DNA of 64,000 nucleotides from Gimesia sp. (GTDB lineage: Bacteria; Planctomycetota; Planctomycetia; Planctomycetales; Planctomycetaceae), in NCBI GenBank assembly GCA_002706765.1, contig PAJV01000061.1, positions 1-64,000 on the forward strand, in the 5' to 3' direction. The position numbers and the translations under genes are program-made. Shown here in pieces: positions 1 through 64,000 of the stretch. A model generated the notes under the pieces. It worked only from the letters and a program-made list of their open reading frames with translations. It ran no database searches and was not told the origin of the DNA. The first letter of the stretch is position 1; the number at the start of each line of letters is the position of its first letter.

Positions 1-108
1 ATTCAACTTCTGATTCAACTTCTGATTCAACTTCTGATTCAACTTCTGATTCAACTTCTGATTCAACTTCTGATTCAACTTCTGATTCAGTTTCTGCCTC
101 AGTTTCTG
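1..108. repeat. 12-bp tandem repeat encoding the NusA C-terminal EVES tail
   Basis: Seven exact copies of the 12-base unit attcaacttctg fill 1-84. Two diverged copies follow (attcagtttctg, cctcagtttctg) to about 108. The unit is a whole number of codons and on the minus strand encodes Glu-Val-Glu-Ser, so it extends nusA in frame. The array starts at or before the first base, so its true copy number is unknown. Perfect identity beside degenerate edge copies suggests recent expansion by replication slippage. Confidence 0.95.
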
Positions 109-1381
109 CCTCTACAACATCGGGTTCCGGTTGCACTTCTGCTCCCGCCTGAGGTTGATCTGTGGCCTGAGGAGCCGCAGCTGCCGGATTTTTCTGAGCG
201 ATTCGCATTGCTTCTTCTTCTGCTTCAACGCGTTCACTCTCCCGGTCTGCCACTTCGACAATCTGCTCGCACTGTGCGGCTGTCAGGCCTCCCAGTTCAG
301 CCAGCTGATCCGGCTCAATCACAGACAGGTCGTAGTAACTGAAGAAGCCCTGGGAAACCAGACTTTCTGCCAGTTCTTCTGACACGCCAGGAATGGAAGA
401 GAATGCTTCCACAGTTTTATCCAATTGCTCGTCCAGTTCCGTTTGTGTCATGACTTCAATATCCCAGCCAACCAGCTTGGAAGCCAGACGCACATTCTGT
501 CCCTTTCGACCAATTGCCAGAGGCAACTGATCATCTCGAACCAGCACAATCACGCGACCCAGCATGGGGCATAGAATGACATCTTCCACTTCAGCCGGCT
601 GAAGTGAATTCGGCACCAGCACCTGCAGTGAGTCGTTCCAGCGAACGATATCAATCCGCTCACCGGCCAGTTCATCCACAATATTTTTAATTCGGGCCCC
701 CCGCATTCCCACACAGGCACCGACACAGTCGATACTGCTGTCGATACAGGACACAGCGACCTTGGAGCGATAACCGGCTTCCCGCGCCAGAGAACGGACA
801 TCAATGATCCGGTCGGCCACTTCCGGTATTTCCAGTTCAAATAAACGACGCACCATATCCGGATGAGTTCGTGAGAGAATCACCTTGACCCGGCTGCCCG
901 CTTTGCGAACATCCAGAACAACCGCACGCACCCGATCCCCGACGCGAAATGACTCGCCTGGAATCTGTTCGCCGCGGGGCAGAATCCCTTCAATTTTGCC
1001 CAGGTTAATCAGTACCGCGCCACCTTCAACACGGGAAACGGTTCCCGATACCGACTGGTACTGCATCTCCATATATTCATCGAAGACCGTGTCGCGCTCT
1101 GCTTCCCGGATTTTTTGAATCATGACCTGCTTGGCTGTCTGTGCCGCCACACGTCCCAGAATTTCACCTAGAATGTCTTTGCCCAGTTTATCGCCATCAC
1201 AAAGAACGGTCGGCTCGCCTGTATCGCGATCAATGTCTACAGAAAGCTCATGATCATCTCCAAAGTGCCGACGCGCAGCCGACAGGATGGCCTGTTCAAT
1301 TCCACCAAACACGATCTCTTTATCGATACTTTTATCGCGTTGAATGGCATCAACAATCCGGAGAACTTCCTTACCGTCCAT
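1..1381 (-). CDS. nusA: Transcription termination/antitermination factor NusA (3' end cut by window)
   Basis: NusA binds RNA polymerase and nascent RNA and modulates pausing, termination and antitermination. From the N-terminus the protein has the NusA polymerase-binding domain (starts [20 protein letters not shown]), an S1 domain (around [22 protein letters not shown]), two KH domains ([19 protein letters not shown] and [20 protein letters not shown]), then a helix-hairpin-helix segment ([17 protein letters not shown]). It ends in an acidic Glu/Val/Ser tail that runs off the window edge, so the stop codon is not seen. The ATG at 1381 is preceded by a GAAGGAAA ribosome site. No rimP-like gene lies immediately upstream, unlike in many bacteria. 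The probable structured RNA or leader at 1509-1808 lies about 130 bases upstream on the same strand. The NusA identity is secure. Confidence 0.95.
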
Positions 1382-1507
1382 AATTGTGTTTCCTTCATTC
1401 GACAGTTGAGATATTCAACTGACTCGAAAACTACTCAAACTAGACCTGAACTGGTCAAATCTATTGATACACCGCCGGGAATGATGCCCCTGCGATACCG
1501 CTATTAA

Positions 1508-1547
1508 CAAAAAAAAGCGGGTACATGCCCACTTTATGACTACCCGT
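1508..1547 (-). terminator. Intrinsic terminator of the structured RNA / nusA leader
   Basis: Read on the minus strand, ACGGGTA and TACCCGC form a GC-rich stem (1541-1547 with 1517-1523) followed directly by eight T residues (complement of the A-run 1509-1516). This is a classic Rho-independent signal. It lies 128 bases before the nusA start and no protein gene precedes it on that strand, so it either ends a small RNA or acts as an attenuator in the nusA leader. Confidence 0.8.
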
Positions 1548-1808
1548 ACCACCGCAAAACGGAAGTCAGGCGTAGCCGCGATTGGCATTTTTCAATACAA
1601 CAAACGCGACAATCGGATTGGTGAGCCAAAGCTCGTGTTCCAACCAGCCTACATAATTGAGGACTCCATTCGAGTTTACGAATGCCGATTCATCACAAAG
1701 AAACAAACAGCCCGAACGGCATGTCACCCCTTGCAAGCACAATGCGTACTGAACACCAGTACGCAGAACAATTGCGCATAAAGCACCACTACAATGAATG
1801 CTTCACTA
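1509..1808 (-). ncRNA. Probable structured non-coding RNA, unassigned family
   Basis: This protein-free stretch of about 300 bases has a whole transcription unit on the minus strand: promoter-like hexamers upstream, several perfect or near-perfect helices, and a terminator with a T8 tail. Helices (window coordinates) are 1743-1751 with 1757-1765 (9 bp, 5-base loop); 1667-1672 with 1679-1684 (6 bp, 6-base loop); 1616-1621 with 1640-1645, enclosing 1623-1626 with 1631-1634 (GAGC/GCTC, 4-base loop); and 1579-1584 with 1610-1615. I could not match it to tmRNA, RNase P RNA, SRP RNA or 6S RNA by their conserved blocks. Alternatives are a long nusA leader with an attenuator, or a dispersed planctomycete repeat. 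A 58-codon frame inside it (1566-1742) has only a TTG start. Confidence 0.6.
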
Positions 1809-1815
1809 ACAAATG

Positions 1816-1844
1816 AAATTAATCTTCGCGCGTTCAGATGTCAA
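1816..1844 (-). promoter_or_regulatory. Candidate sigma-70 promoter of the structured RNA
   Basis: On the minus strand there is an exact -35 TTGACA (complement of 1839-1844), a 17-base spacer and a weak -10 TAATTT (complement of 1816-1821). This predicts a start near 1808. The -10 matches the consensus at only three positions, so the call rests on the perfect -35, the spacing, and the structured region and terminator downstream. Confidence 0.4.
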
Positions 1845-2231
1845 GCACCGCAGGCAACTATTTCATAACGACTTAACTTCACCGGGTGCGGACTGCCAAA
1901 ACAGCTCTTCGCACAGACAATCCGTACAGTAGCGAGGCGATAAACCCGGAAACTTCCTGAAAACCCCGGGAAGACCGAATTCAGCACTTTCTTCACGATG
2001 AGTGCAGATTGATCTCCATCGAAACACGAAACTTCTATACTATCATACGCAGAGCCCTGAAATTGGCGACCCCTGTTTCTCCAGAAAGCGGCGCCCGTTC
2101 CAAGCTCATTTATCGCAGTTTAGCGGACAGACTGATCAAGAAATCGGTTCCGCTGCAGCTGTCTGAGTTATGTTAAACCTGCTCGAAAGAGCCCCCTTTT
2201 CTACCCTCAAATTTTGAAGGACAACCCTGCA
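1845..2231. other. Non-coding gap before the TPR gene
   Basis: I find no convincing gene, repeat or terminator in this stretch between the leftward RNA promoter and the rightward TPR gene. It should hold the promoter of the TPR gene, but no hexamer pair stands out. Confidence 0.5.
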
Positions 2232-3653
2232 ATGCCTCGCATTTTGCCACTGTTGGTTCTCTGCCTTGGAATCCCGCTCACCGTATCTGCACAACCACCC
2301 GCTACAACAAACGATCCTTATGCCCAGCAGAAGATTCAGGCTGACCAGGCACAGCAGCAGGGGGACTACGCGAAATCGATCGCACTCACGTCCCAGGTCC
2401 TGCAGCAGAAGCCCGACGATCACGTAGCCTATTACCTGCGAGCCAGCGCCCGCGTTGAAGCAGGACGCGAGCAGGGCAATGTCCAGTCCATCCGCGAAGG
2501 GGTCAGTGATGCCCGCGAGGCAATCCGCTTCAGCGAGAACCAGAACGCCAACTATTACCTGCCCTACCTGTATGGGATGATGAATCTGGCGGTAATGGAG
2601 AACAAAAAAAGCCACGCAGAGACTGCCCTGGGTGTCGCCAACCAGGTTCTGGCCCGCCCGGGACTGACACCGGAGGAAAAAGCCAACTTCCATTACCAGC
2701 GTGGCATGATTTATCTGCCCCTAAACAAGCCACAGGAGGCAGCACAGGACTTCACGGAAACCATCAAACTGTCTCCCGATCACTTCGCAGCGCTGCTCGC
2801 CCTGCCTGATGCCTACGCCCTGGCCGGCAACAATGAAATGGCTCTCGCCAGCTTCAACCAGGTGATACAGAAACAGCCGGACTCTCCCGTCGTCTACAAC
2901 AATCGGGCCATGTATTACCAGCAACAGGGAAAACTCCAGGAAGCCATCAATGACTTTTCCCGGGCAATCCAGATCAACCCGAAATATCATCACGCGATCA
3001 CCAACCGCGGCTTTGCCTACCTGGAAGGCGGTAAACCGGACACTGCAGAAGCTGACCTGACACAATCGCTGTCGATTGAACCCAACCAGCCATTTGTTCT
3101 GGGAATGCGCGGAGAGGCAAGACTCCTGCAGGGCAAAATCACTGAAGCGATCCAGGATCAGAAAAAAGCGGTTCAGATGGATCCGCAAAACCCGGCCCTG
3201 CACTCCGACCTGGGCTTCTCATATTTCTTTAACAAAGACTACGCGGAGGCTTTGTCTGAATTTAAGCTGGCTGCACAACTGGCACCCGAACAGATGAAAG
3301 TTCTCGATCCCTGGGTCTACCTGGCAATGCTTCAGACCAACCAGAAATCTGCCGCAGATGCCAAATTCCAGTCTGTCATCGCTAAAAAACCGGATGCGCG
3401 CGACTCCGTTGATAACCTGCTTTTATTCTTGATGGGAAACATCTCGAACACGGAATTGCTCGATTCAATCGACCAGAAAGACGTGGAACGCGCGAAAGCT
3501 CAAATCTGTGAAGCCTATTTCTTCATCGGGCAGAAATCACTTCTGGCTGGTGACAGCGCAACTGCTGCCCAGAATTTCCAGGCCTCATTGAATACCAATA
3601 TGAAAGGCCTGTCCGCTTATCGTGGCTCTCAGTATGCCATGCAGAAATTTTAG
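2232..3653 (+). CDS. Secreted tetratricopeptide-repeat protein
   Basis: This 473-residue exported protein is built almost entirely of TPR units. The N-terminus (MPRILPLLVLCLGIPLTVSA, then Gln) is a typical signal peptide. Repeats of about 34 residues follow from residue 30 onward, recognisable by segments such as YNNRAMYYQQQGKLQEAIND and FHYQRGMIYLPLNKPQEAAQ. I place the start at the ATG at 2232, preceded by GAAGGA. An in-frame upstream TTG at 2214 would put a charged segment before the signal peptide and is less likely. TPR arrays form protein-binding scaffolds; the partner cannot be told from the sequence. The gene is a single unit ending before a bidirectional terminator. Confidence 0.85.
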   Translation: MPRILPLLVLCLGIPLTVSAQPPATTNDPYAQQKIQADQAQQQGDYAKSIALTSQVLQQKPDDHVAYYLRASARVEAGREQGNVQSIREGVSDAREAIRFSENQNANYYLPYLYGMMNLAVMENKKSHAETALGVANQVLARPGLTPEEKANFHYQRGMIYLPLNKPQEAAQDFTETIKLSPDHFAALLALPDAYALAGNNEMALASFNQVIQKQPDSPVVYNNRAMYYQQQGKLQEAINDFSRAIQINPKYHHAITNRGFAYLEGGKPDTAEADLTQSLSIEPNQPFVLGMRGEARLLQGKITEAIQDQKKAVQMDPQNPALHSDLGFSYFFNKDYAEALSEFKLAAQLAPEQMKVLDPWVYLAMLQTNQKSAADAKFQSVIAKKPDARDSVDNLLLFLMGNISNTELLDSIDQKDVERAKAQICEAYFFIGQKSLLAGDSATAAQNFQASLNTNMKGLSAYRGSQYAMQKF

Positions 3654-3769
3654 ACCGTGTCCAGCTTTACTTCAGCGGCTTCAAGTCCATCCATACCGTG
3701 TTGGATAGACTGAGAGACGCGAAGATCAAACCTGGTGCAATCCAGTTCTGAAGAACCTGTAAACAATCA

Positions 3770-3810
3770 AAGCCTCGCAAGGAGCATTGATCCTTGCGAG
3801 GCTTATTTAT
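3770..3810. terminator. Bidirectional intrinsic terminator
   Basis: AAGCCTCGCAAGGA (3770-3783) pairs perfectly with TCCTTGCGAGGCTT (3791-3804) across a 7-base loop. T-rich sequence (atttatttt) follows on the plus strand. It separates the convergent TPR gene and ketosynthase-like gene and can serve both. Confidence 0.85.
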
Positions 3811-3829
3811 TTTCGCGAAGCGGGATTAC

Positions 3830-5131
3830 TCAGACACCACAGATTACAGAGGCACTGGCCTGGCCAAAGGTGGTTGTGCTGATCTTCAAAAACAGCTTGT
3901 TATCAGTAGCCAGAGGCTCGTTGCGAACCACGTTTAAGGGGCAATCCGGATCAACGTTTTCATAATTCAGGGTCGCAGGAATCACACCCTGTTTCAATCC
4001 TACCAGGGATCCACTCGCTTCCACGATTCCGCAGGCGGATCCAGAATTACCAAAGTAACTTTTAAGTGCAGTCACAGGTATTTCACTGGCTTTGTCCCCA
4101 AAAATATCCTGAATGGCAAGATATTCCTGAACATCGATTTCCTGCTCGCCTAAGCCATGGGCATTGATATGGCCGATATCTCCCACTTCCACATCAGCTC
4201 TTTTCAATGCCAGCTTAATGGCATTGGAGATCGCGGTTTTCGTATCCACTGATCCATCGCGTTTCACAACGCATGAAGCCCCGGTTCCCAGCACTTCACC
4301 CCAGATCTTTGCGCCCCGCTGCTCAGCGTGAGTTTTTTCTTCCAGCAACAGCGAACAGGCGGCTTCTCCCAGAACCTGCCCGGTGCGGGCTTTGTCAAAG
4401 GGACGCGAACGCTTTTCAAATTCTGCAGGGGAATCTGCCAGCTGATCCCAGAATTTCGCATGAATGGATTTGACTTCATGCACGCGGGTCCCGGTCACGC
4501 CGGCAATCATGACGTCAGCCCAGCCCCGTTCAATCACACGCTGCGCTTCGCCCAGCACCAGATTTCCGGATGCTTCCGCGTGGGTAATCGAGTTACTCGG
4601 TCCCCGGGCGTCAAAAATAATTCCTATGTGGCAGGCAGGCATATTGGGCAGATATTTTAGCAACCATAGCGGTTCCATTTTGGCCAGACCATCATTGCCC
4701 CACCGCTGGAATTGAAACTCAGTGCCTTCCGACGCAGCCATACAAGCCCCAAAGAGGACAGTGGGGGGGCTCAACATCAGGTTGGCTCCGAACTCGATGC
4801 CGAAGCGTTCGCTGTCCAGGTTCTCCAGATCCAGTGCAGCGTCATTCAAAGCCAGATTGGCGGAAGCGACCCCCATCTGGATTTCACGGCACATCACTTT
4901 CAGACTTCTGCGCTGCTGCTTCAGGTATTCTTTTTTGATGGTGGAGTCATTGAAGTCAGAAATTTCCGCAACGCAGGTATCAGGAGCTGCCAGATGTGAA
5001 TAGAGTTCGGATTTTTTGACTCCTGATTTCCCGGTCATCAGGCTATCTTGAAATGCTTGCACTCCGATTCCGATCGGGCTGAGAATCCCCATCCCGGTAA
5101 TCAGAATTCGCCGCTTTGATTCTGTATTCAT
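3830..5131 (-). CDS. FabF-like ketosynthase homologue with Glu in place of the catalytic Cys
   Basis: This 433-residue protein has the complete thiolase-like ketosynthase layout (starts with RRILITGMGILSPIGIG) but an altered active site. Aligning its GPSNSITHAEASGNLVLGEA with FabF GPNSAVATACASATNAIGDA puts Glu186 where the nucleophilic Cys should be. The first catalytic His is kept (His325, INAHG) and the Lys is kept (Lys357). The second His of the KGHLGH motif is Asn362 (KSYFGN). It therefore cannot form the usual acyl-thioester and should not condense on its own. Known Cys-less relatives are chain-length factors and KSQ decarboxylase domains, which carry Gln. It lies downstream of fabF on the same strand after 408 bases. 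A decarboxylase, a FabF partner subunit or a different activity are all possible. Confidence 0.9.
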   Translation of the reverse strand: MNTESKRRILITGMGILSPIGIGVQAFQDSLMTGKSGVKKSELYSHLAAPDTCVAEISDFNDSTIKKEYLKQQRRSLKVMCREIQMGVASANLALNDAALDLENLDSERFGIEFGANLMLSPPTVLFGACMAASEGTEFQFQRWGNDGLAKMEPLWLLKYLPNMPACHIGIIFDARGPSNSITHAEASGNLVLGEAQRVIERGWADVMIAGVTGTRVHEVKSIHAKFWDQLADSPAEFEKRSRPFDKARTGQVLGEAACSLLLEEKTHAEQRGAKIWGEVLGTGASCVVKRDGSVDTKTAISNAIKLALKRADVEVGDIGHINAHGLGEQEIDVQEYLAIQDIFGDKASEIPVTALKSYFGNSGSACGIVEASGSLVGLKQGVIPATLNYENVDPDCPLNVVRNEPLATDNKLFLKISTTTFGQASASVICGV

Positions 5132-5539
5132 TTGAATCTCTTATGAAAGTCCCGCTTATCAACTACGCCAGCCGCACTTGAAGAATGTATCTTCATCGTA
5201 GAACAATATTCTTCCCAGACAAGAGCTTTGCCTGCTTCAATCGGAAAAACTGCAGACGCAGCTCACCATGCTCAGAAAAGAAGAATTCGAGGGATCGCGA
5301 TAACCGAACTACCTGCTGCCTGAACCCAAAACACTGGCAACACACAGACATTTATACACCACCCAGACCCGATAAAGCAGCTGTAACAAGGGATAGCTAA
5401 GACAATCAGGCCTCGATTTTCAACCCTGAAGCAACAATCAGATCAGGAATTATTCGGGAAAACTCTAACCCCTTACAGGTAATCCCGAAAACCAGGCAGA
5501 CCACGAGCCAATAACCCGGAAAGGACAGCGTCAGGCGCC
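5132..5539. other. Gap between fabF and the ketosynthase-like gene
   Basis: No gene is seen. A short inverted repeat TTCGGGA/TCCCGAA lies near 5453-5492 without a T-run, so it is not a clear terminator. The length of the gap suggests the ketosynthase-like gene has its own promoter here, but I cannot point to one. Confidence 0.4.
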
Positions 5540-5550
5540 TTAAGGCGCCT
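5533..5550. repeat. 18-bp perfect palindrome across the fabF stop codon
   Basis: AGGCGCCTTAAGGCGCCT is an exact palindrome centred on the TAA stop of fabF. In RNA it would fold as a 7-bp GC-rich hairpin with a TTAA loop. No T-run follows on either strand, so it is not a standard intrinsic terminator. It may protect the transcript 3' end or slow ribosomes and polymerase at the stop codon. Confidence 0.8.
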
Positions 5551-6784
5551 TCTGCAGAATCAGACAGGCATTGTGCCCGCCAAACCCGAAACTGTTCTTC
5601 ATTACCCTGTTCAGCTTCATCTCACGGGGTTCATTGGGAATGTAATCGAGATTACATTGCTCGTCTGGATTATCGAGATTGATCGTCGGCGGTGCCACCT
5701 GTTCCTGCAACGCTTTGACACCAACAACGAACTCGACACCACCGGATGCCCCCAGCAGATGCCCCAGATGCCCTTTTGTACTGGAGACAGGCATCTGTTT
5801 CACATGGGAATTGAATACCGTATTGATGGCAGCAGTCTCGGCGACATCTCCCAGAGGAGTACTTGTGCCATGCGTATTGATATAGTCAATATCCTGTGGA
5901 TTGAGACCGGCGTCTTTGATCGCATGCAGCATGGCACGGGCAGCCCCCCGTCCCTCAGGATCAGGAGCCGTCATATGAGTTCCATCTGCAGACATACCAT
6001 AACCGATCACTTCTGCAAGAATCGGAACTCCCCGTTTTTTCGCATGCTCGTACTCTTCGAGTACAATTATGCCGGCCCCTTCAGCCATGACAAATCCATC
6101 CCGATCACGGTCGAAAGGACGACTGGCTGACTGAGGATCATCATTGCGAGTGGAGAGGGCATTCATACGGGCAAAGCCAGACAGACCCATCGGAGTCACT
6201 GCGGCCTCGCTTCCGCCAGTAATCATAATGTCCGCAACATCATGCTGGATCAGCTTGAAGGCATCCCCGATCGCATTCGTTGCCGAAGCACAGGCAGTTG
6301 CCACTGCGCTGTTCGGTCCTTTTAACTCGTAAGTCACCGAAATGTTCCCGCTGGCGGCATTGACCATCAGCTTGGGAATCATGAAGGGAGAAACACGTGC
6401 TGGCCCCTGGTTATACAGCCGATCGTGCTGGCTCTCGATTTCATTCAGACCGCCGATCCCACTGCCGACCAGAACTCCTCTGCGATAGGGATCACCGTCA
6501 AAATCTTCGAGTTGCGCCTGGCGATAGGCAATATGAGCGCCGACCAGACCGAATTGCACAAACCGGTCGACACGCTTCAGATCTTTTGCTGAGATGTTCG
6601 TATATTCGCTGGCGTTGAAATCCTTGATCTCACCACCAAAACGAACTTTGTAGTCTGAACAGTCAAAGCGTTCCAGCGGACCAATACCACTTTTACCAGC
6701 GCATAACTTGTCCCAGAACTCTGAGACATCTAAACCCAGAGCCGTTACAACAGATACTCCGGTAACGACAACTCTCCTGCGCAT
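5540..6784 (-). CDS. fabF: 3-oxoacyl-ACP synthase II (FabF)
   Basis: FabF condenses malonyl-ACP with acyl-ACP in fatty-acid elongation in the cytoplasm. The 414-residue length is normal. The full catalytic triad is visible: Cys165 in VATACASATNAIGDA, His305 in INTHGTSTPLGD and His342 in SSTKGHLGHLLGASGG. The C-terminal Gly-rich strand NSFGFGGHNACL is intact. The ATG start has a clear AGGAAG ribosome site nine bases upstream. It follows acpP on the same strand with an 83-base gap, an arrangement widely shared in bacteria. It contrasts with the Cys-less paralogue downstream and is presumably the working condensing enzyme. Confidence 0.96.
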   Translation of the reverse strand: MRRRVVVTGVSVVTALGLDVSEFWDKLCAGKSGIGPLERFDCSDYKVRFGGEIKDFNASEYTNISAKDLKRVDRFVQFGLVGAHIAYRQAQLEDFDGDPYRRGVLVGSGIGGLNEIESQHDRLYNQGPARVSPFMIPKLMVNAASGNISVTYELKGPNSAVATACASATNAIGDAFKLIQHDVADIMITGGSEAAVTPMGLSGFARMNALSTRNDDPQSASRPFDRDRDGFVMAEGAGIIVLEEYEHAKKRGVPILAEVIGYGMSADGTHMTAPDPEGRGAARAMLHAIKDAGLNPQDIDYINTHGTSTPLGDVAETAAINTVFNSHVKQMPVSSTKGHLGHLLGASGGVEFVVGVKALQEQVAPPTINLDNPDEQCNLDYIPNEPREMKLNRVMKNSFGFGGHNACLILQKAP

Positions 6785-6867
6785 TCGTGAACACTTCCTA
6801 CAATGAAAAGACAGGACCAGATAGTTTCAAAACAAAGGACAGTTCAGCTGACTGGAGCAGATCCGGG

Positions 6868-7101
6868 TTAGCTGGCCTTTTCAGTGATGTAGCCCACTAC
6901 ATCGCCGACAGTTTTGATTTTGTCATAGTCGTCATCAGGAATGGTCACATCAAACTCGTCTTCGAATTCCATAACGAGTTCAACAATGTCCAGAGAATCG
7001 GCCTTGAGGTCGTCGATAAATTTGCTGTCCAGCGTAATATCTTCCTTAGGATGGCCTAATTGCTCGCTAACGATACCAACCACTTTTTCTTCAATTGACA
7101 C
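6868..7101 (-). CDS. acpP: Acyl carrier protein
   Basis: This 77-residue acidic protein carries growing acyl chains on a phosphopantetheine arm. The attachment motif [15 protein letters not shown] places the modified serine at Ser36. The start is GTG, supported by AAGGAG seven bases upstream. It sits between fabD and fabF, with an unusually long 388-base gap to fabD where fabG lies in many other bacteria. Confidence 0.96.
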
Positions 7102-7489
7102 TCTTCTTCTCCTTCACCGTCTTAGTGATTTTTTTAACTTCAGGAAGGCTGGAAACATCATTACCAGACCAACTTGGATGGATTCGCCTACAGATGTAGC
7201 GATGATATATCCACTTTCCCGAATTATGTAAACCTTAAATTGCGACAAGAATTATGAGTCTTGTCTACTTCACCAAAGTTATCTCATAATTTGATCGGGC
7301 TGACTTTACCAGTCTGAGAACCCATGATTTTTGGTTCTCAAGAATTTTCTTCAGAGTTCCCGCGTAAGTTGTTGTAGCACAATTTGATAGACTAGATCAA
7401 GCTCTGATTTTCCAGTCAAATGAACCTCGCGACACCACTGTCCTTTTGCACGCACCACCTGGTTTTGCTGGAAAACCAACTGCTGCTGC
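7102..7489. other. 388-base gap between fabD and acpP
   Basis: No protein gene is visible. An inverted repeat (GAGAACC near 7315-7323 with GGTTCTC near 7333-7341) could form a hairpin downstream of fabD, but it lacks a clear T-run on the minus strand. The AT-rich half next to acpP (7200-7290) is a plausible site for a separate acpP promoter. The space corresponds to where fabG is found in other genomes; I see no fabG remnant. Confidence 0.4.
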
Positions 7490-8398
7490 CTAGGAATCGT
7501 TAACCGTTTCACAGGAAATTTTTCGATCGACGCGTTTCATCAAACCCTTCAGAACCTTACCAGGTCCGATTTCATAAAACTCATCAAAGCCGGTTGCCAG
7601 CATCTTTCTCAGGGAATCCTCCCAGAGCACCGGACTGATCACCTGTCGTACCAGCAATTCGCGAATTTCATCCGGATCTTCGTGAATTTCCGCGTCAACA
7701 TTGGAAATCACCGGAATTTCCGGCTTCTTCAGCCCCACTCCTGCCAGTGCTTCTGACAGTCGCGTGTCCGCCGGTTTCATTATCTCCGTATGAAACGCTC
7801 CGGCTACCGCCAGGGGAATCGCCCGGCCACCTTCCTGTTCGGCCAGTTCCGCTGCCAGTTCGCAGGCACTGTTTTCACCAGACAGAACGATGTTTCCCGG
7901 GCAGAGATAATTGGCAATCCAGATATTGCCGGCAGACGAAGCAGACTGACAGATCTCTGAAACTTTTTCGCGATCCAGCAGCAAAATGCTGACCATTCCC
8001 GAAGGATTCGCATCGGCGGCAGCCTGCATTGCTTCGCCACGACGCTGCACGACACGCAGCCCGTCTTCAAAACTCATGGCTCCCGCGAACACCAGGGCAG
8101 TATACTCCCCCAGGCTCAAACCGGCTGCCATCTCACAGGCCAGAACTTTATCGGGTGAATCTGCACGCAACATTTCCAATGCGGCCAGGCTCGTCACAAA
8201 CAGAGCAGGCTGGCTGATTACAGTCGAATCCAGCTCTGCGCTGGGACCCTCAAAACAGAGCTTGGCCAGATCGTATTCCAGAATCTCCGAAGCACGATCA
8301 TACAACTCTCGGGCTGCCGGATAATTTGCGGCAATCGTTTTACCCATCCCGACATGCTGAGCACCCTGTCCGGGAAATAAAAAAGCGATTCTGCTCAC
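7490..8398 (-). CDS. fabD: Malonyl-CoA:ACP transacylase (FabD)
   Basis: FabD loads malonyl groups from CoA onto ACP. The 302-residue protein starts with the family signature (FLFPGQGAQHVGMGK), has the nucleophilic Ser95 in AAGLSLGEYTAL and the catalytic His203 in VAGAFHTEIM. The start is GTG with GAGGGA seven bases upstream. It follows plsX directly (50 bases), and no fabH lies between them although that is a common order elsewhere. Confidence 0.96.
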   Translation of the reverse strand: MSRIAFLFPGQGAQHVGMGKTIAANYPAARELYDRASEILEYDLAKLCFEGPSAELDSTVISQPALFVTSLAALEMLRADSPDKVLACEMAAGLSLGEYTALVFAGAMSFEDGLRVVQRRGEAMQAAADANPSGMVSILLLDREKVSEICQSASSAGNIWIANYLCPGNIVLSGENSACELAAELAEQEGGRAIPLAVAGAFHTEIMKPADTRLSEALAGVGLKKPEIPVISNVDAEIHEDPDEIRELLVRQVISPVLWEDSLRKMLATGFDEFYEIGPGKVLKGLMKRVDRKISCETVNDS

Positions 8399-8448
8399 GA
8401 GTCGATCCCTCTATTTTTGGATTTGCGCTGCTAGTTAAAGACGCCGAC

Positions 8449-9450
8449 TCAGGCAACAGGCTTCTGCGCCAGATGTTCGGCGATCTGCGAATTGATGCCA
8501 CGATCCTTGAACATGGCACTTCCCTTCAATGCGTTTGTGATCGAGTGGGCATCACTGGAACCGTGGCAGATAATACAAATCCCGTCGATTCCGAGTAATG
8601 GTGCACCGCCGGTTTCATGGTAACGGAACCGCTTGCCCATCTCATGAAAAGCCAGCTTGGCCTTATCCCGCTCGACATCAAGACTGCTGATGATCTGCCG
8701 CGAAGCTTCTTTCATCAGAAAATCAGCCATTCCTTCACTGACCTTCAATACCACATTGCCAACGAAACCCTCACAGATTAAAACGTCAGCTTCCCCCTGG
8801 TACAGCCCGCGGCCTTCAACATTGCCGATAAAACTGTCTTTCAAAGGCCCTTCATTCAACAGGCGGTACGTGTCGCGATAGAGATCGTTGCCCTTCACGT
8901 CTTCGCTGCCGATGTTGATCAGACCAATCTTGGGAGACTCGATCCGCAGTACTTCGCGGGCGTAAATCTCACCCATTACTGCATACTGATAGAGATGAGA
9001 AGGTCGAGCCGAGGGATTGGCACCGACATCCATCAATACGGCATGGCCGGCACTGGTGGGTAACGTCACTGCTATCCCGGGGCGTTTGACACTTTTCAGG
9101 AACAGGCGGGTTTTCAGGCCGGAAGCGACAACCGCACCGGTGTTCCCGGCACTGACGACCGCGTCAACCTCGCGGGCCGCCATCAGCTTCCAGCAGACAG
9201 AGATAGAGCTGTCCGGCTTCTGACGCATGGCGTCAGTCGGTTTTTCCTCCATCCCCACAACCTGGCTGGCATGGACAATCGACAGACGATCGCCATTATA
9301 ACCCGAAGCTTCCACCTGAGCTTCAAGAAGGTCCTGCGGACCAACGAGAACGACATTGAGTGCAGGATCTGCCTGCAATGCAACGATGGCTCCTGTTATG
9401 TTCGGTTCAGGGGCATAATCTCCCCCCATTGCATCCAGTGCAATCCGCAT
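8449..9450 (-). CDS. plsX: Phosphate acyltransferase PlsX
   Basis: PlsX makes acyl-phosphate from acyl-ACP for phospholipid synthesis. The 333-residue protein has the typical opening (MRIALDAMGGDYAPEP), the segment VVSAGNTGAVVASGL and the C-terminal GAPLLGIDGICIICHGSSD. It starts six bases after the rpmF stop, and its GAGGA ribosome site overlaps the end of rpmF, which fits translational coupling. rpmF-plsX-fab clustering is widespread in bacteria and supports the call. Confidence 0.96.
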   Translation of the reverse strand: MRIALDAMGGDYAPEPNITGAIVALQADPALNVVLVGPQDLLEAQVEASGYNGDRLSIVHASQVVGMEEKPTDAMRQKPDSSISVCWKLMAAREVDAVVSAGNTGAVVASGLKTRLFLKSVKRPGIAVTLPTSAGHAVLMDVGANPSARPSHLYQYAVMGEIYAREVLRIESPKIGLINIGSEDVKGNDLYRDTYRLLNEGPLKDSFIGNVEGRGLYQGEADVLICEGFVGNVVLKVSEGMADFLMKEASRQIISSLDVERDKAKLAFHEMGKRFRYHETGGAPLLGIDGICIICHGSSDAHSITNALKGSAMFKDRGINSQIAEHLAQKPVA

Positions 9451-9456
9451 TGACCA

Positions 9457-9636
9457 CTAGTCCTCAGTATCAACGATGGTTCGCCCCTGATAGAAACCAC
9501 AATGAGGGCAAATGGCATGGGAAGGGGACGCGGTGCCACATTGTGGGCAATAGGTGGGCTTGCTTGCCTTCACACTATTATGACTGCGTCTCTTACGAGA
9601 ATTGGATTTTGACATCCGTCTTTTAGGAACTGCCAT
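9457..9636 (-). CDS. rpmF: 50S ribosomal protein L32
   Basis: This 59-residue protein begins MAVPKRRMSKSNSRKRRS, the L32 signature, and carries a four-cysteine zinc ribbon (Cys30, Cys33, Cys43, Cys46 in CPQC and CPHC). It is the first gene of the rpmF-plsX-fabD cluster. No other gene precedes it on this strand, so the operon promoter should lie in 9637-9836. Confidence 0.95.
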   Translation of the reverse strand: MAVPKRRMSKSNSRKRRSHNSVKASKPTYCPQCGTASPSHAICPHCGFYQGRTIVDTED

Positions 9637-9905
9637 GAAAAAGACCGCCTTAAAACACCTGACTTAACTTAAACTAAACGTAATACGTAACTTAACAAAT
9701 ATTTTAGACCCTGTAAGCGCACGGAGATCTCTCATACCAGCTTTTCTGACAGGAATCGAACATACTATGCAATTTTCAAAACAACTGTCAAGCTACAGGG
9801 CCTACATCAGACGATATCAAAAATGATATTTTCGTATTGATTCGCGTAATCAAAACATCAGTACACACATTATCCCGCCGGAATCCCAGGAATACGAGTA
9901 AAGCA

Positions 9906-11138
9906 ATGACGGATCATCGCCTCAAATCACCTGTCTCACGAACAGTTCAGACCATTCTGACAGTCACTACACTGGTGCTCTTTCTACAGAATTATGTCTC
10001 AGCTGCGCCGCAACAGATGACCCCACAGGAACTTCAGGCATTCGGGAAGCAGATCCAGGATACCGCCAACGCACAGGATCCGGCTAAATTCCGGGCCCTG
10101 TTTGACTGGAAGACCTTTATCAATCGGGTCCTCGCTGAATACGAACAGAATTCCGCCATCAAAGAAGCAATTCTGCCCGTCCGCCAGCAGCTTGAAGCGG
10201 CGTATACCGCCGAAAACCAGGGCATCGATTCCGAAATCCTCGCGGAAGTCGCCAGTGGAGCAGATTATCGCTTCCTCGCCATGCGAAAAGAGGATGATCA
10301 ATATAAAGTCATTTTTCGCTTCCTCCGCCCCGACTGGACGCTCAACTACCAGGCATTGATTATTGAAAAACAGGATTCCGGCGAACTGAAAATCATCGAC
10401 ATCGACAGCCTCTCTACCGGAGAACTGATTTCCCAGTCTCTGCAGCGATTGTATCTGCCCGAACTGTATAAAGCCCACGGCGCCAATCAGGATAAACTGA
10501 CTCCCGAACAAAAAACACGGATTCTGGACCAGAAAAAACGCTATGACTTTCTGACCAACACCGACGAAAAATCGGATCCCTTCCAGGCCTATTCCCAACT
10601 TCCTGCTCAATATAAAAACGATAAAACCGTCCTCCTCTTTCTGGCTCAAGACTCGATCGCCAAAGAAGACAGCAAAAAATATCAGCAGGTGCTAAACGTC
10701 TATCGTAAATATCATCCCCAGGATCCTGCTGCGGAACTTCTGAGTATCGATTACTTCAGTATGGAAAAACAATACCCCCAGGCAATCGACAGCCTGGAAC
10801 GTCTCTCCGCTTCACTGAAAACGGTGGACCCCTATCTGTACTCCCTGCGGGCCGGCATCCTGATTGAATCGGGGGACGTCAACCTGGCTGGAAAATACGC
10901 CGGGAAAGCATCTGAAATCGAACCGGATCTCCTGCAACCTTATCTGCATCTGCTGAATATTTCGGTCATGCAAGGCAACTTCGACGATACGATCAAACAC
11001 CTCGAAACGCTCAAAACCAAATTCGGATTCGCCTACGAAGACCTGGATCTCAGCGAACTCGAAAACATCGAAAAATTTACAGCTTCACCCCAGTTCAAAA
11101 AATGGCAGTCTCAAAAACTTCCCCCCAAAGCGGAATAG
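9906..11138 (+). CDS. Exported protein with TPR-like C-terminal half, function unknown
   Basis: I do not recognise a named family. An N-terminal hydrophobic segment (TVQTILTVTTLVLFLQ, then ending VSAA) looks like a signal peptide. The chosen ATG at 9906 lies 23 codons inside the open frame, whose first possible start (9837) would add an unlikely leader. The N-terminal half (to about residue 200) resembles a globular domain that could handle a dependent substrate. From about residue 230 helical repeats (FLAQDSIAKEDSKKYQQVLN, SLRAGILIESGDVNLAGKYA) suggest TPR-type scaffolding. It stands alone, divergent from rpmF. Codon use is like the neighbours. Confidence 0.7.
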   Translation: MTDHRLKSPVSRTVQTILTVTTLVLFLQNYVSAAPQQMTPQELQAFGKQIQDTANAQDPAKFRALFDWKTFINRVLAEYEQNSAIKEAILPVRQQLEAAYTAENQGIDSEILAEVASGADYRFLAMRKEDDQYKVIFRFLRPDWTLNYQALIIEKQDSGELKIIDIDSLSTGELISQSLQRLYLPELYKAHGANQDKLTPEQKTRILDQKKRYDFLTNTDEKSDPFQAYSQLPAQYKNDKTVLLFLAQDSIAKEDSKKYQQVLNVYRKYHPQDPAAELLSIDYFSMEKQYPQAIDSLERLSASLKTVDPYLYSLRAGILIESGDVNLAGKYAGKASEIEPDLLQPYLHLLNISVMQGNFDDTIKHLETLKTKFGFAYEDLDLSELENIEKFTASPQFKKWQSQKLPPKAE

Positions 11139-11624
11139 CGCTGCCGCGATTTATATGTGACAAGCGATGACTGCTGCACAGCGTTGATTCCCCCTGTTCA
11201 CCAGACCCTGGTATTTTGCAAAAAAAAACGTTTTTCATCCACCTCAACGTCATTTTGCACAACCCACTGTTATAAATTCACTTACAACAATTTTTCGGCA
11301 ACCCTTCCCAAACCATCGGCCCTGCAATAATCATACTTAAAGTTTTTGACATCAACGGCTTAACACCTCGAACCAGTTGCGCCTGAATACGACACTCTTG
11401 CGCTGATTTGCGACATACTGCCGCCACCAATTACGCACTCACCCACTCCGCTGCGACAGACTCCCGCCATAAAAACGCAGAAACTTTTTCAGGCGTGAAG
11501 AAATCAACGGTCTTCTGTCTACCAGACAACTCAAGCAGGCGATGCGTTATTGTACTGATTGCATCGAGCCGGAGAAGATGAATAGAGTGAAGTCGTTCAG
11601 GAGCCCCTCTCTGTATCGCAAAAC
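11139..11624. other. Non-coding gap downstream of the TPR-like and DUF1559 genes
   Basis: This is a convergent gap of nearly 500 bases. It contains A- and T-runs near 11220-11240 but no convincing hairpin terminator, gene or repeat. Confidence 0.45.
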
Positions 11625-12680
11625 TCAATACTCTCCCAAAACCTGACCGTCATCTCGTACTGCCAGTCGTTGAAAAGTCGAGTTAATGTCCTGCACATAA
11701 GTCGCTGTGGAAACGGTCCCTTTCTTGTAGTCGATATTCTCGCTCAGAAAATGCACTGATCCATCACAGAAGACAAAGTGCGCTCCCCCCACATGATTGC
11801 TGCTGAAACCACGGACGTCATGCTCGGCGCCGGCAACCGCATTGATGCCGTTGTAGGTCAGACCAAGCACTGCCATCCCGTTTCCTTTACGGGCATAGCT
11901 GCTGCTTTGTGTATTATTCGAAGCAGAAAAACCGATGGCATTCGCCCCGCCGACCTTGTTGGCACTTTTATAAATATAAGCTCGCTCACCGACCAGAATC
12001 GTATTACTGCTCCCGTCAAGAATATCACGAAAGCGGACGCTGGAATTGGCAAAACCAATCCCATGCGCAGGTCCATATGCATCAGGAGGTCCAAGCTGAT
12101 ACACGGCAGGCGTTGTACTGTCCCAGGCATTTGCCACCATCACATAATCTGAGCGGGCAATCTGGTAAGTCGCCGATCCATCCGTCACGGTAAAATTATA
12201 ATTGTTCGATCCGGAAACGTAATCATTCAAATTGGGTCCCGGATCGGACGGACAGAGAAATACCCCAATGGGTTGCTGCAGCGCCTGTCGAACCGTCGCA
12301 TTTGCCAGGTTCTGGTCAAGAGTCACACTGCCGGCATTGAGCACGTTGTACAAGGGGGCCTGGTCAATATAAGGCAACAGAAACGTACCCCAGCCATAAA
12401 CTCCCAGCTCCCCCTGATTACACGCTGGCCACACAGACGAAGAACTGCAGGGCGTTTTCGTAATGTATCCCGGCGGAAATGTACCATGCGCATCATGGTA
12501 GTTATGCATCGCCAGCCCGAACTGTTTCATGTTGTTTTTGCACTGAGACCGTCGTGCTGCTTCGCGGGCCTGCTGAACTGCGGGCAACAGCAAGGCAATC
12601 AGAATGGCGATGATCGCAATCACCACCAGTAATTCAATCAGTGTAAAGCCTTTTTTCGAGTAAGTCTGGCTCGTTTTCAT
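11625..12680 (-). CDS. DUF1559 protein with type IV prepilin-like N-terminus
   Basis: This 351-residue member of the large planctomycete DUF1559 family starts with a prepilin cleavage and methylation motif ([19 protein letters not shown]) followed by [20 protein letters not shown], and ends with the family H-X9-DG segment (NHVGGAHFVFCDGSVHFLSE). These features indicate a pseudopilin-like protein anchored through its N-terminal helix. The exact role is unknown in the family. I choose the ATG at 12680, which has AGGGAT upstream, over the in-frame start 18 bases earlier. It lies 91 bases after a small lipoprotein gene on the same strand. A second such pair lies at 45657-47207. Confidence 0.93.
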   Translation of the reverse strand: MKTSQTYSKKGFTLIELLVVIAIIAILIALLLPAVQQAREAARRSQCKNNMKQFGLAMHNYHDAHGTFPPGYITKTPCSSSSVWPACNQGELGVYGWGTFLLPYIDQAPLYNVLNAGSVTLDQNLANATVRQALQQPIGVFLCPSDPGPNLNDYVSGSNNYNFTVTDGSATYQIARSDYVMVANAWDSTTPAVYQLGPPDAYGPAHGIGFANSSVRFRDILDGSSNTILVGERAYIYKSANKVGGANAIGFSASNNTQSSSYARKGNGMAVLGLTYNGINAVAGAEHDVRGFSSNHVGGAHFVFCDGSVHFLSENIDYKKGTVSTATYVQDINSTFQRLAVRDDGQVLGEY

Positions 12681-12771
12681 AGCAGAATCCCTGATCATTC
12701 AAAATAAGAAAAAAATGAAACGCTTTCAGAATCGAATAACTGAGTTTATTCCTCGTCTCCTGACTTGAATT

Positions 12772-13155
12772 TTATTTGGATTGCATCGCGATATCGAACT
12801 CGTTCTCGCCCGGCTGCACTTCCAGCTTCAGCTCACTTTGGGAACCATATCGGGCTGGAATCTTCAGGCCGGTGGCATCAATTCCCCACTCCACGCGCAC
12901 TGTTCCCGGTCCCAGCTTGACGCCGGGCTCATTGATCAGATAGTTCGCTTCATAATGACCTGCTTCATCGGTGATCGCAGTCGATGGTCTGCCGCGCTCG
13001 GGTTCGAATAAAACAGTGACTCCCTCAAGGGGCTTGCCATCCAGCGTGACGGTTCCATGCACCTGACCCAGTTCAGGCATATCGGGAGCCTCATCACTGC
13101 AACCGGCATTGAGCCCCAACACCATCAGCAATAGCAGTACAGAATTTCTGCGCAC
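12772..13155 (-). CDS. Small lipoprotein with carboxypeptidase-regulatory-like fold
   Basis: This 127-residue protein has a lipoprotein signal (LLLLMVLGLNAGC, lipidated Cys19) and then one beta-sandwich domain beginning GQVHGTVTLDGKPLEGVTV, the pattern of transthyretin-like/carboxypeptidase-regulatory domains. Such lipoproteins commonly accompany DUF1559 genes in planctomycetes, and here it is just upstream of one. Its role is unknown; a structural or envelope-adhesion part is plausible. Confidence 0.85.
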   Translation of the reverse strand: MRRNSVLLLLMVLGLNAGCSDEAPDMPELGQVHGTVTLDGKPLEGVTVLFEPERGRPSTAITDEAGHYEANYLINEPGVKLGPGTVRVEWGIDATGLKIPARYGSQSELKLEVQPGENEFDIAMQSK

Positions 13156-13540
13156 AGTGGTTGTCCTTTTTCACAAGGCACAAGCATGTTTCCACTTCAG
13201 AAAAAAGTGGTTCGACATCTCACACACGACGAATATTGAGAAATGAAATACTGGAATTCACCAGCCGTCTGAGCGCGATGAGCAGCTGATTCACATTTGA
13301 TCAAACAACCCTCTGTTTACTATCCTGAATTCAGACCGGGAAAGCAAGAAAAATATTTCATTTTTGGACCATTTGGGAGATTCCTCTACACAGTTGACTT
13401 CCATCACAACGGCTTACGACAACGATAAATTTTTTGCATTCAACAGGTGATCCGACTACGATGCAGACTTCCCTTCCTGAGAAAAAGTCCTGTCAGGGAA
13501 ACTCCATTTCGGTCCGCGAATCCATCAGGAGAAATCACAC
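13156..13540. other. Divergent promoter region between lipoprotein and secreted protein genes
   Basis: This divergent gap must hold promoters for both flanking genes. A TTGACT at about 13393 on the plus strand is the nearest -35-like sequence, with no good -10 at 17 bases. No other structure is seen. Confidence 0.4.
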
Positions 13541-14044
13541 ATGCCTGCGTTCATTAAGATCCTGTTTACCACTGCTCTGCTGACAACCAGTGTCAACACG
13601 ACACTCGCCCAGGAACGATCTGACTCTGCTGCCGGAAAGCCGATCTTAATTCAATCACAGGAAATGATCGTACTCGTTCCCCAGTCGCGCGAAAAACTGA
13701 TGGCTTACAGCATTGAGAAAAACATCTGGGATCAGATCGACATTTCTGTCGATCAAAAGCAGCCGATTGAGCCCACCGTCGCACAAGGCATGACCGCCTG
13801 TCAGCTGCGTCAGACGATTTATGCCTTCGCAGCCAAAGGGGGTTTCTGGGCCAGTCTGAACCTGCCCCCTGATTTCAAAACCCGCTTCTCTATCAACGAT
13901 CAGATCGTCACCGTCTTTGCCAAAACAGAAACGGAAGATCGGCTGTACGTTTTCGGAGCCAACGCCGCTTCCTGGTCGGGCGTGGACCTGAAGACCGGCA
14001 AACTGCTGGATGTCAATGAACAGAAACAGGATCCTGCCAATTGA
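13541..14044 (+). CDS. Secreted protein of unknown function
   Basis: This 167-residue protein has a signal peptide (IKILFTTALLTTSVNTTLAQ) and no motif I recognise. The rest alternates beta-strand-like stretches (ILIQSQEMIVLVPQSREKLM, YVFGANAASWSGVDLKTGKL), reminiscent of a single small beta domain. The ATG has AGGAGA nine bases upstream. It precedes the GT87-like gene by 141 bases on the same strand, with no obvious functional link. Confidence 0.7.
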   Translation: MPAFIKILFTTALLTTSVNTTLAQERSDSAAGKPILIQSQEMIVLVPQSREKLMAYSIEKNIWDQIDISVDQKQPIEPTVAQGMTACQLRQTIYAFAAKGGFWASLNLPPDFKTRFSINDQIVTVFAKTETEDRLYVFGANAASWSGVDLKTGKLLDVNEQKQDPAN

Positions 14045-14185
14045 CACTGAATCGAGAATCCCTGCTGGACATACCCCGGTGGTCGGAGTCTAATTGTCAC
14101 CCTTAGTCCTGCTGAAAACCCGCCAACAGAGTGACGACAGGGAAACTCTGCGCCTGGTGTATTGAACTGATTCCCGGAGCGCTCC

Positions 14186-15334
14186 GTGATTTCCTCACCT
14201 CAAACACAGAACGACTGGCCGCTGGCACGGAAGATTCTGTGGGTCATTCTGTTTCTCATAGCACTGGCCGTGTTTGCCCCCGGTTACATGGCTGCGCTGC
14301 GCCCTGCGGACGGCCAGGTTTTCGACTTTTTCAAAGAGTGGGCCGCCGTCCGGAACCGCCTGTCAGAGATGCCCGTTTACGCAGATCAGGAACTGGCATT
14401 ACAAAAACACCTGAACCTGAAACGAACCGACTCGGGTGGATTTTTCGATCGCTATAATACGCATCCTCCCTCCGCCAACCTGATCGCTGTCCCTTTTGCC
14501 TGGCTCTCCTATCAGGACGCACATCTCGCCTGGAGCCTGGCCTCCCTGGGAATGCTCGCACTGGCGATCTACTGGATCGTACAGGCGCTCCAGATTCAGA
14601 TGACATTCTGGAGCGGACTTGCCTTACTGACACTCCTGCTCGCCTGCGATCCGCTGCAACAGTCGCTGATCCAGGGACAACCCAACCTGCTGCTGGCCCT
14701 GCTGGTGGTTGCCGCCTGGAAAACGGGGCGGTCCGGAAATTCTCTGCTGGCAGGTGCCTGCCTGGGATTAGCCACGGCAGTCAAAATCTATCCCGCTTAC
14801 CTGTTCCTGTACTTTCTTATCAGACGTGATGTCCGCGCACTGCTGGGGGGCGCACTGGCCTTTGCTATCATCAGCCTGATCACAGTCGCCCTGTTTGGCA
14901 GCAATGCCTACCATGATTACCTGACAGTGGTACTGCCCTCACTGGCCGACATTACGAACAACTGGGGCAACGCGTCACTGCTCGCCTTCTGGGAACGCCT
15001 GTTTGATCAACCGACGGACACAATCACCCCTGTTGTCAATTCCCCCCTGCTCCTGAAGTTGACCGTCTGGTCCTCCTGGCTCGCCCTGACAGCGCTGGTG
15101 ACCTATGCTGTCTGGAAAACCCGCTTTGTAAAATTCAGCGATCAAAGCTTTGCCATCACAGTCGTCGCCATGCTGTTGATGACCCCCACGACCTGGCATC
15201 ATTACTTCATCATCCTGCTGGTTCCAGTCGGGATTCTGTTCAAAGACTATCCCCCTGATTCGGGAAAACGCTGGCTGGTGAATCTGACGGTTGCCGCCCT
15301 GGCAATCAGCCCCGACTCGCCTGGGCGCTGTTGA
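14186..15334 (+). CDS. GT87/DUF2029-like membrane glycosyltransferase, C-terminus frameshifted
   Basis: This is a polytopic membrane protein with many hydrophobic helices (for example KILWVILFLIALAVFAPGY, NLLLALLVVAAWKTG, LAFAIISLITVALFG). It resembles the DUF2029/GT87 polyprenol-linked mannosyltransferase family in the segments QSLIQGQPNLLLALLVV and GLATAVKIYPAYLFLYFL. The GTG start has GGAG upstream. The frame as written stops after ISPDSPGRC (382 residues). The next frame continues a hydrophobic tail to 15513, and adding one C to the C-run 15310-15313 joins the two smoothly (reading AISPRLAWALLIPARKT), giving about 443 residues. A real frameshift or a base-calling error are both possible. 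Confidence 0.75.
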   Translation: MISSPQTQNDWPLARKILWVILFLIALAVFAPGYMAALRPADGQVFDFFKEWAAVRNRLSEMPVYADQELALQKHLNLKRTDSGGFFDRYNTHPPSANLIAVPFAWLSYQDAHLAWSLASLGMLALAIYWIVQALQIQMTFWSGLALLTLLLACDPLQQSLIQGQPNLLLALLVVAAWKTGRSGNSLLAGACLGLATAVKIYPAYLFLYFLIRRDVRALLGGALAFAIISLITVALFGSNAYHDYLTVVLPSLADITNNWGNASLLAFWERLFDQPTDTITPVVNSPLLLKLTVWSSWLALTALVTYAVWKTRFVKFSDQSFAITVVAMLLMTPTTWHHYFIILLVPVGILFKDYPPDSGKRWLVNLTVAALAISPDSPGRC

Positions 15335-15513
15335 TTCCCGCTCGGAAAACCATTACTTCCGCCACCGCTTCCGCTCCCTGGCAACAGGGTGGCATGGTCG
15401 CGGTCCCCTGGCAGTCGCTCACCGCACTCTCCTACCAGTGCTTTGCCCTGCTCTGGCCTGACCAGTTTCCCTCCCGTCAAACAACTCGGGCTTCGCCAGA
15501 AAACGCAGCCTGA
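15313..15513 (+). pseudogene. Displaced C-terminal reading frame of the GT87-like gene
   Basis: This open frame, one base out of phase with the preceding gene, encodes RLAWALLIPARKTITSATAS and later a membrane-like helix (SLTALSYQCFALLWPDQFP). It ends two bases before the convergent metalloprotease gene, the natural end for the upstream gene. It has no start signal of its own, so it is best read as the lost tail of the glycosyltransferase. Confidence 0.65.
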
Positions 15514-15515
15514 AA

Positions 15516-16793
15516 TCACTGGCTGATCTTCACCGAAATCTTCCCGCTGTTATCAGCCAGTTCGTGCCAGTTGTCCCGGCACCGGAGGAAGAGCTTTCCG
15601 CTTGCAGGCGCCCGAAACCGCTCTGCTTTGCCCAGTTCGAATTCTGCACTCAACTCGTATTCTTCATTCTCATTTTCGTACAGCACAACGCCCATTAAAG
15701 TGCCTTGCCCGGAATCATCTCCACGAGCGGTCACATCTTTGCTTTCAGTAGCCGTGTTCCATTCTCCCAGCGTTGAGATCTGGTACTCACGCCCCTCTTC
15801 CACCAGCACTCTCGATGCCTGCCAGCCCTGGTTGGCCTCAATTTTTGAATTCAGCGGACGCACGGAATTAGGTTTGCGAAACTTGGTTTTCCAGTCCCAC
15901 TGGCACAGATCACAGCGAAACCCCTGATCGAAGTGCTTCAGGAAAAACAGGTACTCAAAAGAGATTTCCCGGTCCATCGCTCCGTAAGTCTGATTGAAAG
16001 AGACCGGCTTATTCATCAGCAGTCCCAGGCCCAGCGGTCGAAACCGCTCCGAATAATTCGGGTTCGTCGCCAGGAGATGACACAGCGCCCACCGCCAGCA
16101 GTAATTCTGCCAGGAATCTCCGGTCGTTTCGCTGGAATTTACAATCTCATTCAGACTTTTGGGTTCACTCCGTTTGATATAGTCAATCACATATTGCTCA
16201 CAGGTGACCGCCAGGGGCTGACCTTTACGGGGCACCCCTTTCCAGTTATTGCCCATTTCAGCCATGCCCTCACTGTACCAGACCGGGCCAGTGCGACCAA
16301 AATTCTGGGCACAATACGCATGCACGGCTTCATGCTGAGGCGTACCTCCGTTCGCAGTCGCATACACAATCGATTTGGCGGCGACGATCTGTCCGCCCCG
16401 ATACGTCGTGCGACTCATCGTCACGCCACCGCCCCCCTGCACCGACTGCATGCCCGCCGGATGCAGACTGCCGGCAGGCCAGTTTGCCAGATCTTTCACC
16501 ACATAACACTCAATGATGGACCGATTCGGGCTCGCCCAGTAAGTCGAAATGATAACCAGCATTTTTTCCAGGCGTTCCAGTAAATCCCGTGCTTCCTCAG
16601 CCGGCAGATCCGTATGGATCAGAAAATTCTTGGAGCGATAGTCGGCGGGCGCCGGGAGAGAGGCGGGTCGCTGGTTCACCGCCCGCCGATTTCCCTGAGC
16701 CTGGAGGCTGCCGACAGAGACCGTCAGCAGAAATACCAACATCAGAAATGACCGGAAAAACAATGGTTTAAACGTTGTTACTGCTGATTCCAC
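15516..16793 (-). CDS. Secreted HEXXH zinc metalloprotease-like protein
   Basis: This 425-residue exported protein has a hydrophobic signal segment (FLMLVFLLTVSVGSLQA) and a gluzincin-type site: His154-Glu155-x-x-His158 (TPQHEAVHAYC), followed 17 residues later by Glu175 in WYSEGMAEMG as the probable third zinc ligand. This resembles planctomycete peptidase-MA/DUF1570-like proteins. Roughly the last 150 residues form a separate beta-rich region (EGREYQISTLGEWNTATES). The GTG start is preceded by GAGGAGG. The substrate is unknown. It converges on the GT87-like gene with a two-base gap. Confidence 0.8.
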   Translation of the reverse strand: MESAVTTFKPLFFRSFLMLVFLLTVSVGSLQAQGNRRAVNQRPASLPAPADYRSKNFLIHTDLPAEEARDLLERLEKMLVIISTYWASPNRSIIECYVVKDLANWPAGSLHPAGMQSVQGGGGVTMSRTTYRGGQIVAAKSIVYATANGGTPQHEAVHAYCAQNFGRTGPVWYSEGMAEMGNNWKGVPRKGQPLAVTCEQYVIDYIKRSEPKSLNEIVNSSETTGDSWQNYCWRWALCHLLATNPNYSERFRPLGLGLLMNKPVSFNQTYGAMDREISFEYLFFLKHFDQGFRCDLCQWDWKTKFRKPNSVRPLNSKIEANQGWQASRVLVEEGREYQISTLGEWNTATESKDVTARGDDSGQGTLMGVVLYENENEEYELSAEFELGKAERFRAPASGKLFLRCRDNWHELADNSGKISVKISQ

Positions 16794-17039
16794 AGACAGT
16801 CTCCTCCTCTATGTTTCCGCCCGGCAAAATAAGATGTGCAGCACTGTAGCTCGAAAGGGACAGACAGTGTTTCATTGTACCACAATCCAGACCAGAGACA
16901 ATTTTTTACCCCCTTAAACCGGCAAGCTCACATCCTCTACGCTTGATATGTGATCGTTCCCACTTTAACCTGAAGGCAAGTTTTTAAAGAATGTTTAGTT
17001 TGTTGGTTCATTGCACTCATTCAGTGAGAGGTCTTCTCC

Positions 17040-18485
17040 ATGAAATATCTAACGCAGATTCGCTACGGATTTCTACCATTTTTGCTCTGCAGTGTTTATC
17101 TGCTGCAGCCTGTACGATGTTCTGCTGCAGAAGCACTCTGGAAAGCCGCCTCGGTCAGCGTTGTGATTACCCCGGAAGAAAATCTCTGGATGGCCGGTTA
17201 TGGCGGGCGCACGGCCCCTGCCGACGGCAAGCTCCATGATCTCTGGATGAAAGTTCTGGTCATAGAAGCCCGCGACGGACACCGGGGAGTGATTGTCTCA
17301 ACCGATACCCTGGGCATTCCCCAGTCGATCTACAACAACGTCTGTGCTGCCCTGAAAGAAAAATACAAGCTGGAACGCAGCCAGATCATGTTAAACAGCT
17401 CGCACACTCACTGTGGGCCCGTACTCCGTGGTGCCCTGCACGACATCTATCCACTGACACCCGAACACATCAAACAGATTGAGACCTATTCCACGAAGCT
17501 GGAACAGCAACTGGTCGACGCCGTCGGCAAAGCGATCAAGGAACTCGAACCCGCGACCCTCTGGACGGGAACCGGCTTGACCAGTTTCGCCGTCAACCGC
17601 CGCAATAATGTCGAAGCGGAAGTCCCCGGTCTCAGAAAAGCACACGACCTCAAAGGCCCCGTTGATCACAGCGTTCCGGTGCTCGCCGTCAAAGACAAAG
17701 ACGGTCAACTCAAAACCCTCGTCTTCGGTTATGCCTGCCATAATACCACACTGGGCATCCAGAAGTGGTGCGGAGATTATGCTGGCTTCGCGCAATATGA
17801 TCTGGAAGCCATGTTTCCCGGCGTGACCGCCATGTTCTACATGGGCTGTGGAGCCGACCAGAACCCGCTACCCCGCCGTACACAGGAACTGGCAGAATCG
17901 TATGGCTCACGGCTGGCGCATGCCGTCGCTGACACCGTCCGACTCCCGATGGTGGAACTCGACCCTGAACTCAAAACCGAAATCGAAATCACCGACATCA
18001 AGCTCGGCGATGCACCCACCAAAGCGGATCTCGAGAAAATCGCCGCCGGAAACCCCAAATCCTACGTAACCCGCTGGGGAACCCGACTGCTGAAGGAACT
18101 GAATGACGGAAAGACCTTCATTACTTCCTACCCCTTCCCGGTTCAGGTCTGGCTCCTGGGAAAAACCCAGCTCTGGATCACCATTGGCGGCGAAGTCGTC
18201 GTCGATTATTCCCTGGGAATGAAAAAAGAATTCGGACCCAATACCTGGGTTGCCGGCTACTGCAATGATGTGATGGCTTATACCCCGTCACTGCGGGTGC
18301 TGGAAGAAGACGTTCCCCCCCGGAAATCGTCCCGCTGGGGCTATGAAGGGAACACATCCATGATGGTCTATGGATTACCCGCCAACCGCTGGTCTGAGGA
18401 AATCGAAGACAAAATCGTCGAGAGTGCCCGCAGACAGGTCGAAAAGGTCCGCAATGGAAAACAGGCCCCCGCTTCGTTAAAATAG
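17040..18485 (+). CDS. Secreted neutral/alkaline ceramidase-like hydrolase
   Basis: This 481-residue exported protein belongs to the neutral/alkaline non-lysosomal ceramidase N-terminal domain family. A signal peptide (FLPFLLCSVYLLQPVRCSAA) is followed by the family opening SVSVVITPEENLWMAGYGGR. The zinc-binding motif NSSHTHCGPVL has His122 and His124, and GYACHNTTLG carries a further His at 234. True ceramidases are longer (about 650-750 residues) and have an extra C-terminal immunoglobulin-like domain, which is absent here, so the substrate may be another amide. The ATG has AGGTCT only, a weak ribosome site. It is divergent from the metalloprotease gene and about 200 bases ahead of acnA. 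Confidence 0.87.
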   Translation: MKYLTQIRYGFLPFLLCSVYLLQPVRCSAAEALWKAASVSVVITPEENLWMAGYGGRTAPADGKLHDLWMKVLVIEARDGHRGVIVSTDTLGIPQSIYNNVCAALKEKYKLERSQIMLNSSHTHCGPVLRGALHDIYPLTPEHIKQIETYSTKLEQQLVDAVGKAIKELEPATLWTGTGLTSFAVNRRNNVEAEVPGLRKAHDLKGPVDHSVPVLAVKDKDGQLKTLVFGYACHNTTLGIQKWCGDYAGFAQYDLEAMFPGVTAMFYMGCGADQNPLPRRTQELAESYGSRLAHAVADTVRLPMVELDPELKTEIEITDIKLGDAPTKADLEKIAAGNPKSYVTRWGTRLLKELNDGKTFITSYPFPVQVWLLGKTQLWITIGGEVVVDYSLGMKKEFGPNTWVAGYCNDVMAYTPSLRVLEEDVPPRKSSRWGYEGNTSMMVYGLPANRWSEEIEDKIVESARRQVEKVRNGKQAPASLK

Positions 18486-18690
18486 CCGCTTCGGCCCTGA
18501 TTTTACCTGCTGCCTACCCGCTTCTGTGGTTGTTTTGCGTTTTTAAGTCCCTGCCGTTTGTCGCGCAGGAACTGAAGTCCTAGAATGCAGCATATTCAGA
18601 CCTGTTAAGAAACATTAAATGAAACAGGTTTCCTCTGGAAGCCTGACAGCAATTGTCCACTAATATTAACGTAGCACTGAGGAGAGACTA

Positions 18691-21366
18691 ATGGCTTCCG
18701 GAAATCCTTTTGGCGCGGAAGGTCAATTAAAGGCAGCTGGTGGTGAGTTCACTTATTACCGTCTGCAGAAACTGATTGATGATGGCATCGGCAATATCGA
18801 ATCACTTCCCTTTTCCATTCGCGTGCTGCTCGAATCCTGCCTGCGAAATGTGGATGGTTTCGTGGTGAACGAATCTGATGTCACGAATCTCGCCAACTGG
18901 AGCGCAGAATCTCCCAATCCCGTCGAAGTTCCCTTTAAACCAGGCCGCGTGGTCCTGCAGGACTTCACCGGTGTTCCCGCCGTCGTCGATCTGGCTGCCC
19001 TCCGCAGTGCCATGGTCCGACTGGGCGGCGATCCTCAGAAAATCAATCCCCTGGTTCCGTGTGACCTGGTCATTGACCACTCGGTGCAGGTCGATGAATT
19101 CGCAACCCGATTCTCCCTGCAGCACAATGTCGAGAAAGAATTCGAACGGAACCAGGAACGCTACCAGTTCCTCCGCTGGGGACAGCAGGCACTCGATAAC
19201 TTCGGCGTCGTGCCTCCCGCCACCGGGATCGTGCACCAGGTCAATCTCGAATATCTGGCCAAAGTGGTCCTTACCAAAGATGGTGTAGCCTATCCTGACA
19301 GCCTGGTCGGAACAGACAGCCATACCACCATGATCAACGGCCTGGGCGTTGTTGGCTGGGGCGTGGGTGGGATTGAAGCCGAAGCGGTCATGCTCGGCCA
19401 GCCGATTTACATGCTGACTCCCGAAGTCGTCGGCTTCCGGTTGAGCGGCAAACTCCCTGCAGCCGCCACCGCGACCGACCTCGTTCTCCGCATCGTCCAG
19501 ATGCTCCGCGAGCACGGCGTCGTCGGCAAATTCGTCGAGTTTTATGGTCCCGGCCTGTCCAACATGAGCCTGGCAGACCGTGCCACGATCGCCAACATGG
19601 CTCCTGAATACGGTGCCACCATCGGCTTCTTCCCCGTCGACGATGAAACCCTGAACTACATGCGCCGTACCGGACGTACCGACGCGGAAGTCGATCTGGT
19701 CGAGCGATACTACAAAGAACAGGGCATGTACCGCACTGACAGTTCCCCCGAACCCAGTTTCACCAGCAAACTCGAACTCGATATTTCGACCATTGAAGTC
19801 TCGCTGGCCGGGCCGAAACGCCCCCAGGACCGCATCGCACTGACCGATATGAAATCGCACTGGCACAGTGATCTCAGCAAAACCTTCGGCAAACAGGATC
19901 CCTCCACGACCAGCGTTGCCGTCGACTATAATGACCAGAACTTCAATCTGAAAGATGGCTCGGTTGTGATCGCCGCCATCACCAGCTGTACCAACACGAG
20001 TAACCCATCCGTCATGATCGGTGCCGGCCTGCTGGCGAAGAAAGCGGCGGAAAAAGGACTGACCCGCAAACCATGGGTCAAAACCAGCCTGGCTCCCGGA
20101 AGTCGCGTTGTAACCGACTACCTCGAAAAATCCGGCCTGACTCCTTACCTCGATCAGCTTGGCTTTAACCTGGTTGGCTATGGCTGCACCACCTGTATCG
20201 GCAACAGTGGTCCGCTGCCTCCTCCTATCTCCAAAGCCATTAACGAGAACGACATCGTCGCTGCCGCCGTCCTGTCCGGTAACCGGAACTTCGAAGGTCG
20301 CATCAGCCCCGATGTGCGTGCCAACTACCTCGCCAGCCCCCCACTCGTGGTGGCCTATGCGATCGCCGGCACAACGGATATCGACCTCAGCACAGAGCCA
20401 CTGGGACAGGATCAGGATGGCAAAGATGTCTTCCTGAAAGACGTCTGGCCTTCTCAGGAAGAAGTCAACGCGACAATGGAATCATCCATCAATCCGGAAA
20501 TGTTCCGCAAACAGTACGGCAAAGCTACCGAAGGCTCTCCCGAATGGCAGGCCATCAATGGCGGCGACGGAGACATCTTCGCCTGGGATGAACACAGTAC
20601 TTACATTCAGGAACCGCCGTTCTTCGTCGATATGCCTGTCACTCCGGAACCCATCAGTTCCATCAATGACGCGCGGGTACTGGTGTCAGTAGGCGACTCC
20701 GTCACTACCGACCACATCTCTCCCGCCGGTGCCATCAAAGCCGATTCTCCTGCCGGGAAGTATCTGCAGGAAAACGGCATCACCCCGGAAAACTTCAACA
20801 GCTACGGCAGTCGCCGTGGTAATGACCGGGTCATGACCCGGGGAACATTCGCGAACATCCGCCTCAGCAACCTGCTGGCTCCCGGGACCAGCGGCGGTGT
20901 GACCACGTATCTGCCAACCGGTGAGCAGACTTCAATCTACGAAGCCTCGCTCAAGTACAAAGACGCAGGTATCCCGCTGGTCGTGCTTGCCGGCGGAGAT
21001 TACGGCATGGGTTCTTCACGGGACTGGGCCGCCAAAGGGACTTTCCTGCTGGGCATTAAAGCGGTCATCGCCACCTCGTTCGAACGCATTCACCGCTCCA
21101 ACCTGGTCGGCATGGGCGTACTGCCTCTGCAGTTCCGGGACGGAGAAAGCCGCGAAGAACTGGGCCTGGACGGGACAGAAACATTCGACATCGAACTGGA
21201 TGACAACCTGAAACCAGGTCAGGCGATCCGCGTCACCGCGACCAAGGAAAACGGAACGCAGGTTCTGTTTACGGTCCAGTGTCGTATCGATACCCCCGTC
21301 GAAGTCGAATACTACCGCAACGGTGGTATTCTGCACAAAGTACTACGCGATCTGGCTACGTCCTGA
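18691..21366 (+). CDS. acnA: Aconitate hydratase AcnA
   Basis: Aconitase interconverts citrate and isocitrate in the TCA cycle. The 891 residues match the AcnA/IRP1 class in length and layout. The three cluster-ligand cysteines are present: Cys433 in [17 protein letters not shown], and Cys499 and Cys502 in [17 protein letters not shown]. The C-terminal swivel domain contains [17 protein letters not shown]. The ATG has GAGGAGA upstream. It is followed four bases later by a pseudouridine synthase gene, so the two probably form one transcript. Confidence 0.97.
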
Positions 21367-21370
21367 TTTG

Positions 21371-22324
21371 ATGAAAACTGCGTTTGAAACCGATCTGATT
21401 GTCGAGGATTACCTGGACGGAGCCCGCATCGATCGGTTTCTCAGCCGCCATTTCAGAAATTATTCGACACATCGACTGCAGCGCATCGTGCAGGCGGGGT
21501 TTGCTAAAGTGAATGGCATCCCCGCTGAGCCGCTGCAGCGCGTGTTTCGCGGTCAACAGATCAGTATCCGTCTCCCGGAACCGCCCGATAAAACCTACGA
21601 TCCGGAACCGCTGCCGCTGGAGGTTCTGTACGAAGATGCGTGGCTGATGATCGTCAATAAACCCCCGGGCATGATTGCCCATCCGGCGGGAAATATTCTG
21701 AGCGGTACCGTAGCCAATGCCCTGCAGTATTATCTGGACCAGCAGACCGGCGTCCGCAGTCTGTTGCGGCCCGGTATCGTCCATCGACTCGACCAGTTTA
21801 CCAGCGGCATTCTGATCGTCGCCAAAGAACATCTGGGACACCGCAGTCTCTCGATCCAGTTTCAGCAGAACCGCGTCAGCAAAGCCTACCTGGCGATTGT
21901 CCGCGATCAACCGGAACAGAATGCATTTGAAAACAGTAACGCCATCGGAGAACACCCTACCCAGGCCGGCGTCTGCATGACGACTCACCCGCAGGCACTG
22001 CGCGCCAAAAAGGCGTTTACCCGCTTTGAAGTGGTGCAACGCTTGCCCGGCCATTCGCTGATCCGCGCGTTTCCCAGAACCGGGCGTCTGCATCAGATCC
22101 GCGTGCATCTGTCAGACCTGGGATTCCCCATCATCGCCGATGACTTTTATGGCAACGATGCCAGGCTCCTGGAGGACCGCGAGTTGATCACGAGACAGGC
22201 ATTACACGCGGAGCAGATTGAATTCTCACACCCCGTGACTGACCTGCGGATGAAAATTACCGCTGGAGTACCAGCTGACTTTCAACTGGCACTCCAGCGG
22301 ATACGGAGCGCCTGGAGTGGATGA
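21371..22324 (+). CDS. RluA-family 23S rRNA pseudouridine synthase
   Basis: This 317-residue protein has an N-terminal S4 RNA-binding domain (DGARIDRFLSRHF, QRIVQAGFAKVNG) and an RluA catalytic domain. The active aspartate is Asp141 in IVHRLDQFTSGILIVAKE, and GRLHQIRVHLSDLGFPI is the family C-terminal motif. It modifies uridines in rRNA; RluD is the nearest type by layout, but the exact target cannot be told. It starts four bases after acnA; the longer frame beginning at 21323 would overlap acnA and lacks a ribosome site. Confidence 0.93.
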   Translation: MKTAFETDLIVEDYLDGARIDRFLSRHFRNYSTHRLQRIVQAGFAKVNGIPAEPLQRVFRGQQISIRLPEPPDKTYDPEPLPLEVLYEDAWLMIVNKPPGMIAHPAGNILSGTVANALQYYLDQQTGVRSLLRPGIVHRLDQFTSGILIVAKEHLGHRSLSIQFQQNRVSKAYLAIVRDQPEQNAFENSNAIGEHPTQAGVCMTTHPQALRAKKAFTRFEVVQRLPGHSLIRAFPRTGRLHQIRVHLSDLGFPIIADDFYGNDARLLEDRELITRQALHAEQIEFSHPVTDLRMKITAGVPADFQLALQRIRSAWSG

Positions 22325-22388
22325 CAAATATGATTCGCAGCGACCTTCAGACTGCGATCCGACCTCAAAGAAGTCAGCTTGCTACCGG

Positions 22389-23879
22389 TTAGACTTCTAC
22401 GATTTCCTCTTCATCTGACTCTACTGGTTCCTCTACCGCCACGGTCAAAGCAGCGTCCACACTGATTTTGGTGAGCTTCGATTCTTCAAACAGACGATCC
22501 AGGCTCATTTTTTCAAACGCATCGAAGGCAGCTACTTTGTAGCATTCTGCCATCGTCGGGTAATTGAAGACGGCGTTTCGGAAATATTCGATCGTCCCGC
22601 CAAACGACATGACGGTCTGACCAATGTGCACAATCTCGGTCGCGGCTTCACCAATCGCATGGATACCCAGAATCTTCAACGTTTCCCGATGAAACAGAAT
22701 TTTCAACATCCCGTCCCGGTCACCTGAAATCTGCCCACGGGCAATTTCCCGATAACGGGCTGCGCCGACCTCATACGGAATATGCGATTCCGTCAGCTGC
22801 TGCTCCGTTTTACCGACCATCGAAATTTCCGGGATCGTGAATAATCCGTAGGGCATCAGGTCGAATGCTTCAAACGGTTCATTGAAGGCATTACACACTA
22901 CGCGGCGGCCCTGTTCCATCGAAACACTGGCCAGCGCCGGAAAGCCCACTATATCGCCGGCTCCGTAAATGTGTGGCACCCACGTCTGATGTTCTTCGTT
23001 ACACCACAGGCGACCTCGTTCATCCGGCTCCAGACCGGCTGCCTGAAAATTCAACTCTTCCGCATCACCAACGCGCCCCACCGTATACAACACGGAATCC
23101 GCAACCAGACGTTTTCCGCTTTCGGTCTGAACTGCCGCCATTGAATCAGAAAACCGCTCGATGCCGACGACCTCTTCTCCCATCCGGAAGATCATGCCCA
23201 GCGAGCGGGCATGGTGAATCAGCGCGTCAATGATCTCGCGGTCACAAAACTCCAGCAGACGATCGCGCCCATCCAGCACGGTGACTTCCACACCCAGCGT
23301 CGCAAACATGATGGCGTATTCGATACCAATCACGCCACCACCCACAACAATCATCGAACGCGGGATCTGTTTCAGATCGATAATTTCATCGGAGTCAAAA
23401 ATCGTCTCGCCATCAAAGGGGATGTGCGGCGGACGGGAAGGCTTGGTACCAGTGGCGACCAGGATAAAATCGCCATACAGCTGCTTTCGCCCTGTTTCGC
23501 AGGCGACTTCCACTTCATGCGGGCTGACGAACTTCGCTTCACCAATAAAGATTTCCACACCGTTGCGTTCCAGCTGATCATGAATGATTTCCAGTTCATG
23601 CTCCGCCACGTCGGCCAGCTTCAGTCGCAGGTCCTGCATCGTGATCCGACGCTTGCGGCGATACCATTTGCTGTAAACATCCCGGTGACGATAGCCGGTC
23701 AGGTACAATATGGCTTCGCGCATCGTCTTGGACGGGATCGTCCCCTTATGCAGGCAGACGCCCCCCATGCCACGAAAGTTGCGTTCCACAATGGCCACAC
23801 GCTTCCCCAGCTTCGAAGCAGCGATCGCCGCCTTTTGTCCGGCGGGACCACTTCCAATAATTACAATGTCGTATTTCAT
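22389..23879 (-). CDS. sthA: Soluble NAD(P) transhydrogenase SthA-like
   Basis: This flavoprotein of the pyridine nucleotide-disulfide oxidoreductase family (496 residues) would move hydride between NADPH and NAD+. It has the FAD-binding GSGPAGQKAAIAASKLGKR, the SthA-type segment GGVCLHKGTIPSKTMREAIL (one Cys only, lacking the CxxxxC redox pair of lipoamide dehydrogenase) and the NAD(P) motif MIVVGGGVIGIEYAIMFATLG. The acidic tail (EEPVESDEEEIVEV) is an addition. Neighbours are unrelated and it is convergent with the pseudouridine synthase. The family is sure; the exact substrate rests on the missing second cysteine. Confidence 0.9.
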   Translation of the reverse strand: MKYDIVIIGSGPAGQKAAIAASKLGKRVAIVERNFRGMGGVCLHKGTIPSKTMREAILYLTGYRHRDVYSKWYRRKRRITMQDLRLKLADVAEHELEIIHDQLERNGVEIFIGEAKFVSPHEVEVACETGRKQLYGDFILVATGTKPSRPPHIPFDGETIFDSDEIIDLKQIPRSMIVVGGGVIGIEYAIMFATLGVEVTVLDGRDRLLEFCDREIIDALIHHARSLGMIFRMGEEVVGIERFSDSMAAVQTESGKRLVADSVLYTVGRVGDAEELNFQAAGLEPDERGRLWCNEEHQTWVPHIYGAGDIVGFPALASVSMEQGRRVVCNAFNEPFEAFDLMPYGLFTIPEISMVGKTEQQLTESHIPYEVGAARYREIARGQISGDRDGMLKILFHRETLKILGIHAIGEAATEIVHIGQTVMSFGGTIEYFRNAVFNYPTMAECYKVAAFDAFEKMSLDRLFEESKLTKISVDAALTVAVEEPVESDEEEIVEV

Positions 23880-24182
23880 CGAACCACTCTTTATACATCA
23901 GACTCGCTTCCCACGAACGGCCGATCTGCATCGGATGTCAAACTGAGAAGACTGGCTGAACTTTTCTACGTAAACGAACACTTCTAACTTCGGAATCCGG
24001 GTGGTCTGACAAAGATATAAAGGTTGAAGCAATCAACGAAACAGGCTATTTTGCGTGCAACCTGACGGTTATACTGATATTACCAGCAGTAGGAATCTGA
24101 AATGCCTCCCGGGGAGAACCAGTAAAACCGCAGTCTCGCCAGAAAGCTTCTTCGCTCAGCAGACTCACGATAAGGAACTTCG
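23880..24182. other. Divergent promoter region of sthA and msrP
   Basis: No gene or strong repeat is visible in this divergent gap. It should hold both promoters. Confidence 0.4.
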
Positions 24183-25184
24183 ATGAATCACCACATCCGA
24201 AAAATCTGGAACGTTCCGGAACACGAACACACGCCCTTCGAAGTCTTTCAGAACCGGAAATTATACCGCCGGGAATTCCTGGCGCGGCTGGGGCAGGGAG
24301 TGGGCATCGCCGGGTTTGCCGGCCTGCTTTCCAGTTGTGAGCAGGCCACAAAGGAAGAAATCGAACAGGCAGGAGCGAGCACGCCGCTACCCCAGGATGC
24401 AATATCCATCTACCCGGCACAGCGAAATCCGGCTTTCGAATACGGGCGGCCCGAAACAGAGGCCATCGAAGCGGAAAAATTCACCAACTTTTATGAATTC
24501 ACCGGCCCGACTTCCAAACAGGCCTGGAAATACGTGGAGAAGTTCGAAACGGCTCCCTGGTCTGTGACAGTGGAAGGGGAATGCGAAAAACCCCGCACAT
24601 TTGATCTGGACGATCTGTTCAAAGAGATGAAATTTGAAGAACGCGCCTATCGACATCGCTGTGTCGAAACCTGGGCCATGTGCGTGCCCTGGACCGGCTT
24701 TCCCCTGGCCAGCCTGCTGAAACTCGTGGAACCCAAAGCGACTGCGAAATTTGTCGCCTTCGAAACCTTCAACAAGCCAAAACAGGCACCTTACATGGAA
24801 TCGAGCGGACCGGGAACCTGGCCGTGGCCTTATATGGAAGGCTTGAGTATGCCCGAAGCGATGAATGATCTGGCCTTCATCGCCACCGGCCTGTACGGCG
24901 CCCCCTTACTCAAACAGAATGGCGCTCCCATTCGACTTGTCGTTCCCTGGAAGTACGGCTTTAAGTCGGGCAAATCGATCGTAAAAATCCGACTGACCAA
25001 AGACCAGCCCGCCACCTTCTGGAATACCGTCAACCCAGCCGAATATGGATTTGTCGCGAATGTGAATCCGGACGTCCCCCATCCCCGCTGGAGCCAGCGC
25101 ACAGAATGGATGCTGGGCACAGAAAAACGCTACGAAACCAAGCCCTTCAACGGCTATGGTGACTATGTCGCCAGCCTGTATTAA
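24183..25184 (+). CDS. msrP: Molybdopterin-dependent protein methionine-sulfoxide reductase MsrP
   Basis: MsrP (formerly YedY) repairs oxidised methionines in envelope proteins using a molybdenum cofactor. The 333-residue protein has a Tat signal (YRREFLARLGQGVGIAGFAG). The molybdenum-ligating cysteine is in YRHRCVETWAMCVPWTGFPL, and the C-terminal domain includes LVVPWKYGFKSGKSIVKIRL. The ATG has AAGGA upstream. Its usual heme-membrane partner MsrQ is not adjacent: the next gene is a Bax-inhibitor protein on the other strand, so another electron donor, or a distant msrQ, is needed. Confidence 0.93.
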   Translation: MNHHIRKIWNVPEHEHTPFEVFQNRKLYRREFLARLGQGVGIAGFAGLLSSCEQATKEEIEQAGASTPLPQDAISIYPAQRNPAFEYGRPETEAIEAEKFTNFYEFTGPTSKQAWKYVEKFETAPWSVTVEGECEKPRTFDLDDLFKEMKFEERAYRHRCVETWAMCVPWTGFPLASLLKLVEPKATAKFVAFETFNKPKQAPYMESSGPGTWPWPYMEGLSMPEAMNDLAFIATGLYGAPLLKQNGAPIRLVVPWKYGFKSGKSIVKIRLTKDQPATFWNTVNPAEYGFVANVNPDVPHPRWSQRTEWMLGTEKRYETKPFNGYGDYVASLY

Positions 25185-25210
25185 AGCTGCAAAACAGCGT
25201 TTCAACATAA

Positions 25211-25246
25211 AAAAGCCCCGGCAGATCACTCTGTCGGGGCTTTTAA
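25211..25246. terminator. Bidirectional intrinsic terminator
   Basis: A 15-base arm AAAAGCCCCGGCAGA (25211-25225) pairs with TCTGTCGGGGCTTTT (25230-25244) with one G-T mismatch and a 4-base loop, flanked by A- and T-runs. It lies between the convergent msrP and Bax-inhibitor genes and suits both. Confidence 0.9.
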
Positions 25247-25275
25247 ATTTATATCATACAGAAGTTCAAGCTCGT

Positions 25276-26010
25276 TTAGTCGTCAGAGCTGAACATCATC
25301 ACGATTCGCAGTACATACCAGAACAGTGTGGCCACAGAGGCGAACAAAGCCAGTGAAGCAGACACATACTGATTGGTCGCATATTGATGCAGCACATTCG
25401 ATGTTTCATACAAAATGAAACCGCTCATTAAGAGCACCATCGCAGCAGCAAACCAGAGGCCCAGTGAGAACCCGAACAATGCAGCACCGAATGCGATGCC
25501 AATCGCAGCCAGCAGAGCGATAGTCAGGCCACCACCCAGGTAGGAAAAGTTCGCGCCTGTCACCAAAACATACGCCGTCAGTCCCCCAAAAATGCAGAGC
25601 GTAATGATCGCAGCGATCGGAATTACTGTCGGATCTGACATTTCACGCGCAAAGTAGAGGATCGGCACAAAGATGATTGCTTCGGCCAGGGTATAGAGTC
25701 CCAAGCCGGCATATTGAGTACCCAGTGATTTGGCACTTGAAGCCATCGAACTGGCAATCCAGCTGGCACCCAGGAAAGCAATCAGAATGATCCAGGGACT
25801 GGCACTAAACAGTCCCATAACAGGTCGCAATAATGCGGGGGTATTCAGAATGATAAATTCCAAGCCCATAAAAACAAAAATCGCACCTGCAAGATGCATG
25901 TAGGTCTTGCGGATGAATGCGGCGCGCTCGGAAGCAATAGCGTCAATGGCAAAGACGCCGCCGCCAGCCGTTGTATCCTGCTCGTAATAATCAGGAGTGT
26001 AGTTGTTCAT
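25276..26010 (-). CDS. Bax inhibitor-1 / YccA family membrane protein
   Basis: This 244-residue integral membrane protein has seven hydrophobic helices (for example AGAIFVFMGLEFIILNTPAL, VIPIAAIITLCIFGGLTAYV, WFAAAMVLLMSGFILYET) after a Tyr/Asp-rich soluble start (MNNYTPDYYEQDTT). This is the BI-1/YccA (TMBIM) pattern, a family of putative ion leak or stress-related proteins. The ATG at 26010 has GGAGA nine bases upstream; the frame extends 20 codons further but without homologous sequence. Its role here is unknown. Confidence 0.9.
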   Translation of the reverse strand: MNNYTPDYYEQDTTAGGGVFAIDAIASERAAFIRKTYMHLAGAIFVFMGLEFIILNTPALLRPVMGLFSASPWIILIAFLGASWIASSMASSAKSLGTQYAGLGLYTLAEAIIFVPILYFAREMSDPTVIPIAAIITLCIFGGLTAYVLVTGANFSYLGGGLTIALLAAIGIAFGAALFGFSLGLWFAAAMVLLMSGFILYETSNVLHQYATNQYVSASLALFASVATLFWYVLRIVMMFSSDD

Positions 26011-26304
26011 TGACAGATTTCTCCAAGTGAGTGAGAAGGGGATGTTCCAGCCGAACACGGTTTGGTTCATCAGTTTAGATCAGGCTGCTTTCGCCGCGTT
26101 TTGATCCGCAGCGGGCAGGCATGACAATTATAGATCGCGGTGCACATAATTCAAGCACAACCGGTCACTCTTTCGTTTCCGGTATTTTATAAAGTGCTTT
26201 TCTCCCGCCACCCGGTGCAGCACTTTCACTGGGGTCGGGAATCTGTTCTGATATCTCATACGCAAGTTTACATCAGGGAATTCAAAAAATTCTAGAAAAT
26301 AATT

Positions 26305-29300
26305 GTGAAAGCCTACGGAATATTTGATGAAATGGATGAAATGAAATCGGAAAATTCAGCGAGAAAGTGGGAATTCTGGATTGATGTCGGCGGTACCTTC
26401 ACAGACTGCATCGCCCGCTCGCCCGAGGGTGAATTCATTCCCTTTAAGACTCTCAGCTCGGGTATCACCAAAGGTCATGTACAGGAAATAACGGCCCCTG
26501 ATACGATTGTCGACCCCTCCCGGGTCAGCAACCCGGCAAACTTCTGGCAGGAGTACCAGATTGAATTTCTGAATGAAGAGGGAAAATCCTTGCATACCGC
26601 ACAAGTGACGCGGTTTGACAGCCAGACCGGCACCCTGACCTTCTCCCCCGCGATCCCTTCCACCGTGCAACCCTCCACAGGCTATGAACTCTCATCCGGT
26701 GAAGAGGCTCCCGTGCTGGCCATCCGCTGGATTCTGGGTCTGAAAAAATCCGATCCGATTTCCGAGATCAGCGTCAAACTGGGAACCACGCGCGGCACCA
26801 ATGCCCTGCTCACCCGCAAGGGAGCCCGTACAGCCTTCATCACCACCAAAGGCTTTGCAGACGTCCTGCTGATCGGCAACCAGGACCGTCCCCGCCTGTT
26901 CGATCTGGCCATTCAAAAACCGGAGCCCCTCTTTGAAATCGCCCTGGAAATCGATGAACGCATCGACGCTGGAGGCAATGTACTCCATCCCCCCGATCCT
27001 GCTCGCATTCGGGAGCAACTCGATCAACTTAAAGCGACCGGCGTGGAATCACTGGCGATCTGCCTGCTCCATTCATTCGCCAACCCCCAACATGAAGAAC
27101 TGGTCGCCCGCCTGGCGTCAGAGGCCGGCTTTGACGAAATCAGTGTGTCCAGCAGGCTCTCGCCGCTCATTAAAATTGTCTCCCGCGGAGATACGACGGT
27201 GATGGACGCCTATCTGAACCCGATTCTCAAAGACTATATCCGCAAACTGCGCACGCCGCTCCAAAACTGTGAATTGAAACTCATGACGTCGGCAGGCGGT
27301 CTCGTCGATGCGAACCATTTTGTCGGCAAAGACAGTATTCTCTCTGGCCCTGCGGGGGGCGTAATCGGCTATTCGCGTGTCGCGGAAATCGCCGGTTTCC
27401 CCCGGTCCATCGGCTTTGACATGGGAGGTACGAGCACCGATGTCTCCCGTTTCGACGGCGAATACGAGCGGGAATTCGAAACCCGTAAGGCCGGCGTGCG
27501 GATTGTGGCCCCCATGCTGAGCATCGAAACGGTTGCCGCAGGCGGAGGCAGTATCTGTGGCTTTGACGGCATCAAACTGCACGTCGGTCCTGACAGTGCC
27601 GGTGCAGATCCCGGTCCCGCCTGCTATGGGCGTGGCGGCCCGCTCACGGTTACTGATCTGAACCTGTACCTGGGTAAAATCATTCCCAGTCGCTTCCCCT
27701 TCGTTCTGGACAGGCACGCCGTCGAGCAGCGTCTGACTCAGCTTTGCGAAGAGATCGCGGCTTCTCCCATGGGGAAAACCTACACTCCTCTCGAACTGGC
27801 GGAAGGCTTTCTGCAAATCGCAAACGCCAACATGGTCCGCGCGATCCGTAATATCTCGGTCGCCCGGGGCTACGATCCCGCCGATTATGCCCTGGTCAGC
27901 TTCGGGGGTGCCGGCTCTCAGCATGCCTGTGCGATTGCCCGTTCGCTCGGAATTCATGAAGTTCTGATCCACCCTTATTCGGGTATCCTGAGTGCGTTCG
28001 GCATCGGTCAGGCCGACGTCCGTCGATTCGGACAGCAGTCGGTCCTGCAGCCCTGGAACGCAGATCTCAAACAGGAATTACAGCAGCGATTTGCCGAACT
28101 TGATCAGAGCGTGTATGAAGAAGTCCGCGCAGAAGGCATCCCGGCTGAACGCATTGATCCTCCACTGCACTCGCTGGAAATGCGTTATCTCGGCACCGAT
28201 GCCACCATCCAGGTCACCTGTCAGACAGGCCAGGACGAACTCACCCGATTTGAACAGGAACACCAGCGATTGTATGGTTACACGCACAAGAGCCGATCTG
28301 TCGAAGTCACCGCGATGCGTACCGAAATTGTGGGCCGCATGGAAGAACCTCACCTTCCGGAAACCGAATTGATGCCTCGCAGTCCGGCACCACTGGAAAC
28401 GACACAGGCCTGTTTCCAGGGAACGATTCAACCCACGGCGGTCTACCTGCGCGACGACCTGCATCCCGGTGATCAGATTACGGGACCGGCAATCATCTGT
28501 GAAGCGATTTCGACCGTCATCATTGACCCCGGCTTCACAGCCCGCATTCTCGCGCGGGGCGAAACACTGATTCAGGAGACCTCTGAAAGTTCTGCAACAC
28601 AGACCAGGATTGGCACCACTGCCGACCCGGTGATGCTGGAAATATTCAACAATCTGTTTGCCTCCATCGCCGAACAGATGGGCATCACACTGCAGCGAAC
28701 ATCGATCTCCACCAATGTCAAGGAACGACTCGATTTCAGCTGTGCCGTCTTTTCATCCACGGGTGACCTGGTCGTCAATGCGCCTCACATCCCCGTGCAT
28801 CTGGGCGCGATGAGTGAAACCGTCAAGCGCATTATCGCCGACAATCCGGAGCTGGCGCCCGGCGATGTCTACGTGACGAACGACCCTTATCGGGGGGGCT
28901 CGCATCTGCCCGATGTCACCGTAATCACTCCCGTGCATCACCCGGAATCAGACGAACTGATCTTCTTCACTGCCAGTCGCGCCCATCACGCGGAGATCGG
29001 CGGAATCGTGCCTGGCAGCATGCCCCCCTTTTCCAAAACGCTGGCAGACGAAGGCGTACTGATTCGCAACTTCAAGCTGGTCGATCAGGGCACGTCGCGT
29101 GAAGATGCACTGCGTGAACTGCTCAGCTCAGGCGAGTTTCCCTCTCGTTCGGTCGAGGATAACCTGGCGGATGTCTCGGCCCAGGTGGCTGCCAACAATT
29201 GTGGCGTGAGCCTGCTGAACGACCTGGTAAAACGTTACTCGTTGACAGTGGTGCTGGCTTACATGAAACATATCCAGCAGGCAGCCACGGAAAAAATGCA

Positions 29301-30171
29301 ACTTGTCCTGTCTGAGATAGAAGATGGCGTTTATTCCTTCACCGATCACCTGGATAACGCAGCGCCACTCTCTGTAAAAATCACGATCAAGGGTGCCAGC
29401 GCTATTGTCGACTTTACTGGCACAGGACCCGTTCTGGAAACCAATCTGAATGCCAATCGGGCCATTGTGAATGCCGCCGTACTGTATGTCTTCCGCTGCC
29501 TGATTCAGGAAGACATCCCCCTGAACAGCGGCGTGCTGACTCCCATTGAAATCATTCTGCCCGAATGTTTTCTGAATCCCCCCGAACGGGAGACGCCCGC
29601 AGAATGTGCGGCGATGGTCGGCGGCAACGTGGAAACCTCGCAGCGTACGGTCGATACGTTACTGGGCGCGCTCAACAAAGCAGCTGCCAGCCAGGGCACC
29701 ATGAACAACCTCACGTTCGGAGATGAGACCTTCGGTTACTACGAAACCATCTGTGGCGGAAGTGGCGCAACTGCCGCGCAGCCTGGCGCGGACGCCGTGC
29801 ATACTCACATGACAAATACCCGCCTGACGGACGCCGAGATTATTGAACGCCGCTACCCAGTCAGACTGCACGAATTTTCCATCCGCCACGGATCCGGGGG
29901 CGCCGGGATATACCCTGGTGGCGCGGGCATTATCCGCCAGATTGAATTCCTCAAACCACTCAAGATTTCCCTGATCTCCGAACGCCGGGGAGATTACGCC
30001 CCCTTCGGACTGGCCGGCGGTTCTCCCGGACAGATAGGAGAAAATCTACTGGAAAAAGCGGACGGATCCACGACAGAATCACTGGGAGGGAAATTCTCCC
30101 TCTCCATTGAAGCCGGCGACAAATTGACGATCAAAACCCCGGGCGGCGGTGGCTTTGGCAGAGCTGATTAA
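26305..30171 (+). CDS. ATP-dependent 5-oxoprolinase / hydantoinase, HyuA-HyuB fusion (OPLAH type)
   Basis: This 1288-residue protein joins a hydantoinase A half (N-terminal, about residues 20-720, with [20 protein letters not shown] and [18 protein letters not shown]) to a hydantoinase B half (about 770-1285, with [20 protein letters not shown] and [19 protein letters not shown]). Full-length fusions of about this size, as in eukaryotic OPLAH, open 5-oxoproline to glutamate using ATP. The first start is GTG at 26305 with a weak ribosome site; ATGs at 26332 and 26341 are alternatives. A cyclophilin gene and a D-glutamate cyclase-like gene follow on the same strand. Hydantoinase or acetophenone carboxylase-type activity cannot be excluded by sequence alone. 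Confidence 0.9.
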
Positions 30172-30364
30172 CTGGAATCACACCAACGATCTGTTCACCA
30201 ATGCAGGCTGCATTCAGAATGTCGCCGACCTGGAAATACAGGTTCTGGTCATAATTATTTCCATCTGCTTTGTGATTTTGTGTGTCAGGCGGTAAGGTGA
30301 CATCAGGGCCACTACATCAGAATATCGTATCGAAAACACAGATTTAAAGAGAAGGAAAATTACC

Positions 30365-30901
30365 GTGTCCGAAAACCGTCGTGCTGAAGTAGATGCCGCA
30401 TTGGCTGATGTTGATTTTGAAAAATTCAACTATCAGGTCGTGTTCGAAACTACAAAAGGTACTATCAAAACTGACCTGTATCCCGATGTGGCCCCGGGAC
30501 ACTGCAAAAATATCATCGGTCTGACCAAAATCGGCTTTTATGATGGTATCATTTTTCACCGTGTGATTCCCGATTTCGTCGTCCAGATCGGCTGCCCGCA
30601 GGGTACGGGAACTGGTGGCCCTGGTTATACCATTGATGCCGAGTTCAATAATCTGCCCCACGAAACCGGTATCCTTTCCATGGCCCGTACCAGTGATCCG
30701 AATTCCGCTGGCTCGCAGTTTTTCATTTGCCTGGGCCGGGTTCCGCACCTGGATAACCAGTACACCGTCTTCGGCAAAACCAGCGACGCCGAAAGTGAAG
30801 CCGTCGTGCTGTCCATCGGTGATATGGAAACGAATCACAGTGACCGCCCGCTGGAAGATGTCAAAATCACCAGTTCCGAAGTCATTGCCACTGCAAAGTA
30901 G
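30365..30901 (+). CDS. Cyclophilin-type peptidyl-prolyl isomerase
   Basis: This 178-residue cytoplasmic protein has the cyclophilin core: FYDGIIFHRVIPDFVVQIG, then GTGTGGPGYTIDAEFNNLPH, then GILSMARTSDPNSAGSQFFI with the active-site arginine and FFI/F pattern. It would catalyse proline cis-trans isomerisation during folding. The GTG start has AAGGA nine bases upstream. It lies between the oxoprolinase and the D-glutamate cyclase-like gene, six bases from the latter, so co-transcription is likely. Confidence 0.95.
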   Translation: MSENRRAEVDAALADVDFEKFNYQVVFETTKGTIKTDLYPDVAPGHCKNIIGLTKIGFYDGIIFHRVIPDFVVQIGCPQGTGTGGPGYTIDAEFNNLPHETGILSMARTSDPNSAGSQFFICLGRVPHLDNQYTVFGKTSDAESEAVVLSIGDMETNHSDRPLEDVKITSSEVIATAK

Positions 30902-30907
30902 TTACTG

Positions 30908-31732
30908 ATGAGCGTGGATCGATCTTCATTGAAGACAGGCGCACTCGTGCGACAGGCGTGTCGCAACGGAGAATTCACCGGGCAGACATCGGGGCTCGCC
31001 CCCGGGTTTGCCCAGGCGAATCTCGTGATCCTTCCACAGACAGAGGCCCTTCAGTTTCAGGAGTTCTGTGAAAAGAACCCCAAACCCTGTCCCCTGCTGG
31101 AAGTCACCGTACCCGGTGATCCCTGTCCGCAGATTCTGGCAAAAAGTGCCGACCTGCGCACCGATCTCCCCCGCTACCGTGTCTGGCGGCGTGGTGAGCT
31201 TGTAGACGAACCCACAGACATCACTTCGCTCTGGCAGAATGACTTCGTCGCCTTCCTGATTGGCTGTTCCTTCACGTTTGAGGAAGCATTGATCGCCGCA
31301 GGACTTTCCGTGCGACATATTGACCAGGGTGTCAACGTTCCCATGTATCGCACGACAATTCCCTGTGAATCCGCGGGAATGTTCAGCGGCCCGCTCGTGG
31401 TTTCCATGCGTCCCTTCAAACCGGCGGATGCCATTCGCGCGGTGCAGATTACCAGTCGATTTCCCGCCGTCCATGGAGCCCCCGTGCATCTGGGATTTCC
31501 GGAACAGCTGGGAATTACTGATCTCTCAACACCCGATTATGGAGATGCTGTCTCCGTCAAACCGGATGAACTGCCCGTCTTCTGGGCTTGTGGCGTGACT
31601 CCGCAGGCAGTGCTCATGCAGGCCAGACCGGAGTTTGCCATCACGCACAGCCCGGGTTGCATGTTCGTCTCTGACCTGAAAGACGAAGAACTGGCAGCCG
31701 ATACAACGGATCAGCCAGGCCGTTCATTCTAA
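30908..31732 (+). CDS. D-glutamate cyclase-like protein (DUF1445/YcsI family)
   Basis: This 274-residue protein matches the family once called DUF1445 and listed as putative hydro-lyase. It has the family pattern [35 protein letters not shown] and [16 protein letters not shown]. The mammalian homologue DGLUCY turns D-glutamate into 5-oxo-D-proline. The nearby 5-oxoprolinase makes that substrate link attractive, although the bacterial members are little studied. The ATG follows the cyclophilin stop by six bases. Alternatives are another lyase reaction. Confidence 0.85.
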
Positions 31733-32020
31733 TCAGGAATGCGACTCTACTTCAGAGGAATCAGGGGCTGCCACATTCAGCTCGGGCAGATGGATTGATC
31801 GTATACGATAATCTTCCCACATCAGTGAGTAGGCAAAGCAGGGTTCACGGTCGAGAGTGAAAGCCACGGGCTGGCTTTCCCAGAAGCTCATCAGATTACC
31901 CCGGGGGGGCCTGGTATAAAGTCGACGCTTGCATTCAGGACAGACCATACCAAACGGCGTGGCCTGATCTTCTTCGCATTGATGGTCGAGACAGATTGTC
32001 TGCTGTTGTTCGTTTCTCAT
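31733..32020 (-). CDS. Small cysteine-containing protein, function unknown
   Basis: This 95-residue protein starts MRNEQQQTICLDHQC and has a short metal-ribbon-like CPECKRRLY segment after a conserved-looking ATPFGMVCPEC, with no other known motif. The stop codon abuts that of the D-glutamate cyclase-like gene. It could be a small zinc-binding regulator or simply a conserved hypothetical. I keep it because its codon use and composition look normal and it fills the space. Confidence 0.5.
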   Translation of the reverse strand: MRNEQQQTICLDHQCEEDQATPFGMVCPECKRRLYTRPPRGNLMSFWESQPVAFTLDREPCFAYSLMWEDYRIRSIHLPELNVAAPDSSEVESHS

Positions 32021-32409
32021 ACGAGCCCATTATATCGATCACCCAGATGCCCACTCCAGTTCTTTTTTTCATTCCGCAGATAAAATTCTCTGAATCAAAG
32101 CAGCAGACCTCTTATTCTCCGGCGCTGGCGCAGACTCCGGTAACGGAAGATTCCCTATCTTCCTTAGAATCGTCCCGATCAGCAATTCAGGCCCTTGATT
32201 CAGTCTGAAATCCGGTCTGACTGCCAGATTCCTGCTCTCGGGCCCTTTGATTCATCGCATCTGGGAATCCAGTTTGGTATAAATTAATTCCTGACCGATC
32301 CTGCTTTCTGGCCATTGCAGTTTCCAGATCTGTGCACCTGTGACACAACATCTGCAAAACCAGAACGGGTCCCTGTATGTTTTCATTTTAGCTTCTGGTA
32401 CGAGATCTC
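32021..32409. other. Divergent promoter region before the DapA-like gene
   Basis: A TATAAATTAAT stretch near 32277-32288 is a -10-like sequence, but no good -35 lies 17 bases upstream. No gene or strong repeat is visible. Confidence 0.35.
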
Positions 32410-33330
32410 ATGGCAATCAACCTTTCCGAACAACTGAAGGGAGTTCTCCCTCCGGTCATTACACCTCTGACTCCCGATCGCAGGCTGGACCCCGCTTCTG
32501 CTGAATCCGTTTACCGATTCATGCTCGACAAGGGAGCCCATGGACTGTTCCTGTTTGGCACATCGGGAGAAGGGCCTCTGCTCTGTGAAGCCGATCGTCA
32601 CGAGGCAACGGAAATCGCAGTCAAAGTTGTGGATGGCCGCGTTCCCCTGCTGGTGGGAGTGATTGCTCCGGGTACCGAACAGATTATCGAGCAGGCGAAA
32701 GTCGCTAAAGCACAGGGCGCCGATGCCATCGTGGTCTGCCCCCCGTTTTATTACCCGGCCAGCCAGAAAGACATGCTCGTCCATTACCGCACGATTCGCA
32801 AAGCGGTCGACATTCCCATTTTTGCTTACGACATTCCCGTGATGACCAAAGTCAAAATCGAATTAGACACGCTCATGACCCTGGGGAGAGAAGGGACTGT
32901 GATCGGCGTCAAAGACTCCAGCGGAGATGCCGTGGGATTTCATCGGCTGGTGGCTAATAAACCTCCCGGTATGAAGCTGTTTACCGGTGCTGAAATGCTG
33001 GTCCACGCTGTCGTGCTGGCAGGCGCTGACGGTACGGTGCCCGGGCTGGCCAATGTTGGGCCGGAATTATTCGTCCAGCTTTACGAAGCTGCCGCCGCTG
33101 GCAACCACCAGGCAGCGGTTCAATTCCAGGAAGCCATCGTCCGGTTATTTGAAGTCTTTGTCTGCCCCGATGGAACCATGAATGTGGGTTACATCATTGG
33201 CTCGATGAAAACCGCACTCCGCCTGCGTGGGGTCATCGAACACGATACCCTGCTCCATCCGTTCCCGGCCTGCACCCCCGAACTGATTGAACGTACCCGC
33301 ACGATTATGACGGAAGTGGGTTGCCTGTAA
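32410..33330 (+). CDS. DapA-family aldolase (dihydrodipicolinate synthase / N-acetylneuraminate lyase superfamily)
   Basis: This 306-residue TIM-barrel aldolase has the GTSGEG phosphate/carboxylate-binding loop (FLFGTSGEGPLLCEADRHEA), YDIPVMTKVKIELD, and the Schiff-base lysine in GTVIGVKDSSGDAVG. The superfamily covers dihydrodipicolinate synthase, N-acetylneuraminate lyase and many sugar-acid aldolases. The sequence does not identify the substrate, so a gene name is withheld. It precedes mch on the same strand with a 59-base gap. A link to the C1 cofactor genes is only suggested by position. Confidence 0.85.
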   Translation: MAINLSEQLKGVLPPVITPLTPDRRLDPASAESVYRFMLDKGAHGLFLFGTSGEGPLLCEADRHEATEIAVKVVDGRVPLLVGVIAPGTEQIIEQAKVAKAQGADAIVVCPPFYYPASQKDMLVHYRTIRKAVDIPIFAYDIPVMTKVKIELDTLMTLGREGTVIGVKDSSGDAVGFHRLVANKPPGMKLFTGAEMLVHAVVLAGADGTVPGLANVGPELFVQLYEAAAAGNHQAAVQFQEAIVRLFEVFVCPDGTMNVGYIIGSMKTALRLRGVIEHDTLLHPFPACTPELIERTRTIMTEVGCL

Positions 33331-33389
33331 ACGCCTTCCCCAGACGCATCTCTTTTTTCTACCCAGTACTTCGAATTGAATGAAATATT

Positions 33390-34340
33390 ATGAGTGGAGT
33401 TTTAAACGAACGAGCGTGCCTGTTAACCGAACAGCTGCTGGCCAGGGCGGGTGAACTCAAAGTCATACCGCATGCCCTGCAGAACGGCGCGGTCGTGGTG
33501 GATTGCGGAGTTGAAACCCCCGCAGGCCTGCAGGCCGGTTTATTACTGGCCCGCATCTGTATGGCCGATCTCTGCGAGATTCAACTCATTCCGGGAGAAC
33601 TGGAAGCTCTGCCCTTACCTTACCTGCAGGTTCAGACCGACCACCCCGTCGAAGCCTGTCTGCTGAGTCAGTATGCCGGCTGGAAAATTGACGTCGACAA
33701 TTTCTTTGCCATGGGCTCCGGCCCCATGCGGGCTGCTGCGGAAGCAGAAGATCTGTATCGTGTTCTCGCGTTTGGTGAATCACCTGAGAAGACCGTCGGC
33801 GTGCTGGAAGCCAACACGTTGCCCGGCGTGGACGTGATTGAGAAAATTTCCAAAGCGACAGGCGTCGATCCCAAAAACATCGTGCTGCTGGTGGCTCCCA
33901 CTTCCAGTATCGCCGGGAATATGCAGGTCATCGCCCGCTCCGTGGAAACCGCCATGCATAAACTGCTGGAGTGCAAGTTTGATGTGCATCGGGTCCAGGC
34001 CGGTTTTGGCACCGCACCGCTGGCACCGGTGGCAAAAGATCATCTGACGGGCATCGGACGTACCAATGACTCCATTCTGTACGGTGGTTCCGTCACTCTC
34101 TGGGTCACCGGAGATGATGAATCACTGCAGGAAATCGGCCCAACCATTCCTTCCAGTTCGGCCGCCTGTTATGGAAAACCTTTTCTGGAAGTCTTCGCAG
34201 AAGCCAATCATGACTTCTATGAAATCGACCCCAGTTTCTTCAGCCCCGCGGTCATCATCTTTCAGAACCTGGATACCGGAAATGTCTTTCAGTTCGGCCA
34301 GCTGAATACGGGGTTATTGAAAAACAGTTTTGGATTCTAA
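33390..34340 (+). CDS. mch: Methenyl-tetrahydromethanopterin cyclohydrolase
   Basis: Mch opens 5,10-methenyl-H4MPT to 5-formyl-H4MPT in the archaeal-type C1 pathway. Among bacteria the pathway occurs in methylotrophs and planctomycetes. The 316-residue protein shows Mch features such as ALQNGAVVVDCGVETPAGLQ, DNFFAMGSGPMRAAAEAEDL and LGRTN-like GIGRTNDSILYGGSVTLWV. Length and pattern agree with the family. Other H4MPT genes (fae, mtdB, fhc) are not in this window. The gene is followed 36 bases later by an ATP-grasp ligase, a neighbour arrangement also known from methylotroph C1 clusters. Confidence 0.95.
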   Translation: MSGVLNERACLLTEQLLARAGELKVIPHALQNGAVVVDCGVETPAGLQAGLLLARICMADLCEIQLIPGELEALPLPYLQVQTDHPVEACLLSQYAGWKIDVDNFFAMGSGPMRAAAEAEDLYRVLAFGESPEKTVGVLEANTLPGVDVIEKISKATGVDPKNIVLLVAPTSSIAGNMQVIARSVETAMHKLLECKFDVHRVQAGFGTAPLAPVAKDHLTGIGRTNDSILYGGSVTLWVTGDDESLQEIGPTIPSSSAACYGKPFLEVFAEANHDFYEIDPSFFSPAVIIFQNLDTGNVFQFGQLNTGLLKNSFGF

Positions 34341-34376
34341 CTTTTCGGCATCCGTCTCAAAAATGGAATAACCTTC

Positions 34377-35294
34377 GTGCAGATTGCCATTCTGGGAAAT
34401 CAGATCAGCTGGTACTGCGATCAACTCCAGCAGGCAGCCGGCGCACGCGGACACGAAGCGTCCAAGATCGAATTTCGCGACATGGCGGCTTTCGTCAATA
34501 ACCATGCGCGCGAACAGTTTTTCAGCTATGATGCAGAACAGACCCCAATCAACCTGCCGCATTTCGACTGCCTGATCATTCGCACGATGCCTCCCGGCTC
34601 TCTGGAACAGGTCGTTTTTCGCATGGACCTGTTAGGCCGGCTGGAACAGTCAGGTGTCACCGTCTTCAATTCTGCGCGCGCGATCGAATGTGCTGTCGAT
34701 AAATATCTGACCACCTCCCGACTTGCCGCCGCCGGTCTGCCTGTTCCAGCCACAGCGATCTGTGAATCTTCTGAAGCAGCATTGCAGCACTTTCACCAGT
34801 TGGGGGGAGACGTCGTCGTCAAACCGCTGTTTGGTTCAGAAGGACGTGGTATTTTTCGCATCAGCGATCCCGATCTCGCCTATCGTTCCTTTCGCACGCT
34901 GGAACGTACCCAGGCGGTGATTTACCTGCAGCAGTATATTGCCCATCCCGGCTATGACGTGCGGATCCTGCTGCTGAATGGGAAACTGATCGGCGCCATC
35001 CGCCGACACGGTCATAATGATTTTCGCACGAATGTCTCTCGCCTGGGACAGGCCGAACTCTATCACCCCACGGATCGGGAAGTCGAACTGGCGGTCCGCG
35101 CAGCGGCGCTGACTGATGCAGAATTCGCAGGCGTTGATCTGCTCTCTCCTGCGGAGGCACCGGATGAATGCTATCTGCTGGAAGTCAATGCGGTGCCAGG
35201 CTGGCGCGGTTTTCAGTCGGCGACCCACATCGATGTCGCGACGCTGGTCATTGAATATCTGGAACAGAAACGAAACAATAGGCCCTCTGCTTAA
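34377..35294 (+). CDS. RimK/MptN-like ATP-grasp ligase
   Basis: This 305-residue ATP-grasp ligase has PGSLEQVVFRMDLLGRLEQ, the ATP-binding loop VVKPLFGSEGRGIFRISDP and a metal-binding segment YLLEVNAVPGWRGFQSATH. RimK, CofF and MptN of this group add glutamate to proteins, F420 or tetrahydromethanopterin. Lying 36 bases after mch, it is best viewed as a candidate for glutamylating the C1 cofactor. The start is GTG with GGAA upstream. An orthologous ATP-grasp gene (orf5) sits in the Methylorubrum C1 cluster. The substrate is not proven. Confidence 0.85.
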   Translation: MQIAILGNQISWYCDQLQQAAGARGHEASKIEFRDMAAFVNNHAREQFFSYDAEQTPINLPHFDCLIIRTMPPGSLEQVVFRMDLLGRLEQSGVTVFNSARAIECAVDKYLTTSRLAAAGLPVPATAICESSEAALQHFHQLGGDVVVKPLFGSEGRGIFRISDPDLAYRSFRTLERTQAVIYLQQYIAHPGYDVRILLLNGKLIGAIRRHGHNDFRTNVSRLGQAELYHPTDREVELAVRAAALTDAEFAGVDLLSPAEAPDECYLLEVNAVPGWRGFQSATHIDVATLVIEYLEQKRNNRPSA

Positions 35295-35317
35295 TACCAA
35301 ACTGAATTCATTCTGAA

Positions 35318-36250
35318 ATGAGCTATGTCATGGAACTGAACGCACTGTTGACCGCCCTGCAGACACACCTGCCTGAAATTCTCCGCTGGTCGGGAGCCAT
35401 CGCCAAACGATTGAGGCACTTCAACATTGCCGTGGAAAATAAAACGTCAGGCAGTGCCCTCACGGACGCATTGACGCTGGCAGACCTGACATTACAGGAA
35501 CTGATTGTCGCTGCCTTACGCGACCGCGATCCGCTGTTCCGCGAGTGTCGCATCGAAGCCGAAGAAAAAACGGGAGACCTGCACCGCTTTGCCGAGGACT
35601 CTCCTTATGTCATATCAATCGATCCCATTGATGGCACGAAACAGTATCGCGATAAAACTGCCGACGGCTATTGTGTCATGGTGCATCTGCGCGACAGCGA
35701 GACAGTTCATTACTCGCTGGTTTATATTCCGGAGACAGGCGCACAGGGGACGTGGGTCGAAGCCGTACATCAGCGCGTCGTCTGTGGATCCGATGACCTG
35801 AGTCGACCGGCGCGCGAGGTTCTGGATGACATGCCAGCCATCGATCCCGCGAGTCGACCCGATTCCCCGAAAATCTACCTCATCGGCTTTCAGGACAAAG
35901 ACACCTCAAATGCAGAACTCGTCTCAGCAACCGGACTGGAAGGCGTGCCACCGGAAGAAATGCCCGGCAGCATTTATGATCATCTGGCAACCGGCGCGTT
36001 TGGAGGGTCATTGATACATACTCCGAATGTCTATGACTTCCCGGTGTCGCTGCATATCGCCCGCATTCTGGGGGGAGATGCGGTCTGGGTTCACAATGGC
36101 GAATCCGTGAATTTCCACGAACACTGGATGGATGAGCGGGCCGACATGCTGCGGCTGCCCGGAATCACAGCCTGTAGTGCCAACCCCCAGACTCTGCAGG
36201 CACTCTGTGAACTGGCAAAAGACTGGAGCAAGGTTCGTTATCAGGACTGA
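35318..36250 (+). CDS. Inositol-monophosphatase-family phosphatase
   Basis: This 310-residue protein has the IMPase/CysQ metal site: SIDPIDGTKQYRDKTADGY, with GGDAVWVHNGESVNFHEHW near the C-terminus. Members dephosphorylate inositol phosphate, PAP (3',5'-bisphosphate) or sugar phosphates. The start is ambiguous: ATG at 35318 or 35330. It follows the ATP-grasp gene by 23 bases and overlaps the convergent methyltransferase by 10 bases. It may share the mch transcript; no specific role in the C1 pathway is proven. Confidence 0.88.
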   Translation: MSYVMELNALLTALQTHLPEILRWSGAIAKRLRHFNIAVENKTSGSALTDALTLADLTLQELIVAALRDRDPLFRECRIEAEEKTGDLHRFAEDSPYVISIDPIDGTKQYRDKTADGYCVMVHLRDSETVHYSLVYIPETGAQGTWVEAVHQRVVCGSDDLSRPAREVLDDMPAIDPASRPDSPKIYLIGFQDKDTSNAELVSATGLEGVPPEEMPGSIYDHLATGAFGGSLIHTPNVYDFPVSLHIARILGGDAVWVHNGESVNFHEHWMDERADMLRLPGITACSANPQTLQALCELAKDWSKVRYQD

Positions 36251-36996
36251 ATTTCGGCCGGTTCCAGAGGCTTGGTGGCTTCGACAATGATGCCTCCCAG
36301 CTTGAGGAACTGATGGATGGGAGTGAACCAGTGCTGCTCTTTCCAGGGCAGTCCTGATTCTTCAAATGCCTGTTTGAGTTCGATTCGATTGTAGGTACGA
36401 CATTTCCAGGTACGGCTGTTGAGCATGCCGGAGAATTTATCCTCCGTCGCCAGCAGAAACAGACTTCCCCCTGGTTGCAATACGCGATGGATCTCCATCA
36501 GACCATGTCGGGGATCAGCCACATACTCCAGCACCCAGCCACAGGTCACACAATCGAATGATTCATCTTGAAAAGGCAGATTCGTCATATCGGCGGAAAG
36601 GTAATTCGGACGCAGGCTGCTCATGCGGGTGCGAGCCCGTTTCAGCATCTGGTGAGATAAATCACAGGCAACCAGTCGAGCATCGGGATGCGTTTCACGC
36701 AGTAAATGCCCCAGGATCTGCCCCGCTCCTGAGCCAATATCCAAAATGCTGCGGAACTCTGATACATCAAAACGTCGCGTCTTGAGAATACGTCCCACCA
36801 GCGGATCATGCAGGGATAATTTACTCGCCAGATAAAGCACGGCGCCGGCCGGGCCATCGTATAACTTGCGGGTCGTCGATTGAAACTGGCTCTGGTCAAT
36901 CTGGTCGCCACCACCAAATTCGATTAGAGAACGCAAGGATTTTCTCAGGCGTAACCGTTTAGGGGTACTTTTACGGGGAGAACTTAATGGAGCCAT
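36241..36996 (-). CDS. Class I SAM-dependent methyltransferase
   Basis: This 251-residue Rossmann-fold methyltransferase has the SAM motif DIGSGAGQILGHLLRETHP, then ACDLSHQMLKRARTR, DMTNLPFQDESFDCVTCGWV and a motif-III-like region ALPG (LQPGGSLFLLATE). This is the UbiE/MenG-like pattern with an unknown acceptor. An N-terminal basic stretch (SSPRKSTPKRLRLRKSLRSL) precedes it. Its 3' end overlaps the IMPase gene by 10 bases. Confidence 0.88.
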   Translation of the reverse strand: MAPLSSPRKSTPKRLRLRKSLRSLIEFGGGDQIDQSQFQSTTRKLYDGPAGAVLYLASKLSLHDPLVGRILKTRRFDVSEFRSILDIGSGAGQILGHLLRETHPDARLVACDLSHQMLKRARTRMSSLRPNYLSADMTNLPFQDESFDCVTCGWVLEYVADPRHGLMEIHRVLQPGGSLFLLATEDKFSGMLNSRTWKCRTYNRIELKQAFEESGLPWKEQHWFTPIHQFLKLGGIIVEATKPLEPAEIQS

Positions 36997-37375
36997 AGAT
37001 CGAATTGCTTATCAAATCTGGAGAACTGTCTGAGGTTGGAATGAAATCCCTGCCCGTCAATGGTAGCCATCTTAACGATCCAGAAAGCGGAAATCGTTAT
37101 GATTTCCGAATTTCTTGATATTCTCTAAAGAAGAGCTCTTCTGTAAGCGTCATAAACGGCCCAATGATAATACCTTATGAGCATCAATTTTTCCAGCAGC
37201 TTGATCAATCGAATTTAGCCGGTTATTATCAGTGATAAGGAGTCGCTCCCATCGAATTTAACGCAGCGGGGATACTTTGATCGTGATTCGTCGCGGACCT
37301 GAAATTCTTAACACTTTTGACCGTTGAATTGCGCGGAAAATACTTTCTGCGACAAAATGAAGGCTTAAATTGTTC
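36997..37375. other. Divergent promoter region before the YrdC-phosphatase gene
   Basis: No gene is seen. It contains a 13-base palindrome TTATCAGTGATAA (37226-37238) that could be an operator, and no terminator. Confidence 0.35.
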
Positions 37376-38485
37376 ATGACCGAACGGATCAATCTAAAAC
37401 AGACTGACGACATCCGCGATGTGATTCATCTTGCTGTCCAGTACCTGGCAAAAGGAGAACTCGTCGCTTTTCCCACTGCGACAGCCTATGTGATCGCAGG
37501 CCAGTCGCTCAGCCCCGTCGCGATGGCGAAATTACGTTCCCTCTCTGGTGGTGACCAGCCGCTGGTCCTGTGTGTGAAAGGCTTTGACGAGGCACAGGAT
37601 TATCTGCCGGAAATGCCACCCCTGGCACGAAAACTGGCCAAACGCTGCTGGCCAGGTCCTGTCGTACTGGAACTGGAACGCCCCCAGCCAGGCAGCCTGT
37701 TCTCACAACTGCCCCCCGAAGTGCAGTCAGAAATCTGTCCCGGCAGTCAGATCAGACTTCGCGCCCCTGCGCATGAAATCATTTTTCAGACGATGCGACT
37801 CTCCCCTTCACCACTGGTACTCCTGAACGAAGATTCAAAATATCAGACAGCAGATTCCCTTATTGAAGATTATGGAGAAGAAGTCGCTTTGGTGATTGAT
37901 GATGGCCCGTCTCGCTTTGGGGACCAGTCTACCATCGTGGGGATTACCGATAATCAATGGAAAATTCTCCAGCCTGGTGTGGTCACTGAAACCACCCTCA
38001 AACGTCTCTCCAGCGAAATATACATGTTTATTTGCACAGGAAACACCTGCCGCAGCCCGATGGCAGAAGGCCTGTTTCGCAAATTGCTGGCAGATAAGCT
38101 GAAGTGCCAGGAAGATGAGCTGTCTGACAGGGGCTTTATTGTAGGGTCAGCGGGCCTTGCTGCCGCCATGGGCTCGCCTCCCAGCCCGGAAGGAGTCGCC
38201 ATCCTGGCTGAGCAGGGCATTGACATCCAGGCACATGAGAGCCAGCCACTGACCGAACGACTCCTGGACCAGTCTGATTATCTTTTTACCATGACCCAGA
38301 GTCATCGGGCAGCGATCCTGGCAGAGCGTCCCGACCTGAAAGAATCCGTCAAACTGCTGTCTGTGGAAGGAAAAGACGTCTCTGATCCGATTGGGGGAGG
38401 CTTTCAATGCTATGTCGATTGTAAAAATGAAATCGAAAAGCACCTTACCCAGATTGTTAATCAGATCAATATCCCACAAAACTGA
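37376..38485 (+). CDS. Degenerate YrdC/Sua5 domain fused to LMW protein-arginine phosphatase
   Basis: This 369-residue fusion has an N-terminal YrdC fold (about residues 1-205; FPTATAYVIAG, CWPGPVVLEL, QSTIVGI) and a C-terminal low-molecular-weight phosphatase (from about 214). In the YrdC half the KxR substrate-binding residues (usually KxRPxxxPL) are replaced by SLSGGDQPL and the SAN motif by LLNED, so threonylcarbamoyl-AMP synthesis is doubtful. The phosphatase has a C-x5-R loop at Cys220 to Arg226 (CTGNTCRS) and Thr224 at the position where YwlE carries the Thr that selects phosphoarginine over phosphotyrosine (Ile in tyrosine phosphatases). The acid motif SDPIGG is present. In B. subtilis tsaC-like ywlC, ywlE and rpiB (ywlF) are close neighbours; here the first two are one protein beside rpiB. 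Confidence 0.85.
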   Translation: MTERINLKQTDDIRDVIHLAVQYLAKGELVAFPTATAYVIAGQSLSPVAMAKLRSLSGGDQPLVLCVKGFDEAQDYLPEMPPLARKLAKRCWPGPVVLELERPQPGSLFSQLPPEVQSEICPGSQIRLRAPAHEIIFQTMRLSPSPLVLLNEDSKYQTADSLIEDYGEEVALVIDDGPSRFGDQSTIVGITDNQWKILQPGVVTETTLKRLSSEIYMFICTGNTCRSPMAEGLFRKLLADKLKCQEDELSDRGFIVGSAGLAAAMGSPPSPEGVAILAEQGIDIQAHESQPLTERLLDQSDYLFTMTQSHRAAILAERPDLKESVKLLSVEGKDVSDPIGGGFQCYVDCKNEIEKHLTQIVNQINIPQN

Positions 38486-38544
38486 TAAGCAGCCTGTATT
38501 TCCACCCGCCTGAGATAATCTTTTTTCAATCCTCATTTTCTACA

Positions 38545-38611
38545 TGAGCTGTGAGAGCTCACTTGCTATAATGGCTGGTAAACCATTAACCTTACCATTA
38601 TGAAGATAATG
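38545..38611. repeat. Three successive inverted repeats around a -10 element
   Basis: TGAGCT/AGCTCA (38545-38561), TAATGG/CCATTA (38569-38588) and CATTAT/ATAATG (38596-38611) are each perfect 6-bp arms in 67 bases. The second overlaps the TATAAT of the predicted promoter and the third lies just after the likely start, as repressor operators or a structured leader would. Confidence 0.6.
38564..38572 (+). promoter_or_regulatory. Extended -10 promoter upstream of rpiB
   Basis: TGCTATAAT is an exact extended -10 (TGnTATAAT). A -35 is not recognisable 17 bases upstream, which the extended form can tolerate. It would start transcription near 38579 and give a leader of about 200 bases to rpiB. Confidence 0.5.
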
Positions 38612-38785
38612 TTAACCCGTCAAACATTCACTCGTTACGATAAATAATCTACCCGCTGCGGGTTTGATATAAATCCTGATTCACTCCAGAAATCTCTCAA
38701 CAGGAAAATCACAGCGTACATTTACGGAATCAGGGTTCCTCATTATTTTAATTCTTCTCTTGCCACTTGATACAAAAGAGTTTCG

Positions 38786-39241
38786 ATGAAAATTGCAGTT
38801 GCCAGCGATCACCGGGGATTTGCTACGAAGGTCAAGATCCTCACTCTCCTCAACCAGCTGGGGCATGTGGCCTTAGATTATGGTCCCGATGATGGAGAGA
38901 GCGTCGACTACCCCGACTATGCGGTGAAAGTCGCGAGAGCCATCGGTGAAAAAACGATCGATCGGGGGATTCTGATCTGCGGTACTGGTATGGGAATGTG
39001 CATTGTCGCCAATAAATTTCCGGGAGTGCGCGCCACACCCTGCCACGATGATATCACCGCCCAGATGAGCCGTCTGCACAACGATTCCAACGTACTCTGC
39101 CTGTCTGCTGATCTGCTGGGAGATCGACTCGTCAACCGCATGATCGAAATCTGGCTTAAAGAGGAATTCGAAGGTGGCAGACACGCGCGACGCCTGGAAA
39201 AACTGCACAAGGTCGAAGAAGAAAACATGCCTCCGCATTGA
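38786..39241 (+). CDS. rpiB: Ribose-5-phosphate isomerase B
   Basis: RpiB converts ribose-5-phosphate and ribulose-5-phosphate (pentose phosphate pathway). The 151-residue protein shows the family opening MKIAVASDHRGFATKVKILT, the catalytic Cys65 in ILICGTGMGMCIVANKFPGV and the substrate-binding NDSNVLCLSADLLGDRLV. The family includes related sugar-phosphate isomerases, but this is the usual annotation. It follows the YrdC-phosphatase gene by 300 bases, matching the ywlCDEF neighbourhood of Firmicutes. Confidence 0.93.
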   Translation: MKIAVASDHRGFATKVKILTLLNQLGHVALDYGPDDGESVDYPDYAVKVARAIGEKTIDRGILICGTGMGMCIVANKFPGVRATPCHDDITAQMSRLHNDSNVLCLSADLLGDRLVNRMIEIWLKEEFEGGRHARRLEKLHKVEEENMPPH

Positions 39242-39526
39242 GTCTTTTTTCACCCGCTGTCTAAATGAATATTCCGCATCAGCATGAAACAACTGGCCCC
39301 CTCACCGCTTTGCTGCGCCGAACACTCCTGCCTGTAAGAAACGGCAATTCCGGATCTCGCAGATATACCGCGGGAGTCATGGAATTTCCCTCACTGATTC
39401 CTTTTCAAATGGAACAAATCTCTGTATCGTCAACAGTGAGTCATCAGGGAATTATAGACTTCTTTTTTCAGGGTATCAGCCGTTCGAATCCCAGCGAAAA
39501 GAAATAACACAGAGGGTAATGCGATC

Positions 39527-39913
39527 ATGGATCAGGCCAGCTTAAAATTTACCAAAACACATGAATGGGTCGGCGTCGAAGGCGATATTGCGACTGTCGG
39601 AATTTCTGATTTCGCTGTAAATCAATTGACCGATCTGGTTTATATTGAACTCCCGAAAATCGGGTCAACATGCGAAGCCGGCAAAGTATTCGGCGAAGTC
39701 GAAAGTGTCAAAGCCGTCAGCGATCTCTACGCCCCTGTCAGCGGGGAAATTGTGGAGGCAAACGAAGCCCTCGTGGATGATCAGTCTCCTCTGTCTGATG
39801 ATCCTTTCGGTGCCGGCTGGATCACAAAAGTCAAAATGTCGAACCCCGCAGAACTGGATCAGTTCATGAACGCCGACGACTACAAAAAGTTTTGTGAGTC
39901 AGAAGCCCACTGA
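39527..39913 (+). CDS. gcvH: Glycine cleavage system H protein
   Basis: GcvH carries the lipoyl arm that shuttles aminomethyl groups. This 128-residue protein has the lipoylation site Lys62 in FGEVESVKAVSDLYAPVSGE and the family start KFTKTHEWVGVEGDIATVGI. It opens a same-strand set with gcvPA, gcvPB and a LipM-like gene. A GAGGG site lies upstream of the ATG. Confidence 0.96.
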   Translation: MDQASLKFTKTHEWVGVEGDIATVGISDFAVNQLTDLVYIELPKIGSTCEAGKVFGEVESVKAVSDLYAPVSGEIVEANEALVDDQSPLSDDPFGAGWITKVKMSNPAELDQFMNADDYKKFCESEAH

Positions 39914-40092
39914 AGCTAACAGGCCAACCTGGCAGTGACCCGATGACACCGGTTGTTCACTGTACTTTTCTGATTCGAGGAAGTCGATTCCGTCGATCCC
40001 CTCCGAAAATGGATAAAACAGAGTTCCCACGCTTCTTCGGCGACTATAATCCCACAGCGTTTACCAAAATCACGTTTTTTATCGAGTGAACC

Positions 40093-41448
40093 GTGCCCTA
40101 CATTTTCAACACACCAGAACAGCAGCAGGAAATGCTGAAAACGATCGGCGTTGACTCGCTGGAAGCTTTATTCGCGACCATCCCTTCTGAGCTCCGACTG
40201 GATCGCCCCCTTGAGATTCCCCCCGCGCTGACCGAAATGGAGCTGCAGGCACATGTCAGCAGACTCGCAGCAAAGAACGTCGGACCGACGTCACGTGTCT
40301 GCATGCAGGGCGGCGGTGCCTACGATCATTTTATTCCTGCTGCCGTGGATGAAATTGCCCGCCGGGGTGAATTCTACACGGCCTATACCCCCTATCAGGC
40401 TGAAGCCAGCCAGGGTAGTCTGCAGACGTTTTTTGAATTTCAATCCCTGATCTGTCGGCTCACCGGCATGGATGTATCCAACGCCAGTCTCTACGAAGGG
40501 GGAACCTGTGTCAGTGAAGCCGCCTTCATGGCAATGCGGGTAACGAATCGACACAACCGCGTGGTGCTGCTCGGTTCACTGCATCCGGAATACCAGCAGG
40601 TGGTCGAAACCTATCTGACACATTTGAACTGTGAAGTCGTCGTCGTGCCCTGTGTTGATGGGGCCGCCGACCCTGCTGCCGTCGATGCTGCCATGAATGA
40701 AGAAACCGCCTGTCTGGTCATCCAGCATCCGAATTTCTTTGGAACGCTGGAAGAAGCAGAACAGCTGACGGAAATCGCACACAAATATGGTGCCCTGTCT
40801 GTCGTGTCCTATGACCCGATCAGTCTCGGGATTCTGAAACGACCCGGAGACTATGGCGCAGATATCGCGATTGCCGAAGGCCAGTCGCTGGGAACCCCCC
40901 TGCAGTTTGGCGGCCCTTACCTCGGCCTGTTTTCCTGCAGTGAAAAGTTTGTCCGCAGAATGCCCGGTCGGCTGATTGGGCAGACCGTTGATAGAAACGG
41001 CAAACGCTGTTATGTTCTCAATCTGCAGGCTCGCGAGCAACATATCCGCCGCGATAAAGCCACCAGTAACATCTGCAGTAACCAGGGGCTCATCGCGATT
41101 CGTGCTGCCGTCTACCTCTCCCTGCTCGGCAAACAGGGGATCCGCGAAGTCGCTGAACTCTCGTGCCAGAAAGCACACTATGCCGCTGAGCAACTTGCGA
41201 TGGTCGAGGGGATCGAGCTTCTGTTCCCGGAACGCTCTTTCTTCAAAGAGTTCGCAGTCAGTTGTTCCGAAGGGGCGGATTACCTGCTGCGAAAAGCACG
41301 ACAGGCCGGCTTTGACCTGGGACCGGAACTGTCCCGGTTTGACTACAAAAATGCTTCCGATCAATTCCAGACGGGTGTGCTGGTAGCGATTACCGAACAG
41401 AGAACACGCTCAGAAATCGATCAACTGGTCACTGCCTTAAAAGCATAA
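40093..41448 (+). CDS. gcvPA: Glycine dehydrogenase (decarboxylating) subunit 1
   Basis: This is the N-terminal half-equivalent of the P protein, 451 residues. It begins MPYIFNTPEQQQEMLKTIGV and carries YTAYTPYQAEASQGSLQTFF and IAEGQSLGTPLQFGGPYLGL, typical of GcvPA. The start is GTG. The PLP lysine is on the partner subunit GcvPB, encoded 66 bases downstream, so the split form of the enzyme is encoded here. Confidence 0.96.
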   Translation: MPYIFNTPEQQQEMLKTIGVDSLEALFATIPSELRLDRPLEIPPALTEMELQAHVSRLAAKNVGPTSRVCMQGGGAYDHFIPAAVDEIARRGEFYTAYTPYQAEASQGSLQTFFEFQSLICRLTGMDVSNASLYEGGTCVSEAAFMAMRVTNRHNRVVLLGSLHPEYQQVVETYLTHLNCEVVVVPCVDGAADPAAVDAAMNEETACLVIQHPNFFGTLEEAEQLTEIAHKYGALSVVSYDPISLGILKRPGDYGADIAIAEGQSLGTPLQFGGPYLGLFSCSEKFVRRMPGRLIGQTVDRNGKRCYVLNLQAREQHIRRDKATSNICSNQGLIAIRAAVYLSLLGKQGIREVAELSCQKAHYAAEQLAMVEGIELLFPERSFFKEFAVSCSEGADYLLRKARQAGFDLGPELSRFDYKNASDQFQTGVLVAITEQRTRSEIDQLVTALKA

Positions 41449-41514
41449 ACGTCTCGATTGATCCAAGTGCTTAACACGTTTCCTTTTTAAAATTTCGAAG
41501 CAGCATCCAATACC

Positions 41515-42984
41515 ATGCGAAATAAACTGGCCACGGAATCATTATTTGCTCTCTCTCAACCCGGCAGACGCGGCGCTGAATTTCCCGCTGCGGATGTTCC
41601 GGAACGCCCCTTGAGCGAGCTGATCCCGGCTTCAGCACTGGCAGACAAACCGACCGGACTGCCAGAAGTCACCGAGTCTGATGTGATTCGTCACTTCGTC
41701 AATCTGTCGACGTTGAATATGTGCGTCGACACCCACTTCTACCCCCTGGGCAGTTGTACGATGAAGTACAATCCCAAACGACATGAGCGGCTCGCCAGCC
41801 TGCCGGGAATCGTGGATCTGCACCCCTATCAGAATCAGTCGGATCTGCAGGGAATGCTGGGCATGCTGTACGAGATGCAGGAAATGCTGGCAGAAATAGC
41901 AGGGCTGCCAGCCGTCTCGCTGCAACCCGCGGCCGGTGCCCAGGGAGAATTCACTGCCCTGTTGACCGCCAAAGCCTATTTTGAAGACCGTGGTGAAAAG
42001 CGAACGAAAGTTCTGTTCCCCAACAGTGCCCACGGGACGAACCCGGCCAGTGCCGCGATCGCTGGTTTTGATTGTGTGCAGCTTGCCAGCAGTAAAGAAG
42101 GTCTGGTCGATCTCGAAGACCTCAAGGCACACCTGGATGATCAGACTGCAGTCTTTATGGTCACCAACCCGAATACGCTGGGACTGTTCGAAAAAGACAT
42201 CAAGCAGATTGCGCAAATGGTGCACGATGTCGGCGGTCTGGTTTACATCGACGGAGCCAACATGAACGCCATTCTGGGCTATACTCGACCAGGCGATTTT
42301 GGTGGCGACATGATGCACTTCAACGTCCATAAAACCTTCACAGGACCACATGGCGCCGGCGGTCCCGGTTCGGGTCCGATAGCCGTTCGTGATTTCCTCG
42401 CAGACTTTCTGCCAGGACCCGTGATTCATTTTCATCCTGATGCAGACGAAACCGATCAATATACTCTGGAAACCCCGGCAAAATCGATTGGTCGCGTCCG
42501 GTCATTTTACGGAAACATCGGCATCCTCGTCCGGGGCTACTGCTATCTGAGAACTCTGGGAGCACCCGGTCTCAAAGCGGTTTCTGAAAATGCCGTGCTG
42601 AATGCCAACTATCTGAAAGCATTGCTGAAGGATGTTCTGCCTGTTCCCAATGGCGACCTGTGCATGCATGAGTTTGTGGCCTCCGCCTCCAAATCCAAAG
42701 CCGCCAATGGAATCACGGCCATGGATATTGCCAAACGACTGCTGGACTTCGGTTTCCATGCTCCCACGGTTTATTTCCCGCTGGTGGTGCCTGAGGCCAT
42801 CATGGTAGAACCGACGGAAACAGAGTCCAAAGAAACCCTGGATGCCTTCGCGGAAACCATTATCAAAATCCTCAAGGAAGACCCGGAATTTCTGCACCAG
42901 GCTCCCCACAGCACGATCGTACAGAGGCCCGACGAAGTGGTCGCCGCCCGTAATCCGATCCTGCAGTGCTGCGAGCCTCAATAA
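41515..42984 (+). CDS. gcvPB: Glycine dehydrogenase (decarboxylating) subunit 2
   Basis: This 489-residue PLP subunit of the split P protein decarboxylates glycine. The PLP-binding lysine is Lys273 in FNVHKTFTGPHGAGGPGSGP. STLNMCVDTHFYPLGSCTMK and HGTNPASAAIAGFDCVQL are family segments. It completes gcvH-gcvPA-gcvPB and is followed 48 bases later by a LipM-like gene. No gcvT is in the window. Confidence 0.96.
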   Translation: MRNKLATESLFALSQPGRRGAEFPAADVPERPLSELIPASALADKPTGLPEVTESDVIRHFVNLSTLNMCVDTHFYPLGSCTMKYNPKRHERLASLPGIVDLHPYQNQSDLQGMLGMLYEMQEMLAEIAGLPAVSLQPAAGAQGEFTALLTAKAYFEDRGEKRTKVLFPNSAHGTNPASAAIAGFDCVQLASSKEGLVDLEDLKAHLDDQTAVFMVTNPNTLGLFEKDIKQIAQMVHDVGGLVYIDGANMNAILGYTRPGDFGGDMMHFNVHKTFTGPHGAGGPGSGPIAVRDFLADFLPGPVIHFHPDADETDQYTLETPAKSIGRVRSFYGNIGILVRGYCYLRTLGAPGLKAVSENAVLNANYLKALLKDVLPVPNGDLCMHEFVASASKSKAANGITAMDIAKRLLDFGFHAPTVYFPLVVPEAIMVEPTETESKETLDAFAETIIKILKEDPEFLHQAPHSTIVQRPDEVVAARNPILQCCEPQ

Positions 42985-43032
42985 CTGTTTCCGTCCGAAA
43001 TCCTGTGACTCGCTCTACAGTCTGGTTCCGAC

Positions 43033-43809
43033 ATGCCTCCTTCAGCAACCCCGGATCACTGTCGCCTGATCATCGAACCGGCTCCCCTGTCAGGGAACCG
43101 GAACATGGCCATCGACGAAACCCTGCTGGAGTCAGCCGCCACTGAAAACCGCTGTACCCTACGCTGGTATCAATGGGATCAGCCCACAATATCACTGGGA
43201 TACTTTCAGAAAAATGTGTCAGAAGACGCAGACGAGAGCTGGAAATATCTGGCGCGGGTGCGGAGACTCTCCGGTGGCGGAGCGATTTTACATCACCATG
43301 AATTGACCTATTCATTCGCACTGCCCGGCAGTCACCCGCTGGCAAAATTACCGCCAGAACTGTACGTGGCGATCCATCAGCCTATTATTGACGTCCTGGC
43401 AGCACACGGCCTGCCGGTTCAGTTTCGCGGCGTCTCATTTCGATCGGAATCGGAGCCATTTCTCTGCTTCGGGCGAGGCGATGAACGAGATCTGATTTAC
43501 CAGGGACAAAAAATCCTGGGCAGCGCACAACGCAGACGGCGTGGAGCAATTGTCCAGCACGGCAGCCTCTTACTGCTGACTTCAGAACATGCGCCCGATT
43601 TTCCCGGTTTACTGAACCTGACTGGTCAAACCGATCGATTTCAGGAAACGTTTCTCAAGAACCTGACTGTCGATTTTTCAAACGCCATTTCCCAGGCGCT
43701 GGAATTCCCGCTGGAGTCACAAATCCTGACTGACGAAGAACTCGCTCAATCGGAGAGCCTGGAAAAAGAAAAATATTCCACTGATGAGTGGACCTCACGC
43801 AAAAAATAG
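43033..43809 (+). CDS. LipM/LplA-like lipoyl/octanoyl transferase
   Basis: This 258-residue protein of the biotin/lipoyl ligase fold has IDETLLESA, RRLSGGGAILHHHELTYSFA and the motif QGQKILGSAQRRRRGAIVQHGSLL with Lys160. Cys145 in EPFLCFGRGD matches the position of the acyl-carrying Cys150 of B. subtilis LipM (…ACF… before the GxK motif), so octanoyl transfer to GcvH is favoured over ATP-dependent lipoate ligation. Its place directly after gcvPB supports a role in lipoylating GcvH. The final assignment between LipM and LplA needs biochemical proof. Confidence 0.85.
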   Translation: MPPSATPDHCRLIIEPAPLSGNRNMAIDETLLESAATENRCTLRWYQWDQPTISLGYFQKNVSEDADESWKYLARVRRLSGGGAILHHHELTYSFALPGSHPLAKLPPELYVAIHQPIIDVLAAHGLPVQFRGVSFRSESEPFLCFGRGDERDLIYQGQKILGSAQRRRRGAIVQHGSLLLLTSEHAPDFPGLLNLTGQTDRFQETFLKNLTVDFSNAISQALEFPLESQILTDEELAQSESLEKEKYSTDEWTSRKK

Positions 43810-43877
43810 CGATAACAGCTGTACCATCAACACTTATCAGATTCAAGCAGATTTATTAGTTTATTAATAAATTATCC

Positions 43878-43898
43878 ACACGCAGGATGCGTGTTTTA
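43878..43898 (+). terminator. Probable weak terminator of the gcv gene set
   Basis: ACACGCA (43878-43884), a GGA loop and TGCGTGT (43888-43894) form a perfect 7-bp hairpin followed by TTT. The T-run is short, so termination may be partial. Confidence 0.5.
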
Positions 43899-43904
43899 TA
43901 GTTA

Positions 43905-43919
43905 TTGACATTACGTCAA
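43905..43919. promoter_or_regulatory. TTGAC-N5-GTCAA inverted repeat
   Basis: TTGAC (43905-43909) and GTCAA (43915-43919) are perfect arms around ATTAC, a size and spacing that suits a dimeric repressor. The first arm could also be a -35 hexamer (TTGACA) for the FHA gene, although no -10 is evident at the right distance. Confidence 0.35.
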
Positions 43920-44166
43920 ATGCCTGATAGCGTTAAGGATGTAATACATACTTTATTTCATTGAGATTTCGTGTTACGGAAAAAAGTAGTGGCGTTTTAC
44001 TTACGAGGAAGTGAGTCAAACCACACAATGCGGGCCTGACGGGCATTGTTATTTGCTCCTTTCATTGACAGATCCGAAGGTACCTCACTCATTTCTGTTT
44101 CTTGTTCATTTCACATTTTTTCTTCTAATCTAATAAGTCAAAAATGAAAACCAGGTGATCGGTAAC

Positions 44167-44195
44167 GGGATGGTAATTTCCAATTACCGCATCCC
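44167..44195 (+). promoter_or_regulatory. Leader hairpin upstream of the FHA gene
   Basis: GGTAATT pairs with AATTACC around a TCC loop, and the outer GGGAT pairs with ATCCC with a two-base bulge. The hairpin lies about 50 bases before the FHA start codon and no T-run follows, so a regulatory role is more likely than termination. Confidence 0.4.
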
Positions 44196-44244
44196 CTTCC
44201 AGAGCTTTGAAGTGTTCTGTTTGAAACCTATGGAGTGAACGTTT

Positions 44245-45087
44245 ATGTTGCAGCTTTCGTTAAAAGTCGTGGGCGGTCGTCATGATGGAAAACAAATCCC
44301 CATCAAAAGCAAAAAGTTTTTGATTGGCCGGGAAGAAGACTGCCATCTGCGCCCCAACAGCGACATGGTCAGTCGACACCACTGTGTTTTTACAGTGGAT
44401 GAATACAGTGTCCGTTTACGGGATTTTGGCAGTACTAACGGCACAATGGTCAATGGTAAACGGATCAAGGGTGAAGTGCAGCTTTCCCATGCAGATCAGA
44501 TCCGGGTCGGCAAACTGGATTTTGAAATTCAGATGTCACATACAGCGGATGCGGCTCCCGACAAAGCAGAAACCGCTGCGCCAGCTGCCCCCGGCAGTGA
44601 TATTCTGACCGGCTCCGATACCGTTTTTGACATTCCCGTGCACGCATCGGAAGAAAATACTTCCGCTCCTGCTGAACCAGAAGCCGCCCCCGCTCCGCAG
44701 GCACCTGCCGCCCCGGGAGTTTATGAAGGAGATACGCAGATTCTGACGGCTGAACAGCAGCGTCAGGCACAGCAGGCATACGAGCAGGCAGCCCAACAGG
44801 CTGGTTACCCGCCGCAGCCGCAATATGGATATCCTCCCCAGCAAATGCATCCCGGGCAGCCCTATCCTTACCAGATGCCCCCCCAGTATTATCCACAACA
44901 GGGGTATCCGCAACAGCCGATGCCAGCTTATCCACAGCAGTATCAGATGCCCCCTCAGGGTTACCCGCAGCAGCCTCCACAACATCAGGAAGAACAACAG
45001 GGACGATCCAAACCGGACTTGCCGCCCGTGACACTTCCTCCACCGGAACAGACCGGGCTCAAGAATAAGCAGGAAGCCGAGAAATAG
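44245..45087 (+). CDS. FHA-domain protein with Pro/Gln/Tyr-rich tail
   Basis: This 280-residue protein starts with an FHA phosphothreonine-binding domain (about residues 5-95; FLIGREEDCHLRPNSDMVSR and LRDFGSTNGTMVNGKRIKG). It continues with an Ala/Pro-rich linker and a low-complexity tail rich in Pro, Gln and Tyr (AQQAGYPPQPQYGYPPQQMH). The tail may be disordered or form interactions. FHA proteins read Ser/Thr kinase signals, and planctomycetes have many such kinases. It stands alone with its own terminator. Confidence 0.92.
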   Translation: MLQLSLKVVGGRHDGKQIPIKSKKFLIGREEDCHLRPNSDMVSRHHCVFTVDEYSVRLRDFGSTNGTMVNGKRIKGEVQLSHADQIRVGKLDFEIQMSHTADAAPDKAETAAPAAPGSDILTGSDTVFDIPVHASEENTSAPAEPEAAPAPQAPAAPGVYEGDTQILTAEQQRQAQQAYEQAAQQAGYPPQPQYGYPPQQMHPGQPYPYQMPPQYYPQQGYPQQPMPAYPQQYQMPPQGYPQQPPQHQEEQQGRSKPDLPPVTLPPPEQTGLKNKQEAEK

Positions 45088-45091
45088 TTTG

Positions 45092-45130
45092 GACTGCCTC
45101 GATGGCCATCGCGTCCGGCAGTCTTATATT
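45092..45130 (+). terminator. Intrinsic terminator after the FHA gene
   Basis: GACTGCC (45092-45098) pairs with GGCAGTC (45117-45123), with a nested GATGGCCATC palindrome in the loop, followed by a short TTATATT tail. It starts four bases after the stop codon region of the FHA gene. Confidence 0.6.
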
Positions 45131-45309
45131 CACGACTTCCCATTGCTTTTCTCAATTGTGTTTGGCAGAATCAGAGAATAAGATCAGGGATGTAGTCAAT
45201 CAATCATACAGGCAAATTCGTTGCGACACCTGCATCGATCCCATTGATTGATCCTGTTCTGAAACTGTGAATTCACAATCTATGATGCTAACAGAGGGAG
45301 ATGCTTTCC

Positions 45310-45522
45310 GTGAATGATTCAGCCAACGCCAGCAACGACATTCAGAGACGATATCGTGAGTTTCTAGACCTGCTGCCACTGACGTTGTCACTCGCCGGCC
45401 TCCCGGAAAGCGATCATGGCAAATATTACACGGAAGAGCAGGTGGAAGCCCGGGCTTATACCGTCAAGCACGCCTTTAAACAGGCCCGTATCCTGGCGCG
45501 GGAATGTATTCAAAAGCATTAA
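45310..45522 (+). CDS. Small conserved-looking protein, function unknown
   Basis: This 70-residue protein starts at GTG 45310, chosen because the GAGGGAG ribosome site lies nine bases upstream. The ATG at 45301 abuts that site and would be too close. It has two helices (DIQRRYREFLDLLPLTLSLA and EQVEARAYTVKHAFKQARIL) and no motif I recognise. It resembles small helical proteins often seen near planctomycete regulatory genes. It stands alone before a bidirectional terminator. Confidence 0.6.
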   Translation: MNDSANASNDIQRRYREFLDLLPLTLSLAGLPESDHGKYYTEEQVEARAYTVKHAFKQARILARECIQKH

Positions 45523-45572
45523 AACTGATATCCGCCGCAGTTCTGTCGCGGAGGTGCTCCTACAGGCAAACA

Positions 45573-45612
45573 AAAACGGGAGTCGAATTCATCTGAATCC
45601 GGCTCCCGTTTT
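45573..45612. terminator. Bidirectional intrinsic terminator
   Basis: AAAACGGGAG (45573-45582) pairs perfectly with CTCCCGTTTT (45603-45612), with A and T runs on both sides. It lies between a small plus-strand gene and a minus-strand lipoprotein gene that end toward each other. Confidence 0.85.
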
Positions 45613-45656
45613 CAATTTCACTGAAAAACTGCTGCCAGCCTGCAAAAACTTCAGGT

Positions 45657-46079
45657 CTACTCTTTGCTTTTCAGTTCGAAATTAAATTCGTTAGCACCAG
45701 AATCGCTGACGTCGGCTTTCAGAGTCGTCTGCTCGTTGTACTCTGCAGGAAGATACTGCTCGACGGCAGGCATCGGTGGCTCATCGGGTGCGCCACCCAC
45801 AACGGTTTTCCCCGGGATCTCTTTCGTCGCAGTAATCACGACCGATTTCTGACCCGCGGTTGCCCTGAAGGAGTAGGCACCGTTCTCTATCTTGCCGGCA
45901 GCGCTTGCTGCTTGACCGGCGGCATCTCGAAAAATAATGTCTCCCGCAGGCAACGGTTCTCTATCTAAGGTGACGTTTCCAGAAACAGGATATGTCACAG
46001 GAGCATCACTGGCCCCACCACAGCCAACAAGGAAAACCGTTAAACATACCAGCAGTGAGAGGTATGAGACCAACTTCAT
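45657..46079 (-). CDS. Small lipoprotein with carboxypeptidase-regulatory-like fold
   Basis: This 140-residue protein has a lipoprotein signal (SLLVCLTVFLVGC, lipidated Cys20) and a beta-sandwich domain opening YPVSGNVTLDREPLPAGDI. It is a paralogue of the lipoprotein at 12772-13155, and here it lies downstream of its DUF1559 gene. The C-terminal part ends GANEFNFELKSKE. The function in the family is unknown. Confidence 0.82.
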   Translation of the reverse strand: MKLVSYLSLLVCLTVFLVGCGGASDAPVTYPVSGNVTLDREPLPAGDIIFRDAAGQAASAAGKIENGAYSFRATAGQKSVVITATKEIPGKTVVGGAPDEPPMPAVEQYLPAEYNEQTTLKADVSDSGANEFNFELKSKE

Positions 46080-46259
46080 TGATTATCTCCTGAAAAAAAG
46101 TGTGCCCCTGACAATGTTGCCAGGGGCCAAAAAGTTCAACTGAATTTATACTGGATCGCGTATCCCAATACCACTGACCAGAACCTGATCCCTTGATCAG
46201 ACCCTGATCCCTGCTTCGGAAAGAAGAGGAGCCTCCCGGAAACCTGAAATCCGCCGGTA

Positions 46260-47207
46260 TTAGAACTCGCCGACTACTTCATCACCGGAAATCGTCGCCA
46301 GGGCACGGTAGGTACGAAGATCAATATTCTCTGATATGAAGCGAACGGCACCATCTGCCAAACCAACATGAACACCTCCCACATGCTGGCTGCGGGCATA
46401 GTTCCAGCGCACGGTTGTGTTATCCACGCACGGCGCATTCACATCCGTAGTACTTTTACAGAGATAATTCTGATCGGGTGCTGCCGTATTAGGAGTTTCA
46501 TAGGCAGTGAATGTCACTTCTCCATGCGCTCCCCCAATCCAGTAACAGCCGGGACATCCCCAGGAAAAACCGGAGGGAACTGCCACGCGCTGCACACCTT
46601 CGCTGAACATCATCGTGCTGGATGTACCATCACTGATATCCCGCATCCTGGTTTTCGTCTGGTAACCGAACATACCATCATCACTCTCCGTCGAACGGTT
46701 CCTCGACCAGCCAATACAGCCCATGTAACTTCCTCCCCAGCGAACGCCCGAACTTTCGGCAAAGGCAGGCCCTATATCAGACGGACACATGAAGGCGGGT
46801 AGAGGTGTACTCACAAACTTCTGGCTGCTGGAGATATTATGCACGTGGTTGCTTGTACTGGCGGAAACGTTGGCACAATCTGCTTCATACGCGTTATACA
46901 TGGGAGCCTGATCCACATACGGCAGAATCCGGTGGAACCAGGTGTCCCGTTTATGACATGCCGCCGGATACCAGTTATTATCACCCCGGTGTGCATACGG
47001 AAATACCTGATGCGCACTCTCATAATTGTGCATCGCCAGGCTGATTTGTTTCAAATTATTCTTACAGGTGCTGCGACGAGCTGCTTCACGCGCCTGCTGC
47101 ACTGCCGGGAGAAGTAATGCGATCAGGATGGCAATGATCGCAATCACCACCAGTAACTCAATTAATGTAAATCCACGAGACTGTCTTGTTCCACTTAAGC
47201 GTTGCAT
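46260..47207 (-). CDS. DUF1559 protein with type IV prepilin-like N-terminus
   Basis: This 315-residue paralogue of the gene at 11625-12680 has the prepilin motif [39 protein letters not shown] and the C-terminal H-X9-DG segment [19 protein letters not shown]. The ATG at 47207 follows a purine-rich AGAAGAAAG at suitable spacing; an upstream TTG is less likely. It is the first gene of a pair with a downstream lipoprotein, opposite in order to the other pair. Confidence 0.93.
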
Positions 47208-47584
47208 CTCACTCTTTCTTCTCAAAATGACATCGAAATCACAAAAATAAATTTCAGCATTAATTAAATTCCGACATATTAATAAACTTCTTTATCTTAA
47301 GTTTCTTTCATATTAGACTTCTTGTCAACCAGAAACCTTAACCTGTTACTGGACAAATAATTAACACACGCACACAAACGCGGCGTTCCTCTGCAATTAA
47401 TTATATTCGTGTTAGATCCCGCTGACCGACACCTTAACACTGACCATTTGAACCCGTACGGACTAAGAGTAAACTGACCTGATTTTTCTGAAACTTCCTC
47501 TCTCCGATTCTGGTATATTGAGTGAGTAACCTGAGATTTGAATTTCAATTTCGACAGATTCGAACATCAATACGGGATTCCTCC

Positions 47585-48142
47585 GTGAATGAAGATGATG
47601 CGGCGCAAGTCCGAAGTTGCCTGGATGGTAATACGGAGGCCATGCGCGCATTCGTAGCCCGGTTCCAAAGCAGTATCTTTGGACTTTGCTTCCGCATGCT
47701 GGGACATCGTCAGGACGCCGAAGATGTCGTCCAGGAGGTCTTCGTGCGGGCATTTCGCAGCCTTCACCAATGGGATCCAGAGAGAACACTGAAACCCTGG
47801 TTACTCACGATCGCCGCCAATCGCTGTAGAACCTTTCTGAGTAAACGCGCCCGCCGTCCTGTTCCCTCAGAGTTTGCCGCTGATCTTGCCATCAGTCAGT
47901 CAGCAGAACGGTTACAGGATCTCGGCGAAGAATTACAGAATGCCATCAGCCTGTTACGCGATGACCATCGTACATGTTTTATTTTATTTCATCAGGAAAA
48001 TTTGAGCTGTCAGGAAATCGGAGAAATTCTGGACCGTCCGGAAGGCACGATTAAAACCTGGTTGCACCGTTCCCGACAGGAACTGGCTGCCAGTTTACGA
48101 CAGCGAGGAATTGTACCAGAGGTCCGTTATGAATCTCGTTGA
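47585..48142 (+). CDS. ECF-type RNA polymerase sigma factor
   Basis: This sigma-70 family factor of the extracytoplasmic-function class has region 2 (AMRAFVARFQSSIFGLCFRM, GHRQDAEDVVQEVFVRAFRS) and region 4 (LSCQEIGEILDRPEGTIKTW) with no region 1 or 3. It would direct RNA polymerase to a small set of stress or envelope genes. I place the start at GTG 47585, which has GGGA nearby and leaves the usual short N-terminus. A GTG at 47522 would add 21 residues. It overlaps the next gene by 14 bases, the usual sign of a sigma/anti-sigma pair. Confidence 0.92.
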   Translation: MNEDDAAQVRSCLDGNTEAMRAFVARFQSSIFGLCFRMLGHRQDAEDVVQEVFVRAFRSLHQWDPERTLKPWLLTIAANRCRTFLSKRARRPVPSEFAADLAISQSAERLQDLGEELQNAISLLRDDHRTCFILFHQENLSCQEIGEILDRPEGTIKTWLHRSRQELAASLRQRGIVPEVRYESR

Positions 48143-48830
48143 ATTTCAAACCAGACTGGAGTCCATGATCGAAACTCGAAACTTCGATCAGCGTTCGCAA
48201 CTGGAACACCATGCGACATCCTCACCAGAGCATCTGCAACTCTGGGAAGACTTTCTCATTCTGGAATCAGCAATCCCTGCCTGGCAACAGACACTGCCTG
48301 AGATTGATCTGATCGATGAAGTGCTGGCGCAGTTGGATACTGCCTGTTTAACAGCTGCCGATGAGAAACCTGCCCGAGAGATTCCCAGTGCACGAACGGG
48401 ATCTCGCGTGCCCCAATGGGCCGCCAGTCTGATTGTCGTCGCGGGGCTGTTGATCGCAGTCACTTTGAAGTTCTCCGGAAACCAGGTGGAAAAAGCAGGC
48501 CCCGCTCCCCTGCCTGTTACCACCGATGTGGTTCACTCTCCCCCTGTGCCTGCTGTGGCACAGGCACAGACCCATCCCAGCTTTAATCTGCTTCTGAAGA
48601 ATGCAGGCGCCGCTTCCTGGGGACTGGCGCAAAGTACTGCCGGAACGATGACAGAGGCAGTGAGTCTTGTTCCCGTCAAAACCCCGCAGGCGGAATCAAC
48701 GGAAGCCCACACCCGAGAATCGAACTGGGTGGATGATATCAATCTTGAGATGCAGCCGATCAAAGATCAGATCAGTCATGCCTGGAATTTTATCATTCAT
48801 TCCGTTCCCGAAGAATCAACGAAAATTTAG
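48129..48830 (+). CDS. Probable membrane anti-sigma factor
   Basis: This 233-residue protein with one membrane segment (WAASLIVVAGLLIAVTLKF) separates a soluble N-terminal part (MNLVEFQTRLESMIETRNF) from an outer part with no known motif. It overlaps the ECF sigma gene by 14 bases, which supports an anti-sigma role, but it lacks the HxxxCxxC zinc motif of many anti-sigma factors. The function is inferred from gene order. Confidence 0.65.
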   Translation: MNLVEFQTRLESMIETRNFDQRSQLEHHATSSPEHLQLWEDFLILESAIPAWQQTLPEIDLIDEVLAQLDTACLTAADEKPAREIPSARTGSRVPQWAASLIVVAGLLIAVTLKFSGNQVEKAGPAPLPVTTDVVHSPPVPAVAQAQTHPSFNLLLKNAGAASWGLAQSTAGTMTEAVSLVPVKTPQAESTEAHTRESNWVDDINLEMQPIKDQISHAWNFIIHSVPEESTKI

Positions 48831-48883
48831 GGATTTGAATTCACCGAATCTCATCCATCAGACCAGCCTGGAGTTGTTCAAAT

Positions 48884-50698
48884 ATGAAACTAATGCAGCC
48901 GATTAAAATGAGATCGCATCATCTGACTCGAAAGAATGCATTCGTGTTTGCTTCAGTTCCCGTCCTCCTCTGCCTGGCAGCTGTGCTTCCCGCCAGAGCA
49001 GCCGCACCATTGAGCCAGCTGGTGGATGAAAAGGCCGGCCTCTACCTGGAAGCCACTGATCTGAACTCTCATATCAAGCAGTTCCTGGGTTCACCACTCG
49101 TGAATCGTTTTCGGCAAACCCAGGTATTTCAAAACTGGCTGCAGTCGCAGGATGTCATCAATCTGAAACAGGCTGTGCACGATATTGAGTCGGTTACCGG
49201 CAAACCATTACTGCCTTTGTTGAACCAGTTCTTCGGTAAGTCGGCCGGCCTGGCGGTGTTCAATCATGGCCCGAAACAGAATCCTTCCCTGCTGTTGTTG
49301 ACTACGGTTCACGATCGTGAAGCGATGCAAAAACTGCTGGAATCCTGGTTCGCTAAAACAGGAATCAAAGTCACGACCAGCACATTCCAGGGCATCACCT
49401 GTTATGAAGTCCGTCAGCAGTCCGATCCCGCGGCACCGGCGATCACCTATGTCTTTCTGGATCAGACACTGGTAGTCACCGACAGGCGTTCCCATCTCGA
49501 ATCGACCATTCGCCTGTACGATGATCAGCGACTCAAAAAGCAGGCTCCGGAAAATCTGCAGAGTCTGTTCGATCTGGAAATGTACCGTCGCGCCCGGGGA
49601 GTCTTGGCACAGGATGTCACCGGTTCGGTCTTTCTGAACCCACGCGCCTGGGATGAGCATATCAAACCTCCCCAAAACGAGATCGAAGAAGGGGTTGTGA
49701 ACTGGTGGAAGAAAACGGGGGCGCTGATCGCAGGTCTGCATCTCAAAAACACGGTCGCCCTGGAAGCGGTGATTCTGTTTAACTCTGAAGCCATTGATCT
49801 GCCATTACTGAATATCCTCCAGACCCCGGCTGAGATCCCCGATCAATACACGCTGATTCCGAAAAAGGCATTGGCTGCACTCTCCGGGCAGCTCAATATG
49901 AATTTACTGACCAACCGCATCATCAGTTATTATGCGGATAAGAATCCGGAAAAATGGCAGAAATTCCACGCCATCAGCAGGGGACTTTTGGGAGGGCTCG
50001 ACCCCGTAACAGAGGTCTCAAAAGTTCTGGGTCCCAGTGTGCTGTTTTATTCCGTCCCCCGCAAAACGCTCTCTTTTGATGCGATTTCCTTTGATGGACT
50101 TGTGGCAATGCAGCTTTCGATACCGGATGTCGATTCGAAATCAACTGACAAAAGCAAATATCAGTCTGCCCTGGAAAATGTGGCAAACTTCCTGATGAAC
50201 AGCATACTCGCTCATCACAATTCGGAATCTGCTTCCGATAAACAACCTTCTATATTAAAAATCGAAGACCACGAACAGTATCATCTGCGGTGGATCGAAA
50301 GTCTCGGCCCTTATCAACCCGCTTATGGAATCAACGAGCGACAGCTTGTCTTTGCCAGTTCACCACAACTGGTCAGAGAGTTCTTTACGCTGAAATCGGA
50401 AGAAAGTCTGGCTGCCTTACCCTTATTTCAGTCCTGGAAAGAAACCTTCTTCCGGGAAGAAAAACAACTCTGCTTCCTGAACATCGCATCGATCAGGGCC
50501 TTCATCGAGCAGAACTCCGATTTTCTTGCTGAGCAGCTTTCCAAAGGGCACGCCGGAGATCTGGAGAAAGGCAAAAAGAAACTTGCCGGATTGAAAAGCC
50601 TGCTCCAGTCCTTTGATGGCCTGTTCTTTGCGGCCGGCCTGCAGAAAACTCAGGTGCGGATGATCTTCGGCCTGGGCTCGCTGAATCCCACTGAGTGA
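48884..50698 (+). CDS. Large secreted protein of unknown function
   Basis: This 604-residue protein has a signal peptide (FASVPVLLCLAAVLPARAAA). The rest has alternating helices and strands, for example YLEATDLNSHIKQFLGSPLV and AVLQKTQVRMIFGLGSLNP-like segments at the end. It resembles DUF3352-type planctomycete secreted proteins but I am not certain of the family. It lies 53 bases after the anti-sigma-like gene and is likely part of the same operon, so it may be the regulated or sensing envelope protein. The ATG at 48884 has GGAG ten bases upstream. Confidence 0.65.
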   Translation: MKLMQPIKMRSHHLTRKNAFVFASVPVLLCLAAVLPARAAAPLSQLVDEKAGLYLEATDLNSHIKQFLGSPLVNRFRQTQVFQNWLQSQDVINLKQAVHDIESVTGKPLLPLLNQFFGKSAGLAVFNHGPKQNPSLLLLTTVHDREAMQKLLESWFAKTGIKVTTSTFQGITCYEVRQQSDPAAPAITYVFLDQTLVVTDRRSHLESTIRLYDDQRLKKQAPENLQSLFDLEMYRRARGVLAQDVTGSVFLNPRAWDEHIKPPQNEIEEGVVNWWKKTGALIAGLHLKNTVALEAVILFNSEAIDLPLLNILQTPAEIPDQYTLIPKKALAALSGQLNMNLLTNRIISYYADKNPEKWQKFHAISRGLLGGLDPVTEVSKVLGPSVLFYSVPRKTLSFDAISFDGLVAMQLSIPDVDSKSTDKSKYQSALENVANFLMNSILAHHNSESASDKQPSILKIEDHEQYHLRWIESLGPYQPAYGINERQLVFASSPQLVREFFTLKSEESLAALPLFQSWKETFFREEKQLCFLNIASIRAFIEQNSDFLAEQLSKGHAGDLEKGKKKLAGLKSLLQSFDGLFFAAGLQKTQVRMIFGLGSLNPTE

Positions 50699-51073
50699 AA
50701 TCACCGCTTCTGTACACAATTCTGAACATGCCGGCAGAAATCGAACCTGAGAATCGTCACAATCGGGACAACTACGCAATCGGCAGGCTCGATCACGCTT
50801 ATCAGTGTTAATTATTTTAAACAAACTACCCAATCCCGATTTTGGTGGGAATAATTGAGTAAGTTAGTTCCACTTTTCTGTTCTGGCCAGAAATAAATCC
50901 GAATCGTGGAATGTTTTTCCCAAGATTGTGAACCGGGAATTTGAGGTTCAGGGTCAACCGTCACGTTTCAGCGTTTCAAACTGTCTGATTTGCGTTGGAT
51001 TTTTATATTTTCCCGTTTGCGTTCGAATTACTTCAGACAACTATCTCCCCTCAAAAAAAGGCTTTATTTAAAC
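50699..51073. other. Gap between secreted protein and small gene
   Basis: AT-rich in the middle, with no gene, no clear terminator and no repeat that I can support. Confidence 0.4.
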
Positions 51074-51388
51074 ATGGTAAATCAACTTGATCCCCCATCA
51101 GAACTGGTTATCGACCGTCGTCGAGTCAATCGCAGAGATACAGGCAAGAAAGAAGCGATTCATACAAAACATGAAGTTGTCGATCAACGCAAAATCGAGC
51201 GTCGTCGCCAGATCGATCCCACCACGTGCGAACGTGATTACAGCGATCAGGAAATCGACTTCATGAAAGCCATGGATGATTACAAACGACGCAGCGGGCG
51301 ACAGTTCCCCACCTGGAGTGAAGTTCTGGAAGTGTTGCACAGCATGGGATATCGCAAGGTCGCCGAACCAACTGATATCATGCTTTAA
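51074..51388 (+). CDS. Small basic protein, function unknown
   Basis: This 104-residue charged protein begins [20 protein letters not shown] and has a helical tail ([20 protein letters not shown], then [17 protein letters not shown]). The C-terminal half looks like a small helical domain often conserved in planctomycetes. The ATG at 51074 is favoured over an upstream in-frame ATG at 50990 that would add a leader with no ribosome site. A strong terminator follows. Confidence 0.6.
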
Positions 51389-51518
51389 GCCTGAAGTCAG
51401 GCTGACTGCAACGTCTCCAGCACCTTCTGGACCGACGATAATAAATCGAAAGATTTTCAGGTGAATGTAATACGTTTTTGAAAAGCATTCGCCGCTGAAA
51501 TGGAATTCATGGACTCTG

Positions 51519-51559
51519 ACAAGTGAGATGCCCGGGCAATGCATCTCACTTGTTTTTTT
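51519..51559 (+). terminator. Strong intrinsic terminator
   Basis: ACAAGTGAGATGC and GCATCTCACTTGT form a perfect 13-bp stem (51519-51531 with 51541-51553) with a 9-base loop, followed by a run of seven T residues ending at 51559. The T-run touches the stop codon of the convergent phosphatase gene. Confidence 0.9.
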
Positions 51560-53249
51560 AGGGAGTCCGGCCGATGATGACCAGCGTCAGGTCATCATAC
51601 TGTTCCGCCTGACCGGCGAACGTTCTGACTGCTTTCAGGATCTGCTCTCCCAGTTCTGCAGGGTTCAGACGGGAGTCCAGAATCAGGGACTTCAACCGTT
51701 CGATTCCGAACTGTTCTCGTTCTTCATTCATCGCTTCCGTGACCCCGTCTGTATATAGAATTAACTGCTCACCCGGCTGCAGATGATGCTGAATTGCCTG
51801 GTATTCGTAATCATCCATCACACCCAGCGGAACACTGGGATGTTCGGCTGACAGTTCTCTCAAGGTTCCATCAGTTTCCCGCAGCAGCGGTTCCAGATGG
51901 CCTGCATTGACGAAGGAAACCAGGTTCTCCGTCAGTTCGATCTGACCCAGGATGAATGTAATGAACCGCCCGTCATGAGCAGCCTCATCGATATGATGAT
52001 TCACACGATGCACGGCATCCGCGACATCCGTGACGAATTCGACCGTACTGCGAACGGCACTGCAGACGCGTGACATCACCAGTGAGGCCGGAACCCCCTT
52101 CCCGGCCACATCCCCCAAAGCAAACCAGATCAGCGAATCTGACGTCTGGATAAAGTCATAGTAATCGCCTCCCACCGCACGCGCTGCTTCATAAGAGACA
52201 AAAAACTCATAGCCCGGGACTTCGGGAATTTTAGCCGGTAACAGCCCTTTCTGAACGCGGGCTGCAATTTCCATTTCATTATCGTACCGCTGTTTTTCCA
52301 CATGCGAGATCATCAGCCGTGCGCTCTCATAAGAAAGCGCCGCCTGCCCGGCGATCACCATCAGCAGTTCGAGATCCTCATCAGAAAACATCTGGCCAGC
52401 CAGTTGCGTATCCAGGTTGATGATGCCTATAACGCCTCCATCCATGCCCAGCATGGGCGCACACAGGATGGAACGAATCGTCAGCGTGGAAACCGATTCA
52501 CTCTTCACAAAACGCTCATCGTTCGCTGCATCCGCAGACAGCACACCGGTTTTATTATCGGTGACGGCCTTCAATACTGTCCGGCTCAACTGTAACGCTT
52601 CCTGGTCATCCGCCCGGCGATGTCGCACCGCTTTGGGGAAGAAACGCTGGTTGTCATGGTCACGCAATAAAATACAGCCCCGGTCCGCTGCGGGAAAGAT
52701 ATGAAACAATCCTTCCAGTACGCGCTCAGCCATCGAATCCAGATCAGTGGCGGTCGCAATCGTGCGGCTGATTTCCAGAATTGCTTTCAATTTGATTTCG
52801 GGTTTGATTTGAAAGCGCGCCAGTCCGCTGCCCGATTCGGAGGCCCGCAGGATGGTCGATTTATCAGTAGCGTGAGGCCGTACAGAAACATTTTTCAGCG
52901 AAGGAATCAATCCATAAGAAGTCAGCAGCCCTTCACGCTGAGAGCTTTCGTAATCTTCATCACTGGAAAATTCCAGCAGAAACGGACCGATGGAGATCTG
53001 ATCCCCGTTCTGCAGAAGAACCGGTTCTTTGACAGGCACGTCATTGACGAAAGTGCCATTTCCACTTCCCAGATCCTCGATCTGATACTCGTCCGCCGCA
53101 GAGACAGTAATGCGCGCATGATAGCGGGAGACCGTATTCGATTTGAGACAGACTTCGCAGTCAGGATGCCGTCCCAGCGTCACCCGCGCTCCCTTGATTT
53201 CCAGTCTGGAGGAATCGCCATTATTTTGCAGAAACAGACTGGCAGACAT
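51558..53249 (-). CDS. FHA-GAF-PP2C (SpoIIE/RsbU type) phosphatase
   Basis: This 563-residue protein has FHA (about 12-85; TLGRHPDCEVCLKSNTVSRY), a GAF-like sensor (about 150-310; RGCILLRDHDNQRFFPKAVR) and a C-terminal RsbU/SpoIIE-type PP2C phosphatase (about 335-560; VGGDYYDFIQTSDSLIWFAL and [20 protein letters not shown]). The start ATG at 53249 matches the N-terminus of the paralogue; the upstream GTG at 53282 adds 11 unmatched residues. RsbU-type phosphatases switch anti-sigma/anti-anti-sigma partners, and FHA and GAF inputs would tie that to kinase signals. It is the second of two tandem paralogues. Confidence 0.93.
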   Translation of the reverse strand: MSASLFLQNNGDSSRLEIKGARVTLGRHPDCEVCLKSNTVSRYHARITVSAADEYQIEDLGSGNGTFVNDVPVKEPVLLQNGDQISIGPFLLEFSSDEDYESSQREGLLTSYGLIPSLKNVSVRPHATDKSTILRASESGSGLARFQIKPEIKLKAILEISRTIATATDLDSMAERVLEGLFHIFPAADRGCILLRDHDNQRFFPKAVRHRRADDQEALQLSRTVLKAVTDNKTGVLSADAANDERFVKSESVSTLTIRSILCAPMLGMDGGVIGIINLDTQLAGQMFSDEDLELLMVIAGQAALSYESARLMISHVEKQRYDNEMEIAARVQKGLLPAKIPEVPGYEFFVSYEAARAVGGDYYDFIQTSDSLIWFALGDVAGKGVPASLVMSRVCSAVRSTVEFVTDVADAVHRVNHHIDEAAHDGRFITFILGQIELTENLVSFVNAGHLEPLLRETDGTLRELSAEHPSVPLGVMDDYEYQAIQHHLQPGEQLILYTDGVTEAMNEEREQFGIERLKSLILDSRLNPAELGEQILKAVRTFAGQAEQYDDLTLVIIGRTP

Positions 53250-53288
53250 GGTAAAGGCGATCAGCTTAGATTGAAAAAACACTCACCT

Positions 53289-54968
53289 TCAGGAAACACG
53301 CCCGAAGGTCATTATCGTAATATCATCATTCTGGGGGCGACCATTGGCATGGCGCCGGACATCTGCCAGCAGTGCCTGTCCTAACTCAGCAGCGTTTTTA
53401 TCGCGGTTGTCTTTGATAAACTTCCGCATCCGGTCCAGTGTATACAGTTCCCCTTCCGGATTCATTGCCTCATCCACGCCATCTGTGAACAGAACTACGA
53501 TTTCTCCGGGTCCCAGTTCCCGCTCTACGACTTCGAAGGGAAAGCCTTCCATCACTCCGATCGGTACTCCAATACTTTCTTCAGGGAACTCATCGATCGA
53601 GCCATCAGGCTTGAGGATCATCGGAGACATATGCCCTGCATTCACCAGCGACAGACGATGATTATTGGTATCCAGGACCACAAGCACATAAGTCACAAAA
53701 CGCCCTTCGACGGCGCTGTCACACATATGATCGTTGATCGCATCGACGGCTGGTCCGACTTCATGCACGAACCGCAGTGTATTCTGCACACAACTTGACA
53801 TGCGGGCCATGATCATGGCTCCCGGCACTCCCTTTCCGGCAACATCACCGAACGAGAGGCCGATCTTATCATCGGGTAGCTCGAAAATATCATAGTAATC
53901 GCCGCCCACGGCCTGGGCAGAATGATAGGACGCGAAAAATTCATATCCCTCAACATTTGGTACCGTACTGGGCAACAGCCCCTGTTGCACGCCGCGGGCA
54001 ATGTCCATTTCATTGTCCTGCTTCTGCTTTTCCATGAAAGACGACATCAGCCGCGCACTTTCATAGGACAGCGCTGCCTGACCCGCAACTGACATTAACA
54101 GATCCAGATCTTCCTCCTGAAACTGTTGCACGGGGTTCTGTGTATCGATATTGATGATACCAATCGGTTCCTCCGCGAGCCCCAGCATGGGCACACACAT
54201 CATGGAACGGATCGACAAATTCGAGATGGATTCACTGGCGTCAAACTGTGAATCACTGGCCGCATCAGCGGATAAAATCCCCGATTTCTCTTCGAGTACT
54301 TTATTCACGATCGTACGGCTCAATTTGACGGTGGCATCTTCCCCTTCGCGGCGATGTTTGAATGCCCGAGGCACCATCTCTCCGTTGTTTTCATCCTTGA
54401 GTAAAATACATCCCCGGTCGGCAGCGGGGAAGATCTGAAACAGGGTGGTCAGAATCTGGGGCAGCAGTTTTTCCAGATCGACGGTTCCTGCCAGACTGCG
54501 ACTGATTTCGATGACCGCCTTTAATTTCGCTTCCGGGCGAATATCCAGACCGCCAAAGCCGCCGACACCGGAAACAGCCCCCATGATGGTGGCCCCGGCA
54601 TCACTGTCCTCTGTATCATTCGAGAAACCGATATCAAAACTCTTGTCGACCGTCACTCCCGACCGCTTTGGTTCCTGCTTTTGACCGGATTCAAACCGGA
54701 AGAGAATCGGGCCGACCTTGATGCGATCATCGTGCGCCAGCCGGGTTCGTCCCTCAATTTTTTTCCCATTAACGAATGTTCCATTTCCGCTTCCCAGATC
54801 TTCAACGAAAAACTCGTCACCTGACCCCACGACCTGGGCATGACGCCGCGATACCATGTTGGAATCGAGTTGAATCTGACAGTCAGGATGTCTGCCCAGA
54901 ACCATCTCAGGTTCGTTAAGTGAATATGAAACCGCTTGACCAGCCTGCAGCATGACCAGAGTAGCCAT
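53289..54968 (-). CDS. FHA-GAF-PP2C (SpoIIE/RsbU type) phosphatase, paralogue
   Basis: This 559-residue protein has the same domain order as its neighbour: FHA (about 15-90; [20 protein letters not shown]), GAF-like (about 165-310) and PP2C (about 335-555; [40 protein letters not shown]). The two are about 40 bases apart on the same strand and clearly arose by duplication. Divergence is greatest in the linker between FHA and GAF. A functional pair or a second signal input are both possible. Confidence 0.93.
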
Positions 54969-55082
54969 ATGGGAAGCCCTTAATGATGAAACTATGATGG
55001 ATATGATAAAAATGGGATATGAATCATATTTTAAATAGCATCTGTCCCTGATGCAATCACTTCATGTCATTCGGGTGAACGA

Positions 55083-56363
55083 TTAGCTGCCAAAGATCGT
55101 CTCCACATTCCCCCGCAGCACCAGTTTTCCAAGTTCGATCGCCCGTTCTTCTGACCAGTTTCTCCCCATCACAAAATCACTGGCCAGCACATTTGCCAGC
55201 ACACGACGATACATACGGAATTTAGGCAAAGCGAACTCCAGTTTGTACATATCACTGTAATAGCCAATCTGCTTGTTCTTGGGAACGGCTTCCAGGCGAC
55301 TCTTGCAGTCAAAAGTAATGAAGGCCGGCGTATTTGAATACCACCAGTGACCGTTGATGACGACATTCGGAAAGATCCAGCTGTAACTGACCAGTTCCTG
55401 ATTGCTGGTACTCGTCAGAACAGAAACCGGAAAAGTAACTCTCGGAAATGCGTTGAACAGTTCTTTATATTGAATCAGCGAAGTCCGTTTGTCGTAGAGG
55501 TCCTGCCCCTGGTACACGCCGGCTTCATAAACCCGTCGGTTCACACCAATCATCAGATCAAAGGGGAGTTTATGGGCGTCACAATATTCCGCCAGAGTCC
55601 AGAACACGAACTGGCTCACGATTTTTGACTCGTCGCCTGTGATCTCATCACCGGCGAACAGAGATCTCACAATGGGATCAACCTGGTCTGCGGTCACAGC
55701 TACCGGACTGAAATCGGGGGGCAATGAAATTGCACAGGCCCGGGCACCCTTTGCTGTAAAATGCTCAAACAGTTTGCCAATCGCGTTTTTCAAAGTTCCA
55801 GCACAACCGACATCCATCTGTGTCGCTTTCGCCAGACGTTCCCGGGTTTCCGGTTTCGCCAGATGAAATACCAGGTCATCAGTCCGCAGACAGGGAATAT
55901 AGAGCTGCGTGTCAAAGCCTTCCAGCGGATCATCGAAGTCATTCGTCAGAAATACCTGTTCAAGACCGCTCTGCTTTAATACCTGCTGCTCCCAGTCGGG
56001 CTGAGCCATCTTCTCAGCAGCGGTGTCGTACAGTTTCTCCCAGTTGGACGCTGTAATGGCGTCTTCTTCGAAGCCAAAAAATTCACTGCAGATATCCAGT
56101 AACCAGCTGAGCTGAATCGTATTATCCAGATCCCCCAGTTGCGTCACCAGCCGCCCCACCTTCTCTTTTGGATCGATGCCCGGTTCTTCAATCACTTCAC
56201 GAGGCAGCCCCGCAGAATGGGCCAGTTCGGTGTAGTAATGATAACCCATGATATCAGCCAATGTGGTGGAAGCCGCCGCGTGGGGATTAATATGAGTGTG
56301 AGGGTCGATCAGAACGAGACTCTCTAATTCGGTAAAGATCCGTTTGCTTAGCTGCTCAGACAT
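55083..56363 (-). CDS. Glucuronate isomerase-family protein (UxaC-like)
   Basis: This 426-residue amidohydrolase-superfamily protein has the metal-site motif LIDPHTHINPHAAAS, then DVGCAGTLKNAIGK-type segments and YYSDMYKLEFALPKFRMYRR near the end. Uronate isomerase (UxaC, about 470 residues) is the nearest family by pattern; the shorter length leaves the substrate open. It precedes the two phosphatases on the same strand by about 114 bases with no obvious functional link. Confidence 0.8.
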   Translation of the reverse strand: MSEQLSKRIFTELESLVLIDPHTHINPHAAASTTLADIMGYHYYTELAHSAGLPREVIEEPGIDPKEKVGRLVTQLGDLDNTIQLSWLLDICSEFFGFEEDAITASNWEKLYDTAAEKMAQPDWEQQVLKQSGLEQVFLTNDFDDPLEGFDTQLYIPCLRTDDLVFHLAKPETRERLAKATQMDVGCAGTLKNAIGKLFEHFTAKGARACAISLPPDFSPVAVTADQVDPIVRSLFAGDEITGDESKIVSQFVFWTLAEYCDAHKLPFDLMIGVNRRVYEAGVYQGQDLYDKRTSLIQYKELFNAFPRVTFPVSVLTSTSNQELVSYSWIFPNVVINGHWWYSNTPAFITFDCKSRLEAVPKNKQIGYYSDMYKLEFALPKFRMYRRVLANVLASDFVMGRNWSEERAIELGKLVLRGNVETIFGS

Positions 56364-56688
56364 AATGCAATAATTCCTGCGTTGTTCAAATAAATATTTG
56401 CCCGCATCCAGTCAGGAATGACTCTTCAGGGGACTGTCCCCCGGGATTGTTTTCGGGCTGCGACGATCTGGTGGAATGACTTGTTGTGTGCACCGAATAT
56501 AATCAGTCAGACCTGACAGTGCAATCAGGTCCCCCTTTCCCGTCGATTCTCTGTGTCAGAGACAGGTCGGAAGCTGAAAACCAGCGCGAAACTGGCATTT
56601 TTTTCTTAAACGCACGAAAAAAAAACGGCCCTGTGAGCTAAATCACAAAGCCGTTGAAAGAGGAATTTTAATATTCAGATCAACTGGT
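56364..56688. other. Gap between the cytochrome/WD40 gene and the isomerase
   Basis: Holds the strong minus-strand terminator listed separately, and presumably the promoter of the isomerase gene. No gene is seen. Confidence 0.45.
56616..56655 (-). terminator. Strong intrinsic terminator of the cytochrome/WD40 gene set
   Basis: On the minus strand AACGGC and TGTGA pair with TCACA and GCCGTT (56624-56655) around a short loop, and the stem is followed by a run of nine T residues (complement of the A-run 56617-56625). It lies 34 bases after the stop codon of the WD40 gene. Confidence 0.9.
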
Positions 56689-59600
56689 TTATTTACCAGC
56701 ATTGGCCTGCTGATTCTGGGGAACTGGTGGCGGGTCAAAGCTGTTGAGCAATTTACCTGTCTTGGCATCCCAGACACGTAAAATACCATCTTCGCCACCC
56801 GCGATGACAATCGCTTCATCACGGCTGCCGGCAACACTGTAGACATAGTCTGTGGAGCCTGCCAGGTTGCGATAATTTGACCCGTTCGTGGTCAGATGCA
56901 TGCGAACGGTTTTATCGCCGCCACCACTGACAATGTTATCTCCCAGTCCCAAAAAGGCGATCGATGTAACCTGCTTGGAATAACCGGCAATCGTTCGCTT
57001 CTGTTCGCCGGTTTCAATATTCCAGACTTTAATCACGTTATCGGCTCCCGAACTGACAATAGTCGATTCATCCGCTTTCCAGGCCACATCCAGAACATGA
57101 TGCGTATGCCCTTCAAATGATTTCACAAACTCACCGGTCGCCACATCAAATATTTTGACGAATTTGTCAGCAGCTCCGGTCAGCAGTGATTTTCCTGAAC
57201 GGGAAAAACGGATTCCCAGCACGGTATCACTATGGGCATCTCCCAGCTTCTTCACGAGCTTTCCGGTTGCGACATCCCAGAGTGTGATTTCACCACTCCG
57301 GGAAGGATCACCACCACCCACGGCAAGCAGTTTGCCATCGGGACTGAAATCCAGACAGAGCGCCCGGTTGGAAATGGGTGATCCGCCGACTTTCGAAGGA
57401 TCCTTTTCATCGGCTCCCAGTTGTGCAACCAGGGTCCAGACCGGTTGAGTGTTCTGTACCAGAACGGTTTTGTCAGCACTACCTGAGACAACCGTTGTCT
57501 TGGAAGTATAGGCAACAGCAGAGACAGGAGCCGTATGCCCACTCAGCGTATCCAGTTCCTGTCCGGTAGTGGCATCCCAGATGCGAACCATCTGGCTGTC
57601 ATCACCGGTGACAATCTGTTTGCCATCTTCGGAAAAAGCAACCGACTTAATCGGAGACAGAACCGCCGCCTGTTTTTTGGCTTCTTCCAGAGCTGCATCG
57701 ACGGCAGTCGCCGTTTTATCAATCTCGGCTTTTTCTTTCGTCCGTTCTGCCAGTTGACCTTTGATTTTGGTCAGCGTGCCTTCAGCGACTTTCACAGACC
57801 GTTCAGACGAGGTCACTTTTTTCTCGGCAGCAGCAACCGCATCGGTCAGTTTCTTGGACTCAGCTTCTGCATCAGCCACTTTCTTATCGGCAGCCTTGGT
57901 ATCGGCCTTGGTCTCAGCCAGTTTCTTGGCTGCAGCAATAGCAGCATCAGCTTTGGGAATTTCCAGCTTTGCAGTCGCGATGGCCTGCGTTGCTGCTTTT
58001 TCATCGGTTGCCTTTTTCTGTTGGGCTGCAGTCAGTTTTTTCTGAGCCGCATCAAATTCAGTCTGGGCTTTGGTCACCGCTTCTTTTTTCTTGGCTTCGC
58101 CATCTTTGTCGGCTGCATCTGGTTTGATCGCATTCGCGTCATCCAGAGCTTTTTTCGCGGCTGCCACTTCTTTTTCTACAGCGGCAATTTCAGCCTGATT
58201 GGCGTCATTCGTCTGTTTCAACTTCGCTTCCGCATCAGCAACAGCTTTGTCTGCAGCGGCCTTCTGGGCATTGGCTGCATTGACAGCATCGTCGATTTTT
58301 TTCTTATGATCTGCCAGAAGTTTCGCCAGTTCTGCCTTCGCAGCTTCCAGTTTTTTCGCTGATTCGTCCGCTTTCTTCTTTTCTTCTGGCACAGCCTTTT
58401 GTGCGGCTGCTAATTCTTCATTGCGTTTCTTCAATTCTTCTTCACGGTCTTTGACATTTTTGTCTGCCGCTTTTACAGCTGCATCAGCCAGGGCGACCTG
58501 CTGTTTGGTGACTGTCTGAGTTTCAGTCGCCAGAATCATCTGACGCTCTTTGCTTAAGTCGCCACGAAACTCTTTCAGCATTTTCCCATCGGCGACCTGC
58601 CAGATCTTTCCTGTTCCATTGATCGAGACAGAGACCAGTGTTTTGCCATCAGCGGTCACATCCACATCGGTTACAGGCGCGCCATGGTTGATGGAACGAA
58701 TTTCCTTTTTCCCGGCCAGGTCCCAGATTCGAATGGTACCATCTTCACTGCCGGAGACCAGTTGTGTGCCAGCAGGCGCAATCAGTTTCACGGAAGTAAC
58801 GGGCTTGGCATGTCCTTTGAGTTCGTACAAGGCTGCTGGAATTTCCGGTGCTGTTTCCCCTTCTTTAGGAGCAGGTAAAGTCAACGGCCAGGCATAGATC
58901 ATCTGATTTGCCGCTCCCGCGATCACCTGAGTTCCATCGTTACTGACGGTTAACGCATTGATGACAGCAGGGGTCTTCATTGTGGAAATCTGCTTTCCAT
59001 CAGCGGCGTTCCAGACTCGCAGGCTTTGATCAGCAGATGATGTCACGACTTTAGTACGATCCGGGGTGAAGGCCAGGCCTTTAATTTCTCCCGCATGCCC
59101 TTTCAAGTCGACCAGTTTTGTGCCTTCAGGTAACTTCCACAGCGAAGCAGAATTATCAGCGGTGGCGACAGCCAGAACACTCCGGTCGGCATTCAAAGCC
59201 AGGCCAGTCACAGCAGCCGGCAGGTCCATTTTTTTTACGACATTTCCAATCGACTTCTTCCAGAGTTTCACCACACGATATCCACCCGATGCCAGCAGAC
59301 TGCCATCCGAATTGAAAGCCAGTGAATGGACAAAGTCGCGATGGGCGGCTCCCAGCGGATAAAACGGCTTGCCATCTTTCTGCAGTTTCAGCAGCGCGGG
59401 ATCATTGAGCGTGGCAACTTCTGCTCCTGCTGCCAGATCATAAACGGCGATTCGATTTGCACGTCCCGCGGCAGCATAACGTGCCCAGGGGGACAGCGCT
59501 GCACTGTAAATGGAATTTAAATCGGGAGGCAATGACTGCCAGGCAACTCCCGCATTTGCAGATTTGCCGCTTGACTTTGCACCTTCCAGAATCCACTGAC

Positions 59601-59982
59601 GTACAATCCAGACCTGCTGAGGTGTCAGGGCTTTCGCACCCACTTTGTTCGGCAGAGGTGGCATAAAGCTCTCTTCGGTGCGGGAAGCTACATTATAGAA
59701 ATAGCTTTCATCCGGTTTACCGGGCACTACTGACGCACCACTGTCTCCCCCCTTGATGAGGTCCTCTACATTTTCCAGAACCAGCGAACCTTCTTTTTTC
59801 GCTACGTTATGGCAGGCGATACAATTGGCATCCAGAATCGGAAAGACATCCTTCTCAAAACTGACAGGACGCCCCAGATCCACCTTCACAGGCTGAATTG
59901 GTTTTTCTTCCGCCACCGTGATTTGACTGCAGAATAAAACTGCAGTGATGATAACACTTAAACTGGCAAACCGGTTCCACAT
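56689..59982 (-). CDS. Planctomycete-type cytochrome c / WD40 protein with internal coiled coil
   Basis: This 1097-residue exported protein has a signal peptide (ASLSVIITAVLFCSQITVA), then a c-type cytochrome domain with the heme motif Cys54-x-x-Cys57-His58 (DANCIACHNV, ending with the planctomycete PSC1-type segment SFMPPLPNKVGAKALTPQQV). WD40 repeats follow, split by a long Ala/Lys/Glu-rich coiled coil (about 474-778; LAAAQKAVPEEKKKADESAK). Repeats continue after it (for example IVTGDDSQMVRIWDATTGQE and VVSSGADNVIKVWNIETGE-like units). The start ATG 59982 has AGAGGGG upstream. The propeller would bind a partner; the heme domain suggests electron transfer or anchoring of an envelope hydrolase complex. 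It lies downstream of the PPC-domain gene. Confidence 0.9.
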   Translation of the reverse strand: MWNRFASLSVIITAVLFCSQITVAEEKPIQPVKVDLGRPVSFEKDVFPILDANCIACHNVAKKEGSLVLENVEDLIKGGDSGASVVPGKPDESYFYNVASRTEESFMPPLPNKVGAKALTPQQVWIVRQWILEGAKSSGKSANAGVAWQSLPPDLNSIYSAALSPWARYAAAGRANRIAVYDLAAGAEVATLNDPALLKLQKDGKPFYPLGAAHRDFVHSLAFNSDGSLLASGGYRVVKLWKKSIGNVVKKMDLPAAVTGLALNADRSVLAVATADNSASLWKLPEGTKLVDLKGHAGEIKGLAFTPDRTKVVTSSADQSLRVWNAADGKQISTMKTPAVINALTVSNDGTQVIAGAANQMIYAWPLTLPAPKEGETAPEIPAALYELKGHAKPVTSVKLIAPAGTQLVSGSEDGTIRIWDLAGKKEIRSINHGAPVTDVDVTADGKTLVSVSINGTGKIWQVADGKMLKEFRGDLSKERQMILATETQTVTKQQVALADAAVKAADKNVKDREEELKKRNEELAAAQKAVPEEKKKADESAKKLEAAKAELAKLLADHKKKIDDAVNAANAQKAAADKAVADAEAKLKQTNDANQAEIAAVEKEVAAAKKALDDANAIKPDAADKDGEAKKKEAVTKAQTEFDAAQKKLTAAQQKKATDEKAATQAIATAKLEIPKADAAIAAAKKLAETKADTKAADKKVADAEAESKKLTDAVAAAEKKVTSSERSVKVAEGTLTKIKGQLAERTKEKAEIDKTATAVDAALEEAKKQAAVLSPIKSVAFSEDGKQIVTGDDSQMVRIWDATTGQELDTLSGHTAPVSAVAYTSKTTVVSGSADKTVLVQNTQPVWTLVAQLGADEKDPSKVGGSPISNRALCLDFSPDGKLLAVGGGDPSRSGEITLWDVATGKLVKKLGDAHSDTVLGIRFSRSGKSLLTGAADKFVKIFDVATGEFVKSFEGHTHHVLDVAWKADESTIVSSGADNVIKVWNIETGEQKRTIAGYSKQVTSIAFLGLGDNIVSGGGDKTVRMHLTTNGSNYRNLAGSTDYVYSVAGSRDEAIVIAGGEDGILRVWDAKTGKLLNSFDPPPVPQNQQANAGK

Positions 59983-60072
59983 AACATGCCCCTCTGATAT
60001 CGCTGATGAAACGATTGGATCAACAACCAATCGCTAATGTTTTCTGAAAATAAAAATACTGTTTATTCTGTC

Positions 60073-62871
60073 TTACTTGGTAACCTTGAGTTTGATCGGT
60101 GCATCGACCAGTGCCTCTCCCTGAAAATCTGCTTTCGCCCGGACCACCATGTTCGCCAGATCACCTTCAGTCGCTTCCGCAGTGGCTTTGATGGGAATCG
60201 TGACTTCTGTCTTATCAGCCGGAATCTGAACCGGATCGGCTGTCACTCCCGTGACACCCGGTGGTAAAGGCAACGTTAACTCAACCGGCCCTTTGAAATC
60301 ATTGATGCGCTTGATCGTCGCTTTGACATCAATCGCGGCTCCTTTTTTCAGTGCACCACCTCCGGGCACAGCTAATGTCAGAGTCACCGGTGCCGGCTTG
60401 ACGCGAATCACCAGCGGCGTGGAAGGAGCGTAGACCTTTACCGTTTTCGCAGCAGCAGCTTTTTCAGCGGCTGCCACTTTAGCATCCACCGCTTTCTTCG
60501 CCGCTTCAGCAGCTTTGACAGCGGCATCGGCTGCCTTCACTTGTTCTTCCGCTTTGGCCTGTTCGGCTTTTTTCTGTTCAGCCGTTTTATCAGTGGCTTT
60601 TGCAAGGTCATCGCGTTGTTTGGTCACTGCAGCCAAAGCCGCCTGAGCATCGGTCAGTTTTTTCGTGACTTCTGCCTGCTCTTTTTTCGCTTCATCGACC
60701 TGGGCAGGATTACGACGATAAGAGACATCGACGGTGGACTGCAGATACGTTGTATAAACTCCCGGCTTGGCATTGTTATTGACAAACAACTGGAATAATT
60801 CATCTGCCTTACCTTTGGCAATCGTTTTATTCTCTGCCGTGATATTGCTGTTTTTGGGAATGCCGTTCCAGGCGAGTGCTACCGCATTGTCAAACCCGGT
60901 GCGTTTTACCACTTTGACGGGAACCAGAATCTGGCGTCCCTGATTCACATTCACCTCCGCGACGTCCGCAACAACCTGGTAAGGAGCGACTTCATCAATT
61001 ACCGATAATGCCAGCGAGCGGGCGATCCGGGAATCGGCACGAATATTGTTTGCCGCTGGTCGCAGAACTGTGGCTGCCCGGGCGACACGTTCGAGTTTCG
61101 CAGCGCCTGAATTCGCAGCGCCTGTGATTTCGATTTCACCCGACCACTTTTGAGCTGATTCATCAGCAGTCAGAATCATTTCTGCATTACTGTCACCACT
61201 GCCAATGCTGGCTGCTTTGCAGGTAACCCCTGGTGGCAAACCTTTCACAGACAGATCGATTGTCTCATTAAAGCCATCCTGCCTCAACGCCATGACAGCA
61301 ATTTTGAAGCTGTCCCCTTTTCTCAAAGTGATTGCCGCCGGTGAACCACCCGTGTTGACGGCCTGGGGATACAGAGGCAACGCCACCAGACGAAAATCAG
61401 GCTTGGACTGACGTATCACGGCCCGATATACCATCCGCGGATTCCCCCGCGTTTCGAACTGCAGGTCACGCAACGTAACCCGATATTCACCCTCCGCGGG
61501 TGCAGTAAACTGGTAATAAGGATCGTCTGTCCGCGTGTCAAATAACTTTCCACTCAGGTCGGCAAAAACAGTTGTGGCACCGACATTGGCCAGTTGTTTG
61601 AATGTCTCTTTGCCATCTTTGTCTTTAATTACCTGCTCGACCACGATCACAGGGTCCATGACGATCCCGTTACGCTGACCGAATACTTCAATCGAATATT
61701 TTTCATTCGCTTTACCAGCAAAACGAAAGGTATCAACATCATTTTTTACTTCAAACTGGCCTACCAGTTCACCAGGCAGAGTCAGTGTTTCTTCTTTGGT
61801 CTGTTCATCACGAACAATATTGCCTTCGGCATAGTAGATCGTCATCGGATTGGAGCTTCCGGCGGGTGTTGCCCAGACATACGAATAACCGTCGGCACTG
61901 ACCTCGTGCGGAAAACCCTGCTCGCCCATTTTCAAAGTAGTAGGCTTTGATGGCAGAGTGATAAATACATTGACTTCCTGCAGTGGTTCGTCGCCGATAC
62001 TCCAGTCTGAAGTTTTTCCCCCCGGCAGGTTGTAGCCATACAGGGTATAGCTGCCGGTTGTTCCCGGCGTTCCCGAGGGGGGCATAATGAACTCAATATG
62101 CGGTTTTTGATGAACGCTCAATCGATAGACGTTATCCACGCCACCCGCATAAGTCAGATCATACACTTTAATCTTATAAGTCCCGTCGAGGGGAAGTGTC
62201 AGATTGATGTACGGGTCGTTACGAAACGTATCACGCTCACTGACCAGGCGCCGCTGGTCGGGTCCGTAGAGTTCGACGATAGCGACCGCAGGTGAATCAA
62301 TGCGGGCTGCGCGACAGTCAATGGAGACCTTGTCCCCTTTTTTACCGGTGAAGGAATAATAGTCGACATCAGTCGCACCGTTGAGTAAGGCATTCATCAC
62401 CGAATTCACATCCATCGGTGTTGCCTGGTCCTCTTTATTATTTGGCTCGGCTTCAGTCTTCTCTGGAAGATCTCCCACGACAAATGATCGGGGATTGCTC
62501 AAGCCATACAAACCATTCGCGCGGACATCATACACGCCGGGAGGAACATCATTTCCAATTGTCACCTGGAAGGTGTTGGCAACGGGAATCTGTTTTCCGT
62601 TACTATCCTGCATCTTGGGAGTTGCTTTGATATCCGGATGACTGAACCACAGGGCGTTCAGCTCATCCAGATCTTTCCCGTTCGTCACACGGACTTCGAC
62701 AGTCTGACCTTTCTGTCCTCCCGATGGATTAACGGAATAGATAACTGTCTGAGGCAACTGAGCCTGGAGCGACTGAATTCGGTTTGTTAAAACCAGTCCC
62801 AATCCTGCAGCAAGAAAACAAACAACCTTCGTGAAGAAACGACGGCGGTCAAAAAATCGCGTATGCATCAT
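60073..62871 (-). CDS. Secreted PPC-domain protein with Ig-like units and coiled coil
   Basis: This 932-residue exported protein has a hydrophobic signal segment (FLAAGLGLVLTNRIQSLQA) after RRRFF, an IPT-like domain (SVNPSGGQKGQTVEVRVTNG), a pre-peptidase C-terminal (PPC) domain (about 140-250; DVDYYSFTGKKGDKVSIDCR) and further Ig-like units. A coiled coil (about 724-814; ADAAVKAAEAAKKAVDAKVA) precedes a last beta domain (VKPAPVTLTLAVPGGGALKK). PPC domains commonly accompany secreted peptidases and binding proteins. It lies between the DUF1553 gene and the WD40/cytochrome gene on the same strand, suggesting one complex. Confidence 0.82.
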   Translation of the reverse strand: MMHTRFFDRRRFFTKVVCFLAAGLGLVLTNRIQSLQAQLPQTVIYSVNPSGGQKGQTVEVRVTNGKDLDELNALWFSHPDIKATPKMQDSNGKQIPVANTFQVTIGNDVPPGVYDVRANGLYGLSNPRSFVVGDLPEKTEAEPNNKEDQATPMDVNSVMNALLNGATDVDYYSFTGKKGDKVSIDCRAARIDSPAVAIVELYGPDQRRLVSERDTFRNDPYINLTLPLDGTYKIKVYDLTYAGGVDNVYRLSVHQKPHIEFIMPPSGTPGTTGSYTLYGYNLPGGKTSDWSIGDEPLQEVNVFITLPSKPTTLKMGEQGFPHEVSADGYSYVWATPAGSSNPMTIYYAEGNIVRDEQTKEETLTLPGELVGQFEVKNDVDTFRFAGKANEKYSIEVFGQRNGIVMDPVIVVEQVIKDKDGKETFKQLANVGATTVFADLSGKLFDTRTDDPYYQFTAPAEGEYRVTLRDLQFETRGNPRMVYRAVIRQSKPDFRLVALPLYPQAVNTGGSPAAITLRKGDSFKIAVMALRQDGFNETIDLSVKGLPPGVTCKAASIGSGDSNAEMILTADESAQKWSGEIEITGAANSGAAKLERVARAATVLRPAANNIRADSRIARSLALSVIDEVAPYQVVADVAEVNVNQGRQILVPVKVVKRTGFDNAVALAWNGIPKNSNITAENKTIAKGKADELFQLFVNNNAKPGVYTTYLQSTVDVSYRRNPAQVDEAKKEQAEVTKKLTDAQAALAAVTKQRDDLAKATDKTAEQKKAEQAKAEEQVKAADAAVKAAEAAKKAVDAKVAAAEKAAAAKTVKVYAPSTPLVIRVKPAPVTLTLAVPGGGALKKGAAIDVKATIKRINDFKGPVELTLPLPPGVTGVTADPVQIPADKTEVTIPIKATAEATEGDLANMVVRAKADFQGEALVDAPIKLKVTK

Positions 62872-63157
62872 AATACTGCTACCAATTTTCTGGATGGATT
62901 ATTCTGGGAGGAATTCAGGAGGGAATCCGCATTCAAAACGCTTTACATCAGTCAAAACGAAATCAATGCCGATTATATTAAGTTTATTGTAAAAAAGCGG
63001 ACCACCATTGTCTAAACATAAAACGGTTGCCCGCCTGAAAATCAGAGACTTTTATCGAAATTCATGCTCACTGGAAATTGACGTTTGCTGTGAACAAATG
63101 CCATCAGCACACCACGCTGGTATACTGATGGCATGAGATGTTTGCCGCCAACACACT

Positions 63158-64000
63158 TTAATGGTTGAACAGAAATTCCTTGGTATTAATCAGAGCCCAG
63201 ATGATATCTTCATAGGCAATCTGTGGCTTTTCTTTATGTCGTTCAATGTAGGACAGGGCGAATTTCATTTCCTGATCCTGTGGAGCACGGGAATAAACCC
63301 AGCGATACAGTTCCTGAATCTTTTCTTCGTTGGAACGTTTCGTATCACTTGCCAGCAAGGCAGCCCGACTTGAAGCACCTGTGATCTTATCCTGAACTTC
63401 TTTGCTGTTCAGCAGATGCAGGCTTTGTGCGAGGTTGGCACTCTGGGAACGTTCGCACTCACAAGCCGTATCCGCCTGGGGTTGCCCGAATACCTTCAGG
63501 AAGTATGGAGCGGAAGTGGCATCGGTAATCTGGACGGCTTTCGTATCAGCAGGCAGACCCGAAAAACGCTGTGAAGAATTGGTGACCTGATGGAAGACAT
63601 CATACAGCACCTCTGCAGTCAATCGTTTAGGATAATACCGTGAGAAGTTCTGTTTGTCTTTCAGGTTATACTCATTGGGCAATGAACTGAGCTGATAAGC
63701 ATTGGAACGGCAGATCGCCCGGACCAGTTCCTTCAAATCAAATCCACTTTCCACAAAATGCCGGGAGAGCCCTTCCAGCAACTCAGGGTTGGCAGGAGGA
63801 TTGGTGGCACGCATATCATCTTCCGGTTCGACAATGCCGCGACCAAAGAAGTGTTTCCAGTAGCGGTTTACCAGTGCTTTAGCAAAGAAAGGATTATCGG
63901 TTCGTGATAACCACTGAACCAGCGCCACGCGAGGATCTCGCTCGGGGCTTAATTCCAGCGGCTGCATGCCGAGGGCCGTTGGCTTCAGGTTTTCACCAGA
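63158..64000 (-). CDS. DUF1553-domain protein (5' end cut by window)
   Basis: The C-terminal part of a planctomycete DUF1549/DUF1553 (PSD1-type) protein is visible. It has the family pattern FFAKALVNRYWKHFFGRGIV and EPEDDMRATNPPANPELLEG, then RAICRSNAYQLSSLPNEYNL, and ends AYEDIIWALINTKEFLFNH. The reading frame stays open to the window edge (SGENLKPTALG precedes the first Met), so the start and the expected cytochrome-like N-terminus lie outside. Full-length members are large exported proteins. It is the upstream neighbour of the PPC and WD40 genes. Confidence 0.92.
   Translation of the reverse strand, partial: SGENLKPTALGMQPLELSPERDPRVALVQWLSRTDNPFFAKALVNRYWKHFFGRGIVEPEDDMRATNPPANPELLEGLSRHFVESGFDLKELVRAICRSNAYQLSSLPNEYNLKDKQNFSRYYPKRLTAEVLYDVFHQVTNSSQRFSGLPADTKAVQITDATSAPYFLKVFGQPQADTACECERSQSANLAQSLHLLNSKEVQDKITGASSRAALLASDTKRSNEEKIQELYRWVYSRAPQDQEMKFALSYIERHKEKPQIAYEDIIWALINTKEFLFNH

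Follow-up and report, generated by a model that had tools for sequence, protein, structure and literature searches.

What is transcribed from the DNA immediately upstream of nusA in this Gimesia genome, and does the product stand alone or belong to nusA? The window analyzed here (the whole stretch of 64,000 nucleotides) opens inside nusA, which occupies positions 2–1381 of the minus strand, is incomplete at the window and contig start, and was assigned from its translation and from Pfam matches to NusA_N, S1 and KH. The C-terminal end of nusA (window 1–110, minus strand) is made up of near-identical 12-base repeats (SEVE repeated), and it is perhaps because of this repeat that the contig of this genome starts there. 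For the region upstream of nusA a preliminary description had proposed a promoter, a structured RNA and a terminator, and had offered two interpretations: a new planctomycete RNA family, or a nusA leader with an attenuator.

The predicted promoter, structured RNA and T8 terminator were confirmed at the positions originally given, all on the minus strand. An exact TTGACA (1839–1844), near-invariant across 17 same-genus sequences, is followed after a 17-base spacer by TAATTT (1816–1821), and from this candidate −10 element we place the 5′ end of a leader RNA of ~300 nt (1509–1809). The RNA would end at a predicted intrinsic terminator of the GGG...CCC type (1509–1535), with a hairpin at 1535–1514, the stem of which is invariant in the 17 sequences, and a T8 run to 1509. 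Its predicted fold beats those of 100/100 dinucleotide shuffles (z −3.2). The RNA also contains a feature absent from the preliminary description, an AUG followed directly by UAG (1649–1654; ATG 1654–1652, TAG 1651–1649), which is invariant in the 17 same-genus sequences and lies 9 nt behind a Shine-Dalgarno (SD)-like GGAG (1664–1667). An equally invariant hairpin, CATTCG/CGAATG (1667–1684), abuts this GGAG on its 5′ side; being identical in the 17 sequences, it is uninformative as to covariation. The distal leader (1382–1508), which extends as far as nusA, holds blocks conserved in the same-genus comparison; those at 1382–1460 come with a potential hairpin (CAGTTGA...TCAACTG) immediately 5′ of the nusA ribosome-binding site.

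Scans of window positions 1–6000 returned 3 promoter-like sites versus 4.5 expected and 7 terminator-like sites versus 6.1 expected, which is chance level, and the promoter at 1844–1816 was unlisted by the promoter scan, TAATTT failing its consensus. As such single-sequence scans perform at chance, the case for the unit rests on comparison. The statement that no gene of 60 codons or more fits here was literally false, as an 81-codon frame is found on the plus strand at 1536–1781; however, one-base gaps (e.g., alignment columns 129, 219, 227, and 264) shift this frame in relatives and for this reason we do not accept it as a gene. The plus strand still has stop-free stretches of 58–100 codons, and rejection of the gene reading rests on the gaps.

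The earlier failure to recognize tmRNA, RNase P, SRP or 6S RNA in the element was borne out by Rfam searches. At gathering level there was no match for the window, for 8 relatives or for 20 further leaders of the family, and for the window region two weak, unrelated matches were the only ones up to E 10, with none to those four families or to the rimP-leader model that Rfam includes. That the element might be a divergent member of one of these housekeeping families is exceedingly improbable: whole-genome covariance-model searches placed RNase P and tmRNA elsewhere in the window's genome, and likewise a 6S candidate on C16, itself just below the cut-off (43.2 versus 46.4 bits). The point in favor of this identification is that that genome gave no match to either bacterial SRP RNA model, small or large, in a search in which only part of the candidates were scored.

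Within the genus the element is well conserved. In a blastn comparison of 59 genomes it was matched in 18, comprising all 17 genomes from the same genus, counting that of the window itself, and a single one of the 42 genomes outside the genus (G018), in which the weak match was confined to 34 bases of the terminator. In the 17 same-genus sequences the −35/−10 block and the terminator are nearly invariant, and the DNA from the promoter to the divergent TPR gene is poorly conserved. Upstream of the −35 element, some 35 bases (window 1845–1885, minus strand; AAGTCGTT.TGAAATAGTTGCCTGCGGTGC) are strongly conserved in the same sequences, which exceeds the needs of a promoter, and there is perhaps an activator site here.

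The preliminary description had proposed looking for covariation across relatives, the lack of which was to count against the unit, and some was found. RNAalifold gave a structure of 85 pairs for the 17 sequences, of which 8, located in helices 1, 6, 11, and 13, carry double changes, these counts being made on a structure derived from the same alignment. The best supported of all helices is the 5′ hairpin (1778–1806), with 4/10 pairs double-changed. The 9-bp hairpin that had been singled out (1743–1765) is real and is kept in most same-genus sequences, with 9 pairs (wobble allowed) in 5/17, 8 pairs in 10/17, and a deletion in the other two (L014 and L015). Across the alignment 99.1% of cells pair, and the covariation score was reached by 0/500 shuffles; there is no excess of further pair types, as 479/500 shuffles match that number. 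Judged against shuffles and slid partners, the leader fold is supported overall on four of five measures, the further pair types being the one that fails. The helices around the start-stop never vary in the genus and so are silent on covariation. A Box C/D or kink-turn arrangement picked out by eye (GUGAUGA...CUGA) was rejected, as the alignment of the genus does not retain its CUGA.

The terminator match in G018 led us to compare the DNA upstream of nusA throughout the family. Of 61 sampled genomes, 58 provided this DNA, those left out being G022 (nusA not found) and G087 and G098 (nusA truncated where a contig ends); two further genomes of the family, G100 and G107, are not in the counts. 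A script scoring hairpins next to T-runs found a match in 56/58 genomes (none in G064 and G082), versus an average of 29 in shuffled DNA, and at a score of at least 7 a hairpin and T-run were present in 53/58, whereas 20 shuffles averaged 2.5 and never exceeded 5. Most of the 56 terminators are of one type, with GGG...CCC or CCG in 52 and a 5′ arm of AG[TC]GGG in 45. A promoter-like TTGACN-(15–19)-TNNNNT lies 190–400 nt ahead of the terminator in 46/56, a count made without a shuffle control. For comparisons between genera we used one genome per genus (52 genera; five second members and G064 were left out, and the terminator of G082 was set by hand). TTGAC[AT] occurs no more than 420 nt from the terminator in 45 of these genera, in one of which (G068) it is too close to serve, and in many other genera TATCGT or similar serves as a candidate −10 element at about the same spacing. 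Between genera the leaders appeared to have diverged too far for alignment; their folds have a mean z of −2.1 against mononucleotide shuffles, with 26/52 below −2, which is moderate.

What follows the terminator bears on whether the RNA is an independent gene. The distance from T-run to nusA ranges from 19 to 399 nt across the family, and in 15/56 genomes (14/51 genera) the T-run ends no more than 32 nt from the nusA ATG. This leaves no room for a second promoter, so nusA in these genomes should need readthrough. In the window's genome the distance is 127 nt and a second promoter is possible. This spacing, the full promoter-to-terminator layout and the conserved, structured nature of the RNA would all suit a free-standing small RNA gene acting in trans, with nusA served by its own downstream promoter. 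We consider such a gene unlikely nonetheless, given the genomes in which nusA appears to be reached by readthrough, and because the unit stays beside nusA over some 50 genera despite divergence beyond the reach of blastn. In G014, a same-genus genome in a single contig, the gene order is nusA, infB, rbfA (Pfam IF-2, IF2_N, and RBFA); operon order was checked in this genome, and nusA was the only gene looked at in the others. From its sequence context the most fitting interpretation of the element is a 5′ leader belonging to nusA-infB-rbfA. Of the two interpretations offered at the outset, each holds in part and the overall verdict is one of support. A new RNA family is consistent with the lack of an Rfam match, the conservation and the partial covariation, but the nusA leader is the better fit, since the series of promoter, RNA, terminator and nusA recurs in the family; the attenuation itself is predicted from this arrangement.

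Reading the leaders side by side showed that the start-stop ORF (AUG followed by UAG, UAA or UGA) is present in 39/52 genera. All 39 are within 250 nt of the terminator, versus a shuffle mean of 6.4 and a maximum of 17, and the reverse strand has a start-stop in 1/52. In the zone 80–200 nt before the terminator, which was chosen after the leaders were seen, and against shuffles that treat genera as independent when related leaders are not, the counts are 39/52 for a start-stop (shuffle mean 3.06, maximum 8), 30/52 for a start-stop with an SD 4-mer (mean 0.42) and 45/52 for an SD with an ORF of up to 5 codons (mean 1.97). In a control stretch further upstream the corresponding counts were 0/48, 0/48, and 1/48. 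No other SD-start-stop in the 64-kb window is followed by a T-run at about 150 nt; one at 4982 has a T-run 30 nt on and lies inside a long frame of the other strand (3830–5131).

Several properties suggest that ribosomes use this AUG. An SD 4-mer precedes 30 of the 39 start-stops, compared with the 4.5 that other windows in these leaders would predict, and three of the nine start-stops that have none possess an in-frame upstream AUG behind an SD. Some of the 39 ORFs may be longer, starting at an AUG upstream in the same frame; that of the window would then read MESSIM, with no clear SD ahead of this AUG. All three stop codons are used (TAG 15, TAA 14, TGA 10), and the stop type changed at least eight times in a NusA tree of 30 rows, 22 of them labelled, which is itself poorly resolved, with 6/27 inner branches well supported. 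In the remaining 13 genera the SD is followed by an ORF of 2 (five genera), 3 (four), 4 (two), 5 (one), or 9 codons (one); these ORFs were chosen by hand from a listing, with that of G036 counted as 3 codons. The invariance in the genus of the entire core around AUGUAR is what would be expected of a binding site, and we weighed whether AUGUAR might serve the structure of the RNA or bind a protein, without being read by ribosomes. We think this very unlikely in view of the SD enrichment, the use of all three stops, and the tiny in-frame ORFs where an immediate stop is absent. In 33 of the 39, the predicted openness of the start-stop hexamer exceeds the average for the leader. Across genera, single-sequence folds around the start-stop differ too much for a shared one to be named.

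The position of the ORF relative to the terminator is nearly fixed (median 114 nt, quartiles 106–123, range 85–194, n = 39), unlike its distance from the approximate transcription start, which is not kept (58–221, n = 33). Comparison thus reveals a conserved candidate unit with its predicted terminator, and a putative start-stop ORF with an SD at a near-constant distance from that terminator. A fixed ORF-terminator distance, together with a variable distance from the T-run to nusA, points to the terminator and not to nusA translation as the target. This bears on the proposition that the mini-ORF merely parks ribosomes, thereby protecting the leader from nucleases or helping a nearby start. Precedents exist in the two-codon minigene of the axe-txe leader, which acts in cis and for which mRNA protection and translation coupling were proposed, and in that of the LEE1 leader, cited in the same paper (PMC8708949; in the part of the text available). 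We judge ribosome parking unlikely here, given the terminator at a near-fixed distance from the ORF and the varying position of the nusA start.

As the best explanation, and one that we hold to be rather probable, we propose that the leader with its start-stop ORF tunes readthrough into nusA-infB. Transcription would begin near 1809 and pass through the structured leader with its one-codon SD-AUG-stop ORF, after which the polymerase would either stop at the terminator (1535–1509) or continue into nusA. A ribosome would initiate on the AUG and terminate immediately at the stop codon, and its occupancy would reflect how well the cell is supplied with initiation-competent ribosomes (IF2, fMet-tRNA), and perhaps also with release or recycling factors. 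Occupancy would alter folding of the nascent leader or the length of RNA polymerase pauses, and with these the frequency of termination; NusA itself may add feedback by promoting termination, as proposed for rimP-leaders. A ribosome on the AUG would be ~140 nt behind a polymerase at the T-run, and any contact would, therefore, need looping or a change of fold. No conserved antiterminator was found: in 1/51 leaders the pairing with the 5′ arm of the terminator exceeded that of 95% of mononucleotide shuffles. A more specific proposal, which we offer tentatively and which may well prove wrong, is that the one-codon ORF is a dedicated sensor of translation-initiation capacity that would set NusA and IF2 output together through its occupancy as polymerase nears the terminator, coupling transcription elongation to initiation with no peptide being read.

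The leader-attenuator part of this explanation follows from the anatomy of the element together with published work on the rimP-leader and on Streptococcus agalactiae, for which a terminated short form of the nusA-infB operon leader was reported (in the part of that report available). In both, NusA feedback on termination is a proposed theme for the nusA-infB operon, and for the rimP-leader it is the mechanism its authors favored (Naville and Gautheret, 2010, PMC2965389; from the available portion). The rimP-leader resembles the element in having a terminator with a GGG...CCC stem and T-run in the leader of a nusA/infB operon, and an antiterminator is visible in neither, as far as the available portion of that paper goes (PMC2965389). 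The element is of the same terminator type and its operon carries nusA and infB (in G014), but there is no Rfam match and nusA, not rimP, is the first gene; RimP_N, from the ribosome maturation factor RimP, was found in 0/21 planctomycete genomes (G000, the genome of the window, and 20 relatives) by a model that was positive in 10/14 control genomes. A further difference from the rimP-leader as described there is that the leader here is long and carries a conserved start-stop ORF. In Escherichia coli, metY-rimP-nusA-infB likewise has a non-coding RNA gene and terminators ahead of the nusA-infB operon, and as that RNA is the initiator tRNA, initiation would be a shared theme (PMC6511841; available text). 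The RNA here is not a tRNA, and the 64-kb window yielded no tRNA gene.

Ribosome profiling of E. coli has reportedly dealt with start-stop sites (Meydan and colleagues, in 2019). Bacteria are known to have start-stop sites and two-codon minigenes (PMC11955535 and PMC8708949, in their available parts), and the element resembles them in having an AUG-stop with an SD (in the window, and in 39/52 genera, 30 of the 39 with an SD), for which ribosome occupancy would be predicted. Ribo-seq of Campylobacter jejuni gave 18 start-stops, which are putative, internal and out of frame (PMC11955535, available part). Like the element, these start-stops and minigenes are ORFs of one to a few codons, that of axe-txe being in a leader with translation signals, but the minigenes were proposed to act on mRNA stability or translation (PMC8708949, same portion). 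Unlike the element, neither the minigenes nor the C. jejuni start-stops have a tie to an intrinsic terminator or a family-wide conservation stated in the available portions of these papers. A minimal AUG-stop ORF in a 5′ leader also regulates Arabidopsis NIP5;1 via ribosome stalling, although this eukaryotic system is boron-dependent and works by mRNA decay (as described in the available text). A trp-type attenuator is a poor analog, as there is no regulatory codon run (39/52 ORFs have no codon after the AUG, and those of the other 13 genera have 1–4 further codons, in one case 8, with no run and no shared codon), and there is no competing antiterminator in the leaders by the pairing count given above.

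The element appears to be mainly a family trait, judging by the upstream regions of other families. There were 51 genomes of the class outside the family, for which 44 upstream regions were examined (G117 had no nusA match and six were not fetched). G127 has a promoter and an ATG TAG with the T-run 79 nt past the ATG; G044 has a similar terminator whose T-run follows an ATG TGA at 160 nt, with an unclear promoter; and in G111 an ATG TAA and T-run fall in the apparent end of a coding sequence. Among the 44 regions only G127, and perhaps G044, fit, and no fitting arrangement was seen in the rest. In another family of the class, many leaders (e.g., L105, L107, and L109) have a palindromic TTGACAG...CTGTCAA promoter-like site, without a T-run of at least 6.

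Each ingredient has precedents in the sources above, as far as their available parts extend: bacterial start-stop sites and two-codon minigenes on the one hand, nusA-infB attenuators on the other. The combination of a start-stop ORF with a nusA-infB attenuator, kept across a family, did not appear among the literature matches listed (3 to 15 of up to 2,583), which cover the literature partially and included no paper on this leader or on a conserved start-stop attenuator. Leader ORFs are usually viewed as acting through the encoded peptide or its codons. A family-wide leader ORF that mostly has no codon past the start would instead sense initiation and termination themselves, and its location on the operon for NusA and IF2 would offer a direct handle on how the two machineries, for transcription and for translation, are kept in balance. 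Elements of this kind can be missed when annotation or a search for small ORFs applies a length cut-off, and in this family a tiny "gene" may be a ribosome-operated switch for the machinery of both transcription and translation.
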